Shown here: one piece after another, positions 1 through 64,000 of the stretch | How positions within the stretch are numbered: position 1 is the stretch's first letter | How the letters are laid out: each line of letters starts with the position of its first letter | From: Planctomycetota bacterium | GTDB taxonomy: Bacteria; Planctomycetota; Planctomycetia; Pirellulales; Pirellulaceae | DNA length: 64,000 bases | Direction: 5' to 3' | Assembly (NCBI GenBank): GCA_014238905.1 | Contig: JABAAE010000001.1 | Coordinates: 356,712 to 420,711, forward strand | The notes under the pieces: model-generated | Told to the model about the DNA's origin: nothing | Seen by the model: only the letters and a program-made list of their open reading frames with translations | Databases searched by the model: none | Made by a program: the position numbers and the translations under genes

Positions 1-2243
1 CGGTCACCTACCAAAATACTAGGTTCGGCAAAGTCAAAAACCCTCAATGATTCGGGAATTGCATTTCGAACCACAGGAAGATAAACACTTCGGTACGGGT
101 ACTCGACATTAAAGGTTTCTTCGGTGACCCCTCGCCCAATCCCTTGAGAACTCTTGTATTTTGCCACGGGCGATTTGACGGGTGCTTCGCCGTTGAGTAC
201 ACCGGCTGCCAGCAAGATGGAATCTCGCAGTATTTCTGCATCCAATCTTCGTGAATTCATTCGCCATAATAAACGGTTTCCTGGATCCGATTCAAAGTTA
301 TCCGAATCAAAGGCAATCGCTGATTGGTAGGCTCGACTCAACATGATCTCTCGGATGAGTTCTTTAAAAGACCAACCATTGTCAACAAATCGGTTTGCCA
401 AATAATCGAGCAATTGGGGATGACTGGGACGCTCCCCTGTCTCTCCAAAATTATCGACCGTTCGCACCAAACCCTGTCCGAAAAGGTGCCGCCAAATCCG
501 GTTGACAGCCACTCTGGCAGTCAAGGGATTATCTTTAGATGCAATCCATTTCGCTAATTCCAGGCGGCCACTACTGGCCTTGTCGGCAACCTGGAAGCGA
601 TTGGATTGGGACATCACCGTGAGAAATCCTCGTTTCACAATCTCGCCCTTACCTGTGATTTCTCCCCGGATCAGGATATTGCAGTCCAGACATTTGCCCT
701 CTCGGACACCCATCGCTACTTCCCCGGAGCCAACGCCATTGTTTCGCAAGACATTGAGCTGCTGTTGTAATACTTTTTGTCGTTTCCGCTGTTTCGCCAA
801 TTCACGTTGAATCAATTTTTTGTCCGCCGCGGTCGGCCTGGACTGAGATTGGTTTTTTTTGTCACTTTGCCCCTGCTTTTTGGCAAGCGATTTTTGTTGG
901 TTCTGTATCGACATCCTCAACCGCTTGAGCTCAGCAGCCAATTTCGCTATCTCTTTCTCTTTCTGCAATGAAGCGGTTTTCCCATCATCACCGGGATCTA
1001 CTTGTACATTGATCAAGCCGGTAGCCTGCCGGGAGCCATTTCCTCCCCGCCCAAAAAGCGTTTCGGTGCTGCGAAAAATTCCCGCCAAGGCGTAGTAATC
1101 TTCTGTCGAAACGGGATCGAATTTATGATCATGGCAACGAGCACACGATACGGTAATCGCCATCGTCGATCGAGAAACTACATCGATCTGCTCATCAACC
1201 ATGTCCATCGAAAAGACCTCCTTATTGCGTTCGTTCAACAACTTGGGTCCGACGGCGAGAAAACCGGTCGCAATTTTCGGCTCAAAGGGTGGCTGGTTTT
1301 CAAGTGGCTGTATCAAGTCACCTGCCAACTGTTCGGTGATGAATCGTTGGTATGATTTATCGTTGTTGAATGAATCGATGACGTAATTGCGATAACGCCA
1401 CGCGTGTGGATAAAGAAAATTCCTTTCCCGTCCATTGGACTCTGCGAATCTCGCAACATCCAGCCAATGCCGACCCCATTTTTCTCCATACTTTTTCGAT
1501 TTCAATAACCGCTCGATCAGTTTTTCTCTTCTGTCGGCATCCTCGTCGGTCAGGTAATCGTCAATCTCTTTTTGGGTCGGTGGAAGACCCGTCAGGTTAA
1601 GGTAGTCCCGGCGCAATAACTGTTCAACTGAAGCCGGTCCCACGGGCGTGAGCCCTGCCTCGTTGAGCTTCGCTAATACAAAAAGGTCGATGTCTGACTG
1701 GCTCCAGCCATCCGGGTCGTTCACCTTCGGTGGCGGAGATGCCTGAGGCTTCTGAAACGCCCAGAATTTCCGGCCCTCTTCAAAGTCGATCGATGACTTG
1801 TTTTTTACGATTGACTTACCAATCCGGGGATCGGGAGCACCCATCTTTATCCACCGCTCAAAATCCCGAACGACCGACAAAGGTAATCGCTTCTTGGGAG
1901 GCATTTCAAACGACTCATACTTGATGGCATCCAGAATCAGGCTGGCCTGAAGATCTCCAGGAACCACCCCGTGTCCGGATTCTCCACCGGCGCGAATCCC
2001 CTCTCGGGTATCGAGGGCCAATTCCCCTTTGGTCTTGCCAGCCTTCGCCGAATGGCAGCTGTAGCAATTCTTTACCAAGACGGGGCGGATTTTTGTTTCA
2101 AAAAACTTCAGATCCCGCGGATTGAGGTCTTCGGAGAATAATCGATGGGAAAACAGGGACGCCTGAACGACCAATAAAAATCCAATCCCCAGGCCCCATT
2201 TCAACCGACTATGTGTAAAACGTGAAAGTAGATTTACAAGCAT
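1..2243 (-). CDS. PSD1/DUF1549/DUF1553 cytochrome c-like protein, C-terminus cut by window start
   Basis: The minus-strand frame opens with ATG at 2243 and stays open to base 1, so the C-terminus lies outside the window. The N-terminus has a hydrophobic export segment. A haem-binding CYSCH motif of the Planctomycete cytochrome c (PSD1) domain lies about 60 residues in, followed by the usual ESGHGVVPGD and MPPKK stretches. The DUF1549 signature WGRHWLD lies near 1465 and a second CxxCH-type motif (CARCHDHKFDP) near 1120. The last visible residues (RSVYLPVVRNAIPES) are typical of DUF1553. These secreted proteins are abundant in Planctomycetes, and their exact role, often assumed to be redox-linked polysaccharide breakdown, is not established. 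The sulfatase gene lies just upstream on the same strand, 238 bases away, which suggests a shared substrate. Family assignment is secure; substrate is unknown. Confidence 0.93.
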   Translation of the reverse strand, partial: MLVNLLSRFTHSRLKWGLGIGFLLVVQASLFSHRLFSEDLNPRDLKFFETKIRPVLVKNCYSCHSAKAGKTKGELALDTREGIRAGGESGHGVVPGDLQASLILDAIKYESFEMPPKKRLPLSVVRDFERWIKMGAPDPRIGKSIVKNKSSIDFEEGRKFWAFQKPQASPPPKVNDPDGWSQSDIDLFVLAKLNEAGLTPVGPASVEQLLRRDYLNLTGLPPTQKEIDDYLTDEDADRREKLIERLLKSKKYGEKWGRHWLDVARFAESNGRERNFLYPHAWRYRNYVIDSFNNDKSYQRFITEQLAGDLIQPLENQPPFEPKIATGFLAVGPKLLNERNKEVFSMDMVDEQIDVVSRSTMAITVSCARCHDHKFDPVSTEDYYALAGIFRSTETLFGRGGNGSRQATGLINVQVDPGDDGKTASLQKEKEIAKLAAELKRLRMSIQNQQKSLAKKQGQSDKKNQSQSRPTAADKKLIQRELAKQRKRQKVLQQQLNVLRNNGVGSGEVAMGVREGKCLDCNILIRGEITGKGEIVKRGFLTVMSQSNRFQVADKASSGRLELAKWIASKDNPLTARVAVNRIWRHLFGQGLVRTVDNFGETGERPSHPQLLDYLANRFVDNGWSFKELIREIMLSRAYQSAIAFDSDNFESDPGNRLLWRMNSRRLDAEILRDSILLAAGVLNGEAPVKSPVAKYKSSQGIGRGVTEETFNVEYPYRSVYLPVVRNAIPESLRVFDFAEPSILVGD

Positions 2244-2481
2244 GCTGGTGGAATCCACTGTGGGAGGTTTGATCAAAAAGTAGAAATGGGTTGGAGGCCA
2301 CATTTCTATTTTTATCGTCAAACAGGCGTGTTGTTATTTAATGGAAGCCCGATTTGGGGACTTCTATTATGACATACCGATGTTTGAATTCAAAATCGCC
2401 CTGCTGTCTGAATAATCTCGGTGATCTATCCCATTTTGATGGGAGTGTTAAATTGAGAGGAGCTTTTCCGCAATCGAAATA

Positions 2482-4455
2482 TCAAGGCCGATCTGATAGA
2501 GATTTCACGCTGGTGTTGAGAATCTTGCCCTGAAAGGGATTCGGCGGAACGTAATCGCCAGCCGCCGACCTAAGATCTTCCCCGATGGTCATTCCATCCT
2601 TGGGTTCGGAGGGGATCCAACCACCCGATCTTTTCTTGCCCACCACTACGCCGTTGACCGATAGCTGGATATCCTCCTTGGTTAACCTGGCTTCCAGACT
2701 AATTCGTCCGCCTACGGGTTGATCTCCCATCACTCGAATCACTTTCCCGTTCACGCGAACGTCGAACATGGCGACGCCCTTTTCAAAATGAAGTGAGTAT
2801 CCTTGTTCCTGGCCTCCGTGAGCAATCACCACCCCTTGAGGTTTACCGGATTGAATTTCGGCGGCGATTTTTATGGACCGATTGGCGATCAGTGGCGAAG
2901 GCAGTGAACTGTTCTTTTTGCCGGGTTGGGAGTTTGCTCGAGCAACCGCAGGGGGATACGTCTGCAATATTGATCGCAGACGATTGACAACCTCTGGATT
3001 CTCCTCGGCAATGTTTTTTGATTCGTGGGGGTCAAGCTGATAATCGTACAACTCCAATTGCACATCGTTCAGAGGATCTCCAGAGTTTTTCCATTCCACC
3101 AAACGATATCGCTCAGTTCTGATCGCTCTCCCCATTCGGCGGCGGGGATAGGCATGGAAGGCATGATTGCGTACCCGTTTTCGGCCATCCTTGAGCACCG
3201 GCATCAGGCTTAATCCATCAATAGACTGTGGCCCGGTCGGCAAGGGTAAATCACAGAGGTCCGCCAAGGTTGGGAAAAGATCCACACTCTCAGCCAATTG
3301 CCGGGTAACAGATCCTGCTCGAGTCACCCCGGGAGCCCGAATCAACAATGGAATTCGGTTTGCTTGCTCATAGTTGGTATGCTTGGTCCAAAATCCATGA
3401 TCGCCGAGATGAAAACCGTGGTCACCCCACAAGACGACAATCGTCTGCTCATCCAACTCTAACCTCCTCAGTTCATTAAGTACTTTTCCCACCTGCGCGT
3501 CAACGAAACTGGCGCTGGCATAATAGCCGTGAATCAAATTTTTCTTCAGTTCCAACGAAAAATCCTCGCCAGCTGGAACAGGTTTATAGTTGGTAATTTC
3601 CCCACCCCGCTTCAATGCAACCGAAGGGGCATCCTCAGGATCTGATTCCAGTCGGGGCAACGGAATGTCATCCCGATCGAATCGGTCCCAGTATTTTTGA
3701 GGAGCACTGAAGGGGAGGTGAGGGCGGACAAATCCGACTGTGATGAAAAAGGGTGTTTTTTGATTTTGGTAACGGAGTTTTGCGTCCTGAAGTCGACCAA
3801 TGGTTTCCGCAGCAACACGACCATCCGCGTAGTCCATATCGTTCACCTCAGGGGATTCAAATGCTGCCCCTCGGGGTAAACTCCTGATCTGCCCCAGTTT
3901 TTGATTGGAAAAATAAGCTTCCTCACGCGTCAATTTTCCTCCGTCAGTGCTCGCTGGATCCAGGTATTCAATCACCTTGTCATGGAAATGCGGCACGCTG
4001 AATGAACTCGCATCACCTCGGTTTCCATGGCCAATGTGGAAAACTTTTCCCAACGACTCCGTTCGATATCCGTATTGATGAAAATGCTGAGGAAGGGTCA
4101 TCGCATTCGGCATGACACTGCGAAGCTCAGTACCCAATCCATAGAGCCCCGTAGACGTCGAGTGAGAACCAAGCATCAATGTAAATCGAGAAGGAGCACA
4201 GACCGCCTGATTACAATAGGCCAGGTCAAATCGCATTCCTTGCTTGGCGAGTCGATCAATATTTGGCGTTTGAGCAAAATCATCGCCATAGCATCCCAGC
4301 GACGGTTTCAGGTCATCCACCAGTATCAACAGCACATTCCTTTTGATTTCCCGATCATTGGAGAAACCCCAATCAATGAGAATTGACGCCAACACCAGCA
4401 CCACCAACCCGTGCAACCAACTGTGACTCGCTACTGCAGACTGCCTATTTCCCAT
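2482..4455 (-). CDS. Secreted formylglycine-dependent sulfatase (iduronate-2-sulfatase-like)
   Basis: This 657-residue protein hydrolyses sulfate esters, probably on a sulfated polysaccharide. A hydrophobic export segment occupies about residues 12-30. Metal-binding DD is at 48-49. The sulfatase signature CAPSR is at 86-90, with Cys86 the residue converted to formylglycine by the maturation enzyme. Later motifs include GDHGFHLGDHGFW in the middle of the protein, which carries further metal and substrate ligands. The catalytic domain ends near residue 500. The last 130 or so residues are rich in beta strands (VMGDQPVGGRISLEARL) and look like the LamG/concanavalin-type module seen at the C-terminus of some arylsulfatases. 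It lies upstream of and parallel to the DUF1549/1553 gene. The subfamily call rests on general resemblance; substrate is inferred. Confidence 0.93.
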   Translation of the reverse strand: MGNRQSAVASHSWLHGLVVLVLASILIDWGFSNDREIKRNVLLILVDDLKPSLGCYGDDFAQTPNIDRLAKQGMRFDLAYCNQAVCAPSRFTLMLGSHSTSTGLYGLGTELRSVMPNAMTLPQHFHQYGYRTESLGKVFHIGHGNRGDASSFSVPHFHDKVIEYLDPASTDGGKLTREEAYFSNQKLGQIRSLPRGAAFESPEVNDMDYADGRVAAETIGRLQDAKLRYQNQKTPFFITVGFVRPHLPFSAPQKYWDRFDRDDIPLPRLESDPEDAPSVALKRGGEITNYKPVPAGEDFSLELKKNLIHGYYASASFVDAQVGKVLNELRRLELDEQTIVVLWGDHGFHLGDHGFWTKHTNYEQANRIPLLIRAPGVTRAGSVTRQLAESVDLFPTLADLCDLPLPTGPQSIDGLSLMPVLKDGRKRVRNHAFHAYPRRRMGRAIRTERYRLVEWKNSGDPLNDVQLELYDYQLDPHESKNIAEENPEVVNRLRSILQTYPPAVARANSQPGKKNSSLPSPLIANRSIKIAAEIQSGKPQGVVIAHGGQEQGYSLHFEKGVAMFDVRVNGKVIRVMGDQPVGGRISLEARLTKEDIQLSVNGVVVGKKRSGGWIPSEPKDGMTIGEDLRSAAGDYVPPNPFQGKILNTSVKSLSDRP

Positions 4456-4573
4456 CTTGCCATCCCAACGTTGAAACCAAAGTCTTGTTTGCCATTGATG
4501 CTTGTGTCATTCTGATTCAAATAACACGCGAATTCGACCCAAGACATCTCGTTTTTTGAGGAACCGCCAATTC

Positions 4574-5113
4574 ATGGGTACCAACAAGCTACTCGTCGCT
4601 TTACTACTGCTTCTGCTCTTGATCGGTTTGTGTCAATCCGCATTCTACTATCCTCAGCTCCCAGACCGGGTTGCCAACAATTTTGACATCGATGGCCATC
4701 CCAATGGTTATTCCAGTAAGTTGAGTCACATTGTATTGATGACAGGCATCCAGTGCGCAATGGTCATCTTGTCTATCGGATTTGGTTTGACGAGCCGACT
4801 TCTACCCACCCAAATAATCAACCTGCCCAATAGAAATTACTGGTTGGCCCCAGAAAGAAAAGATGAATCGCTTCGGAAAATCGTCACCGCTTTATATATC
4901 GTTGCGGTGGTCACCCAAATTTTTCTGATCTCGATCCATCAGTTGGTCATTATGGAAAACTTGGGAAAGAATGGCATGCAGGGATTCTGGTGGTTCTTTT
5001 CAGCATATATGGCATTTATGATAGGGTTTGTCATTTGGATTTCGATCCGGTTTCGGCTACCCGCCGGTGTTCGCCAATCGATTCAAGACAAGGAGACCTC
5101 GAATCAAAATTAG
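4574..5113 (+). CDS. DUF1648-like integral membrane protein
   Basis: A 179-residue membrane protein. The frame is open from 4502, but ATG at 4574 is preferred because GAGGAA at 4558-4563 is a ribosome-binding site 10 bases upstream and translation then starts directly with a hydrophobic helix (LLVALLLLLLLIGL). The segment after TM1 (YPQLPDRVANNFDIDGHPNGY) is the hallmark of the DUF1648 family, where a pair of extracytoplasmic strands precedes the next helices. Three further membrane segments follow. It is divergent from the sulfatase and convergent with the hydrolase downstream. Function is unknown; in Bacillus the related SdpI-type proteins act in immunity and signalling, but that is not evidence for this one. 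Confidence 0.8.
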   Translation: MGTNKLLVALLLLLLLIGLCQSAFYYPQLPDRVANNFDIDGHPNGYSSKLSHIVLMTGIQCAMVILSIGFGLTSRLLPTQIINLPNRNYWLAPERKDESLRKIVTALYIVAVVTQIFLISIHQLVIMENLGKNGMQGFWWFFSAYMAFMIGFVIWISIRFRLPAGVRQSIQDKETSNQN

Positions 5114-5221
5114 GCAGGTTGCTTGGGTCATCGATTCTGTCACTTAGCCTTGCTCGCCCAGTCATCCTGCCAGCAAACCACACAGATTACTTTTTCATCA
5201 AGCTTTCCGACGACGACACGT

Positions 5222-6148
5222 TTACTCAATGATGCTCTGGGTTTTCAACCAACGGTGAACAAGCTTAGGCCAGCCTGAAACAGCCTTGGAGGAGGGCCTC
5301 AACCCGTAGCCGTGCCCACCGTCGGGAAAAACATGCAACTCAGCCGGAACTTTGGCTTTTTTCAAATGAGAGTAATAAGCAATGCTCCCAAGTGAAGAAA
5401 CAGGATCGTCGCTGGTGTGAATCAAGATTGCCGGCGGCGTCTTATCATTGACATTGAACTCCGATGATAATTGAAAGGCTTCTTTCTCCTGATTCAAATA
5501 GGCTGGATAAACCAAAACCGTGAAATCAGGGCGAATGCTGACGTTATCCATATCATCAACCGCCTGGTAACTCCGTTCTTTGTACGCGGTGCTTCCCATG
5601 GCAGCCAAATGACCGCCAGCGCTAAACCCCAAAACCCCAATTCTCTTTGCATCAATTCCAAGCTCTTTCGACGAAAACCGAACAACGCTGATAGCACGCT
5701 GCAAATCCATCAACGGAAGTTCATGCTTGGGCCGACCTTTCGCACGCGGCACCCGGTAATGTAGTACCACGCCCGTGACGCCAATGCTGTTTAACCACCG
5801 GGCGACCTCTGTTCCCTCCAGGTCGTAGGCCAAAATGTGATATCCGCCGCCAGGACAAATCACGACGGCCGCCCCATTGTTGAGGTCCTTGGGAGGGGAG
5901 TAAATCGAAATCATTGGTTGGGTAACCTCAGTCACTTTTTCCCCGATTCGTGGATCAATTCCAGATTTGATCTCTCGTTTTTTTTCGGCCGCTTGGCCGG
6001 GCACCTTTGAACTCCAAAGCTTCATCTGACGAACATTACTCACTTGATTCGTCGGAGACAGATTATCAGACTGGGCCACCACCTCACCAACTGGGGAAAC
6101 GAGCAGGCAGCCCAGAGCTAGAAAGAAAAATGGGGATCGGTGCAACAT
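5222..6148 (-). CDS. Secreted alpha/beta hydrolase, acetyl-xylan-esterase/BD-FAE-like
   Basis: About 308 residues from ATG at 6148. The longer frame to 6244 would overlap the upstream gene and would place 32 non-signal residues before a clear signal peptide, so 6148 is chosen (MLHRSPFFFLALGCLLVSP, cleavage after VVAQ). The oxyanion-hole region is PGGGYHILAYDLEG, the nucleophile elbow is GFSAGGH, the acid is in TSDDPVSS and the histidine is in PDGGHGYGL. This is the set of motifs of small carbohydrate or feruloyl esterases that Planctomycetes export in numbers. The preceding gene on the same strand ends at 6214, 65 bases upstream, so the two may be co-transcribed. Substrate is inferred. Confidence 0.9.
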   Translation of the reverse strand: MLHRSPFFFLALGCLLVSPVGEVVAQSDNLSPTNQVSNVRQMKLWSSKVPGQAAEKKREIKSGIDPRIGEKVTEVTQPMISIYSPPKDLNNGAAVVICPGGGYHILAYDLEGTEVARWLNSIGVTGVVLHYRVPRAKGRPKHELPLMDLQRAISVVRFSSKELGIDAKRIGVLGFSAGGHLAAMGSTAYKERSYQAVDDMDNVSIRPDFTVLVYPAYLNQEKEAFQLSSEFNVNDKTPPAILIHTSDDPVSSLGSIAYYSHLKKAKVPAELHVFPDGGHGYGLRPSSKAVSGWPKLVHRWLKTQSIIE

Positions 6149-6213
6149 TGGGGACCGGCTTTCTATAAAACAAAAATTCAAAATGGAGTAATCCGTTGAC
6201 AGGTCAAGCTCCG

Positions 6214-7416
6214 TTATGGTCCCAAGTAGGTTAGCGCAATGCACGCAAACGAGGTCGCTATCATGGGATCATCTTCGCGCATTCTCGCATTTTTATTCGA
6301 CCAAAATCCATCCCTCTTCTGGTTTTGCAGGAGAAAATTCTGGATGTCCATTTTGGCCTCCTTTTGGAATTCCAGCGACAAAAATCTGGATTCAATCGCC
6401 AGACTCATGCAGTGGTAGAATCGCAATCCCTTCTTCCAAGAGTAGTCCGCGTCGGCAGAAGGCAACGTTTCAAAACCGGGAACGACTCCTCGGAAGCGTC
6501 TCGATTCAATCCACTGACGCGCCGTTTTCATATCATCCTTCCTATAATTCAATTTTCTCATCATTCTCAAACCATCACAGGTGGCCGTACCATAACTGAT
6601 CGGTTGATGGTGAAGATTGTCCGACCACCCAGCCTTGTTACCCACATGATTTTTGACAGGATGAAAATGAAATCCGCCATCCGGATTCTGCACCCCGGAC
6701 AACCATTTCCTGGATCGTGATCGCGCTATCTTTGCCGCTTCTGATTGATCTTCGGCCAATGCCCAGACTGCAAAACTGGTTACCGAGACGTTGGTACCTC
6801 TTGAAACACGGGGACCCAACATCCAACCTGATAAATCCCATCCACCATAATCGGCAGTTGCCGCCTTGATCTGATGAACTTCTCCTAATTGGGCCTGACA
6901 CAGGAATTTTTGAAGAGCCAGCCGTTCATCGTTTTCAAGAAGAGAGCCTTGCCAAGCTCGTGGCGTCGGATGCCTGCGTAGATTGGAGTCTGCCAAAAGT
7001 AATAATGCTGTTGAATAAACCGCATAATCAGGACCGGATGGGTTGGCTACAAATCCATGCTTTCTTATGCCTTTTCTCAAAAAGCCGAAGGCTTGCCGAA
7101 TCGACTCCCCGTGGGCGTCCAGATACTTTGTGTCAGAACCGGAAATCGCGAATAACACCAAGGCAGTGACCCCGGCCCCTCCCTTCAAATTGCCATAATA
7201 ACTCGATCGGAACCCACCCTCTTTTTCCTGTTGGGAAAAGAGATAATCCAATCCCTGACGAATGCTTCGATGGATTTGTCTTTGCTGATCTGATCCCTGC
7301 CCAAAGACCACTCTTTCCCTCCTCGCTTGAATGACGAACAGGGTCACCAACACTAAAAAAAAACGAATTTTGGATCGTGCCAACAATATCATTGCGATTC
7401 TTTTTCTGCCTTCCAC
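6214..7416 (-). CDS. Secreted prenyltransferase/squalene-oxidase-repeat protein
   Basis: A 400-residue protein with a hydrophobic signal-like N-terminus. GTG at 7416 has GAGGAG close upstream; ATG at 7392 (MILLARSKIRF) would place the signal helix at the very start and is the alternative. The body is built of alpha/alpha-toroid repeats of the prenyltransferase and squalene-cyclase type: QQEKEGGFRSSYYGN, ADYGGWDLSGW, NPDGGFHFHP and QKRDGFWSNKNAR each carry the GG(F/W) turn. The DxDD cyclase motif was not seen, so it is probably not a terpene cyclase. Planctomycetes have many exported proteins of this type without known function. It is upstream of the esterase gene and divergent from the cupin gene. 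Confidence 0.8.
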   Translation of the reverse strand: MEGRKRIAMILLARSKIRFFLVLVTLFVIQARRERVVFGQGSDQQRQIHRSIRQGLDYLFSQQEKEGGFRSSYYGNLKGGAGVTALVLFAISGSDTKYLDAHGESIRQAFGFLRKGIRKHGFVANPSGPDYAVYSTALLLLADSNLRRHPTPRAWQGSLLENDERLALQKFLCQAQLGEVHQIKAATADYGGWDLSGWMLGPRVSRGTNVSVTSFAVWALAEDQSEAAKIARSRSRKWLSGVQNPDGGFHFHPVKNHVGNKAGWSDNLHHQPISYGTATCDGLRMMRKLNYRKDDMKTARQWIESRRFRGVVPGFETLPSADADYSWKKGLRFYHCMSLAIESRFLSLEFQKEAKMDIQNFLLQNQKRDGFWSNKNARMREDDPMIATSFACIALTYLGP

Positions 7417-7630
7417 CTTCTCCTCTTTTTTGCAAGGAAAGGTGCGTCCAGGCTGACTAGTGAGATTTGTCTACCGAACAAGGCCCGGCTTCGCTTTTAA
7501 TGCACTGGTCTCGCTCCAAAAAATCGGAGACACGAGACAACGTAGGATCCATCCCTTATCCGCAATGTTCGCCAGATTCAGTATGATCGACGAAACAGAC
7601 GCGTTCGTCCTTTCCTTGGGAAATGTAAAC

Positions 7631-7987
7631 ATGCCTCCACCACCGTTTGAATTTGTCGATTTTTCCCGATTGCCTGCCACCGATTGTCCGTGCGGCACTG
7701 CCCGACGAGGCTTCACCGAAACCCCCGATTTTCCGGGAACATTCCATCTTACCGAAATTTCCAAAACAGCCAAAAAGCACTATCACCAGGATCATTTGGA
7801 AGTTTACTATTTTCTGGAGTGTCAGGATGACGCCCAAATGGAGCTGGATGACCATTATTACCCCATACAAGCAGGGCAATGTTTATTAATTCGTCCTGGA
7901 ACACGCCACAGGGCAATTGGGGAAATGAAAGTCTTAATTCTCTCTATGCCTAAATTTGATCCATTAGATGAGTTCTTTGGGGATTAG
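7631..7987 (+). CDS. Small cupin-domain protein
   Basis: A 118-residue protein when started at ATG 7631, which has GGGA a short distance upstream; the frame is open from 7460 but its first 57 codons look non-coding. The conserved single-cupin pattern is visible: KHYHQDHLEVYYFLE with the two histidines and glutamate that bind metal, a PIQAGQCLLIRPGTRH turn, and a final strand VLILSMPKF. One beta-barrel with metal site is expected; the ligand is unknown. The gene is divergent from the prenyltransferase-repeat protein, so they share the 7417-7630 intergenic region. Confidence 0.8.
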   Translation: MPPPPFEFVDFSRLPATDCPCGTARRGFTETPDFPGTFHLTEISKTAKKHYHQDHLEVYYFLECQDDAQMELDDHYYPIQAGQCLLIRPGTRHRAIGEMKVLILSMPKFDPLDEFFGD

Positions 7988-8068
7988 AATTACGTCTTTT
8001 TTGATCCTTGCGTACTGGAACGCCCCCATTTATGCTGAGGGATTGCACGTGAAGCAGAGGAGCGGTGG

Positions 8069-8521
8069 GTGAACCAAAGAACAATCTTAAACTGCACTTT
8101 TTACCTCCTGATTGTTGTCAACATGGGTGGTTGCTTAAGTCAGAATTTTGAGCAACAATCCTTGAGGAAGTACAAAACCAGACACGCCTCGACTTTTGTG
8201 GATTTTCAGCCGCGACTTGAATCGGAGCCGATTGTAAATTCCAGACCAGCTTCTCAGAAGCGTCAGTCGACATTTCCAAGAGGTCGGTTTTCATCACCCA
8301 ATTTTTCATCACCCAATTTTTCATCACCCCGCGGAGGAATGACTTCTCCCAGGGGAGGCTTCAGTTGGCCACGGGGTCGGTTTTCCCAACCAACTGGAGG
8401 TGGTTTTTCGTGGCCGAATGCTCCTCCTCAGAATGAGAACGGAGGTCGGTTCACTTGGCCCAAGGCAGGGACGAATGGATTTTCCCAGCCAGACAACCGA
8501 TTTACATGGCCCAGACGGTGA
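8069..8521 (+). CDS. Low-complexity FSWP-repeat protein, lipoprotein candidate
   Basis: A 150-residue protein with GTG start at 8069 and GAGGAG at 8056-8061, seven bases upstream, which decides the start. The N-terminus (ILNCTFYLLIVVNMGGC) is a short hydrophobic segment ending in a cysteine and could be a lipoprotein signal, though the box is not ideal. The second half consists of short repeats of the type F-S/T-W/S-P followed by R/N/K, with glycine spacers (SSPNF, SPRGG, FSWPRG, FTWPKA, FTWPRR). At DNA level a 15-base unit is repeated around 8290-8330. No enzyme motif is seen; a cell-surface or structural role is inferred. Confidence 0.65.
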   Translation: MNQRTILNCTFYLLIVVNMGGCLSQNFEQQSLRKYKTRHASTFVDFQPRLESEPIVNSRPASQKRQSTFPRGRFSSPNFSSPNFSSPRGGMTSPRGGFSWPRGRFSQPTGGGFSWPNAPPQNENGGRFTWPKAGTNGFSQPDNRFTWPRR

Positions 8522-8580
8522 GAGGAAAAACACCGCCATGTCAAACAGTTACGTGCATTAGCAAAAGAAATGACACCTAG

Positions 8581-8712
8581 ATGACGCAACTCATTGCTCA
8601 AATCAAGCTGATCGCCATTGGTGATGGCATTCACCCTTCCAACATTTACGTGGTGGCTCGGGTCACAGCTGCCTTTGTGATTGGGTTGATTACGGCTTCT
8701 TTGCTGATTTAA
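8581..8712 (+). CDS. Possible 43-residue single-pass membrane microprotein
   Basis: ATG at 8581 opens 43 codons ending in TAA at 8712. The C-terminal half (VARVTAAFVIGLITASLLI) would form one membrane helix. No good ribosome-binding site is visible, but a four-codon reading frame starting at 8569 ends in an ATGA overlap with this start, which could couple translation. The stop codon lies inside the first unit of a tandem repeat. It may be real or chance; coding potential was not measured. Confidence 0.3.
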   Translation: MTQLIAQIKLIAIGDGIHPSNIYVVARVTAAFVIGLITASLLI

Positions 8713-8792
8713 TGACCGGTAGCTGATTGAATGACCGGTAGCTGATTGAATGACCGGTAGCTGATTGAATGACCGGTAGCTGATTGAATGAC
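8711..8792. repeat. Tandem repeat, four 19-base units
   Basis: Four perfect copies of the 19-base unit AATGACCGGTAGCTGATTG occupy 8711-8786, followed by a six-base partial copy. The unit contains the palindrome ACCGGT. Perfect identity suggests recent slippage expansion. There is no spacer variation, so it is not a CRISPR array. Confidence 0.95.
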
Positions 8793-8797
8793 AAGCA

Positions 8798-8830
8798 GCC
8801 CCGAGTTGAAAGCCCCGAGTTGAAAGCCCC
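8798..8830. repeat. Tandem repeat, two 14-base units plus partial
   Basis: GCCCCGAGTTGAAA occurs twice (8798-8811 and 8812-8825) and then begins a third time as GCCCC. It directly follows the 19-base repeat, so two unrelated short repeats are stacked in the same gap. Confidence 0.9.
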
Positions 8831-9217
8831 TAGGTACCAACCCCAACAAGTGGGCCGCTTCAGTTGGCGACTGCACCTTGGCGTTTCAAGATACTAGAGA
8901 ATGATCGGCGTGAAGTTCTTTTTTCGATCATGCTGCTTTTTCTGCCGAATGTGGGACGTTACTTTTCGCGCTTGGAAGGTGCTCAGCGTCCGGTAAGATC
9001 AATCCCTCTTGAATTCCGAACCAAAGCCAGACGAAAGCGGGAAGCGTTGGATTTTCCAATTAGTTTCCAAAAGAACAACCGAATGGTTTGCCAACCGATC
9101 AGATCTATAAAATAATACCAAGTGTGAGAATCGATCGGGATCGTTCCCCCGCCGCTGGCTTTATCGGACCTCCGATCATTTTCGCCACAGCTCATGGAAT
9201 TCTTTGAAAGGTTGTCA
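8831..9217. other. Intergenic region without a supported gene
   Basis: The only open frames (8864-9115 plus, 8983-9279 minus) have no recognisable motifs or ribosome-binding sites. Apart from the upstream region of the PHP-type gene I see nothing here. Confidence 0.5.
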
Positions 9218-10525
9218 ATGATTTTGCAAAACGTCTTATTCGGGCGTGTAGGCGTTGCCCGTAGCCCCGACCGCTTCAACCGTTTGGCGGGTCTGATTTC
9301 AACGGTTTTTTGCCTGTTGGCGGGAATACCGGCAGTCTTAATGGCGCAAAACCCGTCATCAAAGAGTGACTCTTTGGCACCGATTCACTGGTACCGCGGG
9401 AATCTACATACCCATTCCTTATGGAGCGACGGGAACGATTTCCCGGAAATGATCTGCAAATGGTACAAGGATCGCGACTACCATTTTCTCGGATTGTCCG
9501 ACCACAATGTTCTAAGTAGCGGTGAACGATGGATGGGTGCCCAAACGGTAGAAAAGCGAGCTGGCAAAAATGGGCTGGCGAGATATCGCAAAGTGTTTGG
9601 AAATGACTGGATTGAAACACGGGTCCGGAATGCCAATACCGAAGTGCGTCTCAAACCATTCAACGAGTTCAGGACGCTTTTTGACGAAACCGAGAGATTT
9701 CTGATGATTCAGGCAGAAGAAATAACGGACCACTTTGGTAGCCTTCCGGTTCATATCAATGCCACCAATCTGCAAGATTTGATCAAGCCGCAAGGAGGCA
9801 AGAGTATTCGTGAAACCATGTCCAACAATCTGCAGGCTATCCAGCGGCAACAGGCGCGACTGGGACGCCCTATTTTTGCACATTTGAATCACCCCAATTT
9901 TGGTTGGGCCATTACCGCCGAAGACATGGCAGCTGTCGTAGAGGAGAAATTTTTCGAGGTCTACAATGGCCATCCAAGTGTCAACCAGCTTGGCGACAAG
10001 GACCGACCAGGCCTGGAAAAAATGTGGGATATCGCCAATACCATTCGTATTGAAAAAATGAAGCTTGCACCGCTTTATGGAATAGCAACCGATGACTCAC
10101 ACAACTATCACGGCACTGGCGGAGCCTCACCTGGACGTGGATGGGTCATGGTAGCTGCCAAGCGGCTGACCCCTGCCAATATTGTCAATTCACTCGAAGC
10201 CGGAAATTTTTATGCCTCCAGCGGCGTCGTCATCCAGGCATTTTCGTTCAACCGCCAGGAAGGAACCTACTCTTTGCAGATCCAACCTGTGGAAGGTGCT
10301 ACGTTTCGCACACAGTTCATCGGCACTCGAAAATCCAGAGATTCTAAAGACCTCAAAAATGTCGGGATCGTATTGCACGAATCCAAAGAGCTAAGCCCCA
10401 CCTACAAGATGACCGGTGACGAACTTTATGTGCGAGTCGTCATCCATTCCAGTGAACCCCACGCCAACCCGAGTCTCAAGTCGCAAAAGAAACAGGCTTG
10501 GCTACAACCTGTTTGGCAAAAGTAG
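9218..10525 (+). CDS. Exported PHP-type metallohydrolase (CehA/McbA-like)
   Basis: ATG at 9218 is chosen because GAAAGG ends six bases upstream; an ATG at 9194 in the same frame is the alternative. The protein has 435 residues with a hydrophobic export segment (LISTVFCLLAGIPAVLMA). The polymerase-and-histidinol-phosphatase (PHP) motifs follow in order: NLHTHSLWSDG with the HxH metal ligands, GLSDHNVLS, FAHLNHPNFGW and ATDDSHNYHG. These form a metal centre of the amidohydrolase-like PHP fold and are arranged as in the CehA/McbA hydrolases. A C-terminal beta-rich part follows residue 340. It is convergent with the YdcF-type gene. The substrate, probably a phosphoester or carbohydrate-linked ester, is not shown by the sequence. 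Confidence 0.87.
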   Translation: MILQNVLFGRVGVARSPDRFNRLAGLISTVFCLLAGIPAVLMAQNPSSKSDSLAPIHWYRGNLHTHSLWSDGNDFPEMICKWYKDRDYHFLGLSDHNVLSSGERWMGAQTVEKRAGKNGLARYRKVFGNDWIETRVRNANTEVRLKPFNEFRTLFDETERFLMIQAEEITDHFGSLPVHINATNLQDLIKPQGGKSIRETMSNNLQAIQRQQARLGRPIFAHLNHPNFGWAITAEDMAAVVEEKFFEVYNGHPSVNQLGDKDRPGLEKMWDIANTIRIEKMKLAPLYGIATDDSHNYHGTGGASPGRGWVMVAAKRLTPANIVNSLEAGNFYASSGVVIQAFSFNRQEGTYSLQIQPVEGATFRTQFIGTRKSRDSKDLKNVGIVLHESKELSPTYKMTGDELYVRVVIHSSEPHANPSLKSQKKQAWLQPVWQK

Positions 10526-10643
10526 AATGATCCCCTCGATTCGTTTTTTTTAAATCGAAATCGGCTACAAATCTTGGTATCCCCTTTCGGGATCATAGAC
10601 CAAAGGCCGGCTCCATCGCTGCAAAAAAGAATGGCCGGGACCC

Positions 10644-11540
10644 TCACTGGCCCATTTTTTCTGCCAGCAACTCTTTCAATAACTTGGTGTTATCCTGCAT
10701 CGCACCGGAAGACGGAATCAGCGACAGGATTGTGAATTTGCCAAAACCCGTCATGAAATCAGAGGGGACGGGTTCTGCCCGGACGCCGTTTTTGACGGCC
10801 AAACGCATGACTCGTGGCAAATGCCAAGCAGAGCTAATTAATCCCACTCGATCGTCGGAATCAGAAAAACGCTTGGACAGACTGCGCATTTCCTCGCGGG
10901 TGTTTCTGCCAGAAATCAGCTCGATTTTCTCCTCAGGTACTCCAACCCTTATCAGTAGTTCACGAGCTTGCTCACCGCCAGAGGGAACACCTTCGACAGC
11001 AAACTGCTTGATGACGGTCCCCGTACAGAGAATCTTCTCTACTTTTCCCTGGTGATACATGGCGGCAGCGACCATGACCCGATCCCCACTGGACCCAAGT
11101 TGGGATTGCTGATTCTGTTTAAATGACGTTCCCCCGCCGAGTAAAACCAAACAATCGTACCGAGGAGCCGATGTTACCTGAAAATCAAGATAAGGTCGCT
11201 CCAGCACAGAAGCCAACGAATACACCATCGCTCCATTACCAGCTAAAGAAAAAAACAGGGTAATGGACATTGCAAAGAAACCCAGAAATCGTTGGCCATT
11301 TGTAATCAGCAAATAAGTCAGCGTCATCAACGCTACCCAGCACAAGCCCATCGGCTTCACCAGCGCCAACAGAAATTTCTGCAACACAATTTTCTCGGAA
11401 GTCAGAAAGATCGCTCCAGCTATTACGCAAAACAACAACAAGAGTACGACCAGCGGTCCAAAATAACGATTCCGAAGGTCCGGTTGCTGAGATGATCGAA
11501 ACTGGTTGGTTCTTTTTTCAGTACGTCTGGATTGCATCAA
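10644..11540 (-). CDS. YdcF/ElyC-family (DUF218) membrane protein
   Basis: A 298-residue protein. The first 130 residues contain three to four membrane helices (PLVVLLLLFCVIAGAIF and later segments). The rest is a DUF218 domain: YDCLVLLGGGTSF, GDRVMVAAAMY, EKILCTGT, GVPEEKIELISGRNTREE and SSAWHLPRVMRLA match the family in order. Relatives such as E. coli ElyC and SanA act in envelope integrity and peptidoglycan or undecaprenyl-lipid metabolism, so an envelope role is inferred. The C-terminus PSSGAMQDNTKLLKELLAE is also typical of the ElyC type. Confidence 0.88.
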   Translation of the reverse strand: MMQSRRTEKRTNQFRSSQQPDLRNRYFGPLVVLLLLFCVIAGAIFLTSEKIVLQKFLLALVKPMGLCWVALMTLTYLLITNGQRFLGFFAMSITLFFSLAGNGAMVYSLASVLERPYLDFQVTSAPRYDCLVLLGGGTSFKQNQQSQLGSSGDRVMVAAAMYHQGKVEKILCTGTVIKQFAVEGVPSGGEQARELLIRVGVPEEKIELISGRNTREEMRSLSKRFSDSDDRVGLISSAWHLPRVMRLAVKNGVRAEPVPSDFMTGFGKFTILSLIPSSGAMQDNTKLLKELLAEKMGQ

Positions 11541-11715
11541 TCGTTCTCAAACAGGTCAAGGACGTTGTTGTTCATTTCGCACCGGACGGTCATCTTTGGG
11601 AAGACATTATCGTCTTTCATCTCTAACATCGAATAAGCGATCGAAACGCAACAACTCGATCTTCTATCCAATCATGGCGCCGTGTTTAACCGAGGATCAT
11701 TCTTATTAACCGTTT

Positions 11716-11745
11716 AAAAAAAAGCATGGTCATCACCATGCTTTT
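11716..11745 (-). terminator. Intrinsic terminator of the giant surface-protein gene
   Basis: A perfect 11-base-pair stem (AAAAGCATGGT at 11720-11730 and ACCATGCTTTT at 11735-11745) closes a CATC loop. On the minus strand it is followed by eight T residues (the A run 11716-11723), and it lies about 30 bases after the stop codon at 11774. The symmetry gives it some activity on the plus strand too. Confidence 0.9.
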
Positions 11746-11773
11746 AAAAAAATACCTGTTCGCAAACCCGTTA

Positions 11774-14700
11774 TTACGGACGCAATACGACCGAAGGAGC
11801 CGCACTGGTGTTATCGACGAAGAACCCAAGGTCTGCTACCACGGTCACATCTCCCCCAACACCAGTATCCTCAATCAAGTATTTCAATGTTCTCGTTTCA
11901 AAGGTTCCACCGCTATCATCGCCGCGGACGGTCAGTGAAGAGCCAACATCAATGGCGTTACCCTGCAAACCCCCTTCTGAGAGGAACGAAGACTTTCGTT
12001 CAACCACCAGCGAATTCGATGAGTCATCGACCAGAGTAATGCCGTTGGATGAATGGACTTCCATATTGCCTGCAACAAAGATGGTAACATTGGCCGCATC
12101 GGTAACGTCCCGCCTCATGGAATCATCGACGATGGACCGACCACCGGTTGTTTTACCATTGTCCGAATCAACACCAGCATAAAGATTCAGAGAAGTCTTA
12201 ATGTGGTAGTCGATCACGGTCGATTGTTCAACCAAATCGATCGAGCTGTTGGTATGCCAAAGTGTCATCGATTTCAAAGGATCCGCATTGGATATCCCGA
12301 AGACCGGGACCGCCGCGTTGGGACCAACGTTTCGAACTTCAACATGGCGAAGCGTCCCGTTTCCTCCTGAGAGGTGCTGGGTGGTATTGATATTCACGGC
12401 TCCGCCAAAGACGTTATCCATCAAATCCTGACTGCTATTGGCCATCAACCGGACATCTTTCCCCAAAGAGTCTCGGACATGGTCACCTGGGATGGCATCG
12501 CCATCGACGGTTAAGGTGACATCACCATTGACTTCAAGGAAGGCCGTTCCGGCACGACCTTGACGATCGAGACCCGACTGACGCAACGAACCTTTGACAA
12601 ATGCATCCAATGTTCCGGCGACGCTTGAACCATTAAGGATGGCTGAAGTGTCTTCGGTGAAGGAAACGTTGTTACCAAGGAATCCAACCGATCCGAAAAT
12701 CGTTCGATTCGTCGCATTGTCATCTCCCAGGTCAATATTCCCCGCCCCGGCGTTGGCATCGAAGAACGCTGCGTTGGCAACCGAAATAGCGGCGTCAGCG
12801 GCGTCAGCGATTTCTCCGCCTGAAACAACCACCAGGGAGGTGGCAAAGTTTCCACCGGTGAACATGACATCACTGTCCAGGTTGATGGTGACATGTCCAT
12901 CTGCTCCGTTTCGATTTGCTCGAGTACGCACTTGATCGGCGTTGACGGTTGCTCCACTGTCATCACCTCGAAGACCCCCTGAGCCAACACCAACACGAAT
13001 CCGATTCTCATTCGCTCCGCCCTGATTCACCAAACTCAAAGTTCCAGCAACGTTAACAGCATCATCAACCGAATCGGCCAGGATCAAGGTGTTGGCGGCA
13101 TTGGTGTTTAGATTTCCACCGATGATCATCTCAACACCTTCTTCGTCCCGCAACGACCGCGTTTTTGAATTATCTGTGACCTTTAGGGTGTCCCCAACCA
13201 ATCCGGTCTCCGAGTCAGTCCCAGCATAGATCGTCATGTTGGAAATGACGTCATAGTCGGTTCCCGCCCCCAAATCCCGAATGGAAAGAGAACTGTTGGG
13301 AGCCCAAACAGTCAAAGAGGTCAGTTGGTCGCCCGCCATCGTATTAATAGTTGGAAAGACAGCAGTATCCAGTATGGAGTTGCGTAACTGCACTGATCCC
13401 AATTGGCCATTCCCGGTGCCCGAACCCGTGAAGGTCGAACCTTGAATAAGGACGTCACCTCCAAATCGGTTGTTCACCAGACTATTATTGACCACCATCA
13501 AATTGAAATTAAGATCTTCAGTCAATCCGGTGCTACTGTCGAGGGTAAAGACGGCTGTTCCATCAACGTTGATGTACCGAGAACCGACCAGTCCCGATTC
13601 GTCCACCGCACTCTGAGTGAACCCTCCGGCAGATTGAATTTGTAGGTCACCTGCTATGTCGACACCATTTAAAACCACCGCATCATTTTTAATGATAGTG
13701 GCATTTCGTCCGCCCAAGCCGATGCTGGCCGAAGTCAAAGAATTAACGCCTCCCAGTTCAACGTCACTACCACCACCAGCTACAAAGTCCGCATGACCGT
13801 CGATCGCCAGATCAACCAAGTCCGAATCCGTGATGTCACCTCCAGCCTGTACAAACAGGTCTCCATTCACACCCGTCACACTTACACCGGCGATGTTAGT
13901 CGCCGCACCACTCATTTGAGTGAAAGTCAGATCATCAAAATTTAAACCAAACGTGTTGTGCAATATCACATCACCGGCCACGTCGACAGCAACCTGACCC
14001 GATGTGGCAATCTGCCCGATTTGGTTATTTCCGTTTAGATTGAATTCGCCATCACCCTCCAGTAGCAATTCGTCGGTGACCACAAAGGCATCAATCGCTG
14101 TGCCGACTCCAGTGAGAGCCTTGAGGAGGATTTGATTTTCGCCGATCACTTGACCTTGCAATGAAATCGAGCCACCCTCGGATTCAATCATCATCGATCC
14201 GGAAGAAGACACGTTATCGAGGCTAATGCTGTTCTGGTCAACGACTTCGGTATTACCGGCAGAGGCAATGGCCAATACGTTCAAATCGTTGTCGTTCAAA
14301 AAGTCGCCATTGGAATCGCCACCGGTTAAATCCAGAGTTCCTCCACCCAGGTCAAACAAGGACGTTTTAGCAACCTGTAAATGGGCGTCACTAGCCTGCG
14401 ACACATTATCATTGGATGTACTAACGATTAAATTTCCATTGAAGCCAGTGGACTGGACATCAATGCCATTAAATAAATGTGTTGCACCCGCCAGAGTAAG
14501 GTAAGACTGTTTTTCAAACACCAAGTCAACGGTATTGTTGAAAGAGATATCACCATTCACGTTTGCGCTTAGACTGGCGATTCCATTGGACAGCAATAAA
14601 TCAAAATTCGACGCTCCATCCAACAGGAGAGCACCTGCGGTCACACCTCCCCGTTGCTGACTAACACCTTGGAGAGAGACCAGTAGCATCTGGCCTCCGA

Positions 14701-17700
14701 CAACAATGTTGTCATCCAGGACAATCTCCGACGGAATCGTTTCACCGGAACGCACCATGAAGTTGTTGGCAATGAACGCTTCTTCGATCGTAATTCCATC
14801 CGAGTCAGCGACTTCCACCCTGTCTGCCGACGTCACCCTCAAAATGTTGAAATCGTTGTCACTGTCGGGAAAGCCCGTCAAGTTGACCATCCCCGTTCCG
14901 ACGTCAAACGTCGTGATACCGGCTACTGTCATGACAGAATCACTGACTTGATTGATATCGCCATTGACGGTGGTGAATGTCAGGTCTCCGTCACTGGTGG
15001 CCCCAGGGGCCAAACTGATTCCAAGGAAGGTATCCGGGCCGCAGACAATTTCACCGAAGTTCAGGGCGAACTCGTTGGTCAGCTCGACGTCACCGATAAC
15101 ATTAATGGCAACGACCCCTGGCACCAAAGCGGTACCGATTTGATTCATCGCGTTGAGATCAAAATCACCGACACCACTGAGAACCAATTCGTCGGTGATT
15201 AAGCGACCCGACGGCGTCTGAATAATATCACCATTGGTATTAATAACAATTTTGGGAGCGACAATTTCGGTTTCAATGGTCAGTCCATTCACATTCAGGA
15301 CCAATGCGCCGTTGGCGGTTGTAATATTGAATCCATTAATGGTGATGGTCGACAGGTCTTTCAGCGTGTAAGTCAGCTGTTTTGACGTTAAGGCGTAAAT
15401 GTTGTTAAACTCAAACGCACCATTAATATCGACCGCAATTTCACCGTTGGTGGTCGGGCTTCCCACTTCGTTGTCGTTATTAAGCAGGAAATCGCCCTGT
15501 CCTTGTAACATGAGGGCCGCGGTTGATATCACTCCAGTTCCGGCCGCCTGACTAACGCCATCGGCCGCCTGCAACAGAACCATATTGGTGGCTGTCAGAT
15601 TGCCTTCCAAATCGATGCCGCCAATTTCCGATTGAATGCGGATCTGTTCGGCAACGTTAATCGAGTTGGTTGTGATCGTGTTGCGATCCACAATTTCAAC
15701 CTGAAGTGCGCTGGTGACAACGAGTGTATCGAAATCGTTGTCATTGAAAGTATCACCATCACCGTCACCAAAGTTCAATGTGATGCACCCGGTTCCAATA
15801 TTGATGTCCAGGACATCTTCAACGATCACCGGGCCATCCAAATTTTGCATGACATCGTCATCGGTTGTCGAAAGCGTAAAGTTGTTGAACAATCCGTTTT
15901 CAACCTGAATTCCGGAAACCTCCGTTCCATCGTAAGCCAACTTGCCGATGGACAGTTCAATATCGTTGTTGAAAAGAAACTCTCCATCGACCTGAGCAGC
16001 CAGAATGCCAACATTGTTTGCGGCACCGAGATTGGTGACATCGTTACTGCGAATCAACAAAGCGTCTGTGGTGATCACAGCGGTTTGTGAAATCGATGAA
16101 TCGGATTCGAGATAAACAAACAAGGAGTTCACTACCTCGTTGATAGCAATTTCCGAACCCCGCAACCGGGCGCGACTGACCTCGATTCCATCGATACCTG
16201 TCACGGTCTCGCCGAATGCCGTAATCGTGGATGTTTCCAAGCCAAAGAGGTTATCGACAGAGAACTCACCCTCTTCGATCGAGGCGGCTACTTTACCTCG
16301 GGTCGCGGCATCACCGATTTTATTGACCAAATCAAACTTAAAATCGCCACTTCCCTGAGCGGCCAAACCGACTGCTTCAATGGAACCTGAAGTTTGACTA
16401 ACACCGGTTTCGGTTTGGAACAATATATTGTTGCCAATCACAATCGCCCCATCGGCCTCGATCGCTTGGTCATTTTCTGCCATGAACCTTGCATCATTGG
16501 TCACGGCGACGTCGCCAACGACGATGGCATTTTCATCAACAAAACTCACCGTGCCAGCACTTAGAATGTCAATCCGATTCCAGTTGTTGTCATTGAGTAA
16601 ATCGCCAAGTTCGTCCCCGTAATCCAGAGTGACATTGCCGGTTCCCACATCAAAAGTCGTTGTTTCGTCCACGATAACAGGAGCGTCGCCGGTCTGCGTG
16701 ACGTTGTCATCGGATGTCGATATCGTCATGTTGCCTTTGGTTCCATCGTCCTGACGGACCCGTGCGGCACGAATCGTTGTCGAAGTCCCGGGAGGAATGT
16801 AGGTATAGGTGTTACCGGAAAATTGGATATCCTCTTCATTATTGAATACCAAGTCGCCAAAAACATCTATCGACAGCAAACCCGCCGCATTGTTTCCGTT
16901 GTCAAAGATCTTGTTCTGGCCATCGAGGATGATGTCACCCTCGCCCAATAGGATCAAGGCATCCGAAACCAATGTACCTTGGGCTGTTTGAGAAATGCCA
17001 ACCGAAGACCGCAAAAACAGCGTCCCCACGACATCGGCTTCATCACCTGGCACATTAATCAATCCATCGACCGTAATGTTCCCATTTTCGGACTCCGCGT
17101 AATACTGGTTTATATCGGCGAATGGAATCGTATTGGCATCGCCCAGAAGCAGGTCATTGCTGTCACGAATATCGATGTTGGATCCCAGCAGAATTTCAAC
17201 ATGCCCGACGAAGTCATTATCATTGACCCCATCACCATCCCGATCACCAAAGGCAAGGTAAATTTCCGCACCAGCTGAAACACCACCACCGTTCGACTTC
17301 AAACGGGTCTTTCCCTGAACCGTTACCGGCGCGTCGGCCTCCTGACGAATATCTCCCTCATTGGAGTTCAGGAGTAGATCACCACCAATGGTCATTTCCC
17401 CGTTGATAAACATTCGACCGTTGTTTTCAATTTCCGCATCAAAATTAACGTCAATTCGCTCGGTTTTTATTTCGCCACCATCACGAATCCTTGCGAAATT
17501 GGTGTCGATAATCGTTACATCACCGCGAAAGTCATTCACGACTTCTCGCAACTCAAGTGTTTCGGCGCCGATAGCTGAAAAATTAGTGAATATCAACTCG
17601 GACAAAGGCGTCTGAGTAATTTCACCACGGTCAGTGTCGATTATAAAGTCAGTGAAGTCGGCGTAATTGGCTCCGCTGAAATTCATCGCCATCCCCAACG

Positions 17701-18082
17701 TTTCTTCAATACGGAGGAGATCGATAGTTGGGCCAATCGTCTTGTCTATTCGAAGCGTGCTGGTACCCGCACCGGTGATCCCAGGATCGCCGCCGCCAAC
17801 CTGACTCCAATTTCCCTCACCAAGTTGAAACGTAAACGCATTCGCCGTCTCACCGATTTCCAGAGACTCACTCACTGTTTCCGAAAAATTCTCAAGCAAC
17901 AAATCATCGGTGGCAGAAATGAATTCAAAACTGGCATCGAGCATGTGACGGTCTTCCAGATTTTGGACCGTGTACTGGCGATGAACTCGACCGAGAGCCT
18001 CCCTTTGGCGGCGGTAATCATTAAGATTGGAAGCGTTCTTTAACCAAGATGCGATTCGACTGAACACGCTTGAACGTGACAT
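11774..18082 (-). CDS. Giant beta-strand-repeat surface protein (2102 residues)
   Basis: A single uninterrupted frame; GGAG lies eight bases before the ATG at 18082. The N-terminus is not a classical signal peptide: it is a basic stretch followed by VQNLEDRHMLDA, the LEPR/LEDR-MLx motif that starts many giant exported planctomycete proteins. The body has no enzymatic motif. It is made of glycine-, asparagine- and aspartate-rich beta-strand repeats. One series contains acidic loops such as FGDRDGDGVNDNDF (near 17250), YGDELGDLLNDNN (near 16600), FGDGDGDTFNDND (near 15760) and GGDSNGDFLNDND (near 14310), which could bind calcium. The C-terminal third has a longer repeat, about 345 residues, starting near 13630 and again near 12590. 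A beta-helix adhesin or cell-wall protein is inferred. No dockerin, autotransporter barrel or PEP-CTERM anchor is visible. Confidence 0.88.
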   Translation of the reverse strand: MSRSSVFSRIASWLKNASNLNDYRRQREALGRVHRQYTVQNLEDRHMLDASFEFISATDDLLLENFSETVSESLEIGETANAFTFQLGEGNWSQVGGGDPGITGAGTSTLRIDKTIGPTIDLLRIEETLGMAMNFSGANYADFTDFIIDTDRGEITQTPLSELIFTNFSAIGAETLELREVVNDFRGDVTIIDTNFARIRDGGEIKTERIDVNFDAEIENNGRMFINGEMTIGGDLLLNSNEGDIRQEADAPVTVQGKTRLKSNGGGVSAGAEIYLAFGDRDGDGVNDNDFVGHVEILLGSNIDIRDSNDLLLGDANTIPFADINQYYAESENGNITVDGLINVPGDEADVVGTLFLRSSVGISQTAQGTLVSDALILLGEGDIILDGQNKIFDNGNNAAGLLSIDVFGDLVFNNEEDIQFSGNTYTYIPPGTSTTIRAARVRQDDGTKGNMTISTSDDNVTQTGDAPVIVDETTTFDVGTGNVTLDYGDELGDLLNDNNWNRIDILSAGTVSFVDENAIVVGDVAVTNDARFMAENDQAIEADGAIVIGNNILFQTETGVSQTSGSIEAVGLAAQGSGDFKFDLVNKIGDAATRGKVAASIEEGEFSVDNLFGLETSTITAFGETVTGIDGIEVSRARLRGSEIAINEVVNSLFVYLESDSSISQTAVITTDALLIRSNDVTNLGAANNVGILAAQVDGEFLFNNDIELSIGKLAYDGTEVSGIQVENGLFNNFTLSTTDDDVMQNLDGPVIVEDVLDINIGTGCITLNFGDGDGDTFNDNDFDTLVVTSALQVEIVDRNTITTNSINVAEQIRIQSEIGGIDLEGNLTATNMVLLQAADGVSQAAGTGVISTAALMLQGQGDFLLNNDNEVGSPTTNGEIAVDINGAFEFNNIYALTSKQLTYTLKDLSTITINGFNITTANGALVLNVNGLTIETEIVAPKIVINTNGDIIQTPSGRLITDELVLSGVGDFDLNAMNQIGTALVPGVVAINVIGDVELTNEFALNFGEIVCGPDTFLGISLAPGATSDGDLTFTTVNGDINQVSDSVMTVAGITTFDVGTGMVNLTGFPDSDNDFNILRVTSADRVEVADSDGITIEEAFIANNFMVRSGETIPSEIVLDDNIVVGGQMLLVSLQGVSQQRGGVTAGALLLDGASNFDLLLSNGIASLSANVNGDISFNNTVDLVFEKQSYLTLAGATHLFNGIDVQSTGFNGNLIVSTSNDNVSQASDAHLQVAKTSLFDLGGGTLDLTGGDSNGDFLNDNDLNVLAIASAGNTEVVDQNSISLDNVSSSGSMMIESEGGSISLQGQVIGENQILLKALTGVGTAIDAFVVTDELLLEGDGEFNLNGNNQIGQIATSGQVAVDVAGDVILHNTFGLNFDDLTFTQMSGAATNIAGVSVTGVNGDLFVQAGGDITDSDLVDLAIDGHADFVAGGGSDVELGGVNSLTSASIGLGGRNATIIKNDAVVLNGVDIAGDLQIQSAGGFTQSAVDESGLVGSRYINVDGTAVFTLDSSTGLTEDLNFNLMVVNNSLVNNRFGGDVLIQGSTFTGSGTGNGQLGSVQLRNSILDTAVFPTINTMAGDQLTSLTVWAPNSSLSIRDLGAGTDYDVISNMTIYAGTDSETGLVGDTLKVTDNSKTRSLRDEEGVEMIIGGNLNTNAANTLILADSVDDAVNVAGTLSLVNQGGANENRIRVGVGSGGLRGDDSGATVNADQVRTRANRNGADGHVTINLDSDVMFTGGNFATSLVVVSGGEIADAADAAISVANAAFFDANAGAGNIDLGDDNATNRTIFGSVGFLGNNVSFTEDTSAILNGSSVAGTLDAFVKGSLRQSGLDRQGRAGTAFLEVNGDVTLTVDGDAIPGDHVRDSLGKDVRLMANSSQDLMDNVFGGAVNINTTQHLSGGNGTLRHVEVRNVGPNAAVPVFGISNADPLKSMTLWHTNSSIDLVEQSTVIDYHIKTSLNLYAGVDSDNGKTTGGRSIVDDSMRRDVTDAANVTIFVAGNMEVHSSNGITLVDDSSNSLVVERKSSFLSEGGLQGNAIDVGSSLTVRGDDSGGTFETRTLKYLIEDTGVGGDVTVVADLGFFVDNTSAAPSVVLRP

Positions 18083-18498
18083 CAGGTATCTCCGGGAATA
18101 ATTGCTATTATATGGATTTTCGATCCATAGTTGCCTATTCTATTTGGCGGATTTTGAATCGCTAGATTCAAAACAGCTTAAAAGCCGATCCAAAGCATCA
18201 AAACAGGCGGCGTAATCGTAACTCATTCAATAAAAACTGAGCTGCATTTCGCTAAACCAAGCTCCAGAGATTCGTCACCGGAGCGCGGACGTAAAGTCAG
18301 CAACGTTTTTGGACGTCGGAAAAAGTTAAAAGTTTCCTGTTCCGGCAATATTTGATGACTTTATTTAAGTCCCATTGGACTTTGTTGACCGTAACGGTGT
18401 CAATTACGGCGTCCTTTTATTTGACATAAAGCATTAATATAAAACAGTTTGTGATAAAATATCGGCCAACAACCTCTTCAATTTCAAGTCAACTCGAT
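18083..18498. other. Divergent intergenic region with two short hairpins
   Basis: It separates the giant surface-protein gene (minus) from the dioxygenase gene (plus) and should hold both promoters. Two short plus-strand hairpins are visible: AAGTCC/GGACTT with a four-base loop (18367-18382), and CCGTAA/TTACGG with a nine-base loop (18389-18409) followed shortly by TTTT. A TTGACA box at 18421 has no well-spaced minus-10 partner. Confidence 0.5.
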
Positions 18499-19377
18499 AT
18501 GGACCTTTCTCAATTTCATTCTCCCATCCAACCTGAATTTGCGGGAAACACGACCGGTTCGGCCTGGGAATCGGCCGGGCTGTCCGACCAACAACTGGCT
18601 GATTTCCAAAATAATGGATTTATTTCAGGTATTGATATCTTGAATCAAAGTCAAATCGATGCTCTTCGATCTGAGCTGGAGGAGGTTCTCCATTGCGATC
18701 ATGACGGTCGTGAGTATTGGTACGAATATCATGCCAATGAATCTGGCAATCCGGACCATGTTCTTTTCCATGCGCTCGGCGGCTGGCGAGTGCGTCAAGG
18801 CCTGCACGACGTTCTTTGGATACCCTCATTTCTCAAGGCAGCTTCCCAGTTACTGAATGATCAGCCTGTCAGGTTCTGGCATGATCAACTCTTTTGCAAA
18901 CCACCGCGGCATGGAGGCGTAGTGGCGTGGCATCAAGATTATTCGTACTGGACTCGGACCAAGCCGATGCAACATCTAACTTGTTGGATCGGTTTGGATG
19001 ACACCAACTCTGACAACGGCTGTTTACAATATATCCCGACCAGCCATCGGTGGGATTTGCTTCCATCTGTTGGTTTGGCTGGTGACATGAACTCAATTAG
19101 AAACGTGCTCTCAGATGAGCAATGGGAGAGATTCCAGCAGCCGACCGCCGTGGAATTAAAGGCGGGGCAAGCTGCCTTTCACCATCCGTTGTTAGTGCAT
19201 GGTTCATTCGAAAACAGAACCGCTCAACCGCGACGCGCGATCGTTCTGAACGTCTTTGCCGATGGAACACAATCAGATTCTGACGAAGTTCTCCTCAATG
19301 GAGTGCCCGAAATCAGTAAGGGCAAAAAAATGGATGGAACATTTTTTCCGTTACTATTTGATCCCAAAGCGGGTTGA
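18499..19377 (+). CDS. Phytanoyl-CoA dioxygenase (PhyH) family protein
   Basis: A 292-residue Fe(II)/2-oxoglutarate-dependent oxygenase. The frame extends to GTG 18451, but ATG at 18499 is preferred because family proteins start close to the LSDQQLADFQNNGFI helix. The metal facial triad is visible: HQDYSYW supplies His and Asp, and the second His is in HHPLLVHGSFENRT; the arginine that binds 2-oxoglutarate follows in the RRAIVLNVF strand. CWIGLDDTNSDNGCLQYIPTSHRW is the usual central PhyH segment. Substrate is unknown; family members hydroxylate lipids, amino acids and secondary metabolites. It is the first of three same-strand genes that are not tightly spaced. Confidence 0.9.
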   Translation: MDLSQFHSPIQPEFAGNTTGSAWESAGLSDQQLADFQNNGFISGIDILNQSQIDALRSELEEVLHCDHDGREYWYEYHANESGNPDHVLFHALGGWRVRQGLHDVLWIPSFLKAASQLLNDQPVRFWHDQLFCKPPRHGGVVAWHQDYSYWTRTKPMQHLTCWIGLDDTNSDNGCLQYIPTSHRWDLLPSVGLAGDMNSIRNVLSDEQWERFQQPTAVELKAGQAAFHHPLLVHGSFENRTAQPRRAIVLNVFADGTQSDSDEVLLNGVPEISKGKKMDGTFFPLLFDPKAG

Positions 19378-19495
19378 CCAAAAAACTGTCTTGAATCATC
19401 CGAATCACTTTGGATGGATCTTTGACATCTGAAAAACTGTCGAACAACAATTAGAAACCAATCAGGCTTGGGATTATTTTCCCCATTACAACACG

Positions 19496-19990
19496 ATGCC
19501 CTACCTGAAACTCCTCGCCATTTGTTGGACACTTCCCAACACCGCTTTAGGCTGTTGTTTTGGAATATTAGGACTTTGTCTGGGAGGCCAATCCCAATTT
19601 AAAAGAGGCGTCCTTGAATATCACGGTGGCTTGGTTGCCTGGATTTTGAACTGGCTCCCCAATCAGCCGATCGCGTTAACACTAGGCCATACGATTTTGG
19701 GGCGGGATGCCCATGGCCTGGATCGGGCCCGTGACCACGAACACGTCCACGTCAGACAATATGAACGATGGGGTATTTTTTTTATTCCGGCCTACCTTGT
19801 ATTTTCGGTATTGGTAACGCTCCGAGGGAAAAACCCCTATTATGACAACCCTTTCGAAGTCGACGCCTACACCCAATTTCCTTCGACGCGGCCATTGACC
19901 GGCATCCCGCAGAGATCAACGTTGTCACCATTGCCCAAAGAATCGGTTGCCAAGCCAAAGAACGATCAAACGCAACAAAACTTCCATTGA
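19496..19990 (+). CDS. Small membrane protein with HExxH metallopeptidase-like motif
   Basis: A 164-residue protein with a hydrophobic N-terminus (LLAICWTLPNTALGCCFGILGLCLGG) and a second hydrophobic segment (WGIFFIPAYLVFSVLVTL). Between them lies RDHEHVHVRQYE, which contains HExxH (HEHVH). About 35 residues later YYDNPFEVDAY offers a glutamate as third ligand. This layout resembles small gluzincin-type peptidases, but the family could not be named. The C-terminal 35 residues are polar and probably disordered. A membrane-associated zinc peptidase is a hypothesis; a signal-anchored protein without activity is possible. Confidence 0.7.
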   Translation: MPYLKLLAICWTLPNTALGCCFGILGLCLGGQSQFKRGVLEYHGGLVAWILNWLPNQPIALTLGHTILGRDAHGLDRARDHEHVHVRQYERWGIFFIPAYLVFSVLVTLRGKNPYYDNPFEVDAYTQFPSTRPLTGIPQRSTLSPLPKESVAKPKNDQTQQNFH

Positions 19991-20064
19991 TTCGGTGCAG
20001 ACGATAGGCTGGCGACCTGACGATCCAACTACCAACTCGCATCCTTCCAACCGATTAACGAAAC

Positions 20065-21339
20065 ATGACAACCTTTTTCTCCGAAGGATCGCCGCAGACG
20101 GAAATCCACTCCAAAGATTTGCGAGAGATCATATCGTCAGTGTTTTCCGAAATGGGAAATCGTCGACAAGTCATGGCGTTACCGCCTGACTTTACGAGGT
20201 TTCCAAGCCGAGCAGGTGAAATCACCTGTCTCTTACATGAGTATTATGGCGAGGCAATGACCGATGTCATGCCTGCCTTGGGCACCCATTTTGCCATGCC
20301 GGATTGGCAACTAAAAAAAATGTTCCCGACTATTCCCAAGGACCTTATTCGAATCCATGATTGGCGAAATGACGTCACCACAATCGGCGAGGTTCCGGCG
20401 GACTTTGTTTCCAAGGTAACCAATGGCATTTGGAACAAGCCCTGGAAGGCACAATTAAACCGACTTCTATGGACCCAACAGCATGATCTGATTGTCTCCA
20501 TAGGTCAGGTCGTTCCCCACGAGGTCATCGGCATGGCCAATTACAACAAGAACATTTTTGTTGGGACCGGAGGTGCAGACGGCATCAACGAAAGTCATTT
20601 CATTAGTGCAGCTTTTGGAATGGAACGGGTAATGGGCCGAGCAGACAACCCTCTGCGGCAAATTCTCAATTATGCTCAGGACCATTTCTGCCAGGCTTTG
20701 CCGGTGGTCTATATACTGACTGTCATCGGGGAGAACGTTCAAGGCCAGCAGGTGATCAGGGGATTGTTCATCGGCGATGACCACGACTGCTTTTATAAAG
20801 CGGCCGATCTTTCAGCCGAAGTAAACATCAACATCGTCGATGAAAGACCGGACAGGGTGGTCGCCTGGCTTGACCCCGAAGAATTCCACAGTACCTGGAT
20901 TGGTAACAAATCTGTTTATAGAACCCGGATGATGATCAATGATGGCGGTGAATTAACGGTCCTTGCCAAGGGTGTCAAAACATTTGGAGAAGATCCGGAG
21001 ATTGATCGACTGATTCGAAAATATGGCTATCGGACCACGCAAGAGGTAATGCAATTCGTTGAAAAAACGGATGATTTGAAATGCAACCTGTCGGCCGCGG
21101 CACATCTGATTCACGGTTCCTCTGAAAATCGATTTGAAATTCGATATGCGACGGAAAACATCTCCTCGGAAGAAATTGAATCGGTCGGCTACTCACATAT
21201 GGACTATTCAGCCGCAGCAGCCCAATACCCCGTTGACACCCTGAGCGACGGCTGGAATGAAGACTCTCAAGGAAGGTTCTATTTTGTCAGGAATCCAGCA
21301 TTGGGTCTGTGGGCCCATCGTTCAGCGATCAAACCTTGA
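20065..21339 (+). CDS. LarA-like nickel-pincer racemase/epimerase (DUF2088)
   Basis: A 424-residue protein of the lactate racemase LarA family, which uses a nickel pincer nucleotide covalently bound to a lysine to racemise or epimerise 2-hydroxyacids. ALGTH (His75) matches the first catalytic histidine. His152 (VPHE), Lys162 (NYNKNI) and His178 (ESHF) have spacings of 10 and 16 residues, the same as His174, Lys184 and His200 of Lactobacillus plantarum LarA. The pincer-binding lysine is therefore present. No larB, larC or larE cofactor genes are in the window. Many LarA homologues act on other 2-hydroxyacids, so the substrate is not assigned and no gene symbol is given. Confidence 0.88.
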   Translation: MTTFFSEGSPQTEIHSKDLREIISSVFSEMGNRRQVMALPPDFTRFPSRAGEITCLLHEYYGEAMTDVMPALGTHFAMPDWQLKKMFPTIPKDLIRIHDWRNDVTTIGEVPADFVSKVTNGIWNKPWKAQLNRLLWTQQHDLIVSIGQVVPHEVIGMANYNKNIFVGTGGADGINESHFISAAFGMERVMGRADNPLRQILNYAQDHFCQALPVVYILTVIGENVQGQQVIRGLFIGDDHDCFYKAADLSAEVNINIVDERPDRVVAWLDPEEFHSTWIGNKSVYRTRMMINDGGELTVLAKGVKTFGEDPEIDRLIRKYGYRTTQEVMQFVEKTDDLKCNLSAAAHLIHGSSENRFEIRYATENISSEEIESVGYSHMDYSAAAAQYPVDTLSDGWNEDSQGRFYFVRNPALGLWAHRSAIKP

Positions 21340-21467
21340 GACGCTTACGGTTTTTCTCAACCGGCAAAGGGACGCACAATCGCTGATCAATGAACGCCAC
21401 AATCTGATTACTGAAGATGAGTCATCGAACGAGGATTTCGCCATTAACACAAAGCGACAACCCAATT

Positions 21468-22703
21468 TTAGGCTGCAGCCAGAGCCGGCTGCATGACTGG
21501 CATGGGTTGAATTTTCGGTCGAATGGACATGCCCAGCTCTGTTTCACACAAGTCAATGATCTGATCAGAGTAATGGTCAAACTGGAAAAGTCGGCGGACC
21601 CTGGCAATCCCTTTTTCCGCCATTGACCTCGCCAAAAAAGGGCTTTCGCAGATCTGATGGATAGCCGCTACCGTTTCAACATAATTTCCAAAGGGCACCA
21701 CTTTTCCAACATCCTCACCAACCGCCTCGACAGCTCCTCCCGATTGATCGAAGAGAATGATCGGCAACTTGGCCGCCATGGCTTCGTGGATGACACACGG
21801 AAATGGATCAACTCTTGAAGTCAAAAGAAACGAGTCCGAACCCACAAAAAAGGGCTCGACATTCTCCACCTGACCCACAAATCGGACGTTGGATTGACGT
21901 GATTTTTCAACGTCAAGTTCGACGTAGTGAAACGCCGAATGAACGTGACGTGGTCCGTCACCCACCCAAACAAAATAGATCGGTCGACGGCTCTGATTCA
22001 ACGATTCCATGGTCCGAGCGGCGGCCACAAAATGATCAACCCCTTTGCGGAGATCGACCGTGCCACATCCCAACACGATAAAGGCATCCTCAGGCAAACC
22101 CAATGTGCGACGAATCTGCGTTCTTGCTTTTTCTTTTGTGATCCGAGTACCAAATTGATCATCAAGCAAGCCCTGAGGTTGAATAATGGCTTTTTGGTCG
22201 GATATGGAAACCACCCTACGGGCCGAATCCAAAACAGATCGGCAGGGAAAAATCATCTTGTTTGAATACCGCTCTATTTTCTCGAATTCCTGTGGCTCGT
22301 AAGACGTTGGATATTCATGAATAAGGTAGAGAATCGGAATATTGCGAGTAAAGATTGAATTGGCAACAAACCTTGATTCTGCGGAATTGCAAATGCAAAG
22401 TATCTTTCGACCCGCTTTTTGAAGTGGCCTCAGGATCTTTCGCACCGTAGCGTGAATTTTCGGATCATGTTCTCGTGGCACATCCATGCAATAGGTGGGT
22501 GATTCTGCCGAAAACTCGGGATGCAGCGGCCCGCCATTGTGCAAAATAGTGGTCAATTCGACATCCGTTTTTGCCCGCAGATGCCGAAGTAGATTCAGTG
22601 CAATCTTGGGCGCGCCCGTCAAAGATGCTTCATGCGAAACCAGCATGATGTGGGGCGACGAAATCGGATGACCCATTGTCTTATTGTGACCGAAAAATCC
22701 CAA
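21468..22703 (-). CDS. GT4-family glycosyltransferase
   Basis: A 411-residue GT-B fold glycosyltransferase. The N-terminal Rossmann start is IMLVSHEASLTGAPKIALNLL. The C-terminal donor-binding half has VLGCGTVDLRKGVDHFVAAA, VRFVGQVENVEPFF, and the nucleotide-sugar EX7E-type motif region SRVDPFPCVIHEAMAAKLPIILFDQSGG. It probably adds a sugar to a lipid-linked or surface polysaccharide. The ABC exporter gene is next upstream on the same strand (208 bases), so a joint role in envelope glycan assembly is possible but not shown. Confidence 0.92.
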   Translation of the reverse strand: MGFFGHNKTMGHPISSPHIMLVSHEASLTGAPKIALNLLRHLRAKTDVELTTILHNGGPLHPEFSAESPTYCMDVPREHDPKIHATVRKILRPLQKAGRKILCICNSAESRFVANSIFTRNIPILYLIHEYPTSYEPQEFEKIERYSNKMIFPCRSVLDSARRVVSISDQKAIIQPQGLLDDQFGTRITKEKARTQIRRTLGLPEDAFIVLGCGTVDLRKGVDHFVAAARTMESLNQSRRPIYFVWVGDGPRHVHSAFHYVELDVEKSRQSNVRFVGQVENVEPFFVGSDSFLLTSRVDPFPCVIHEAMAAKLPIILFDQSGGAVEAVGEDVGKVVPFGNYVETVAAIHQICESPFLARSMAEKGIARVRRLFQFDHYSDQIIDLCETELGMSIRPKIQPMPVMQPALAAA

Positions 22704-22911
22704 TGCGTTGTCTATTTCTGAGTGAATGAATTCGGCTGGAGGAAGAGGTTTTTAGCAGGATCTTCATCCGACGAAAAGACGTATTTTCCTGAGCAATTGA
22801 AGACGTGCTCCCTCCGTTTCATTTCCGAAAACAGAGGCACTTCCGTTTCGACCAAAGGAAGAATCAGGCCTTGACCGTCATCCTCAAAAATCGATTGGAC
22901 TGATCGATGAG

Positions 22912-24858
22912 TTAGGCCGCTGCTAGCAACCGCTGGATCACTCGGGCGTCTCGCTGCCCTTCAGTGGTCAACCAGTCCCGATGTAGCTTGCCGTTTCTAA
23001 GAAATACAATTCGCTCTGCCAAACATAAGGACGTCGTATCATGGGTGATGATAATAGTGGTTCTCGACTTGACAAATTCCTGAAGATTCCGATGCACGCT
23101 GGACCGACTGTGTGCATCCATTTGGCTGGTCGCTTCGTCTAGAATCAAAATTTTCGGATCCGATAAGATGGCCCGCGCGAGAGCTATTTTTTGTTTTTGG
23201 CCGCCAGAAATCATTTTTCCTGCGTCCCCTACCTGAGTGTCGAAACCGTCGGGTAATTCGTCGATGAAATCGGTTACCAACGCCTGCCCAGCAGCGTCCT
23301 GAATTTGCTCCATGGTCGCGTCTGGCTTGGAATAAGCAATGTTTTCACGAATCGTACCTTGGAATAGAACCGCGTCCTGGGTCACCCAGGCAATCTGTCG
23401 CCTTAGCTTCTTTGGATTCACGTCACGCAGACTCACTCCATCCAATAACACCTCGCCTCGGCTTGGATCATAGAAGCGGCAAATCAAGTTGATGATAGTT
23501 GATTTCCCAGAACCATTACTCCCACAGATCGCAATGGTTTGGCCAAATGGAATCTCCAGGTTCAGTCCCCGTAGTACCATCTTTTTCCGATGATAGCGAA
23601 ATTTGACATCCTGAAAAACAATGTTCTTTTGGTGCTTTGGCACCTCGATTGGGGTATTCGTTACCACAACTCGATTTTTCATTTCAAAGGTGTCATACAG
23701 TTTTTCGCATGCGGTACCGCCCCGCACCAGCAGATAGTAAATTTCACTCATCTTGCGGGCGGGATCAGCGGCACCGGCCAACATTGCGAAAAACACCATG
23801 AGTAATTCAGGGTCCATCGGCCGGTCACTGATCCTAAAGCCCAACAAATGCGTTTGTTGATTCAGAACCAGATAAGCACCCGTGAGAATGGCGACGACAA
23901 CCACTAAAATTCCGAGGATCTCGGAGATGGGTCGTAGCAGCGCATCAAAAAACGAAATCCTCATCCCCATGTCATATAATGAACGGGCTTCTGACTTGAA
24001 TCGTCGCCGTTCTCTTGATTCCCGATTGAAAATTCGGACGGTTTTGATAGCACCGAAAGTTTCAATCAACGTCTGGAAAATCGCGGCGATTCCTCCCATT
24101 TCGTTGATTGTCGCCCGACGCATTCGTTTTGAGATCATGTGAATGGCTAGCACACCGAATGGAACCACGACTAGTGAAATCGCCAACAGTTGCCAGGAAA
24201 TCAAGGCGGCACCAACCAGGCAAGCGACCATTTTCAGTGGCTCGCGAATACTCTTGCCGTAAAAAGCGGTCAGTCCACCGGAAACGGTGTTCATATTGTG
24301 GGTCAGCATCATCATGAGATTGGATGTACCCATCCGGTCGATCCGCGCCTGGTCCATCAACAGAGCATTCCGATAGAACCCTCTCCGCATATCCATCACC
24401 GTGCCATGCGCAATTCGCGACACAAGTAGAACACCCATGACAAGGAAAGCACCTTTGAGGAGTGTGGCCACTAACAGAAGCCCCATTGCGAACACCAGGG
24501 TTCGAAAAGGCGAGTCGGGTGCGTACTTTACCACAAGGGGTTCGACCGATCGAAACCAGTCAAGCGCTTCCTTTTCTGCTTTCAACCTGGACGTTTTTAC
24601 CGTCAGATCATTCTGAGGATCACTCTGCAGCTCTTTAATTTCCGTTTCTAAGGCTACAACACCATCCTCAGCCCGTTGAATCTCCTGCTGGACCCATGTT
24701 TCCATCGTTTCACCACGGAAAACGATTTTGACAAAAGGATAAATCGTCGTAATGCTGGCGCCCCACAAGATAGCAATGGCCAGTGAACTGATGATTGCAC
24801 CAGCGATCGACCATTTGTATCGCAAAGAAATTCGAATGGCTTTAAAAAATGGCCACAT
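22912..24858 (-). CDS. ABC exporter, MsbA-like, with large periplasmic coiled-coil insert
   Basis: A fused membrane-plus-ATPase half-transporter, 648 residues from ATG 24858 (MWPFFKAIRISLRY). The frame is open to 24963, but the extra 35 residues do not fit the family. Six membrane helices are expected. Between TM1 and TM2 lies an unusually long polar, heptad-rich stretch of about 75 residues (from METWVQQEIQRAEDG to about SPFRTLV) that should project into the periplasm; most MsbA-type exporters have a very short loop there. The ATPase has Walker A (GSNGSGKST), a signature ISGGQKQK, Walker B (ILILDEAT) and H-loop (ITHDT), so it looks active. Lipid or glycolipid export is inferred. Confidence 0.93.
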   Translation of the reverse strand: MWPFFKAIRISLRYKWSIAGAIISSLAIAILWGASITTIYPFVKIVFRGETMETWVQQEIQRAEDGVVALETEIKELQSDPQNDLTVKTSRLKAEKEALDWFRSVEPLVVKYAPDSPFRTLVFAMGLLLVATLLKGAFLVMGVLLVSRIAHGTVMDMRRGFYRNALLMDQARIDRMGTSNLMMMLTHNMNTVSGGLTAFYGKSIREPLKMVACLVGAALISWQLLAISLVVVPFGVLAIHMISKRMRRATINEMGGIAAIFQTLIETFGAIKTVRIFNRESRERRRFKSEARSLYDMGMRISFFDALLRPISEILGILVVVVAILTGAYLVLNQQTHLLGFRISDRPMDPELLMVFFAMLAGAADPARKMSEIYYLLVRGGTACEKLYDTFEMKNRVVVTNTPIEVPKHQKNIVFQDVKFRYHRKKMVLRGLNLEIPFGQTIAICGSNGSGKSTIINLICRFYDPSRGEVLLDGVSLRDVNPKKLRRQIAWVTQDAVLFQGTIRENIAYSKPDATMEQIQDAAGQALVTDFIDELPDGFDTQVGDAGKMISGGQKQKIALARAILSDPKILILDEATSQMDAHSRSSVHRNLQEFVKSRTTIIITHDTTSLCLAERIVFLRNGKLHRDWLTTEGQRDARVIQRLLAAA

Positions 24859-25475
24859 GGACAACGAGTTCTGGTGGAACGTGGATCGGGGAGATAACCG
24901 GGAGAGGTGTAGCAGAAAGAAAAACAGTCTGTCCACACTGTTTTTTGACTTTTCGCAGTTCAAACCGGTGAAAATCGATGCTCTTCACTTCCGCATCACC
25001 GGTGAGATGAGTGACGTCAATCCAAGTCGCCAATCCATTGAACAGGCCGGTTCAGCCTCGATTCTTGCATTCAAATCAACCCGCGTTGGCGGCGATTCGA
25101 AACAAGGCCTTAACCTCATCCTTGATGGTCTGGACCCTTTTGTTGCCGGGCAGTGGATGATTGGGTAGTGGAATCACCTTGCGTTTTAATAACCTCGTCT
25201 TTTAGCAACAAACGAAAGAATGTCTTCAATAACGGCATCGTGAGCTACCACCGCCACAAGGTCCGTTTTCTCACATCCCCACCAACCCGGGAGCCTCGCC
25301 AAGTTTTGGAGAAAATTCGCCGGAATTCCAATGAATGCGTGATTCAACCCAAGATCCTTCTGGAGTGGGCTGCTTGGGTTGGATCCTGACCCAGCTTTTT
25401 CCTGCCAATTTTTTTCGCTCAATCCCGATCAATGGCCGGGAAGACGACTCACTATCTGTCTGTCACTCCAAGACC
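24859..25475. other. Intergenic region without a supported gene
   Basis: Open frames here on both strands are short and show no family motif. A minus-strand frame at 25186-25422 (78 codons) is the only one with some protein-like composition, but it has no ribosome-binding site. I see no terminator or repeat. Confidence 0.5.
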
Positions 25476-27077
25476 CTAGACAGGGATCTCGTCACCGGAA
25501 GGCTCAGCTTTCCGCTGGATTGCGATAAAGCTAACATCGGGCCGACTACGGTACGCATCAAACTTTTCCATCATTTGAGCGATCCATTCATGGATCCGAT
25601 CGGAGGTGTTGATCCGATACAAAGTCATGGCATTCAGGATGTCATCGTCCCCACACCGGCGAAAAGAAGCCCGGAATAACTCGCGGAATCCCTCGTTGAA
25701 TGCGAATAAAACGGAGTTAGGCAGAAGGACTCTTTCCCCTCCATCAAAGGTTTCGTTCTCACAGGTTCCCAAAGGAGAGCCCTCCATGACCAGATAGGGT
25801 TCCGCCGCAGCCCCAACCACAACCGCGCCGGTCTGACCTGCGTTGGCCCACTTGGCAATCCCTGTCTCGGGTTGAAGTTGAATATGAAAAAGTGAGCCAA
25901 TTTGGTCTCCAAGAGAACAATTCCACATCGTGTTATTGACATCATGCAAGTAGTTGCTCGGCTGAGGGTGCCCAATACCGTGGGCGACCATGGCACCCCT
26001 CAGGGATGACGCAGCGAGGCCTGATTCGAATAAGCCTCCCTGAACATCTCCAACAGAAGCAAATAGGTCCCCCCCGTCAGAAAGCCGAAAGTCAAAAATT
26101 GATCCCCCAATACCCTCGTTATGAAATTCACTTCCGATCAGACTCCAGCCATCCAGTTCCGGTATCACGGCAGGCACCTGAAGGGTCTGCCATGTTCTTG
26201 CGCGTTCAATCTCACGCGTGAATTTTTTGGAAACGCTACCGGATCGCACGGCGGATTCCCTTTCCAACTCCGCGGAAAGCCGTCCGCCAATCATCTCGGC
26301 TATTTGCGATTCATTTTCTCCAAGTTCCCGCTGATGATCGGAAAAGAACCAGAGAGTGCCCAGCGGTGCGGCCTGGGTTTTTACCGGAACACAAATTCCC
26401 GATGGATAATGTTCCGGAATATTCCAGTAAGCTTGCTGGGTGGCATCCTTGATGACAACAGAATTTCCAACCAGCGCTTCCAGGTCGGCCACACTTCCTT
26501 TTAGCGGACGGGAAGGGGCAAGCAAGCTGTCGATTCCCAACCCGACTTGAATTCGCAACGACAGTTCCCGTGTCTCGTCATCAAGTAGGTAAACACCACC
26601 GGCTGACATATTCAAAATAGTCATACCCTGCTTGATCACCGCCTCCAGCTTTTCCAGCAGAACATCTTCTTCAGTGCTCTGGAGAAGTACTGGTACCGTT
26701 GTAGCCATTTCAGCATGAAGCCGATCAATCACCCGCCGGGTTCGGCAGAAATCAGCCAGAATCTGATTGACCGATTTGACGATACCATCACACTTTTCCC
26801 GATGGACGCACGATTGGCCAGGTACAAGATCACTGGCCATGTCCACGATGTTGAGTTCCAGTGGAGTATTACCGTCAGCAGGTCGATCGTCAGCGTCCAT
26901 GAGGAAACCGCCGGATGTCGCCGCAGAAGTCAGATCAACTTCCCAACCGGTCGCATCTCGGAATGAACCGATAAAATCTTCCAGCCCCGGGATGTGGGTC
27001 GCAATCGACAAATCATCTTCTGGTGAAGTCTGTTCGTCTTCGGTATGAATTCGCAGTGGAGGAGCATCTGAAATCAC
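25476..27077 (-). CDS. GAF-domain regulator with SpoIIE/PPM-like, partly degenerate phosphatase domain
   Basis: A 533-residue cytoplasmic protein. Residues 1-110 have no recognised domain. A GAF sensor domain follows at about 135-270 (ILNMSAGGVYLLDDETREL to LGTLWFFSD). A short coiled linker leads to a PP2C/SpoIIE-like domain at about 300-525. In active enzymes the first metal site reads GGDxYD; here it reads GGSIFDF. GDV is kept (SVGDVQGG), YTDG is replaced by AFNEG, and the final D is kept (PDVSF). Two of the usual acidic ligands are thus changed, so it may be a weak phosphatase or a pseudophosphatase that binds a partner. No anti-sigma or anti-anti-sigma gene is next to it. Confidence 0.85.
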   Translation of the reverse strand: MISDAPPLRIHTEDEQTSPEDDLSIATHIPGLEDFIGSFRDATGWEVDLTSAATSGGFLMDADDRPADGNTPLELNIVDMASDLVPGQSCVHREKCDGIVKSVNQILADFCRTRRVIDRLHAEMATTVPVLLQSTEEDVLLEKLEAVIKQGMTILNMSAGGVYLLDDETRELSLRIQVGLGIDSLLAPSRPLKGSVADLEALVGNSVVIKDATQQAYWNIPEHYPSGICVPVKTQAAPLGTLWFFSDHQRELGENESQIAEMIGGRLSAELERESAVRSGSVSKKFTREIERARTWQTLQVPAVIPELDGWSLIGSEFHNEGIGGSIFDFRLSDGGDLFASVGDVQGGLFESGLAASSLRGAMVAHGIGHPQPSNYLHDVNNTMWNCSLGDQIGSLFHIQLQPETGIAKWANAGQTGAVVVGAAAEPYLVMEGSPLGTCENETFDGGERVLLPNSVLFAFNEGFRELFRASFRRCGDDDILNAMTLYRINTSDRIHEWIAQMMEKFDAYRSRPDVSFIAIQRKAEPSGDEIPV

Positions 27078-27791
27078 GGTATATCTTTGGGTTAGCGCAG
27101 ACCCCTTTTGCTATTCCTTACCCGCACCTGAGTAAGCGATCCAGTCTCGATGATTCCCGATTGAGGCCGCCATTACCCTCATTGTTCGGGCTCTGGGCAG
27201 CCAGGTGTCAGGAACCAGGCTGAAAAACTGATGTGCAGTGGAATTCAAGGGGTTTTACAGTTGTCGTGAAAGACTAATCCGTCAAAACCAATCTGGGCAA
27301 TCGTTAAACTTCTTGCCCCCTTCCGTGATCAATAATGCTTACTTCGTCAAAACATTCGGCATTCCTTACCTGTATTCCGTAGAGCATCGAAAAATCGATA
27401 CCTCGATGAGGTATAATTGATACCTTCGCCATTTCCGTTTTATATTCCCAACGGCTCGTCGACTCCCCATCGACCTGTTTTCGGCATGCAGCCACTGCGA
27501 CCCATCGATGCTCGATCTTGGTGCGCAGCACCCAACCGATTGAAGCGGTTAACTGCTACTTCGTACCTATATCCTCTTCAGTCCTCGCCACGTATAGTAA
27601 AAGTGTGGTAAAAAATCGATCTGTGCGGAGAATATCCCTTTTACAAATGTCAATTCCCGGATGTGAATCCCCGGATGTGAATCCCCGGGTGTGAATCCCC
27701 GGGAACAACTAGGACTTGTTGCCCTTGGGGTCTATTTTTTGAGCATCGCCACCCTCATCAATCATCAACACCCATCACAAGATAGAGCACC
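27078..27791. other. 714-base intergenic region upstream of apt
   Basis: It contains the short tandem repeat at 27646-27702 and otherwise nothing I can support. Short frames on both strands lack motifs and ribosome-binding sites. Confidence 0.5.
27646..27702. repeat. Tandem 14-base repeat upstream of apt
   Basis: ATGTGAATCCCCGG occurs at 27661-27674 and 27675-27688, with a one-base variant (GTGTGAATCCCCGG) at 27689-27702 and a degenerate copy at 27646-27660. It ends 89 bases before the apt start codon. Confidence 0.92.
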
Positions 27792-28304
27792 GTGGATCTG
27801 AAAGAACATATTCGAGACGTACCTGACTTTCCCAAAGAGGGGATTGTGTTCAAAGATATCACCCCCCTTCTTTCCAATCCTGCCGCTTTTTCAAACGCTA
27901 TCAAGCAGTTTGCCGAGAAATACAGAGGGGAAAAAATCGATGCGATTGTCGCTGCGGAGGCGCGGGGATTTATTTTCGGGGCGCCGTTGGCTTTGGAATT
28001 GCAAACGGCGTTTGTTCCAGTTCGGAAACCGGGAAAACTGCCGTTCCAAACAGAATCTATCACTTATGACCTCGAGTACGGCACGGACACATTGGAAATG
28101 CACATCGATGGGGTTTCCTCCGGGCAAAGAGTTTTGATCGTCGATGATCTGCTGGCCACCGGCGGTACCGTGGAGGCCTGTTGCAAACTGGTGGAGCAGA
28201 CTGGCGCGACCGTCGTGGGGTGCGCTTTCCTGATCGAACTTCAATTTTTGAATGCCACCCAACGCCTCAATGACTATGACGTCTTCAGCCTGTTACAATA
28301 CTAA
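27792..28304 (+). CDS. apt: Adenine phosphoribosyltransferase
   Basis: A 170-residue enzyme of normal length that makes AMP from adenine and PRPP in purine salvage. It starts with GTG at 27792. The family start IRDVPDFPKEGIVFKDITPLL, the EARGFIFGAPLA segment and the 13-residue PRPP motif VLIVDDLLATGGT are all intact. The FVPVRKPGKLPF loop is also typical of APRT. It is followed 56 bases later by the M16 protease gene on the same strand; the pair may share a transcript by proximity only. Confidence 0.97.
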   Translation: MDLKEHIRDVPDFPKEGIVFKDITPLLSNPAAFSNAIKQFAEKYRGEKIDAIVAAEARGFIFGAPLALELQTAFVPVRKPGKLPFQTESITYDLEYGTDTLEMHIDGVSSGQRVLIVDDLLATGGTVEACCKLVEQTGATVVGCAFLIELQFLNATQRLNDYDVFSLLQY

Positions 28305-28360
28305 ATCCTGACAACATTACTGAATTTTACGGTTCACGCCTGACAACCTCGATTGATCTC

Positions 28361-31126
28361 ATGAAAAAACTCATTGCGCTATTTTCGATTCTTTTGGTGA
28401 TTTCCAGCTCGTCCCTGTGTATTGCTCAAGCGCCTAAAAAAGTCGCCACTGTCGAAGGCATCACCGAATTTGTTTTAGACAATGGCTGCCGCCTGATTTT
28501 CTATCCTGATAAGTCTTCCAGCAGTGTAACCGTCAACATGACGCTTTTCGTTGGCTCTCGACATGAGGGTTATGGTGAAACCGGGATGGCTCACCTGCTA
28601 GAGCACATGCTTTTCAAAGGCACTCCAAGCCATGCCAACATCCCCAAAGAACTCAAGGATCGCGGCGTCATCAACATGAACGGCACGACCTCGTACGATC
28701 GCACTAATTATTTCGAAACGCTTCCTGCATCGGAGGAAAATTTGGAGTGGGCAATTCAGATGGAAGCCGACAGGATGGTCAACAGTTTTGTAAAGGGTGA
28801 AGATCTACTGTCCGAAATGACCGTCGTCAGAAACGAATTCGAGCAGGGTGAAAACTCACCGTTGAGAGTGCTGTTCCAACGTATCCTGGCCAATGCCTAT
28901 GAGTGGCACAATTACGGAAAAACAACCATAGGAAATCGGGTCGATATCGAACGTGTGCCCATCACTAATTTACGCGCTTTTTACCGCAAGTATTATCGGC
29001 CCGACAATGCCATGGTCGTGGTGGCTGGCAATTTTGATCCGAATCAGGCGCTAAAGTTCTGCGAAAAATATTTCGGTACGATTGAAAACCCAAAATCACC
29101 TTTACCAGCAACCTACACCATTGAACCTCCCCAGGACGGCGAAAGAAGCGTCACACTCAGTCGGGTGGGTGATGTTCCATTGGTCGGAGTCGCCTACCAT
29201 GTCAATTCGGCAGCGCATCCGGATTATGCTTCTGTTCAGGTATTAGCTCACATTCTCGGCACCGAACCGAGCGGTCGGCTCTACCAAAATCTGATCGAGC
29301 CGGGCATTGCTTCAAGTGTTTTTTCGCAGGCGGTAGTGGGCCGCGATCCTGGCACTCTGGTTGCCATGATGGAGATCAAAAAAGACGTAAAAATTGAGGC
29401 TGCAACCAAAATACTGCTCGACACCATTCAGGCAATTGGAAAAGACGGTGTTACCGAAGCGGAAGTAAAACGAGCCGTCACAGAGTTCCTCAAGAATCGT
29501 GAAAACCTGCAGGCCAACCCGGAAAGGCTGGCAATCCAGTTATCCGAGTGGGCATCCTACGGTGATTGGCGTCTCTTTTTCTTACACCGGGATCGCCTTG
29601 AAAAAGTTTCGCCCGATGATGTGAAACGAGTCGCCAGTGACTATTTAAAAACTAGTAATCGAACGGTCGGCACTTTTCGCCCGACCAAGACTCCCGATCG
29701 GGCAGTCATTCCAAACACCCCAGATATTACGAATCTGGTGAAGGACTATAAGGGGCGAAAGTCAATTACTGAGGGAGAGTCCTTCGAATCCACGCCTGCA
29801 AACATAGCCAATCGATTAGTCAATGGAAAGTTTTCGTCAGGCGTTTCCTATGCTCTCCTACCAAAACAGACTCGATTGAATCGAGTTTTCATGAGACTGA
29901 CCCTTCGCTATGGTAACGAAGGATTCCTTGCCAAGAACCGATTGAATGACGCCTGTGACATGCTGCCTAACTTGTGGTTCAAAGGTACGACTTCTCTCAC
30001 ATTTCAGGAATTACAAGACAAAATCAATGAACTGAAAGCATCGATATCTGTTTCAGGCTCGACCGGCCAAGTCACCTTCAACGTCTCTGGTCGAAAAGAG
30101 ACTTTTTCCGAGGTGTTAAAACTCCTCAAAGATGTCCTGCAAAATCCGGCCTTCCCCGAAGATGAATTCAAGATTCTCAAATCGCAAAGTCTGACTTCAA
30201 TGGAGAGTGCCAAATCCGATCCGAGGTATCTTGGACAAATTGCCCTGATGAGAAAGATGCGCCCTGTTCCAAAAAACAACATTCGATACGTACCGACGGT
30301 CGAGGAAAATGTTGAAAGGATCGAAAAGCTTTCCATCGGAGATATCAAGGAAGTTTATAACCGCTGCCTGTCCGGGACAGTTGGAGAAGTCACGATCGTG
30401 GGAGCTTTCGATCAGGAGGAGACAATCACGCTGGTGGACGATCTACTGGAAGACTGGAAGCCAGAGGTTCCCTATCAGCGTATTGAAGATCAGTTTCTGG
30501 TCACCAAGAAAGACAATATTTCAATCAATACACCGGATAAGAAGATGGCGGTGCTTTATGCTGGAACAAACCTTAAAATCCGGGATGATGACCAAGACTG
30601 GGAAGCGATGTTTATAGCTAATAACATCCTCGGTGGTGGGGCGTTGGCTAATCGTCTCGGCGAACGTGTCCGACAAAAAGAAGGATTGTCCTACGGGGTT
30701 GGATCAATGTTCAGTGCCGACTCTTTGGACCAAGTCGGCAGGTTCATGACACAAGCAATCACCAATCCAAAAAACCGCGATCGTTTGGTGGAAGTCATCC
30801 AGGAAGAATACCAGCGATTTATCGATGGCGGTGTCAGTCCGGATGAATTAGAACGAGCCAAAACCGGGTACATCGAGCAGGTCAATGGCATTCTGGGAAA
30901 AGACCAACAACTGTTGGGGATCTTACACCGTTTTCAAAGAACCGGACGACAACCTGATTTCCTAGCCCGGCGATTGGCCAATGTGTCGCGTTTGACCAAG
31001 ACGGATGTGGATCGAGCGATCAAGAAGCTGCTGCCGCTGGATCGTATCGTCATCGTCACCGCCGGTGACTTTGAAAACAACCCTCCTGCAACGGCTAATG
31101 ATAATCCCACCGAGAAAAAGGACTGA
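28361..31126 (+). CDS. Exported M16-family zinc protease, two-domain-pair form
   Basis: A 921-residue pitrilysin-type metalloprotease with a signal peptide (LIALFSILLVISSSSLCIAQA). The inverted zinc motif HLLEH (HxxEH) is at residues 78-82, and the distal zinc glutamate lies in NEFEQGE about 80 residues later, so the first catalytic unit is intact. The second half repeats the fold without a zinc site (GGGALANRLGERVRQKEGLSYGVGS is the conserved RxxxxLxYxV-type segment), forming the usual clam-shell. It degrades peptides in the periplasm or at the surface. The length fits a fusion of the two subunits that are separate in shorter M16B pairs. Confidence 0.95.
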   Translation: MKKLIALFSILLVISSSSLCIAQAPKKVATVEGITEFVLDNGCRLIFYPDKSSSSVTVNMTLFVGSRHEGYGETGMAHLLEHMLFKGTPSHANIPKELKDRGVINMNGTTSYDRTNYFETLPASEENLEWAIQMEADRMVNSFVKGEDLLSEMTVVRNEFEQGENSPLRVLFQRILANAYEWHNYGKTTIGNRVDIERVPITNLRAFYRKYYRPDNAMVVVAGNFDPNQALKFCEKYFGTIENPKSPLPATYTIEPPQDGERSVTLSRVGDVPLVGVAYHVNSAAHPDYASVQVLAHILGTEPSGRLYQNLIEPGIASSVFSQAVVGRDPGTLVAMMEIKKDVKIEAATKILLDTIQAIGKDGVTEAEVKRAVTEFLKNRENLQANPERLAIQLSEWASYGDWRLFFLHRDRLEKVSPDDVKRVASDYLKTSNRTVGTFRPTKTPDRAVIPNTPDITNLVKDYKGRKSITEGESFESTPANIANRLVNGKFSSGVSYALLPKQTRLNRVFMRLTLRYGNEGFLAKNRLNDACDMLPNLWFKGTTSLTFQELQDKINELKASISVSGSTGQVTFNVSGRKETFSEVLKLLKDVLQNPAFPEDEFKILKSQSLTSMESAKSDPRYLGQIALMRKMRPVPKNNIRYVPTVEENVERIEKLSIGDIKEVYNRCLSGTVGEVTIVGAFDQEETITLVDDLLEDWKPEVPYQRIEDQFLVTKKDNISINTPDKKMAVLYAGTNLKIRDDDQDWEAMFIANNILGGGALANRLGERVRQKEGLSYGVGSMFSADSLDQVGRFMTQAITNPKNRDRLVEVIQEEYQRFIDGGVSPDELERAKTGYIEQVNGILGKDQQLLGILHRFQRTGRQPDFLARRLANVSRLTKTDVDRAIKKLLPLDRIVIVTAGDFENNPPATANDNPTEKKD

Positions 31127-31321
31127 GCCTGACGGGCGTTGCCTTGTTTAGTACCCTCCGGACCAATTTGGTCGATCGCCAAACCTGTTCATGCAGACGA
31201 CAGCCTCGGCCAAATTTCATACGGCGTGGACGGAATAAGACCCTTCACTTGGAGATGGCCGATGCCGCCAGACATCGCAGCCCAGAAGACAACCGGCAAC
31301 ACACTTCTCGACTAGGGTATT

Positions 31322-31747
31322 ATGGATAGATTGAACATCCTCACTTGGATTTTGAGGCTTCACGGGGTTTTCCTGCTGGCTGCATTAGTACCCGTTTTTT
31401 TTCCCCACGCACTAATGGACAACATTCATAAGGCAATTCTTCTTGAATCGTTACCCCAGCTGCCAATCACCGGATACCTCACTCGCTCCCTGTCGCTGGT
31501 TTATGCACTTCATGGGTCGATCTGCCTCTTGCTCGCACTCAACGTCCGGCAATATTTACCCTTGATTCGGTCCATTGCGATCCTGCATCTCATTTTTGGC
31601 TTGGTTCTCACCGGCATCGATTTCGTCAGTGAAATGCCCATGTCATGGGTACTCTGCGAAGGCCCTCCGATCGTGGCATTCGCGATTTTTGTTTACATCT
31701 TTGCAGGGAGCTGTCAAACGCAACCCCAACAGCACGACGCGAATTAA
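31322..31747 (+). CDS. Small four-helix membrane protein
   Basis: A 141-residue, strongly hydrophobic protein with four predicted membrane segments (about residues 8-27, 50-75, 79-99 and 106-128). No family signature was recognised. The pattern of a polar SLVYALHGSICLLLAL segment in the second helix resembles small DoxX-like membrane proteins but is not enough to name it. It follows the M16 protease gene at 195 bases and is convergent with the PQQ beta-propeller gene. Confidence 0.7.
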   Translation: MDRLNILTWILRLHGVFLLAALVPVFFPHALMDNIHKAILLESLPQLPITGYLTRSLSLVYALHGSICLLLALNVRQYLPLIRSIAILHLIFGLVLTGIDFVSEMPMSWVLCEGPPIVAFAIFVYIFAGSCQTQPQQHDAN

Positions 31748-31759
31748 CCTGGCTGGCGA

Positions 31760-33106
31760 CTATTTTGCCGAAATGATGTAAAGAGATTTTTCACCTCGCA
31801 GGATCAACTCGTTTCCCACAGCAACCGGTGATGCGCTGAAACTGTCGTTCAAGCGATTGAGCGCAAGGATCTTGGGTTGGTCTGCATGGTCCAAGACCAT
31901 TGTTCGACCTCCGCGGTCCACGATATAAATTCTATTTTGGGCTGCCATAGGCGACGCATAAATGTTGGTCAAACCGGGAAGTCGAAACACATCTTTTTCT
32001 TTTCCGCTGGGACCATCCAGTCGGTATAAAATCCCCTGGTAGTGGCGGAAAAAATAGAGAGTTGAACGAAAAACGAGTGGTGAGGGGACATAAGGTGTGT
32101 GACGACGGCGATGCCAGAGAACATGGGGACTTTCAGTGATGTCACCTTTGGCACCGGCTAGGGATATCGCCAAAAAGGACTGCGTATCATAACTGCTTCC
32201 CACATAGACGATCCCGTCCTCATAGACCGGAGATGCCACTACATTATTGGATAGTCCACCACATTGCCAAACGACTTTTCCGGTTTGCAGTTCGTATCCC
32301 CGGGTGGCCGCCGTCCCTGGAATCACTGCTTGGTATCGGCCATCGACTTTGACGATGATAGGCGAAGACCATGACGTCACCTCAGGCCGATTTACCTTCC
32401 ATAAAATCTCTCCAGTACCGGCATCGATCGCAATGACAAACGACTGACCTTCATGATCCCAGTTCACCACCAACACGCCATCCTGCAGGGCGGGTGTACT
32501 CCCTTCACCATGGGCGTGCTTGGAATTCATTCTCCCGATGATTTTTTTCCAAATCAACTGCCCCTGATAGTCGAGACAATACAGGCCGTGCGAACCAAAA
32601 AAAGCATAAACTCGCTTCCCGTCAGTCACCGGAGAAGCAGAGGCCAATGAACCGGTAAAATGTCCCCCTTCATGAGGCACGACCTGGTCAAGCGTCTTTT
32701 GCCACACCAATGTGCCATTTTTTCTGTCGAACGAACTCACGAGGAACCTGTGCTGCTGCGAGACGCTGAAGTTATCGTGTGCTCCAGGTGCGGTGTCCAA
32801 AATAGCAGGAAATTTTTTACCAACCGGTTCGGCCGAAGTTACAAAAATCTGGTTGCCCCAAACGACCGGCGTGGAATGCCCTTTGCCGACCAATGGCGTT
32901 TTGAATTTGATATTTTTTTCCTCCGACCATTCAGTGGGAGGATCCGTTTGTGGATCGGCGACGCCATTTTGCGTTGGTCCTCGCCAACTGGACCATGTTT
33001 CAGATGAATCGGGTGATTCCTGTACTGCGGCAAAAACACCATATCCGTTTCCTGTAACAATCCAGCACACGATTAATAAAAAGAGAGTTTTCATCATCCG
33101 TATCAA
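31760..33106 (-). CDS. Secreted PQQ-type beta-propeller protein
   Basis: A 448-residue protein with a signal peptide (LFLLIVCWIVTGNGYGVFA). The opening WSSWRGPTQNGVADPQTDPPTEW is the hallmark start of planctomycete PQQ-like propellers. Repeats of the type tryptophan-docking blade follow: HSTPVVWGNQIFVTSA, GTLVWQKTL, KRVYAFFGSHGLYCLD, GEILWKVNRPE, GKVVWQCGG and GNELILRGEKSLYII. No dehydrogenase catalytic residues are evident, so a scaffold or binding role is more likely than PQQ enzymology. It is 27 bases downstream of the phosphodiesterase gene and is probably the last gene of the ebo-like operon. Confidence 0.9.
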   Translation of the reverse strand: MIRMMKTLFLLIVCWIVTGNGYGVFAAVQESPDSSETWSSWRGPTQNGVADPQTDPPTEWSEEKNIKFKTPLVGKGHSTPVVWGNQIFVTSAEPVGKKFPAILDTAPGAHDNFSVSQQHRFLVSSFDRKNGTLVWQKTLDQVVPHEGGHFTGSLASASPVTDGKRVYAFFGSHGLYCLDYQGQLIWKKIIGRMNSKHAHGEGSTPALQDGVLVVNWDHEGQSFVIAIDAGTGEILWKVNRPEVTSWSSPIIVKVDGRYQAVIPGTAATRGYELQTGKVVWQCGGLSNNVVASPVYEDGIVYVGSSYDTQSFLAISLAGAKGDITESPHVLWHRRRHTPYVPSPLVFRSTLYFFRHYQGILYRLDGPSGKEKDVFRLPGLTNIYASPMAAQNRIYIVDRGGRTMVLDHADQPKILALNRLNDSFSASPVAVGNELILRGEKSLYIISAK

Positions 33107-33133
33107 TCGCTTTGGACTCCTACTGGAAAGTGT

Positions 33134-34447
33134 TTAGGAAAACTGGCTTGTTACCAAGTCACAGATTTCAACATCTCGAATTTCTGGTTGCAAATCCAAA
33201 TCCATTGAAGTCATCAAAAGGCCTCTTTGGTCCGAACAAGTCACCGGGGCTCCATGGGATCCCTTGACCAAAGTAGCATCCAATGGTGTCGACTTGGAAG
33301 GCATGTCAATGTGGAGCTCGACCGGATCGTACCCCGGCTTTCGATGAATATCGACCGTTCGGGCGAACTCCGGCGCCCGTGCGTCATCCAGCCACCAGTA
33401 ATAGGCCTGCCAACTGTTGGGCTGCGAAATCAAGATCACTTCACCACTGCGTTGATGTTCCATTGCGTATTTGGAACGTTGGTCCATCACCAAACACTCC
33501 TGAATACCTTGCTGATTGGCAAACAGTCGTTGAACTGTTTGAATCACTTCAGCATCGGCGTTTCGCACGTAAACATGGGAGAACTGGTGATCAACCAAAG
33601 CCCAAGCGTCACTATTCTCGAAATCCAAGTGTTCGCCATCGTTCTCACTGACCTTCAGTAGCCCGGCATCCCGCAACAAACGATTGGGGTAACAGACGTG
33701 ATCGACTTCGGTGATCACATATTCGCTGACTACCATCCAACAAATCGGTGAATCATAAGCAGACTCAAATTGAGTGCGCATTCCGTCGATTAGCCCATCC
33801 AATTCAGCCAATGCACTAAGAGCCAAATCACTGCCAGGACCCATTTTCTGGGCAGCATAATCGAGGTGAGGCAGGTAAATATAAGAAAAATCGGGTTGGA
33901 ATTTCTCGGCAGCTGCACCGGCCGAATCCAATATCCACTTCGTAGATTTAATATTAGCGATCGGTCCCCAAAAATGCTGCAAAGGAAAATGCCCATAATC
34001 CTTCAACAGCTCTCCATAGAACTCCTGTGGCTTGGTGTAACACCACAAATCCTCGGAACCATCGGGCCGATGAATGGGTGCCGGCATGCATACAAAGTCC
34101 GCGCCGCAACCTTTACTGAGCATCGGAAACCAGGCCGCCGATTTAATCGACGAATCCCGTTGATGCAAGATATCCCAGATCTGGGGTTGTTGGATTTTTT
34201 CATTCCACGCGGTCCACATTTCCACCTTTTTTTCGTCTCTCCAAAAAAAACCGTTCCCCGTCACGCCGTGTTCAGCGGGAAGCTTGCCGGTCAGCATATT
34301 GGCCTGCGCTGGCCAAGTCACTGCAGGAAAGCTGTTAGTCATGGTCGCCTTCTGTCCGCCCGAAACCAATGACGTCAGATGGGGCATCAAGGAAAGATCT
34401 TTTTGGCGAAGACCCGGAATAGTTAACAGGACAACAATTTTTTTCAT
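33134..34447 (-). CDS. Alkaline-phosphatase-superfamily phosphodiesterase/pyrophosphatase (EboF-like)
   Basis: A 437-residue protein from ATG 34447, where the first strand MKKIVVLLTIPGL begins; the frame is open to 34498. Residues SFPAVTWPAQANMLTGKLPAEHGVTGNGFFWRD carry the metal/nucleophile region, with the threonine in AVTWP the likely nucleophile, as in nucleotide pyrophosphatases. Metal ligands further on are in LPHLDYAAQ, SEYVITEVDH and the late KGSHGAP. No signal peptide is seen. It lies directly after the TIM-barrel and UbiA genes, in the same order as eboC, eboE and eboF of the ebo cluster. Assignment to EboF is from neighbourhood and general type. Confidence 0.85.
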   Translation of the reverse strand: MKKIVVLLTIPGLRQKDLSLMPHLTSLVSGGQKATMTNSFPAVTWPAQANMLTGKLPAEHGVTGNGFFWRDEKKVEMWTAWNEKIQQPQIWDILHQRDSSIKSAAWFPMLSKGCGADFVCMPAPIHRPDGSEDLWCYTKPQEFYGELLKDYGHFPLQHFWGPIANIKSTKWILDSAGAAAEKFQPDFSYIYLPHLDYAAQKMGPGSDLALSALAELDGLIDGMRTQFESAYDSPICWMVVSEYVITEVDHVCYPNRLLRDAGLLKVSENDGEHLDFENSDAWALVDHQFSHVYVRNADAEVIQTVQRLFANQQGIQECLVMDQRSKYAMEHQRSGEVILISQPNSWQAYYWWLDDARAPEFARTVDIHRKPGYDPVELHIDMPSKSTPLDATLVKGSHGAPVTCSDQRGLLMTSMDLDLQPEIRDVEICDLVTSQFS

Positions 34448-34513
34448 TGATTGCTTTCGCGTAACAGTTGTTGAACAATCGTAAGCGACATCGGGCAAGT
34501 GTCCCGAAGTCGA

Positions 34514-35338
34514 TCAATGGACAAGCAGTGGTTGAAGGAACTCATAGGCTTTTCGAGCGGCACGGGGTGCGTCATGGCTATGCCGGCTAAGCTCCACATG
34601 GAGACCACCATCGAATTCGATGGATCCCAACGCCTCAATGATGGGAGGAAAGCTCATCTCTCCTTCCCCAAACATAAGGTGCTCATGAATTCCCGCTCGC
34701 ATATCTTCAATGTGAACGTTGATAATATCATCCGCAAAACGGTGGAGGTAATCAGCAATCGGCATTTCGTGCATACAGTAAAGATGCCCTACATCCATTG
34801 TCATTTTCAGGCAGGGTGAATTGACCCATTGCTTCAATCTTGTAAATCCCGAAGTCGAGTCAATAAACATCCCCGGTTCCGGCTCAAATCCGATGATAAC
34901 GCCTGCCCCATCGGCATATTGAACCACCGATTCCAATCCTCTAGCCAACCTCTCCAGCGCGACCTCATCAGAGACGTCTTCCCGAAGAATTCCCGACCAG
35001 ATGGAGACGCAATTGGAACCCAATTCAGCCGCAACGTCCACACAATATTTATAAAAATCAATGCGTTTCTTCGGATTCGCAGACATCAAGGTTGGCTCAT
35101 GCTTCTCAGCGGGATCTAACAAAAAACGGGCACCGGTTTCGATTACGCTTGAAAGCCCGTATTCCTGCAACAGGTTTTTGACAGATTTGATCTGGCGAGA
35201 GACAGAATCTGAAAACGGATTTAAACAGTGATGATCCACGGTTATGGCCACGCTTTGATATCCGATTCCAGCCAGCAACTTGATCGCTGAAAGTGCATCG
35301 TGATTGGCAAATCCGTTTGTGTTGTATCCAAGAATCAT
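34514..35338 (-). CDS. Sugar-phosphate isomerase/epimerase-type TIM-barrel protein (EboE-like)
   Basis: A 274-residue xylose-isomerase-like TIM barrel. It begins at strand 1 (MILGYNTNGFANHD) with no signal. Metal and substrate residues are at the strand ends: IGFEPEPGMF (Glu), MTMDVGHLYC (Asp, His), NVHIEDMRAG (His, Glu) and GGLHVELSRH (Glu). This is the set expected for the fold, so a divalent-metal isomerase or epimerase is likely. It is 23 bases downstream of the UbiA-like gene and upstream of the phosphodiesterase gene. In the ebo cluster a xylose-isomerase-like protein sits at this position as EboE. Confidence 0.88.
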   Translation of the reverse strand: MILGYNTNGFANHDALSAIKLLAGIGYQSVAITVDHHCLNPFSDSVSRQIKSVKNLLQEYGLSSVIETGARFLLDPAEKHEPTLMSANPKKRIDFYKYCVDVAAELGSNCVSIWSGILREDVSDEVALERLARGLESVVQYADGAGVIIGFEPEPGMFIDSTSGFTRLKQWVNSPCLKMTMDVGHLYCMHEMPIADYLHRFADDIINVHIEDMRAGIHEHLMFGEGEMSFPPIIEALGSIEFDGGLHVELSRHSHDAPRAARKAYEFLQPLLVH

Positions 35339-35361
35339 GGGCTGTCATTATCTCGACTGGA

Positions 35362-36375
35362 CTACGTCGACTTAAACCAACGCCCAAGCAGGATCGCTGG
35401 GAAAAGCAACATCAAAACAACCAGCGGGAACTGCACCTGATTGGTATCAATCCAAAACACAATACCCGCATGAATCAAAATAATAGAAAGCAGGCACTGT
35501 TTGATCGTCAACTGCACATTAGTCGGTATAGGATCAGCAATTGCCCTCAACGCAAAACGGATCAAGCTGTAGGCAAATAGAATCATCACAAACGGTAACA
35601 ACCAGACTTTCAATGGATTGACCGTACCAGGTAGATCAAGCCCATAAAATGGAAGCCCGGCAATTCCCGCCAAACCAAGGATCATCGTCAACAACCCAAA
35701 CGCCAGAAGGCCACGGCCACTTTCCCGCGCTTCGCTGCGGGCGAACCAAGTTACGCCGGCAATATAAACCCCCATCCCTCCGGCAATGATCAAACCAGCC
35801 GGGAGCAGGTTCTCACTCTCCTTCCCGGCAAGACTCATCCCCAGCAGGATATTAAAGAAGCGGCAACTCCCCATCAGCGGTGGAGCCAGGGGAGTTTTTT
35901 TGAGGATCTTATTGTAAAGAAGGATGACGACAATCAGACAAGTAGCAATTAAAAACGGCTCATGGCCAAACCAGAGGCTGGTCCGATCAACCGGATGGCC
36001 AAAGCTGTAAGCAAGGAACGAGAACACCAGTCCCGCAAGCAACAATCCAAAACCAAGTCCAGCCGCTAATCCAAAAGGAATTGCTCCCGACGGAATCGGG
36101 CGATCCGGTCGGTCCCGCGAGTCAATTTCGACATCAAAAACATCATTCAGAATCATGCCTGCAGAATAAAGGCAACAAGAGGTCAAAACCAAAAACAGCA
36201 ATCCGAGCTGAGGCTCGAAACTCTGATGAACAAAAATGAATCCCACTAGAACGTCCGCAATCGCGGTGAAAATATTGGGGATTCGCATCAAACGCAGAAT
36301 GCTCTTAAAACGGCCCTCCTGACGCACTGCGCCTGGGGTAGTTTCTGTTTCTGGGTGGACTTGGGATTTCGACAC
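35362..36375 (-). CDS. UbiA-family prenyltransferase (EboC-like)
   Basis: A 337-residue integral membrane enzyme with eight to nine helices. The first aspartate-rich motif is NDVFDVEIDSRDRPDRPIPSG, which has the NDxxDxxxD pattern used to bind prenyl diphosphate through magnesium. The second, usually DxxxD, is not clear (FARSEARESGRG lies in the expected place), so activity may differ from ubiquinone-type enzymes. LRLMRIPNIFTAIADVLVGF at the start is strongly like the EboC group. It is the first gene of a minus-strand operon with the TIM-barrel and phosphodiesterase genes. Confidence 0.9.
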   Translation of the reverse strand: MSKSQVHPETETTPGAVRQEGRFKSILRLMRIPNIFTAIADVLVGFIFVHQSFEPQLGLLFLVLTSCCLYSAGMILNDVFDVEIDSRDRPDRPIPSGAIPFGLAAGLGFGLLLAGLVFSFLAYSFGHPVDRTSLWFGHEPFLIATCLIVVILLYNKILKKTPLAPPLMGSCRFFNILLGMSLAGKESENLLPAGLIIAGGMGVYIAGVTWFARSEARESGRGLLAFGLLTMILGLAGIAGLPFYGLDLPGTVNPLKVWLLPFVMILFAYSLIRFALRAIADPIPTNVQLTIKQCLLSIILIHAGIVFWIDTNQVQFPLVVLMLLFPAILLGRWFKST

Positions 36376-36580
36376 AGGCCGGAACGAGCAAAGTGAAACA
36401 AATTTCTAAGAACTGAGATTAGACTGCCGAGGATCTTTGCTCAAGACAAGAGGATGTGAATAATCTGCTGAAAGACAACGATTACATGCAATTTCAGTTG
36501 CCGCGGTCGCACTGGAAACTGGTCAAGCAACCGTAAACGGCATGGTCACTCTTCCCAATCGAAGCCAAATCGCAACATCC

Positions 36581-36617
36581 AAAAAAAAGGTCCAGGTCGC
36601 AGCTGACGACCTGGACC
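36581..36617 (-). terminator. Strong minus-strand intrinsic terminator
   Basis: GGTCCAGGTCG (36589-36599) pairs perfectly with CGACCTGGACC (36607-36617) over a seven-base loop, and on the minus strand the stem is followed by eight T residues (A run 36581-36588). Confidence 0.85.
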
Positions 36618-36720
36618 AACATCCCCCCCTGGGATAGCGGTTCTCTTTTCCGGCAGAGGCTTCGCTCAACCGGAAAAAAACAAATGTTCATCTAAACGAC
36701 CAGTAGCTTAGGAACTGGCG
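36581..36720 (-). ncRNA. Candidate small structured RNA on the minus strand
   Basis: Read on the minus strand, three hairpins follow each other. The first is an eight-base-pair perfect stem TTTTCCGG/CCGGAAAA with a 16-base loop (36646-36677). The second is ATCCC/GGGAT (36621-36635). The third is the terminator at 36581-36617. No coding frame ends here, so the terminator has no gene to serve unless an RNA is made. The 5' end is not defined; 36720 is an estimate. The class was not recognised. Confidence 0.45.
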
Positions 36721-37010
36721 TTGCCCTTTAGGCGGATGCTATTTGATCAATGCCTAATGTTATCGGCGGAGATGAATGTTAACTTTTGTAAACTTTGACG
36801 ATTAGTCTCGATTCGCGGTTTGGCAGAATTTTGTCCGTTGGAGAAAAAATCCGGTCGTAAATTCAAGATTCGCTGTCTGATTGGATCGAAAATGTCGATG
36901 CACTGGATTAAGTAGAGTTTTCCAAATGGGGAAATTCTTGCGCTAGCTTCGCCGTTTGTATGGATGCAATTCGGCGGGATCAAATGCATGCAGAGCAAGG
37001 AAGCAATTTC

Positions 37011-39434
37011 ATGCAAGCACCATCGCTACCCAACCTCGATTTAGAAGACACCCCACCGGTCAAAGGGAAAGGTCCGCTCAGTTCTGTCATGGGCTCGCTT
37101 GGCTGGCCAATCATGGTGGGACTGGTCGGTTTCTGGACATTTCTCTTCTTGGTGCAAAACGATTTCATCACCAACGAATTGCTGGTTCGTTATCTGACCG
37201 CTCATCCGGTCTCGTATGTTGCTACCGCCATGTTCTTCGTTGGCATGGCCGGATTAACGCTTAAACTGATGGGTGTTCTCTATCAGATAGCCGACCAGAA
37301 AAACATCGTACTCTCCCCGTTACAGGCACTGCCCCAGAGGGCTAACGGGAGCCGACGATTGTTGGATGAACTTGATGAAATGACACCCTCACAGCAATCC
37401 TCGTATATGGGGACGCGACTGCGGGATGCACTCGAATTTGTCGACAAAACAGAGTCCGCCAACGGCCTCGACGACGAATTGAAGTACCTGTCTGATCTGG
37501 ATGCCGGACGTCAACAAGAAAGCTATTCATTGACCCGTATCCTGATTTGGGCCATTCCCATGTTAGGGTTCCTGGGCACCGTCGTTGGCATCTCCGGAGC
37601 TTTGGGCAGTCTGAGCGTAGCCTCCGATTTCGAGATCATGTTAGCTGGCCTTCGGGACAAGCTCTACGTCGCCTTTGACACGACTGCGTTGGCCTTGACG
37701 CTTTCGATCGTACTGATGTTTGTTCAATTTATTGTCAACCGAATAGAGACCCAATACCTCTCCGCTGTCGATGACGCCGCTGCCGATCAACTGATCGGAC
37801 GATTCGAGACATTTGGCACCAACCGGGACCCCTATTTAGCGTCTGTAGAAAACATGTCCCGACAAGTCCTGGGCGGCATGGCAGATATCAGCCAACAACA
37901 GGCGCAAGCCTGGCAGTCTGGACTCGACCAAGTCCGCGATACGACCGCGGGTGTCCTCGACCGATTTGCCGAAGTTATGGCCAGTCGATTGGCCGAACAC
38001 CTTGATCCTATCATGGACGAAATGGGGTCCTCTGTCCGGAACGCTGTCGCGGATTCACAACACATCATGGACAACCACGCCAAAAAGCTACAGCAGGCGA
38101 TGGAAGATTCCGTGGGTTTGATTGAAGCTCGAAATCTCCGCCTTGTTGAATTGATGGGCAAGCAGTCGTTGGGATTCGAAGAGTTACTTGAATCGCAGTC
38201 GAAGGTTCTCAAAGGGGCCATCGACCATTCCGACAACGTCGTGGCCGGTCACATGGTCAAGCTTGATCATTCCCTCGAAAAATCCCTTCACGTCATGGAA
38301 AACGCCAACATTTTCATGGAGAACCAGTCTGAAAAACTCCATGAAGTCGTTACAGTTTCTTCGAAGATGATGGAGCAACATGCCAGAAAAATCAGTGATG
38401 CCGTCACCCGCAGTGAGGAAATTGTTGATAAGCGACAGGAGACCATTGCTCAAACGCAAGAATCAATGCTGAGAGCGCAGACCCAGCAGTCGATGGCGAT
38501 TTCCCAATTTACAGAACGACTTGAGGTTCTGCAGGAGACAGTCGATCAGGCTCGATCTCTTGAACAAATGCAGGTCACCCTGCAACAAACGATAGAGGAT
38601 TTATCGCATTCGGATTCCTTGATTCACGAAATCAAGGGCATGTCCAAGGTGATCAAAGAACAGGTCACCAAATCTGATTTGCGGCATCAAGACAGTGCTG
38701 AGGCGATCACATCTCAAGCAAGAAAGTCGATGGAACAAATCCAGTCCTACTTTGAAGAAAATGCGAAAACACTGTCTGAATATCAAGTTCGGCAGGAACA
38801 ACTGATCACCAGCGTGCTCGAAGCGAAACTTTCGTTGGATACTGACAACATTGTCAATTCTCTGGACAATCACTCGGCCACCACGAGCCAAAGCATCCGT
38901 GTCATCGAAAACAATTTTGAATTGCTGGGAGAGCAAATCCATGCCAAATTTCAATCTCTAGACGAATTAGGTCGAGATTTGAGCCGCTCGATCAACCTGG
39001 AGTCGCCGGTCGCAGACTTGAAAAATGCACTAACGTTTGGGCTCGAGCAAATACATCAAGCCGTCTCAAACCAGGGTGATTCCCAAGCAGTCGAAGATAA
39101 ACTGAAGGAGATTCAGGTGGCGTTACAAGCTCCCACTCCGCATCAGCAACAATTCCTGGAACAACAGCGGCAAACCATCGAAAACCAGACAGACTTACTG
39201 GATTTCTGCCAGACCATTGAGGTCAATAACCGATCGGCTTTCCTCGAATCTTCCAAGCAGATTCTAACTCAGCACGCCGAGGCAGCATCCAAAGCGGTTC
39301 AGCTAGAAGAAACCGTCCGCGAATTGGCATTCTCGGTAAATCTTTTGAATCAGTCTTTGACCAAGCACGCCAACGACGCTGCGGTTTCCACCATGAAGTT
39401 CAGAGAACCTGATATCCCGAAACGAGTCGGATGA
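37011..39434 (+). CDS. MotA/TolQ/ExbB-type proton channel with very long coiled-coil tail
   Basis: An 807-residue protein from ATG 37011, which has AAGGAAG seven bases upstream; the frame is open from 36960. Counted from 36960, membrane helices are at about 47-66, 84-108, 191-213 and 237-260. The third helix contains GFLGTVVGISGAL, and the fourth AFDTTALALTLSIVLMF; these are the channel-lining motifs of the MotA/TolQ/ExbB family. From about residue 300 to the end it is a nearly continuous cytoplasmic coiled coil rich in Gln, Glu and Ser. A channel with such a tail recalls ZorA, but the operon has none of the Zorya effector genes. The next gene overlaps by four bases (ATGA), so the products are made together. 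Confidence 0.88.
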   Translation: MQAPSLPNLDLEDTPPVKGKGPLSSVMGSLGWPIMVGLVGFWTFLFLVQNDFITNELLVRYLTAHPVSYVATAMFFVGMAGLTLKLMGVLYQIADQKNIVLSPLQALPQRANGSRRLLDELDEMTPSQQSSYMGTRLRDALEFVDKTESANGLDDELKYLSDLDAGRQQESYSLTRILIWAIPMLGFLGTVVGISGALGSLSVASDFEIMLAGLRDKLYVAFDTTALALTLSIVLMFVQFIVNRIETQYLSAVDDAAADQLIGRFETFGTNRDPYLASVENMSRQVLGGMADISQQQAQAWQSGLDQVRDTTAGVLDRFAEVMASRLAEHLDPIMDEMGSSVRNAVADSQHIMDNHAKKLQQAMEDSVGLIEARNLRLVELMGKQSLGFEELLESQSKVLKGAIDHSDNVVAGHMVKLDHSLEKSLHVMENANIFMENQSEKLHEVVTVSSKMMEQHARKISDAVTRSEEIVDKRQETIAQTQESMLRAQTQQSMAISQFTERLEVLQETVDQARSLEQMQVTLQQTIEDLSHSDSLIHEIKGMSKVIKEQVTKSDLRHQDSAEAITSQARKSMEQIQSYFEENAKTLSEYQVRQEQLITSVLEAKLSLDTDNIVNSLDNHSATTSQSIRVIENNFELLGEQIHAKFQSLDELGRDLSRSINLESPVADLKNALTFGLEQIHQAVSNQGDSQAVEDKLKEIQVALQAPTPHQQQFLEQQRQTIENQTDLLDFCQTIEVNNRSAFLESSKQILTQHAEAASKAVQLEETVRELAFSVNLLNQSLTKHANDAAVSTMKFREPDIPKRVG

Positions 39435-41362
39435 CCCGAAGATTGTCACGCCATGATGAAACGGCCCCTACGCTGTTTCCTTTCCTTGCAGTATTAATCT
39501 GCACGATGGGCGCCATTATCGTCCTCTTGGTGCTAGTGGTGAAACGCGCCGATGTTCAAGCTCATCGGGAGCGGGAGATCAAACAGGAGAAAATGGGAGA
39601 GCACCAACTCGCCGCAAAAGACAAATTAGCGGTAATCGAAAATCGAGTCGAACTGATGAGCGGGCTCCGGCCTGACCTGAAAAACAGGCTGGGAACCCAC
39701 CGCACTCTTGCCGGCCACCTGGTTGACCACATTACCCGTTTACAACAAGAACTCGATTTAAAGAAAAATGAACTGGAATCGCTTTCAAATTCCAAGGCAA
39801 AAGCCAATCAACCCGAATCTGAAGCGAAAATAGCTGAGCTGCGGACCAAGGTGACCAAGGCAAAGGAAAACTTGGCGGCCCAAAAAAAAGAGCTCGTTGG
39901 ACGGAAAAAATCGTACGCAATCGTTCCTCGATCTGGACCTGGCAACGGCACCTTTCGTCGACCGATTTATATTGAGTGTACCGAGAACGGAGTCACACTT
40001 CAGCCCTACAAAATCACTTTGACAGCTGCCGATTTCCCAACTCCTCTCGGAAGCGGAAATCCACTGGACGTAGCGTTATTACTGATTCGTGATTATTGGA
40101 ATCAAATCGATCCTGACCAGAAGAACGGCCAACCCTATCCTCTTTTCATTGTCCGTCCGAGTGGGCCCAAGTCTTTCGCAGCAGCTCGCAAGGCCATGAA
40201 ATCCTGGATTGACGAATTTGGGTATGAACTGGTCACCTCTGAGGTGAAACTTCAATTTCCCACTGCGGATAAACAATTCCAGCAGAGACTGATAACGGCA
40301 ATTGAACAGGCCAAGAGAACGCAAATGCTCCGATTGGCAACAGCCAATCGGAATCAGGCTCTTCAGAGCATTCGACGTCTTGAGGGCGCTCCAAACTTTT
40401 CGAGCTCATCAGCGGGCCTCAGTAACGCCAGTGGTCGGGGAAAGGTCTCCGGTGGCTACCGAGCATCGCCGATTACCGGAGGATTTGTTCAAGATCCTGA
40501 GTATGCCAGACCCTCTAACACCCAATTTACAAGCCAAACCTCAGACAAGGCATCCGCAATCCCTGCGGGCTCAAGTCAAAGTGGGTTGCCTAAAATCATC
40601 ACCCTCAGCAAAAAAAAGAGTGGGCAGGAAAAAAACCATCGATCGTTAACCGATCTGGGGACCTTTGATGACCAGCATTCAACACCGGAAGAATCAACCG
40701 CTTCGTCTATCTCCAACCTGCCACCGTTTCGGAAATCCGGATTTCAAAAAACTTCAGCGGCATCCAAACAGGCAACAGGCGATGGTAGCGGGAAAAAGAC
40801 CAACACCAAGGACTCGGCCGGTGGCTTAACAAAAGCAGCCTTGCGCCCGCCCGTCAACAGCCAAACACCCAACCACTCGTCCTTTAACCCGGGTACAACC
40901 AATCAGGTTCCGCCAACTTCCAGCGATCAGAACAATCCATCAAGCGGAGGAAATCCCAGTGCTGACCAGAAGTCCGGAACCAACTCGTCAAACCCGTCCG
41001 GCAGTCCGGCCAAGCAAAGCCTCGCCAAAACTCGGGGGGTGAATTGGGCGCTTCCATCCAAAGCAACCAACGCCATCCAGGTGCGAAAACCAATCAAGGT
41101 ACTCGTCGGGGAAAAAGGGGTCCAAATCATTGAACTGGGCAAGGGCATCAAGGAAATTCCATTCCGTGGCGAAACGGCCACGGCCTTGCCGATGTTGGTG
41201 GAACAGGTTTGGAAACACATTGATGCCTGGGGCATTGCGGGGGTTAACTCGTACTGGAAACCGGACTTACACATGTACGTCTCGCCCGGGGCAGACAAGC
41301 GTTTTGAAGATCTAAAGACGTTGCTATCAGGCAGCGGACTGGATGTCAGGAGGATTCAATGA
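39431..41362 (+). CDS. Single-pass coiled-coil stator-like protein lacking the channel aspartate
   Basis: A 643-residue protein. One membrane helix lies at 15-37 (FPFLAVLICTMGAIIVLLVL) after a short cytoplasmic N-terminus, the topology of ExbD, TolR and MotB. ExbD reads PFIDV at the start of its helix; this protein reads PFLAV, with Ala20 in place of the proton-carrying Asp. A coiled coil (about 40-165) and a globular part (about 165-290) follow, then 200 residues rich in Ser, Asn, Gln, Pro and Gly that are probably disordered. A C-terminal domain (about 540-643) begins near RGVNWALPSK. No OmpA-like peptidoglycan-binding motif was recognised. It overlaps both neighbours by four bases. Confidence 0.82.
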   Translation: MTRRLSRHDETAPTLFPFLAVLICTMGAIIVLLVLVVKRADVQAHREREIKQEKMGEHQLAAKDKLAVIENRVELMSGLRPDLKNRLGTHRTLAGHLVDHITRLQQELDLKKNELESLSNSKAKANQPESEAKIAELRTKVTKAKENLAAQKKELVGRKKSYAIVPRSGPGNGTFRRPIYIECTENGVTLQPYKITLTAADFPTPLGSGNPLDVALLLIRDYWNQIDPDQKNGQPYPLFIVRPSGPKSFAAARKAMKSWIDEFGYELVTSEVKLQFPTADKQFQQRLITAIEQAKRTQMLRLATANRNQALQSIRRLEGAPNFSSSSAGLSNASGRGKVSGGYRASPITGGFVQDPEYARPSNTQFTSQTSDKASAIPAGSSQSGLPKIITLSKKKSGQEKNHRSLTDLGTFDDQHSTPEESTASSISNLPPFRKSGFQKTSAASKQATGDGSGKKTNTKDSAGGLTKAALRPPVNSQTPNHSSFNPGTTNQVPPTSSDQNNPSSGGNPSADQKSGTNSSNPSGSPAKQSLAKTRGVNWALPSKATNAIQVRKPIKVLVGEKGVQIIELGKGIKEIPFRGETATALPMLVEQVWKHIDAWGIAGVNSYWKPDLHMYVSPGADKRFEDLKTLLSGSGLDVRRIQ

Positions 41363-42396
41363 AACATCATTCGAATCGACGACAGTCCAACAACTCCATG
41401 GAACCAGGGCAAGATGCCTTTCTGGACGTGGTCGCCAACCTAGTCGGAATCTTGATCATTCTGGTCGTCCTGATCGGCAGTCAGGCCAGATCAGTATGGG
41501 AACAAATGCTGGCGAAAGAAGACTTACAGGCCTCAGATCTTGTTCAGATAGAGGAAAAAACTGAGCTGGCGAACCTGACCGTCAATCGTCTGATTGAAGA
41601 AAACGAAACTTTGGAAAACGAAATCCAAAAGCAAAGCCAGCGGACAGAGCTCTTGACGGCTGACCGGGATCGGTTGCAGCTTGCCGTCCAAGCTGCTTCG
41701 CATTCGATTCAAGAACGAAAAAACGAGCTTTCCGAAAAGGAAAAAAAAGACGTTGAGCTGTCTGCGGTTGCCTTTAAACTGCAGATCGAATTGGATGAAT
41801 TGAGCAGCCAATCAACCGCGATAGATCATTCCATTGCCCCCAATGGCATTATCGAACATTTGCCCACACCGATTGCCAAAACCGTCTTTGGGGAAGAAGT
41901 TCATTTCCGTTTACAAAACGGCCAACTCGTTCACGTGCCGCTCGACGATTTGGTGGAATTAATGCGATCAGAATGGAATGTCAAAGCAAAAAAACTGACA
42001 CGAACTCCTTCCACCATCGAAACGGTGGGGCCAATCGACGCATTTCGTCTTCAGTATAAATTGGTCCTCAAAGAGCAAACACAACAAACTGAATACGGGA
42101 TAGCCAAGGCGATGACGCCAGCCTTGGAGAGATTCATCCTGATTCCTGTCCGGGAACAACTTGGAGAGCCATTTGAAAAAGCCATGCTACCTGGATCGAA
42201 ATTTACAACCCTGCTGGGTGATCTCGATCCTGCTCAGGTGACTGTGAGCATTTGGGTCTATCCGGACTCTTTTGGTTATTTTAATCGAATCAAGAAAAAC
42301 TTGTCAGACAGAGGGTTCCTTTGCGCCGGCTGGCCACTACCTGAAGGCCAACCCATCTCCGGTAGCCCTGAGGGATTCCGAACAGCGGCCCAATAA
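41359..42396 (+). CDS. Single-pass ExbD/MotB-like stator protein keeping the aspartate
   Basis: A 345-residue protein whose membrane helix (about 24-45) follows GQDAFLDVVANLVGILI. Asp23 in FLDVV lines up with the proton-carrying aspartate of ExbD (FIDVM). A coiled coil covers about 55-145, and a globular part follows (about 150-330: FGEEVHFRLQNGQLVHVPLDDL, later QVTVSIWVYPDSFGYF). The start overlaps the stop of the preceding gene (ATGA). With the channel protein and the alanine-bearing partner it should form one membrane complex. The role is not known. Confidence 0.82.
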   Translation: MKHHSNRRQSNNSMEPGQDAFLDVVANLVGILIILVVLIGSQARSVWEQMLAKEDLQASDLVQIEEKTELANLTVNRLIEENETLENEIQKQSQRTELLTADRDRLQLAVQAASHSIQERKNELSEKEKKDVELSAVAFKLQIELDELSSQSTAIDHSIAPNGIIEHLPTPIAKTVFGEEVHFRLQNGQLVHVPLDDLVELMRSEWNVKAKKLTRTPSTIETVGPIDAFRLQYKLVLKEQTQQTEYGIAKAMTPALERFILIPVREQLGEPFEKAMLPGSKFTTLLGDLDPAQVTVSIWVYPDSFGYFNRIKKNLSDRGFLCAGWPLPEGQPISGSPEGFRTAAQ

Positions 42397-42685
42397 CAGG
42401 ATTCTACCGCTCTGAATATTTGTGGTTGGGTTTCAGGCGAACCACCACCGGTGGTGAAATTTTTTGCGTTTGAAGTTTCATCATGTTATGTTTTTAATGA
42501 GCCTGCAGTTCCTCCAAATGGATCCTTGGAATTTACCAACCAATGGACTACCGGCCTGTTCGAGCACCTCATTAATGTCAGGATTCTCAACCTTCCCTTG
42601 ATGGTTTTCGGCAAAGCATTCCAGACATTCGATCAATCAACACTTCAGGTTTTCTTTATCCCGTTATCCACTTCTGCTCAATACC

Positions 42686-43201
42686 GTGCCCGCCAAGAAC
42701 CAACCTGCCAACAATAAAGGAACTGCCAAGCCCAACCGAAATATTTCCCGTATCGATTTCAAAAATAAAAAAGGCGAAATTGCCAGTGGCGGATGGGAAG
42801 TACGGTTTCACCGCAGAGGAAAAAAAGTCGCAAAATTCTTTGCCGACAAAAAGGCGGGTGGACGTGTCAAGGCATTGACTCTGGCAAAGCAATTCAGGGA
42901 CCAAGTAGAGCAAACCCTTACAAAATACAGTGTCCACGATCTGTCCAAGAATCCTTCCAAACGAAACCAAAGCGGCGTCGTTGGCGTTCGCCGCCACGAA
43001 CAGACAGACATCCGTGGAGAATGGGGCTATACCTATACGTTTTGGATAGCCCAATGGACCGATGAAAACGGGAAACGCAAAACAAAGTCCTTTTCGGCCA
43101 ACCATTACGGGGAACCCGAAGCGTTTAATATGGCAGTCAAGGCGAGGAAAAAGGGGATGACCGAACGCAAAAAGAAAATGAAAGAGAAAAAAAACAGATA
43201 G
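42686..43201 (+). CDS. AP2-domain-like DNA-binding protein
   Basis: A 171-residue, very basic protein, GTG start at 42686 with no clear ribosome-binding site. Residues about 95-155 (SGVVGVRRHEQ, FWIAQWTDENGKRKTKSFS, YGEPEAFNMAVKARKK) match the AP2 fold: three strands with a GVxxV start, a W-x-A strand and a helix with YGxxEA. Residues about 35-80 (GWEVRFHRRGKKVAKFF to LAKQFRDQ) look like a second, less complete AP2 unit. The C-terminus is a lysine-rich tail. AP2 domains in bacteria are mostly in phage homing endonucleases; here no nuclease motif is seen. It lies 289 bases after the stator operon. Confidence 0.7.
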   Translation: MPAKNQPANNKGTAKPNRNISRIDFKNKKGEIASGGWEVRFHRRGKKVAKFFADKKAGGRVKALTLAKQFRDQVEQTLTKYSVHDLSKNPSKRNQSGVVGVRRHEQTDIRGEWGYTYTFWIAQWTDENGKRKTKSFSANHYGEPEAFNMAVKARKKGMTERKKKMKEKKNR

Positions 43202-43347
43202 CAGCAGCGCTGAACGGCCGACATCTCTCATCTCCTTGCTTACTCCAACATTTCGATTCAAAAGAAGAAACTCACTCTTACTTTGAAAATTGGTCGTCAA
43301 CGAGCTAAAATACGGTTTTCCAAATTCTTTGAATATCTATCTCGAAA

Positions 43348-46300
43348 ATGGGCAAATATTGTCTTAAAACGATCGTCGGTTTGGTACTTTGCCAAAACGC
43401 TTTGCTGCCCATGTCGTCGGGCTATTGCGATGATGGAGAAATACTCTTTCGCGACAAAGTCGCCGCAATCCTGCAGTCCAAATGCATCTCCTGTCACAAC
43501 GACAACGACCAACAGGGCAAATTGTCACTGCAATCATCGGCAGGTTTCCGCAAAGGTGGCGAATCTGGGCCCATCGTTTCCGGAATAGATTTCGATAACA
43601 GTTTACTGATTGAATATGTTCTGGGCGACGAACCTGAGATGCCCAAAGATGCCGCTGCTCTCTCGGCTGAGGAAATCCAGTCGTTGAAAGATTGGGTTGC
43701 GTGCGGTTCGCCTTGGCCAGCAAATTTACAACTTGCCAACCGTTCCGTTGTGGATCTTGATTGGTGGTCGTTACATCCTCATTTGCAAATGGATCTACCG
43801 CCGAATACGACAAATCCTATCGATCTTTTCGTGAAGAAAAAACACGCCCAACAGGGAGTCACTTTCTCTCCTGAAGCGGAACGTGAGAAATTGATACGTC
43901 GACTTTATTTTGATTTAATTGGTTTGCCACCAACTAGAAAACAATTGCGGGACTTTGTCGAATCGGATAACCCAACCGCTTATCAGGAAGTGGTTGATCA
44001 ATTACTAAATTCGCCTCGTTACGGCGAACGCTGGGGACGTCACTGGCTGGATGTTGTCCAGTACGGAGAGACACACGGTTACGACAAAGACAAGCAAAGG
44101 ATGAATGCCTGGCCGTACAGGGATTACGTTATTCGCGCCTTTAACAGCGATAAGCCCTACTCCCGATTTATCAAGGAACAACTTGCTGGCGACGTCCTGT
44201 TCGCCGGTTCAACCGACGGCATCGTCGCCACAGGTTTTATCTCTGCTGGCCCTTGGGACTTTATCGGTCACGCGGAGGTTCCTGAATCTAAAGTTGACGG
44301 CAAAGTCGCCCGGAATCTGGACCGGGACAACATGGTAACCAGCACCATGAATACGTTTTGCAGTTTGACGATTCAATGCGCGCGTTGTCATAACCACAAA
44401 TTGGATCCTGTGACGATGGACGATTATTACAGTCTCCAAGCGGTCTTCGCTTCTATTGATCGCGCCGAGAGAGAATTCGATTCCGATCCCTCGGTGGCGA
44501 AACAACGATTGCAATTAATGCAGCAGAAAAGCAATTTGGTGACACGGCTTGACGAATTAAGCGGCCAAGTCCAGGCACGGAAGACTCCAGAAATCATTCA
44601 ATTGGAAAAAGAGATTTCCGACCAATCCAAAATATTGGCGGGATCCACTTTTCCAACAACGGACGCTCCCAAATCAATTCACTTGGGTTATCACAGCCAA
44701 GTCTCTAAATCGGCAAGCTTAAAAAAGTGGGTCCAACTGGACTTGGGGAAACGGCAAAGACTGGACTCGATCGTTTTGATAGGGGCTCAGGAATACGGTT
44801 GGTTGGATTTCGGATTCCCAAATCGGTTTGTCGTCGAATGCTCGGATGATGAAAACTTCAACCAATCCCAAGTGCTGGCCGACTATCGCACGCAGGATTT
44901 TCCCCGACCCGGCGGAATGCCAGTGGTCATTAAATCCGACCGTTCGGGTCGTTTCGTACGAGTTACGGCCACCAAACTATGGAGTCGTCGGCGGGTAGGT
45001 GCGGAACAGTCGAACGATTGGATTTTTGCATTGGGCGAGTTAAGCGTGATCTCAGGAGAACGAATTGCCACCGCCAAAAACGTGAATTCACTCGATTCAA
45101 TTGAGGCGCTTCCTCGCTGGGGAAAAGCCAACCTGATTGATCACCAATTTGGCGATTTTGATCTGGAAACCAAATTGGGCAAGTCCGAAAGCCCAACCAA
45201 TGGATACCACAGTCAGTTTGCTTCCATGGCAGAAGTGGAGAAATGGGTGAAGATTGATTTGAGTCGACCGACCTCATTTGACGAAATCGAAATTCTCCCT
45301 GCCTATCCAACCGACTTCAAACCCACACCCGGTTTCGGATTCCCGGTTCGATTCAAACTGGAGATTTCTGCCGATATCAATTTCAAGGACAGCGTTCTGG
45401 TTGCCGATCAGACGCAATCCGACGTCATGAATCCACTGACACGACCTTGGCGAGTCCATATCGATCCCCAACGACAATTTCGCTTCATTAAACTGACCGC
45501 CACGAAACTATGGAATCGGGGTGACCCTGGCGGACAAAATTTTGCTTTGGCCCTTGCCGAAATAAACATCTTGCAAGATGGAAAGATCCTCTCCAAAAAT
45601 GCCAAGGTAACCGCGTCAGATTCGATCAACTCTGGTCGCTGGAATCGGGATTACCTGGTGGACGGTTTTACCAGTCGTCTCAAGATCAATTCGGCCGCAG
45701 GCTACTTGCAAGCTAAAGCCAAGCCGAGTGACCTCCAAAAAAATCTCGACACATCACGTCAACAACTAGCCGAGTGGTTAACCGATGCGATAGGTCCAAC
45801 CTTGCTTGAGAAAATGAAGACAACCAAGTCCTCGATGAGCGAGATCGAAGCGGAGATTTCCCGACTTCCCCTGCCGAAAAGAGTCTATGCAGGAACGGTT
45901 CATAAAGGCAACGGAAACTTCCGGGGCCGCGAGGGTTTGGGACCTCGGGAAATCCGGGTCCTAGGTCGTGGCAACGTCACCCAACCTGGCAAAGTCGTTC
46001 AACCCGGTTCGGTGCCCTTCATTGATCAGATACCGGCCAGATTTCCACTGCCAGACAACCACCCTGAAGGACAACGTCGGATTGCATTGGCAGAGTGGAT
46101 CACCCGTGATGACAATCCGTTGACTTGGCGATCTATCGTCAATCGGGTCTGGCACTACCACTTCGGCAAGGGCATCGTCGATACGCCAAATGATTTTGGC
46201 CGAGGAGGTGGCCAGCCAAGCCACCCAGCGTTATTGGATTGGTTAGCCACCGAGTTCCGCGACGGCGGCCCCTACCTCCAACAGCAGTCCATCAAGTCTC

Positions 46301-46926
46301 TTCATCGGCTGATTTGCAACAGTCGAACCTACAAGCAATCCTCACAGTCGACCAGCTTTTCAGACAAAGACGGTGATAACCGGTATCTTTGGCGGATGAA
46401 TCGTCGGCGCTTGAGTGCAGAAGAAATTCACGATTCGGTTTTGGTCGCGGCGGACCTGCTCGATCCGAAGATGTACGGACCCTCCTATCAGGATTTTGTC
46501 ATCGTCCGGCCTGAGCACTCTCCGCACTATGAATACCATCTTTACGATCCGTATGATCCCGCCACACATCGCCGCGCGGTCTACCGATTTATTGTTCGCA
46601 GTCAACCGCAACCCTTTATGGACACCTTAAACTGCGCCGATCCATCGTCTTCGGTTCCTAAGCGATCCGAAACTCTGACAGCCTTGCAAGCACTGGGCAT
46701 GTTAAATAACCGATTCATGGTCGCCATGGCAGATCGATTTGCAAAACGTTTGGAAGGCGAGTCGACAGACCGGCAAACACAGATCAAAACTGCTTTTCAA
46801 CTTACAGCAGGTCGAGATCCCGATAACGCCGAAATGGAGTTGTTGGAGGGTTATTACGATCGTCACGGATTAAAGAATACCTGCCGAGTCCTTTTTAACA
46901 TCAATGAATTCATTTTTGTCGATTAG
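43348..46926 (+). CDS. PSD1/DUF1549/DUF1553 protein with two discoidin-like domains
   Basis: A 1192-residue exported protein. The signal region is followed by the PSD1 haem motif CISCH at residues 46-50 and the ESGPIVSG segment. DUF1549 contains YGERWGRHWLD and a second haem-type motif, CARCHNHKLDPV, near residue 345. Two F5/8-type-C-like (discoidin) domains then interrupt the normal DUF1549-DUF1553 order: SASLKKWVQLDLGKRQRLD and ASMAEVEKWVKIDLSRPTSFD start them, and each ends near VRVTATKLW or IKLTATKLW. DUF1553 follows from about 930 (RIALAEWITRDDNPLTWRSIVNRVW). The discoidin pair should bind carbohydrate. The DUF1501 gene begins 47 bases downstream. Confidence 0.93.
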   Translation: MGKYCLKTIVGLVLCQNALLPMSSGYCDDGEILFRDKVAAILQSKCISCHNDNDQQGKLSLQSSAGFRKGGESGPIVSGIDFDNSLLIEYVLGDEPEMPKDAAALSAEEIQSLKDWVACGSPWPANLQLANRSVVDLDWWSLHPHLQMDLPPNTTNPIDLFVKKKHAQQGVTFSPEAEREKLIRRLYFDLIGLPPTRKQLRDFVESDNPTAYQEVVDQLLNSPRYGERWGRHWLDVVQYGETHGYDKDKQRMNAWPYRDYVIRAFNSDKPYSRFIKEQLAGDVLFAGSTDGIVATGFISAGPWDFIGHAEVPESKVDGKVARNLDRDNMVTSTMNTFCSLTIQCARCHNHKLDPVTMDDYYSLQAVFASIDRAEREFDSDPSVAKQRLQLMQQKSNLVTRLDELSGQVQARKTPEIIQLEKEISDQSKILAGSTFPTTDAPKSIHLGYHSQVSKSASLKKWVQLDLGKRQRLDSIVLIGAQEYGWLDFGFPNRFVVECSDDENFNQSQVLADYRTQDFPRPGGMPVVIKSDRSGRFVRVTATKLWSRRRVGAEQSNDWIFALGELSVISGERIATAKNVNSLDSIEALPRWGKANLIDHQFGDFDLETKLGKSESPTNGYHSQFASMAEVEKWVKIDLSRPTSFDEIEILPAYPTDFKPTPGFGFPVRFKLEISADINFKDSVLVADQTQSDVMNPLTRPWRVHIDPQRQFRFIKLTATKLWNRGDPGGQNFALALAEINILQDGKILSKNAKVTASDSINSGRWNRDYLVDGFTSRLKINSAAGYLQAKAKPSDLQKNLDTSRQQLAEWLTDAIGPTLLEKMKTTKSSMSEIEAEISRLPLPKRVYAGTVHKGNGNFRGREGLGPREIRVLGRGNVTQPGKVVQPGSVPFIDQIPARFPLPDNHPEGQRRIALAEWITRDDNPLTWRSIVNRVWHYHFGKGIVDTPNDFGRGGGQPSHPALLDWLATEFRDGGPYLQQQSIKSLHRLICNSRTYKQSSQSTSFSDKDGDNRYLWRMNRRRLSAEEIHDSVLVAADLLDPKMYGPSYQDFVIVRPEHSPHYEYHLYDPYDPATHRRAVYRFIVRSQPQPFMDTLNCADPSSSVPKRSETLTALQALGMLNNRFMVAMADRFAKRLEGESTDRQTQIKTAFQLTAGRDPDNAEMELLEGYYDRHGLKNTCRVLFNINEFIFVD

Positions 46927-46973
46927 TCGCATGTCGAAAACACAGCAAATTCAATAGAGAATCTGGACAAACC

Positions 46974-48437
46974 ATGAATCGACGTAATTTTCTATGGCAA
47001 TCTGGTGGAGGTTTGGGTGGCGTTGCTTTATCGGCATTGTTGGCTGACTCAATAGCTGGTGAAGATAAAGAAACAATCGGCAAGGGTGCCGCCCTAACCC
47101 GTTTACATCATGAACCAAAAGCCAAACGCATCGTGCAACTTTTTATGAGTGGTGCCGCCAGCCATCTGGACATGTGGGACCACAAGCCATTTCTCGAAAA
47201 ACATCATGGCGAGAAATCAGATTTTGGTGAAAAAGTAGAACTGTTTCAGAATGGTCATGGCCCGTGGATGAAATCTCCCTGGAAATTTAAACCATATGGT
47301 GATTCCGGGAAGATGCTCAGCGACGTTGTCGCTCCGCTAGGCAAACATGCTGATGATATGGCATTTGTGCATAATCTTGTGGGAAAAACCGGGGTTCACA
47401 GTCAAGCAACCTACCTGCAGGCAACCGGATTCCAGCGGCCTGGGTTTCCTGGTGTCGGGGCCTGGATCAGCTATGCACTGGGTTCGTTAAATGAAAACCT
47501 GCCTTCCTTCGTGGTCATGCCGGATAAACGGGGCTACGCGTCCAATGGTCCCAAGAACTGGCATTCCTCATTTTTACCAGCTGAACATCAAGGGACGGTC
47601 GTTCGACCGGCCAGCAAGTCGCCGATCCCAGATCTTTTTCCCACCAATGGCGATTTCATCACCCCGCAATCCAGCAGTGAAGCGATCGACCTGCTCTCGG
47701 AATTAAATCGACGACATTTGAAACAACGAAAGGGTGATTCTCGATTGGAAGCTCGAATCAAATCCTACGAAATGGCGGCTGGAATGCAGTTGACCGCGCC
47801 TGAAGCATTTGATTTCTCAAAAGAACCTGCCCACATCATGAAGTTATATGGCCTCGATCATGGCAAAAGTTCTTTCGATAAAAATATCAATCCCATCGAA
47901 GAAACGGATTACTTCGGACGAAAATGCCTTGCTGCGCGGCGATTAATGGAAAGAGGGGTCCGATTCATTCAGATCTGGAGTGGCAACGACAACAGCTTTC
48001 CCCGGCGAAACTGGGACTCCCATGAAAATATCCAGCGGGACCATGGCCCTCTCTCTCTCGGCATGGCAAACGGCGCGGCGGCTTTGATTGAGGATTTGAA
48101 ACAGCGCGACATGTTGAAGGATACCTTGATCATGTGGACAACCGAATTTGGGCGTATGCCATCTTCCCAAGGCGGCACAGGACGCGATCACAATCCGTTC
48201 GTCTTTTCGAACTGGTTTTGTGGAGGTGGCATCAAGGGGGGAACAACCTACGGTCAGTCCGATCAGTGGGGATACAAACCACTGGATCGAGACAATCCTA
48301 CGCAAGTCTATGACATCCACGCTACGCTCCTTCATTTGCTCGGAATTAATCATGAAAAACTGACGGTGCCGCACAATGGTATTCAACGCCGTCTTACTGA
48401 TGTTCATGGTCATGTCATCAAGGATCTGATCAGTTAG
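46974..48437 (+). CDS. DUF1501 family Tat-exported protein
   Basis: A 487-residue protein with a twin-arginine signal (NRRNFLWQSGGGLGGVALSALLA). KRIVQLFMSGAASHLDMWDHKP is the family start, and the alkaline-phosphatase-like metal ligands continue in LIMWTTEFGRMPSSQGGTGRDHNP and DIHATLLHLLGI. DUF1501 proteins are almost always encoded next to a DUF1549/1553 protein in Planctomycetes, as here, and the two are thought to act together outside the cytoplasm. The precise reaction is unknown. Confidence 0.94.
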   Translation: MNRRNFLWQSGGGLGGVALSALLADSIAGEDKETIGKGAALTRLHHEPKAKRIVQLFMSGAASHLDMWDHKPFLEKHHGEKSDFGEKVELFQNGHGPWMKSPWKFKPYGDSGKMLSDVVAPLGKHADDMAFVHNLVGKTGVHSQATYLQATGFQRPGFPGVGAWISYALGSLNENLPSFVVMPDKRGYASNGPKNWHSSFLPAEHQGTVVRPASKSPIPDLFPTNGDFITPQSSSEAIDLLSELNRRHLKQRKGDSRLEARIKSYEMAAGMQLTAPEAFDFSKEPAHIMKLYGLDHGKSSFDKNINPIEETDYFGRKCLAARRLMERGVRFIQIWSGNDNSFPRRNWDSHENIQRDHGPLSLGMANGAAALIEDLKQRDMLKDTLIMWTTEFGRMPSSQGGTGRDHNPFVFSNWFCGGGIKGGTTYGQSDQWGYKPLDRDNPTQVYDIHATLLHLLGINHEKLTVPHNGIQRRLTDVHGHVIKDLIS

Positions 48438-48527
48438 GATTCTCTTTTAAAACACCAAGCGGGCCTTCCCGTTGTACAAATCCGTTGCTCCAGCTCAAAC
48501 CACAGCCCTCAACGATAGGCAGCGATC

Positions 48528-50711
48528 ATGAAGTCATTCACCCTCTCATTTAACTCACCGCTCCTCCGCGGACACCACACCGACAAATTTGTCGTACCAC
48601 GCCGTCGGAAATTGTTTTCGTGTTTTTCTTTTTTCGTATCGTTAGCTTTTTTTTTATCTGCAACGGCAACAGCAATTCAAATCAACACAATCGATATAGG
48701 CGTTGCCAAAATTGATGTCACTCCAACCACACCGGTCGTTCTAGCCGGGTATGGTTCACGAAACACGCCCTATGATTCGATCGACGGTCAACTTTGGGCC
48801 AGAGCGCTGGTCATCGGTCGATCGAAACCCGTGGCAGTCGTGGTCCTGGATAATTGTGGTGTACCCAAGGCGATATCCGCCCTTGTAAAAAAGCAGCTGC
48901 GAGATACCGGTTTGACCGATGATCGAATCCTGGTCGCAGCAACCCACACCCACAACGCGCCAACCCTCGTAGGCTATGCCCCTATTCTTTGGCAGGGAAG
49001 AATGACACCCGAACAGGAGCTTGCAACAGAAAACTACACCCGCCAGGTTGTTTCCCAGATGGTTACGGCAGTGAAAAAAGCGATGACCTCCCGGGAACCC
49101 ATGACTTTGGAATGGGGACAGGGCCGTGTTCTTTTCGGCGGAAATCGCCGGGTCCTGAATGCTGAAAAATGGGCCGGTTTTGGTTTGCAGCAAAACGGCC
49201 CTGTCGATCACAGCCTCCCTATCTTGGCCGCCCGAGATCGCGATGGAGTCGTTAGGATGATTTGGGCGAACTATGCCTGCCATTGCACCACGGTTGGTTC
49301 TCGAAATACCATCGGCGGCGACTGGGCTGGTTACGCCAATGATGCCATCGAAAAAACGTTTCCAGATGCGACCTCTCTAACAACCATTGGATTTGGCGCC
49401 GACATCGGCCCCCAACCCAGCGGGACCGTTGAATTGGCTAAAAAGCATGGGGCTGCCATTTCAACCGAGGTCGAGAGGCTGTTAAAAACAGAGAATGACG
49501 CGCAGCAGTCGGGGCAATCCGCCGCAAAGACCAGAAGGATCAACTCGGAGCCCACCGTGGTATCCCGGTCCATTGAGTTGCCGCTCAACAAACCACCCGG
49601 GAAAAAATATTGGGAGCAACAATTAAGCACCCGCGGGTGGAGTTTTCAATTGGCAACGGCGATGCTTAAACAAATTCAGGAGAAAGGAGCCGTTGCTGAT
49701 CAGGTGGATTACCCGATTACCCTCTGGAAATTTGGAGACCAATTGGCAATGGCATTTCTCCCCGGTGAGGTGGTGGTGGACTATGCCGTTCGACTCAAAT
49801 CCGAACTCGATTGGCAGCGACTCTGGTTGACAGCCTGGACCAATGACATGCCAGGCTATATCCCCTCTCGAAGGGTCCTCCTCGAAGGAGGCTACGAGGC
49901 TGAATTTTCACAAGTTTATTACGGGTTGCCGGGCACTTACCACCCTGCCATCGAAAACAGGATTGTGAATTGCGTCAAAGACATGGCAGGCCAGGAGTTT
50001 CTTAATTCCGCCGCCCAACCGGAATCTCCTTTTCATAAGATGCCGAGCCTGGAACCCGGAGCCTTCCGATCCTTAGGGCAATGGCTTTTGACCGAAGAAG
50101 CCAAAGGTCAATCGAATGTCATCAACAAAATCCGTGAGCTGATACAGACTGCCCAACCGGCGGTCCATTCAATTCCTCCTGACTCGGGTGAGAAAACGAA
50201 TTGGAACAATTTCGCCGGGGAGATGGTTCCCAGAGTCTTTATCAGGCAAGAGCAATCAAATTTGTCTCTGTCATGGACGAGCCTTTTGGCAGCCAACCTG
50301 GACCGGTCTTCCAACCGACAGCAGAAGGGAAAAAATCCAGCGTCCACTAAAGTAAGTGTGCTTTGTTTTTCTGGAGGCTTGGGCTGGCTGTCCGAGCCGA
50401 AAACCGCTGGTTTCGAAATCCAGATTGGGAACAATGACAAGATTCAATTCGACGTCGTCAAAAATCTCTCGCGATGGAAATCAGAGTCTGGTCAGTCTGA
50501 ATTAATCTATTTGCCCATGTGGAAATCAGACGTCGATTCGGGCGGGTTCTTTTTTTTGATCATCAACAACCAGGTTTTTCAAAACAGATCATCAATCAAA
50601 CTGATGGTTCGTTCACTTGGAACTGGATCCAAACGGTGGTTTGGTTTGGACCGTCACCAGGATATCAAAAAACATCTCAACCAATTAGAAAAGGTCTTTG
50701 CACCCAAGTAG
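48528..50711 (+). CDS. Exported neutral/alkaline ceramidase-like hydrolase
   Basis: A 727-residue protein. A hydrophobic export helix lies at about 32-50 (CFSFFVSLAFFLSATATA) after a basic stretch. The mature part begins with the family segment IGVAKIDVTPTTPVVLAGYGSR. The zinc-binding ATHTHNAPTLVGY motif gives two histidines, and WANYACHCTTVG and LPGEVVVDYAVRL continue the N-terminal neutral-ceramidase domain. Many planctomycete proteins with this domain are not ceramidases, so an amide- or ester-hydrolysing role is the safe statement. It follows the DUF1501 gene by 90 bases and may belong to the same unit. Confidence 0.9.
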   Translation: MKSFTLSFNSPLLRGHHTDKFVVPRRRKLFSCFSFFVSLAFFLSATATAIQINTIDIGVAKIDVTPTTPVVLAGYGSRNTPYDSIDGQLWARALVIGRSKPVAVVVLDNCGVPKAISALVKKQLRDTGLTDDRILVAATHTHNAPTLVGYAPILWQGRMTPEQELATENYTRQVVSQMVTAVKKAMTSREPMTLEWGQGRVLFGGNRRVLNAEKWAGFGLQQNGPVDHSLPILAARDRDGVVRMIWANYACHCTTVGSRNTIGGDWAGYANDAIEKTFPDATSLTTIGFGADIGPQPSGTVELAKKHGAAISTEVERLLKTENDAQQSGQSAAKTRRINSEPTVVSRSIELPLNKPPGKKYWEQQLSTRGWSFQLATAMLKQIQEKGAVADQVDYPITLWKFGDQLAMAFLPGEVVVDYAVRLKSELDWQRLWLTAWTNDMPGYIPSRRVLLEGGYEAEFSQVYYGLPGTYHPAIENRIVNCVKDMAGQEFLNSAAQPESPFHKMPSLEPGAFRSLGQWLLTEEAKGQSNVINKIRELIQTAQPAVHSIPPDSGEKTNWNNFAGEMVPRVFIRQEQSNLSLSWTSLLAANLDRSSNRQQKGKNPASTKVSVLCFSGGLGWLSEPKTAGFEIQIGNNDKIQFDVVKNLSRWKSESGQSELIYLPMWKSDVDSGGFFFLIINNQVFQNRSSIKLMVRSLGTGSKRWFGLDRHQDIKKHLNQLEKVFAPK

Positions 50712-50845
50712 TTGGCCTGCCCCACAAAGGCTCCCTCTAACCGCCAAGCCATTGATCACCGGCAGCGTCAAGAGAGCTCAGCTCAGCCTCAGGATGTCGG
50801 GCCGGATTGAGACCCAGTGCTTGAGAGACCGAGCGATTGAGACCA

Positions 50846-52219
50846 CTACAATTCCAGTTTTCCGGTACTGTCACCCAGCGATTTGATCTTCACGCCAACC
50901 TGATCCAGCATGGTCAAATAAAGATTGGTCAATGGTGTCTCTTTGCGATACCGGATGTGACGCCCGGTCTCGAAACTCTTACCGCCAGAACCAAAAAGGG
51001 CAACAGGAAGATTGTCATGGTTGTGTCTATTTCCATCACCAATCCCACTACCATAAACAATGATCGAATTATCCAGGAGTGTACTGTCACCCTCTTGGAC
51101 TGAATCAAGCCTTTGCAGAAAATGTGCCAACAAGGTTGCGTGATAGACGTTTATTTTTTCAATGTTGGATTTTTTGTCACGGTTGTCTCCATGATGTGAG
51201 GAGTCGTGGTGACCCATGTTGGCACCCACGGACTTGTAACTTCGATTGCTGCCGGCGTTGGTAAACATGAAAGTCTGAACCCGGGTAGAATCAGTTTGGA
51301 ACGCCAACACCATCAAATCCATCATCAGCTTGACATGAGATTCGAATTCCCGGGGCACACCCGCAGGGCGGGGATAATCCGGCACATCCGTTTCAGGCAA
51401 ATGGAGTTTATCGACGCCAACGATTTGACGTTCCACCTGACGTACCGCGAAAAGATATTCGTCCAGTTTTTTCCTGTCTGTTGAACCGAGACCTTTTTGC
51501 AAGCTCTTGGCGTCCTCAAGGACAAAATCCAACACACTCATTTTATACTTTTCACGTTTCAGCTTGGCATTTCCCTTTTCCTTAACGCTGCCATTACCAA
51601 ACAATCGGTCGAAAACAGCCGCCGGATTGATCTCCTTGGCAACAGGGGTGGATTCGTTCCTCCAACTCATATTGGAAGAATAAGCGCAACTGTATCCCGA
51701 GTCGCAACGGCCTGATTGTGAACTTGCCTCGGTACCCAGTTCCATGGACGAGAACCGTGTCAAATGTCCTATTCCATCAGCGGCGAGTTGATCAACCGAA
51801 ACGCCGTTCTTGATATCCTTGCCACCGGTCTTTCTTGGATGTGCGCCTGTCAGATACGCCGCCACAGATCTGGCATGATCTCCGCCCCCATCGCCCAATG
51901 GTCTAGCACCGTTGAGGGTTAGCCCACTAAGAACGTTCATCTTGGACTGATATTTTTCTACCGGTCGGAGAATGTTTTTCAATTCAAACGAAGCACCCTC
52001 ACTGGATGGAGTCCATTCATCCATATGCATACCGTTGGGCACATAAAGGAAAGCCATCCGTTTTGGAGCATCGCTTGCTGAAGACGCAGAAAGAGCTCTT
52101 GAGGGGCCTGTCGACGGGCCTAGAGAGGAACCCATGGCCTCCAGTGCGGGCAGCGCGACAACGGTTCCCAACCCCCTTAATACCGACCGCCGGGAGATAT
52201 TGTTTTTAGATAAACTCAC
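50846..52219 (-). CDS. DUF1552 family Tat-exported protein
   Basis: A 457-residue protein with a twin-arginine signal (SRRSVLRGLGTVVALPALEAMG). The body has the family segments KRMAFLYVPNGMHMDEWTP, VLSGLTLNGA and GGGDHARSVAAYLTG, and, near the end, STLLDNSIIVYGSGIGDGNRHNHDNLPVALFG. Its start codon overlaps the stop of the upstream gene by four bases, so the two are translationally coupled; this DUF1552 plus DUF1587-1595 pair is a standard planctomycete unit. Function is not established. Confidence 0.94.
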   Translation of the reverse strand: MSLSKNNISRRSVLRGLGTVVALPALEAMGSSLGPSTGPSRALSASSASDAPKRMAFLYVPNGMHMDEWTPSSEGASFELKNILRPVEKYQSKMNVLSGLTLNGARPLGDGGGDHARSVAAYLTGAHPRKTGGKDIKNGVSVDQLAADGIGHLTRFSSMELGTEASSQSGRCDSGYSCAYSSNMSWRNESTPVAKEINPAAVFDRLFGNGSVKEKGNAKLKREKYKMSVLDFVLEDAKSLQKGLGSTDRKKLDEYLFAVRQVERQIVGVDKLHLPETDVPDYPRPAGVPREFESHVKLMMDLMVLAFQTDSTRVQTFMFTNAGSNRSYKSVGANMGHHDSSHHGDNRDKKSNIEKINVYHATLLAHFLQRLDSVQEGDSTLLDNSIIVYGSGIGDGNRHNHDNLPVALFGSGGKSFETGRHIRYRKETPLTNLYLTMLDQVGVKIKSLGDSTGKLEL

Positions 52220-54591
52220 GGTGAGATTCCTTTACGTTTTTGGAAGGGATCACTTTCTACAATGGCACAAATCAGTTCGGAAAAACGGTAATCCGCCCTG
52301 GCAAGTCGTTCCATTATCTTATCGACAGCACAGCGGTCATAATACTCGATTCCGCGGCCAAGCGCAAAGGTTAACATCTTTTCCACGATGCAACGTATGA
52401 ATTGGTCCTTTTTTACGGTCGTCAGCAGCTTCTGGAGCTCTTGGGCACCCTCAAATCTTGCCCCATTGGTTAATTCTCCCGAGGCGTCAATAGGCAACTT
52501 CTGGTCCACCTCACGCCATCTTCCTATGGCATCAAAATTTTCTAGCGCAAAGCCAATGGGATCCATTTGGGCGTGGCAGGAAGCACAACCGGGATTCTCC
52601 CTGTGCTGCTGCATCTTTTGACGGAGTGTCCCGACGAGCTGCTTTTGGTCTTCAATCTCCATCACATTGGGAGCAGGCGGAGGGGGTGGCAAATTGAGAA
52701 GATTTTCCAGAACCCACCGCCCCCTTTTAACAGGAGACGTTCGAGTCGGATTGGACGTCAGGGTCAGGACGGAACCTTGTGTAAGAATCCCGCCTCTGGG
52801 CGTGCCCGCCAGGGATATCTTTTCAAAACGATCGCTTTCTTTTCCCTTAAGTGTGGGTACTTCTATTCCATAGTGTTCAGCCAATTCTCTATTCACAAAC
52901 GTGTAATCCGCTTCCAGAAAATCCAAAAGACTACCGTCCCGGCGAAGCAAGTCCCACGCAAAAAGCTCCGTCTCTTTTTTCATAGCGGCTGCTAACTGTG
53001 GGCTAAACCCGGGAAAGAGATTGCCATCGAATGAAATGTCTTTCAGGTTTCTGAGTTGTAGCCATTGCCCGACAAAATTTCGGACCAGTTGTGCTGATCG
53101 GGGATCTGCCAGCATGCGTTTAACATGCCTCTGCAGCCGGTCTCCGGACCTTATGCGACCCCCAAATGCATCTTTGAAAAGGGCATCATCCGGCATGCTA
53201 CTCCAAACAAAAAACGAGAGCGATGTCGCCAGTTCAAATTCGTCCAATACCCTGACGTGGCCGTCGACCACCGGCTTTTCGACCTTAAAAAGAAAATGCG
53301 GTGAAACCAGGATAGCCTGTAGAGCCAATTGAATTCCTGTCTCAAAATTATCGCCATTGATCTTCGCTAGACGCACCAGCTTCAACAACCTTGTCATTTC
53401 ATTCTCAGTGACCGGTCTTCGAAATGCTCGACTGGCAATCCTCGTCAAAATACGGCGTGCGGCCACGGCCTCCGGCATGTCCTCACCCGGGCTAACAAAA
53501 AAGATCTTTTGATGGGTCTCGGGTAACTTTACTTTTTTTTCCGTTGGGCCTCTGACCAAAATCGATTCAATATATAAATTGCGATCTCGACCAGCCGGAC
53601 GTGGAAGGGTCGGATCATAGAAATCATTCAAAAAACGAATGCCAATCGATCGAATTCCCTGTTGCAATCGCGCCTCATAACGCAATGTCACGGGTTCTTC
53701 CCGCGTGGCCTCAATGGAAGTTTTTTTCAGAGTGTTCCTCCCCGAAATCAACTCCACTTTGACGGGCTCATCTCCAGCCTGATCACCGTAGAGAACCAAT
53801 TCGATTTCGTACGAACCGGTCGTCGGTATTTTCACTCTAAGCCTTGCGGTGCCCTCGGTGGTCAATACCCTGTCCTGGTTTCCCCTTGGCGCACCGTCAC
53901 CAAGCAAATCTTTTCCATCTGTCTGATTGACGAAATCGGGTTCAAATCCGCGAGTAACAATAGCCTTCCCGGAGATGGTCTCAGCGGCGACAAGATATTT
54001 TTCAAACAGAATTGGCGGGAGCGACAAGACATCGCCGATATTGTCAAACCCATACCCCACATCGTCACCTGGAAAACCAGCGGCCGGACGATAATCCAAT
54101 CCGATCAACTCCTTCACGGTATTGCGATATTCGTTTCGGTTGAGACGTCGAATCGTGACCTGTCCCGGATTGGAACCTTTTGAGCAATCCACCCGGTTGA
54201 GCAGTTCGTCGAGTTGCTTTTGAAACTCTTCCCGTACCGATTTATCCAGCGTGACCTCTTCAGGAGGCGGCATATCCCCGAACCGAACTCTTTGTAGAGC
54301 TTTCAGCCAATGCTCACGCGATTGCAGAACCTCATCCGCCGACTGAAAACTTGCCAGATCGAAATCCCCTTCGGGAGAATTTTTTCCATGGCAATCCAAA
54401 CAATACTTTTCCACCAACGGCTGCAGGGTTTGTTTGTAAAGCGATCTCTGCGTCTTCAGATCCTGAGCGCAGCAAGCTAGAGATGTCGATAGCAGGACCA
54501 AAACGCCACTGCAACGGTTTAATAAACGATTCACCGAACGAATCTGGTAGGAGGGACAACTTCTGTTAAAGCCTGACCGCACAAAAAACAT
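52216..54591 (-). CDS. Cytochrome c/DUF1587-1592-1588-1585-1595 protein
   Basis: A 791-residue exported protein from ATG 54591; a TTG at 54633 in the same frame is less likely. The signal (RCSGVLVLLSTSLACCAQ) is followed by a haem motif, CLDCH (VEKYCLDCHGKNSPEGD). Then come the standard blocks in order: TIRRLNRNEYRNTVKELIG (DUF1587), FRRPVTENEMTRLLKL (DUF1595), LATSLSFFVWSSMPDD (DUF1592), GGILTQGSVLTLTSNPTRTSPVKRGRW with CASCHAQMDPIGFALENFDAIG (DUF1588), and GRGIEYYDRC (DUF1585). The second CASCH suggests two haems. It is coupled to the DUF1552 gene. Confidence 0.93.
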   Translation of the reverse strand: MFFVRSGFNRSCPSYQIRSVNRLLNRCSGVLVLLSTSLACCAQDLKTQRSLYKQTLQPLVEKYCLDCHGKNSPEGDFDLASFQSADEVLQSREHWLKALQRVRFGDMPPPEEVTLDKSVREEFQKQLDELLNRVDCSKGSNPGQVTIRRLNRNEYRNTVKELIGLDYRPAAGFPGDDVGYGFDNIGDVLSLPPILFEKYLVAAETISGKAIVTRGFEPDFVNQTDGKDLLGDGAPRGNQDRVLTTEGTARLRVKIPTTGSYEIELVLYGDQAGDEPVKVELISGRNTLKKTSIEATREEPVTLRYEARLQQGIRSIGIRFLNDFYDPTLPRPAGRDRNLYIESILVRGPTEKKVKLPETHQKIFFVSPGEDMPEAVAARRILTRIASRAFRRPVTENEMTRLLKLVRLAKINGDNFETGIQLALQAILVSPHFLFKVEKPVVDGHVRVLDEFELATSLSFFVWSSMPDDALFKDAFGGRIRSGDRLQRHVKRMLADPRSAQLVRNFVGQWLQLRNLKDISFDGNLFPGFSPQLAAAMKKETELFAWDLLRRDGSLLDFLEADYTFVNRELAEHYGIEVPTLKGKESDRFEKISLAGTPRGGILTQGSVLTLTSNPTRTSPVKRGRWVLENLLNLPPPPPAPNVMEIEDQKQLVGTLRQKMQQHRENPGCASCHAQMDPIGFALENFDAIGRWREVDQKLPIDASGELTNGARFEGAQELQKLLTTVKKDQFIRCIVEKMLTFALGRGIEYYDRCAVDKIMERLARADYRFSELICAIVESDPFQKRKGISP

Positions 54592-54767
54592 GACACTAAC
54601 CGAGCGGCAAGCTGTGATGGCAGGCGAAAGCAAATTCTAGGAGTTAAATAGGTTTGATTTTCCTCGGCCAGAACACTGCAGAGTGTTTTGTTGGCCAGGG
54701 GAAGGGAACGCTCTTTAGGCCAGTTAGTATCTTACGCTCAAACGCAAGAAAATTCCAATGACGAAAT

Positions 54768-55016
54768 TTAGCTATCCTTCAGTTGATTGTGACTTCCATC
54801 ACAATTTGGAGCATTCGCCGTCTTCTTGCAGGCACAAAAAAAGGCTGTTTTCGACTCATCGGCCTGAAAAACTGTCGGCGTGAATCCGGTTCCCTTATGG
54901 CGACCATCGCAAAACGGTTGGGCTTCGGACAGACCACAGGTGCAAAATGCATATTTTTTGCCTGCCTCTAAATCAACTTGGCAGGGCGAGGTGCCGGCTA
55001 CTTTGGGTTCATTCAT
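54768..55016 (-). CDS. Double CDGSH iron-sulfur protein
   Basis: An 82-residue protein with two complete CDGSH-type 2Fe-2S sites: Cys25, Cys27, Cys36 and His40, and Cys61, Cys63, Cys72 and His76 (CTCGLSEAQPFCDGRH and CACKKTANAPNCDGSH). Each cluster is held by three cysteines and one histidine, so it is redox- and pH-labile. There is no membrane anchor, unlike mitochondrial mitoNEET. Length and tandem layout are as in bacterial two-CDGSH proteins. It ends 177 bases upstream of the DUF1587-1595 gene on the same strand and is probably independent of it. Confidence 0.95.
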   Translation of the reverse strand: MNEPKVAGTSPCQVDLEAGKKYAFCTCGLSEAQPFCDGRHKGTGFTPTVFQADESKTAFFCACKKTANAPNCDGSHNQLKDS

Positions 55017-55347
55017 CCTGTCGATTCCTTACTACTAAAATTAACTTGATCTTGTATGCCATGGCTTATTTCCCGCTGTAACGCGAAATAAACAAAAGGT
55101 TGAGTGCTTTTGACCCCCCAAATCGCTGCTTGAATGCATCGGACCCCAGCACACAACCGAGTTCGCTTCCTGTCAAATTCTATCCGATGGTTTCATTCTA
55201 TCTGATGCTTTACCGCCAACCCTACCCCAAACGGGATCTGGCTGAACGACTGCAATATTTGGTTGGATAGGACATTGACGTTGATTTTCGAATAACCATT
55301 TGCGTGGTACGATAAAGCAAAAGATATCCGATGGAGGCACTAGAACG
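55017..55347. other. Divergent intergenic region
   Basis: It separates the CDGSH gene (minus) from the small unknown gene (plus). A short imperfect direct repeat, ATTCTATCCGATG then ATTCTATCTGATG, lies around 55179-55206. No promoter could be placed with confidence. Confidence 0.5.
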
Positions 55348-55575
55348 ATGAAGTTTATTGAAATGACAGGGAAACAACTCACCGACGTCATCAATGATGG
55401 GGAGTTGCACGTAACCGATTTGGCCGGGGCGGGTGTCGATGAAGACTCCATCGTACGCGTCAACGAGCATGGAGACATCGAAGTCCGGAGGCCCGCCAAA
55501 TGGGACGTAATCGGAGGTTTATTGGGTAGTTTTGAAGATCGCATTACCAAGAAAACGGGATACAATTGGGCATGA
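55348..55575 (+). CDS. Small unknown protein, 75 residues
   Basis: ATG at 55348 is chosen because GGAGG lies 10 bases upstream, one of the better Shine-Dalgarno sequences in the window; the frame is open from 55300. The protein is acidic in the first two thirds (MTGKQLTDVINDGELHVTDLAGAGVDEDSIVRVNEHGDIEVRRP) and looks like a small beta-rich fold, ending in a helix-like tail (WDVIGGLLGSFEDRITKKTG). No family or catalytic motif was recognised. The well-placed ribosome-binding site supports it as real. Confidence 0.7.
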   Translation: MKFIEMTGKQLTDVINDGELHVTDLAGAGVDEDSIVRVNEHGDIEVRRPAKWDVIGGLLGSFEDRITKKTGYNWA

Positions 55576-55659
55576 CGCTATTCGTCCTGCGACCGACCGT
55601 ATTGTTTCAAGTTCTTTTTTCGCCTTCCTCAACAACTTGATGGACTTTCGGGCACGCTC

Positions 55660-56514
55660 GTGAGAATTGGCAATTTTGAAATCCAGAGCATCAGTGGAGG
55701 GCGATTTCGTCTCGACGGGGGAGCCATGTTCGGTGTGGTCCCCAAGCCATTGTGGGATCGTAAATCCCCCGCCAACGAGTTGAACCGGATCCAACTGGAT
55801 ACCAATTGCCTCTGCCTTATCAGGGAAAAAGAAATTGTTCTTTGTGATACCGGTTTTGGCACAAAGCTCTCATCGAAAGAGCAGATGCATCTGGAAGCCA
55901 GTTCCGGCAACTGCTTGGTCGAGAACCTTGAGAAAGTCGGTATTCAACCTGAAGCAGTCACCCATGTCATCTTCTCTCACCTGCATTTTGACCATGCAGG
56001 AGGAGCAACGTGTTTCGATTCCCATCAAAACCTGCAATTGACTTTTCCCAATGCCGTTCATGTGATGCAGGAACAGGAGAAGACCGACGCTCTCGGAAAC
56101 GCACCCGAATTGGAGGGGAATTATTTTGTCCCCGAGTTAAAATTCCTGTTTGAAAAGGCTCGCTGCCAGATCATCAACGGAGGTGCCGAGATTATTCCAG
56201 GCATCCAAGTCGAAAAAACCGGTGGACACACCGCTGGTCATCAAGCAATTCGGATTCGAGGTGAAGACCGCGGCGGTATTTATCTAGGTGATCTTTGCCC
56301 GACCACATCCCATCTCAACATCTTTTGGACGATGGCCTACGATGCTTTTCAGCTTGATGTGCGCCGAAAAAAACGGGCTTTGCTTAATGAAATCGCTCGA
56401 GACGAACTGACCCTGTTTTTTGACCACGACGCCCAATTTCAGGCGGCAAACATTCTGAGAAAAAGCAGCACCTCTTTTGAGGTTGGGCAGGTGTTGCCGA
56501 GCCGGGTTGAATAA
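55660..56514 (+). CDS. Metallo-beta-lactamase-fold hydrolase
   Basis: A 284-residue cytoplasmic protein, GTG start at 55660. The zinc motif SHLHFDHAGG (HxHxDH) is intact. The third ligand His is in EKTGGHTAGHQAIRI, the Asp in YLGDLCPTT and a last His in FDHDAQF. The general layout resembles N-acyl-homoserine lactonase-like and related MBL hydrolases (LREKEIVLCDTGFG before the motif), but the substrate is not predicted. It is convergent with the MotB-like pair. Confidence 0.9.
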   Translation: MRIGNFEIQSISGGRFRLDGGAMFGVVPKPLWDRKSPANELNRIQLDTNCLCLIREKEIVLCDTGFGTKLSSKEQMHLEASSGNCLVENLEKVGIQPEAVTHVIFSHLHFDHAGGATCFDSHQNLQLTFPNAVHVMQEQEKTDALGNAPELEGNYFVPELKFLFEKARCQIINGGAEIIPGIQVEKTGGHTAGHQAIRIRGEDRGGIYLGDLCPTTSHLNIFWTMAYDAFQLDVRRKKRALLNEIARDELTLFFDHDAQFQAANILRKSSTSFEVGQVLPSRVE

Positions 56515-56534
56515 CTCAAATTCATGTTTCTAAA

Positions 56535-57284
56535 TCAATTCGGATTCGCCAGTTTCCATACCCCAAAGGAATAGCGAGGTCGTTTTTCATCACTGAAAAA
56601 CCACGGTTTTCCAGTCGCCGTTACCGAGTCCCTTAATCCCTCTGGCACCGACAGGCGATTCAGAAGGTCTTCCCGCAGCTCTCTTGCCTGAGTTGTCGCT
56701 CGCCTCCAAGACGAAATTCCCGGAGTGGCTGCCCACACGATAATATCGATTCGAAAGCCGGAATGGCCCGCCCGGACCATCGCCTGTCGAAAGACATCCG
56801 TAGCATTCTGGTCCACCATCGGACTGTCCTGCTTGAGCGGTTCAAAAAAGTCAAAGACAATCTGCCCAGTGGATTTTGGTAAGCTCTTTACTTCAACAAG
56901 TCCATCCATTTCAATCAGGAATCGCCGCAACATGTCCTTTTCGCGATCAACTACCCTCAGCTTGTTGGGATCGTCATCTGGACCGCTCCCCGAGTCGGCC
57001 GAGGGGGTGCTATCGCGATCAGCAACGATGTATAACGGTCCCGCCTGTTCCTTCTGAAAGGGATTCTGTGAAGCGCGTTTGGTGAACTGTCCTGGCAATC
57101 CAATTGCCCTCAACGACACCACAAAAGAACCCGTACCCGAGTAGAGGTTCGCTCCGGTCTGTTCATACGCGAGGGAATTCAGAACGATAAAAAACGCCAA
57201 AAGCGCTGTCATCGTATCTCCAAAGGAAATCAAGTAGGCATTACTTGCACCTGTTGGTGCTATTTTTTTTCTTTTTACCATCAT
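56535..57284 (-). CDS. MotB-like protein B with membrane aspartate
   Basis: A 249-residue protein with an excellent ribosome-binding site (AAGGAGG just before ATG 57284). The single membrane helix (about 17-39, NAYLISFGDTMTALLAFFIVL) has the MotB layout, with Asp23 at the position of the proton-carrying aspartate. The C-terminal half (about 125-249) resembles an OmpA-like domain: GQIVFDFFEPLKQDSPMVD then IDIIVWAATPG, ATTQARELREDLLNRL. The MotB peptidoglycan-binding residues are not clearly conserved. It follows the other MotB-like gene by 17 bases. No MotA-like gene is adjacent. Confidence 0.85.
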   Translation of the reverse strand: MMVKRKKIAPTGASNAYLISFGDTMTALLAFFIVLNSLAYEQTGANLYSGTGSFVVSLRAIGLPGQFTKRASQNPFQKEQAGPLYIVADRDSTPSADSGSGPDDDPNKLRVVDREKDMLRRFLIEMDGLVEVKSLPKSTGQIVFDFFEPLKQDSPMVDQNATDVFRQAMVRAGHSGFRIDIIVWAATPGISSWRRATTQARELREDLLNRLSVPEGLRDSVTATGKPWFFSDEKRPRYSFGVWKLANPN

Positions 57285-57301
57285 GCCCTCCTTTCTTTCG
57301 A

Positions 57302-57955
57302 TTACTGCAACAAGTGGTGCTCAATGATCGCACGCATTTTTTGCGGCTTGACATCTCCGATAATTCGCACGCCCATCTGGCCTGGCTTGACGCCATAGTT
57401 TTCAAAAATATGGTGGGAAAATGCGACCGCACGCTCCATCGCAGCATCCGTGGCGACTTCAAAAGTCACATGCATGGGAAGACGGTACATTTGCAACGCC
57501 AACATTTTTGCTTGTTGCTGGCCGAGAGAGTAGATCTCCCCGTTGGCGGAAACCATATGATAAAGATTCATTTCAAGTGCATACTGGTCTGCCAGATCCT
57601 TGAATTGATCGCCTTCCAGACCTGCCAACGATCCTGTGACTGACAAGGTGTTCGGAGATTTTTTGGTCGGTGGCATTTCGGAGCCCTGCAAACACATCCT
57701 AGCGGTCTTGGGCCGAATCCGCATGATAAAACTGTCTCTTTCCAATCCATCCGGCGGTTCACCTACAAGACCCGTCGACCCCGCACCACTAAACAGTGTT
57801 TTCTGAATTTGTTCAAACCGCTCTGGCTCAGTCGACGCAAATGTCAACAACAGAATAAAAAACGTCATTAGCAATGTGATGACATCACTATACGTCAGAA
57901 ACCACGCAGGAACTGAATCGAGTTTGGGTGGTGGTGCTGATCTTTCCTTAGCCAT
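57302..57955 (-). CDS. MotB-like protein A with membrane aspartate
   Basis: A 217-residue protein. The helix at about 16-40 (VPAWFLTYSDVITLLMTFFILLL) matches the MotB plug-plus-helix, with Asp24 as the proton carrier. The region just after (RFEQIQKTLFSG) is the MotB-type plug. The remaining 140 residues resemble a short OmpA-like fold (LGQQQAKMLALQMYRLPM, AFSHHIFENYGVKPGQMGVRIIGD). It is the first gene of a two-gene unit. It may work with a channel protein encoded elsewhere. Confidence 0.85.
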   Translation of the reverse strand: MAKERSAPPPKLDSVPAWFLTYSDVITLLMTFFILLLTFASTEPERFEQIQKTLFSGAGSTGLVGEPPDGLERDSFIMRIRPKTARMCLQGSEMPPTKKSPNTLSVTGSLAGLEGDQFKDLADQYALEMNLYHMVSANGEIYSLGQQQAKMLALQMYRLPMHVTFEVATDAAMERAVAFSHHIFENYGVKPGQMGVRIIGDVKPQKMRAIIEHHLLQ

Positions 57956-58506
57956 GGGCTGCCGCTCTTGGTTTTCAATCTCCCGCTGGAATAAATTATT
58001 CCTGCGGGCTGCTGCTTTGACAAATTTCGCTTAATGTAAAGTGGCAGCTTTTACAGTTAGCTTCTTCCCCGGTGTGAACACGTCTGTTCAGCTTTTCCCT
58101 TTCAGACCCAACATGATTTCCATCACCTAAATCCCAGCGGCAAAAGGGGCAGGTCGCTCGATAGGTCGACGACCAGCTCTAACATCCATTGGGTCGGTAT
58201 TTTGACAGTTGGCTATTGCCGCATCCGAATCTTGACGGCGTTTCGGGCGTTAGACGCAACCTCCACTCCAAGTCGTCATTTCATTCGGGCGGAAAAACTC
58301 ACCATCGTTCACCGAACGCTGACTGACCACCTTGGACGGTTTCCTACCAATCCATCATTGATGTACGCCAAAACAACAGAAGTGCGATCGCTAACGTTGA
58401 GAAATTACAATATCGAGGCAACCCAGCGATCACCGCCTCAACACATTCCGGACAACCAATTTATCTGTGCCAAACTGAAAAACCGATCAATTCAGTTCAA
58501 TCGTCC
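57956..58506. other. Intergenic region without a supported gene
   Basis: 551 bases between the MotB-like pair and the response regulator, both on the minus strand. The plus-strand frame 58202-58840 overlaps the response regulator in antisense and has no motif. I see no repeat or terminator. Confidence 0.5.
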
Positions 58507-59139
58507 TCAATCGACTAACCCCATGCGGACTGCCCATATCGCCGCCTGGGTGCGATCAGTCGCATCGATCTTGCGCAGAATGTTTTGCACATGCTCCTTC
58601 ACCGTCTCAATACTGATCGTCAGCGAGACGCCAATTTCCCTATTGCTCAAACCGAGCGCGATATGCCGCAAGACTTGTGATTCCCGATTGGTTAAAGGAA
58701 TATCGTCGCGGGTGTTTTTTCTGACCGACATGGTCGCTTTCACGGTGCTGAGAAGCCCTTTTGGCTCCGCATCGCCTCCTTTTGCCACTCGGCGAATGGT
58801 GGCAATCAAATCACCCTCGGAGGCCCCTTTCAATGCATAATCCTTGGCACCCAGAGCAACCGCTCGTGCCACATAGGTTGGATTATCATAGGTCGAAAGA
58901 ACGACTACCTTGGTTTCCGGAGCATCAGATCGGAGCCGTGCCAAGGCTTGGATTCCATCCGCTTCCGGCATCCGAATGTCCATCAGGAGAACATCTGGCC
59001 GCTGAGCGATGGTCTTTGCCACCGCCTCCTCTCCATCACTCGCTTGAGCGACGACTTCAATCTCCGAATCCTCGAAAACACTCAGCAGGCCACTGCGAAC
59101 GACTTCATGGTCGTCGGCTATTAACACTTTGATCGACAT
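58507..59139 (-). CDS. NarL/FixJ-type response regulator
   Basis: A 210-residue two-component regulator. The receiver domain has Asp9-Asp10 (VLIADDHE), phosphoacceptor Asp54 (LLMDIRMP), the Thr/Ser switch (VVVLSTYDN) and the Lys in YALKG. The LuxR-type helix-turn-helix follows from about 145: LTNRESQVLRHIALGLSNREIGVSLTISIETVKEHVQNILRKI. All key residues are present, so it should be a phosphorylation-controlled DNA-binding regulator. Its histidine kinase is not in the window. It is divergent from the NtrC-type gene and they share 404 bases of control region. Confidence 0.95.
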   Translation of the reverse strand: MSIKVLIADDHEVVRSGLLSVFEDSEIEVVAQASDGEEAVAKTIAQRPDVLLMDIRMPEADGIQALARLRSDAPETKVVVLSTYDNPTYVARAVALGAKDYALKGASEGDLIATIRRVAKGGDAEPKGLLSTVKATMSVRKNTRDDIPLTNRESQVLRHIALGLSNREIGVSLTISIETVKEHVQNILRKIDATDRTQAAIWAVRMGLVD

Positions 59140-59543
59140 AAAAAAACTCTGTAAAAGAAGTTTTCGAAAGGACCGCCAAACTGCGTGCTGGACGCTGTTG
59201 AAAGAGCCTGCTCGTTAGGATTTCCGTTGTTCAATCGTAAAGAGATTCGTCGATCCCGATGCTTTGGTTTCAGACAACAGGAAAAACCAACGTCGATTTT
59301 ACCCTTCATCACTTGCTCTTAATCTACCACAACGCGGTTCACCAACGGGTTTGGACTCCCTTTCTTACGGTAATGCGGTATTTGCGGGCCAGAGGTTGGA
59401 GTGAAAACACCGTTGTTTCTGGTGAAAAATTCATGTTGATTTATCAGGACATGGTGAACTTTTTTGACATGGGGTATTCGGCGACCTAAATTCTCGCATC
59501 TATTTTCCAGACACGTTTTTCCAATAATTGGCAAAACCAACGA
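59140..59543. other. Divergent control region between two regulators
   Basis: This region lies between two divergently transcribed regulator genes. A sigma-54 promoter with the GG/GC spacing could not be found. The plus-strand frame 59259-59489 is not supported by a ribosome-binding site or motif. Confidence 0.45.
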
Positions 59544-60938
59544 ATGAAATCAACTAAAAAAGAATCCAGCCGTCATATTCTCCTGGTCGACGACGACCAA
59601 CGCCTTCTCGAATCCATGGCTGATTGGATGCGTTCGCTCGGCTACCGAATCACCGAAGCGACCAGCGTCCAGGCTGGCGAAACAGCCGTCCAGGCCAACG
59701 AATTTGATTTAATTATCACCGATCTTCGTTTCGAAGATGGAGATGGATTTGATCTGCTCCGATTTTGCAAGAAGAGATGTCCCAATATCCCAGTCCTGCT
59801 TCTGACCGGTTATGCCTCCATGGACACCGGGGTAGATGCCCTTCGCGCCGGAGCTTTCGATCTTCTTACCAAACCGATCATCGATCAGGAATTTCACATC
59901 GCCATCGAGCGGGCTCTGAACCAGCAGGACGTCATAGAGGAAAACAATCGCCTCAAAGCCGCCCTTGACCATCGGTTTTCACTCGATGGGGTCGTTGGAT
60001 ATGACGAATCGATGAAACGGCAATTCGAAATTGTGGAGAGTGTTGCCGATACCAAGGCTACAATTTTAATCACCGGAGAAAGCGGCACCGGCAAGTCACT
60101 CATTGCCCGTTCCATTCACCGGGCCAGCAGCCGACAAAAACAGCCCTTTGTTGAAATTGCTTGTGGTGCGTTACCAGAAAACCTTCTGGAAAGTGAATTG
60201 TTCGGCCACGTCGCCGGTTCGTTTACCGGCGCGACCGGAAACAAAATCGGCAAGTTTAAACAAGCGGATGGCGGAACAATTTTTCTGGACGAAGTGGGTA
60301 CCGCTTCGCAAAGCCTTCAAGTCAAGCTACTGAGGGTCCTTCAAGATTTTGAATTCGAACAAGTCGGTGGAACCGAGACCCATTACGTTGATACCAGAGT
60401 TATTTTGGCGACTAACGAAAACCTCGAAGCGGCCGTCGCTGAAGGACGGTTCCGTCAGGATCTTTACTACAGGATCAATGTGATCAATCTGGAACTTCCA
60501 GGGCTTCGCGAACGGACAAGCGATATTCCACTATTGGTCGAACATTTCCTCGAACAAGCCTGCGAACAATTGGGGAAAACCGTCATGGGTTTTGACGAAG
60601 AGGCGATTTTGCAAATGCAACATTACCACTGGCCAGGTAATGTACGAGAGCTCCAGAATGTTGTCGAGCGTGCCATTCTCTTATGTCGCGGTGACCGGAT
60701 CCGACTTTCAGATCTTCCGCCCATGTTACGTCAATCGACAACTCCTCTGGCGATTTCTGCTGATGTTCGCAAAACCCTGAAGGAAGCTCTGGAAGAACCT
60801 GAAAGGCAAATTATTTTAGGTGTTCTCAAAGAGAACAACTTCAATCGGAATGAAACTGCGGACTGGCTGGGAATCAACCGCACGACACTATACAAGAAGA
60901 TGAAAAAACTCGGCTTGGAAGAACTCTGCCCCCAATAA
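59544..60938 (+). CDS. NtrC-family sigma-54-dependent response regulator
   Basis: A 464-residue three-domain activator. The receiver domain has DDD at 16-18 and phosphoacceptor Asp60 (LIITDLRF). The AAA+ domain has Walker A GESGTGKS, the sigma-54-contacting loop GSFTGA, Walker B GTIFLDEV, and the sensor RFRQDLYYRINVINLELPGLRER. The loop normally reads GAFTGA, so its second residue is changed. The Fis-type helix-turn-helix ends the protein (FNRNETADWLGINRTTLYKKMKKLGL). It should activate sigma-54 promoters when phosphorylated. Cognate kinase and targets are not visible. Confidence 0.95.
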   Translation: MKSTKKESSRHILLVDDDQRLLESMADWMRSLGYRITEATSVQAGETAVQANEFDLIITDLRFEDGDGFDLLRFCKKRCPNIPVLLLTGYASMDTGVDALRAGAFDLLTKPIIDQEFHIAIERALNQQDVIEENNRLKAALDHRFSLDGVVGYDESMKRQFEIVESVADTKATILITGESGTGKSLIARSIHRASSRQKQPFVEIACGALPENLLESELFGHVAGSFTGATGNKIGKFKQADGGTIFLDEVGTASQSLQVKLLRVLQDFEFEQVGGTETHYVDTRVILATNENLEAAVAEGRFRQDLYYRINVINLELPGLRERTSDIPLLVEHFLEQACEQLGKTVMGFDEEAILQMQHYHWPGNVRELQNVVERAILLCRGDRIRLSDLPPMLRQSTTPLAISADVRKTLKEALEEPERQIILGVLKENNFNRNETADWLGINRTTLYKKMKKLGLEELCPQ

Positions 60939-61206
60939 TTTCCCTTTGACTCCAGTTGAAAGAACTATTCTCAGGCTGTCATCGCCGTGACCAAGAACCG
61001 GCTGACTGGCAGTTCTCACGCTGCAGATGACGCGTCTACCGTCTGTCGGTCGAAAGCGACCGCCGCCATGACTTCCTGATTGGCGAATGGGACGTGCCGT
61101 TGTCCGGTGTTTGAAACCGTGACAGGTCACCCTTGGGCAAAAAGCGATGAAGGTCGTTCACCATTCTCCCTGCTTTTCCGGAGACCTAGCCAGAATACAA
61201 ACCGAT

Positions 61207-62229
61207 TCAATGGGTTAGAATCTCAACGATGTCCTTGTCATGGACGACATAATCACCTTTGACGGTGGTGCCATCATGGACTTGGGTGCCCCAAACCCGC
61301 GCTGATCGAAAATCCCTAGCCAGATCCTGATGAATCAGCTTGGCAACTTCAATAAGACATGTTCCCCGTTTGACCGCGTAGGGCTTTTCATAATCCGGAT
61401 CTTTCTGAAGTGGATGTTTAGTGTAAACACGGACCACGTCTAACACCTGGATTATCCCGTTGGTCAAACCAACCACCCCATGCCCTGTCGCCGCCGAGAT
61501 GGTAAATAACGAAACACTGGTGATCAGTCGTTGCAATGCCTGATCGGCTACTTTGAAAGTCTCCTGAAAAAAATCCAGACGATCATTGGCCTCAAGCAAA
61601 TCGTCCTTGTTCCAAACCAACAAGGTGTGGGTCGTGGTCACACCAACCTGATCGCGGTCAATGGAGGATTGACAACCTAGACGCGTTTTGCCTCCTTGAA
61701 TTTCAGAAAGAATCTTCAGCAATTCCTCTGCTCCCTCATCCGACCCCAAATCACCCAGTATCAAAACCAGATCTGCCGCCCGAATGATCTCCAACGTATC
61801 CTGGCTTAACACCCCGGAAAGTGCTGGCGGTGTATCGATAATCTGGACAAAAAGATCTTCCCACGGCATCAGTCCGGGCAGGTGCGACCGTGTCGTGTAT
61901 GGATAGGAAGCAACTTCTGAGTTGGCACCGGTCAAACTCGCCATGAGTTGACTTTTTCCGGAATTGGGAGCCCCAATGATCACAACCTGGCCTGCACCCT
62001 GACGGGGGATTTTCAAATTTGATCTGGCCGAAGCCATGGAGGATTTTTCAAGAGCGAGCTTGGCTCGACTGATCTTTCGCTTCAGCTCCGCTTGCAGCTT
62101 GTCTGTGCCCTTGTGCTTGGGCAACTCTCGCAACATAAGATTCAGGCATTCCAGTTCTTCAACCAGAGTTGATGCCTTGCGGTACGCCTTTTCCGCATTG
62201 AGATACCGATGGGTCAAATTAGCAGGCAT
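61207..62229 (-). CDS. TGS-domain GTPase of the Obg/DRG type
   Basis: A 340-residue GTPase with an N-terminal helical coiled region (1-75), G1 GAPNSGKS at 86-93, a T-containing switch I (YPYTTRSHLPG), G3 read as IIDTPPA, and G4 NKDD (LVWNKDDLLEA). G3 is DTPP rather than the usual DxxG, so the switch II glycine that senses the gamma phosphate is replaced by proline. A TGS domain closes the protein (VKRGTCLIEVAKLIHQDL, VWGTQVHDGTTVKGDYVVHDKDIVEI). Relatives bind ribosomes. It starts six bases after the DUF1549-type gene and is probably co-translated with it. Confidence 0.92.
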   Translation of the reverse strand: MPANLTHRYLNAEKAYRKASTLVEELECLNLMLRELPKHKGTDKLQAELKRKISRAKLALEKSSMASARSNLKIPRQGAGQVVIIGAPNSGKSQLMASLTGANSEVASYPYTTRSHLPGLMPWEDLFVQIIDTPPALSGVLSQDTLEIIRAADLVLILGDLGSDEGAEELLKILSEIQGGKTRLGCQSSIDRDQVGVTTTHTLLVWNKDDLLEANDRLDFFQETFKVADQALQRLITSVSLFTISAATGHGVVGLTNGIIQVLDVVRVYTKHPLQKDPDYEKPYAVKRGTCLIEVAKLIHQDLARDFRSARVWGTQVHDGTTVKGDYVVHDKDIVEILTH

Positions 62230-62235
62230 CGTCCT

Positions 62236-64000
62236 CTACCGAGGGTAAATCGCCCACCAAATATCCTGCAAAACCTGTTTTTCCGATTCGACATCAACGG
62301 TCCCCGCAGAACTCAACAGCTGCTGTGCCTGACTACGTTCCATGCCGTTTGGTTTACGTTTGAGTCCCAGCATGAAGACATGCTCCAGTTTGGTTTGAAA
62401 CTCCAGTTTGGCAGATAGGGCTATTTGGTCAAGCACCGCCACCATCGCCGCTTCAACTCCCCATCCCTTGGCAAAGTCCGGAACCTCCAATTCTATCGGA
62501 AGCACGTTATCGTCCACAGCATTTAATGGATCCACTTCCTCCGCCGGAGAGGTCCCGGGTGAAAGTTGCAGCCGACCGACCAACGTCAATCCTGCGGGCG
62601 CCTGATAAGCCTTCACCAGTTTGGCAATTGCAGATTTCACATCATGCTTCGTTTTATCGTAGGAATAACTGAAAAAAGGGACTCCTCCAAACTTGGGAAT
62701 ATCCTTGGCTAAGGTATCACTCGAAGGAGCGCCAGGTGCAGAAAATGCGTCAGCCAAAACTACCCATTCGATCATGGTCCTGAAATCAAATTGACTGGCG
62801 GACCACTGCTCCGCCAAATGAGTCAGCAATGGGCGGTGAGGCGCATTGATGGACGCTTTGACGCGTCCCGGACGACTCAAACCATATCCATAAATTTCAC
62901 GCCAAACCCAGTTAACCATCGTCATGGAAAATTGATCCGATTGAACGATTGCCAATGCGAGATCAGATCTTGGATCCGCCGGATCCAATGGAGTCTCTCG
63001 CCCAGCGATGGTAGGAGGAGCATAAATCGAAACTTTTTGTTCGTCAAAATAAAATCTGCCCAGATTTTTTCGATCGATGGGCGACTCAGTCACTTCGGCA
63101 TAGCCTGTTTTCTGACTGACTTTAACACCGGTCAAATACGCTTCCAGGCCGAAAAAGTCTTTCCGGCCCAGCGAATAAAGCGAATCGTCATGACACTGCG
63201 CACATTGAATCTCTGCGCCGAGGAAATTTCGTGAAAATTGGGCAGCCAACTGCGTGGAATTCCGGCCATGAATGGCAATATACTCAGCCTCCGGTTTATA
63301 GAGCGCTGACTCTGGATTCATTGATCCCTTCGCAGTGATCAGCTCCGTCACCATTTGGTCCCACGGCTTTTCCTTTTGGAATGATTCCCTCAGGAATTGG
63401 CGAAGCGGCTGGCCCCTTGAACCACCCATTTCTTCCAAAGACACCCGATGGGTGCTCACCAAGCTGAGAAAAAACAAATCCGCCCAGTGATTGGCGAACT
63501 CTCGGGAATAATCTTGATAAGCTACCAGTTGGTGGACAATTCGGCGGCGACCCTCCTGACTCTCCCAATCCTGGGAAAATCTGGCAATATCCAGATCCGA
63601 AGGTGCACGCCCAAGCAGACAATCGAAAAGCCGTTCCAACCAGAGACTACCCTCAACCGGAACCCGGCTCGCAATCACATTCACCCGCCAATTTTCGCTG
63701 AGTGATGAGTTGATCTGATCCAAAATACTTCCTAGTTCGGTCGGGGCAACTCCGACTGCAAACCGTTCTGGAAAAACCCGCTTCGCTTGAATTCCTTTGG
63801 CTGGTTCAGTTAGACCCGGTTGTTCCTGAAGTCGACCTGGCTGCTTCGGCTTTGCTCCGGTTTCGATAGAACCGATGTCGGTTTTGACCAGGTCCGATCG
63901 ATCAACACCCTTGGCTGGTGGCCGCCCGCTTTTATCCTTTTGTTTTTTTTCAACGTCTGCATCTTCTATCGCCGCCAAGCCGGCGATATCCTTTTCGCCT
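62236..64000 (-). CDS. DUF1549/DUF1553-type protein, N-terminus cut by window end
   Basis: The minus-strand frame stays open to base 64000. The in-frame TTG at 63978 is not a convincing start, so the N-terminus is outside the window and the visible part is about 588 residues. The first 80 residues are a linker rich in Pro, Lys and Gln. DUF1549 begins near WLERLFDCLLGRAPSD and contains EFANHWADLFFLSLV. A haem-type CAQCHDD lies in AEIQCAQCHDDSLYSLGRKDF. The DUF1553 part follows (DLALAIVQSDQFSMTMVNWVWREIYGYGLSRPG). It is shorter and more divergent than the other two DUF1549/1553 proteins here, and any PSD1 domain would lie beyond the window. Confidence 0.88.
   Translation of the reverse strand, partial: GEKDIAGLAAIEDADVEKKQKDKSGRPPAKGVDRSDLVKTDIGSIETGAKPKQPGRLQEQPGLTEPAKGIQAKRVFPERFAVGVAPTELGSILDQINSSLSENWRVNVIASRVPVEGSLWLERLFDCLLGRAPSDLDIARFSQDWESQEGRRRIVHQLVAYQDYSREFANHWADLFFLSLVSTHRVSLEEMGGSRGQPLRQFLRESFQKEKPWDQMVTELITAKGSMNPESALYKPEAEYIAIHGRNSTQLAAQFSRNFLGAEIQCAQCHDDSLYSLGRKDFFGLEAYLTGVKVSQKTGYAEVTESPIDRKNLGRFYFDEQKVSIYAPPTIAGRETPLDPADPRSDLALAIVQSDQFSMTMVNWVWREIYGYGLSRPGRVKASINAPHRPLLTHLAEQWSASQFDFRTMIEWVVLADAFSAPGAPSSDTLAKDIPKFGGVPFFSYSYDKTKHDVKSAIAKLVKAYQAPAGLTLVGRLQLSPGTSPAEEVDPLNAVDDNVLPIELEVPDFAKGWGVEAAMVAVLDQIALSAKLEFQTKLEHVFMLGLKRKPNGMERSQAQQLLSSAGTVDVESEKQVLQDIWWAIYPR

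Follow-up and report, generated by a model that had tools for sequence, protein, structure and literature searches.

Textbook flagellar motors are driven by stators whose B part consists of two identical copies of one protein. The one operon precedent that we found for a different arrangement is that of Aquifex aeolicus, whose stator operon has the order motA-motB1-motB2 (Takekawa et al. 2015, PMC4525482). MotB1 and MotB2 have each been fused to the periplasmic part from E. coli, and either chimera functions together with MotA in E. coli; the chimeras are Na+-dependent in this host, those measured having carried MotA-A225D. The N-terminal and membrane regions of the two proteins are 97% identical, whereas their periplasmic parts differ (PMC4525482). 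A comparable composition is described for the Myxococcus AglR-AglQ-AglS machine, in which a single MotA-like subunit is joined by two that are MotB-like and both carry the Asp. The same review lists the choice between homo- and heterodimers of AglQ and AglS as an open question, and for a 5:2 motor it predicts steps of 36 degrees and the passage of 10 ions per turn, 5 ions per turn being said to call for an entirely new model (PMC9389320). In titles and abstract openings we found no report of a planctomycete MotB pair, of which a full text may hold a mention.

The window considered here, that is, the whole stretch of 64,000 nucleotides that was analysed, carries such a pair in a planctomycete. 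We consider it reasonably probable that B1 and B2, the two proteins of the pair, both serve as B subunits in the only flagellar stator of the bacterium and form a heterodimer within a MotA pentamer. The features of the locus are as follows.

57302-57955, minus strand: motB1 (B1), 217 aa, first-position flagellar stator B subunit, assigned by MotB_plug and tree clade
57884-57886, minus strand: codon of B1 Asp24, predicted from sequence as the ion-binding Asp of the membrane helix
57833-57907, minus strand: B1 transmembrane helix, residues 17-41, in the AlphaFold model
57314-57595, minus strand: predicted B1 periplasmic OmpA-like domain, residues 121-214, from AlphaFold pLDDT and Foldseek
57286-57294, minus strand: Shine-Dalgarno-like AAGGAGGG in the B1-B2 gap, from sequence
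56535-57284, minus strand: motB2 (B2), 249 aa, second-position stator B subunit, assigned by MotB_plug and tree clade
57216-57218, minus strand: codon of B2 Asp23 (Asp22 from the second ATG), from sequence
56550-56873, minus strand: predicted B2 periplasmic OmpA-like domain, residues 138-245, from AlphaFold pLDDT and Foldseek
58507-59139, minus strand: LuxR-type response regulator upstream of the pair, from NCBIfam response regulators

The first-pass annotation had described two distinct MotB-like genes in tandem, each with an intact helix Asp, and this description holds: both open reading frames lie where they were placed, Asp24 of B1 and Asp23 of B2 are read in the sequence, and both proteins exceed the cut-off of 24 bits for Pfam MotB_plug (PF13677), B1 with 49.4 and B2 with 35.9 bits. 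They are the only PF13677 matches of the whole genome (6.15 Mb, 93.7% complete), and neither reaches the NCBIfam MotB equivalog cut-offs. The 17-base gap given for the two genes is correct when B2 is counted from its first ATG; counted from a second ATG at 57281, the gap is 20 bases, the protein has 248 aa and its Asp is number 22. AAGGAGGG fits this second ATG better than the first, and the alignment of B2 relatives begins at its Met. RNA structure in the gap was not significant (z 0.25). Elsewhere in the window, positions 54768-55016 encode a putative small CDGSH-like iron-sulfur protein, assigned by its motif.

The absence of a MotA-like gene beside the pair, and a channel encoded elsewhere, had also been claimed, and both points are borne out by the genome. 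Within the window, PF01618 is matched only by an ExbB/TolQ-like protein encoded some 17 kb from the pair, and a search beyond the locus found an orphan PomA-like motA in a flagellar cluster on another contig (C3), encoding a protein of 254 aa (L003:1390-2154). This motA is divergent from and about 0.8 kb from fliE, which is followed by fliF, fliG and fliI, with fliH and fliJ assigned by position only, and no motB lies beside it; the partner MotA and the flagellar rotor genes (fliE, fliF, fliG, fliI) are thus both present in the genome, on contig C3. The best NCBIfam match of the protein is PomA, at 250 bits and under the cut-off of 341, and its closest solved structure is PomA (PDB 8brd, E 8e-52). 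Its Thr160, Thr187 and Thr188 correspond to PomA T158, T185 and T186, which are required for motor function in Vibrio (PMC6677748).

The genome holds nine PF01618 matches in total. Since PF20560 (MotA_N) is too insensitive for PomA-like proteins, with matches in 46/199 genomes and the window's own not among them, MotA was detected instead by profiles built from sequences of this analysis. The C3 MotA reaches 353 bits with such a profile, which includes this very protein, and seven of the other eight PF01618 proteins, the window's own (L008) not being listed, reach 17.8 to 31.5 bits. ExbD-like neighbours accompany the PF01618 genes of five loci (L001, L002, L004, L005, L007), none was seen at L006, and the protein of L234 (contig C88), with a long tail and a single-helix neighbour, resembles the window's own 824-aa protein. 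By profile score, only one of the nine is of the flagellar MotA type; the genome thus lacks a second flagellar channel, and the refuting case named in the first-pass annotation, that the two MotBs are alternative partners of different channels, does not arise. The window's 824-aa ExbB/TolQ-like protein is itself followed by two single-helix proteins (39431-41362 and 41359-42396, with a four-base overlap), and this locus (36960-42396) is probably the other 'heterodimeric plug' of the earlier reader.

Because motA, B1 and B2 are consecutive in relatives of the same genus (G001, L012) and the same family (G009, L013), motA directly preceding the pair in both, and because a response regulator similar to that of the window sits upstream of motA-B1-B2 in L012 (blastn, window 58511-58698 against L012 141-328, 76% over 188 bases, 2e-35), motA probably left a former place between the response regulator and B1 in the window genome. 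By tblastn, no motA remnant was found in or upstream of the pair (best E 1.5 upstream and 0.07 in the whole window). Since the assembly is a draft in 96 contigs, an error in it could also account for the separation. The reading that suits the locus best is that of a flagellar stator operon whose first gene was lost to another place, and not that of an orphan plug.

The motA-B1-B2 arrangement is widespread within Planctomycetota. When named genomes were scanned with the B2 alignment, one of the two search patterns containing the B2 Asp, 47 loci were obtained; their names are those of planctomycetes, except for one genome labelled 'bacterium' only. The three genes stand in order in 43/47 (one with motA cut by the contig), and a contig edge cuts within B1 in three others (L044, L060, L073). 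In the last, from a Fuerstiella MAG (L057:5977-6732), a B2-type MotB adjoins flgB with neither B1 nor motA nearby; neither a B1 nor another MotB_plug gene turned up in this MAG, possibly a case of a lone B2 or of an incomplete genome. Many of the loci are close relatives, and the counts are not independent. Window repeats (L009, L010, L011, L079) and loci that are 100% identical to others (L032, L038, L084 and L085 to L012, L013, L072 and L060) were left out of the sequence sets compiled for comparison.

Of 199 Planctomycetota genomes sampled evenly, 104 gave MotB_plug matches: a tandem pair, with starts no more than 983 bases apart, is found in 37 of these, two separate MotBs in 4 and a single one in 63. 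As in the Aquifex aeolicus operon, one motA is followed by two motB in 35/37 tandem genomes, as it is in L012 and L013, the exceptions being the window genome itself and G090, where a contig end cuts the locus. One of the 63 single-MotB genomes (G232) has a pair cut by a contig edge; in the other 62, the best score is always with the single-copy MotB profile (30/62 in its training set, 32/62 not) and not with the B1 or B2 profiles. The second refuting case of the first-pass annotation, that either gene is always present alone in related genomes, does not arise either: neither B1 nor B2 occurs alone in these 62 genomes, and one lone B2 was seen, that of the Fuerstiella MAG. Of the tandem pairs behind motA, that of G103 (L147) scores as single-type MotBs, is not of the B1/B2 kind and is perhaps an independent duplication, and that of G171 (L155) is not clearly B1 or B2 by profile; both loci were kept out of the class profiles. 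Among other genomes of the same family or order, 18 gave a match and 19 gave none; in 17 of the 18, motA is followed by one ordinary MotB, and 15 have a fliL-like gene in the vicinity. In four genomes (G087, G108, G190 and G219; L227, L229, L231 and L233) a second MotB lies away from the motA-motB operon, and no motA was found in the stretch read around it.

With regard to ancestry, a tree of 108 chosen B rows, from which proteins of 190 aa or less were left out, places 44/45 B2s in one clade (SH-aLRT 97) and 43/44 B1s in another (SH-aLRT 89), with none of the 19 single MotBs inside either and L147 as the lone pair exception. A GxGSF motif after the helix occurs in 72/110 B2s, 0/107 B1s and 0/47 single MotBs. 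The B1 and B2 distances of 43 pairs correlate (r 0.77, with 0/2000 permutations as high), a correlation that is predicted by co-inheritance and may also come from shared species history alone. The two genes overlap in 35/111 pairs, 26 of them by exactly 4 bases, with a median gap of 4 (the copies L032, L038 and L084 being included in these spacings). From these sequence comparisons we infer that B1 and B2 arose from one old duplication and were retained as a pair. Unlike in Aquifex, the helices of the planctomycete B1 and B2 differ, the two form separate clades, and in part of the phylum the Asp of B2 is gone.

The fate of this Asp is asymmetric. It is kept in 108/108 readable first-position Bs (three more are cut before it) and in 47/47 single Bs, and it is present in 101/112 second-position Bs, the remaining 11/112 carrying Ala, Ser or Gly; L161, a copy of L137, and L169, which has no B gene, were left out of these counts. 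Asp-less B2s make up 8/37 in the 199-genome sample and are possibly undercounted, one search pattern having held the Asp and the Pfam plug model favouring it. Since the window pair has kept both Asp, it shows no asymmetry itself. Several independent losses were a first impression that was dropped, the trees needing only 1-2 changes: on the MotA tree the Asp-less loci form one group with 1 change (SH-aLRT 85, 10 rows, the Asp-less L091 being left out with its cut motA), and on the B2 tree there are 2 changes (11 rows). The loss therefore seems old, with one or two events, and kept across four family codes; all Asp-less B2s may come from a single event. In four comparisons within two genera, dN/dS is 0.12-0.21 for Asp-less B2s and 0.12-0.19 for B1s, and the Asp-less B2s compared are under purifying selection. 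No compensating substitution in MotA or B1 was recognisable beyond lineage-specific differences. Because PomB-D24N abolishes swimming and ion transport (PMC6677748), an Asp-less B2 should, by analogy, form no working motor as a homodimer. In a separate observation, Ala takes the place of PomA T185 in the MotAs of L139, L142, L146, L149, L153 and L157 (families f26 and f54), and their B subunits keep the Asp.

The AlphaFold models of B1 and B2, computed as monomers, each show a helix and a well-predicted alpha/beta periplasmic domain (B1 residues 121-210 at pLDDT 85-96, B2 residues 141-240 at 84-95); mean pLDDT is moderate (72.8 for B1, 70.7 for B2), with linkers largely near or below 50. Foldseek matched the B1 domain best to 5u1h (3.1e-5), with H. 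pylori MotB 3s02 at 1.6e-4, and the B2 domain best to 3td3 (1.7e-4), with MotS 9ljm at 3.6e-4. These models suggest that both periplasmic folds are OmpA-like; the OmpA-like C-terminal part that the first-pass annotation had seen is in this way supported by fold, with no Pfam OmpA domain match in B1 or B2. A GH[TA] motif is typical of OmpA-type peptidoglycan binding. It was found in 0/49 Planctomycetia B1s and 0/52 Planctomycetia B2s, and therefore the envelope anchoring of the Planctomycetia pair may differ from the usual one; the motif is a weak test of peptidoglycan binding, being present in just 25/47 single MotBs. With its PomA-like MotA, a plug helix with Asp and an OmpA-like periplasmic fold, the planctomycete system resembles PomA5PomB2 and MotA5MotB2, but it differs from them in that its B subunits come from two distinct genes, with no single-gene MotB, and in a Planctomycetia pair that lacks GH[TA].

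We propose that the B1-B2 heterodimer would form the central axle and plug within a pentamer of the PomA-like MotA, supplied from the flagellar cluster on the other contig; ions, probably Na+, would bind the plug-helix Asp and make the MotA ring turn, and the OmpA-like domains would hold the dimer in the cell envelope. The flagellar function, the heterodimer, the Na+ preference and the anchoring are what we infer for the pair. Because pair-operon MotAs keep Thr at the position of PomA T158 (103/103 rows, including the two repeats L169 of L003 and L161 of L137, against 27/44 single-operon MotAs), Na+ drive of the pair-operon stators is suggested by sequence. The putative heterodimeric plug of the first-pass annotation gains support from co-inheritance, from the separate clades and from an Asp loss in B2 only. 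What counts against a flagellar heterodimer is the lone B2 of L057 and two near-complete tandem genomes (G109, G191), with motA-B1-B2 and an Asp-less B2, in which FliG gave no match at E 0.001. The Aquifex MotBs, moreover, each work with MotA, and therefore homodimers are possible in such a system.

This last consideration leads to the hypothesis that two alternative homodimeric stators, MotA5-B1(2) and MotA5-B2(2), share one MotA and are swapped by load, ion or growth conditions. The Aquifex chimeras (PMC4525482) speak for it, and the Asp is intact in both proteins of the window, as it is in each of the 52 Planctomycetia B2s that were read, a set biased by the Asp-containing search pattern. 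Such an exchange nevertheless seems unlikely to us, given that the Asp-less B2s (11/112) should not conduct alone, yet those tested are under purifying selection, and that overlapping genes of one operon are ill-suited to conditional swapping. Rather unlikely as well is a working B1 homodimer to which B2 is added outside the channel as a scaffold, brake or FliL-like factor: this would account for the tolerated Asp loss in B2 and for the B2-specific GxGSF motif, but B2 retains the MotB-type helix, with the Asp in all but those few, and a separate FliL exists in 19/20 tandem genomes tested, the window genome included. B2 as a replacement of FliL is ruled out by the same comparison, FliL being found separately in 19/20 tandem against 8/20 single-MotB genomes with a Pfam model that seems to miss some planctomycete FliLs.

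A non-flagellar machine of the AglRQS or TolQR sort, serving for instance gliding or envelope transport, would be in keeping with the window, where none of the genes beside the pair was recognised as flagellar, and with the two MotB-like subunits that AglRQS likewise has. We regard it as very improbable, as MotA best matches PomA and adjoins the fliE-fliI cluster, FliG is found in 35/37 tandem genomes (112/199 overall), and the pair provides the genome's only MotB_plug genes; unlike the planctomycete pair, AglRQS is not flagellar, and its periplasmic parts are described as TolR-like (PMC9389320). The heteromeric stator MotA5-B1-B2 is therefore the explanation that we retain.

In a stator survey of 2025, the B subunit was taken to be whichever gene follows motA directly (PMC12505986), and because of this choice surveys of this kind would, it is suggested, miss B2. 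Models of rotary 5:2 stators assume two nominally identical B subunits with one ion site apiece. In the planctomycete stators the B subunits are distinguishable, some pairs having a single Asp, and each ion site could thus be mutated and tracked separately. It is conceivable, though doubtful for now, that flagella across much of Planctomycetota are powered by stators in which the heterodimer is obligatory (MotA5-B1-B2); if true, such stators would fall outside the current two-site models of the 5:2 motor.
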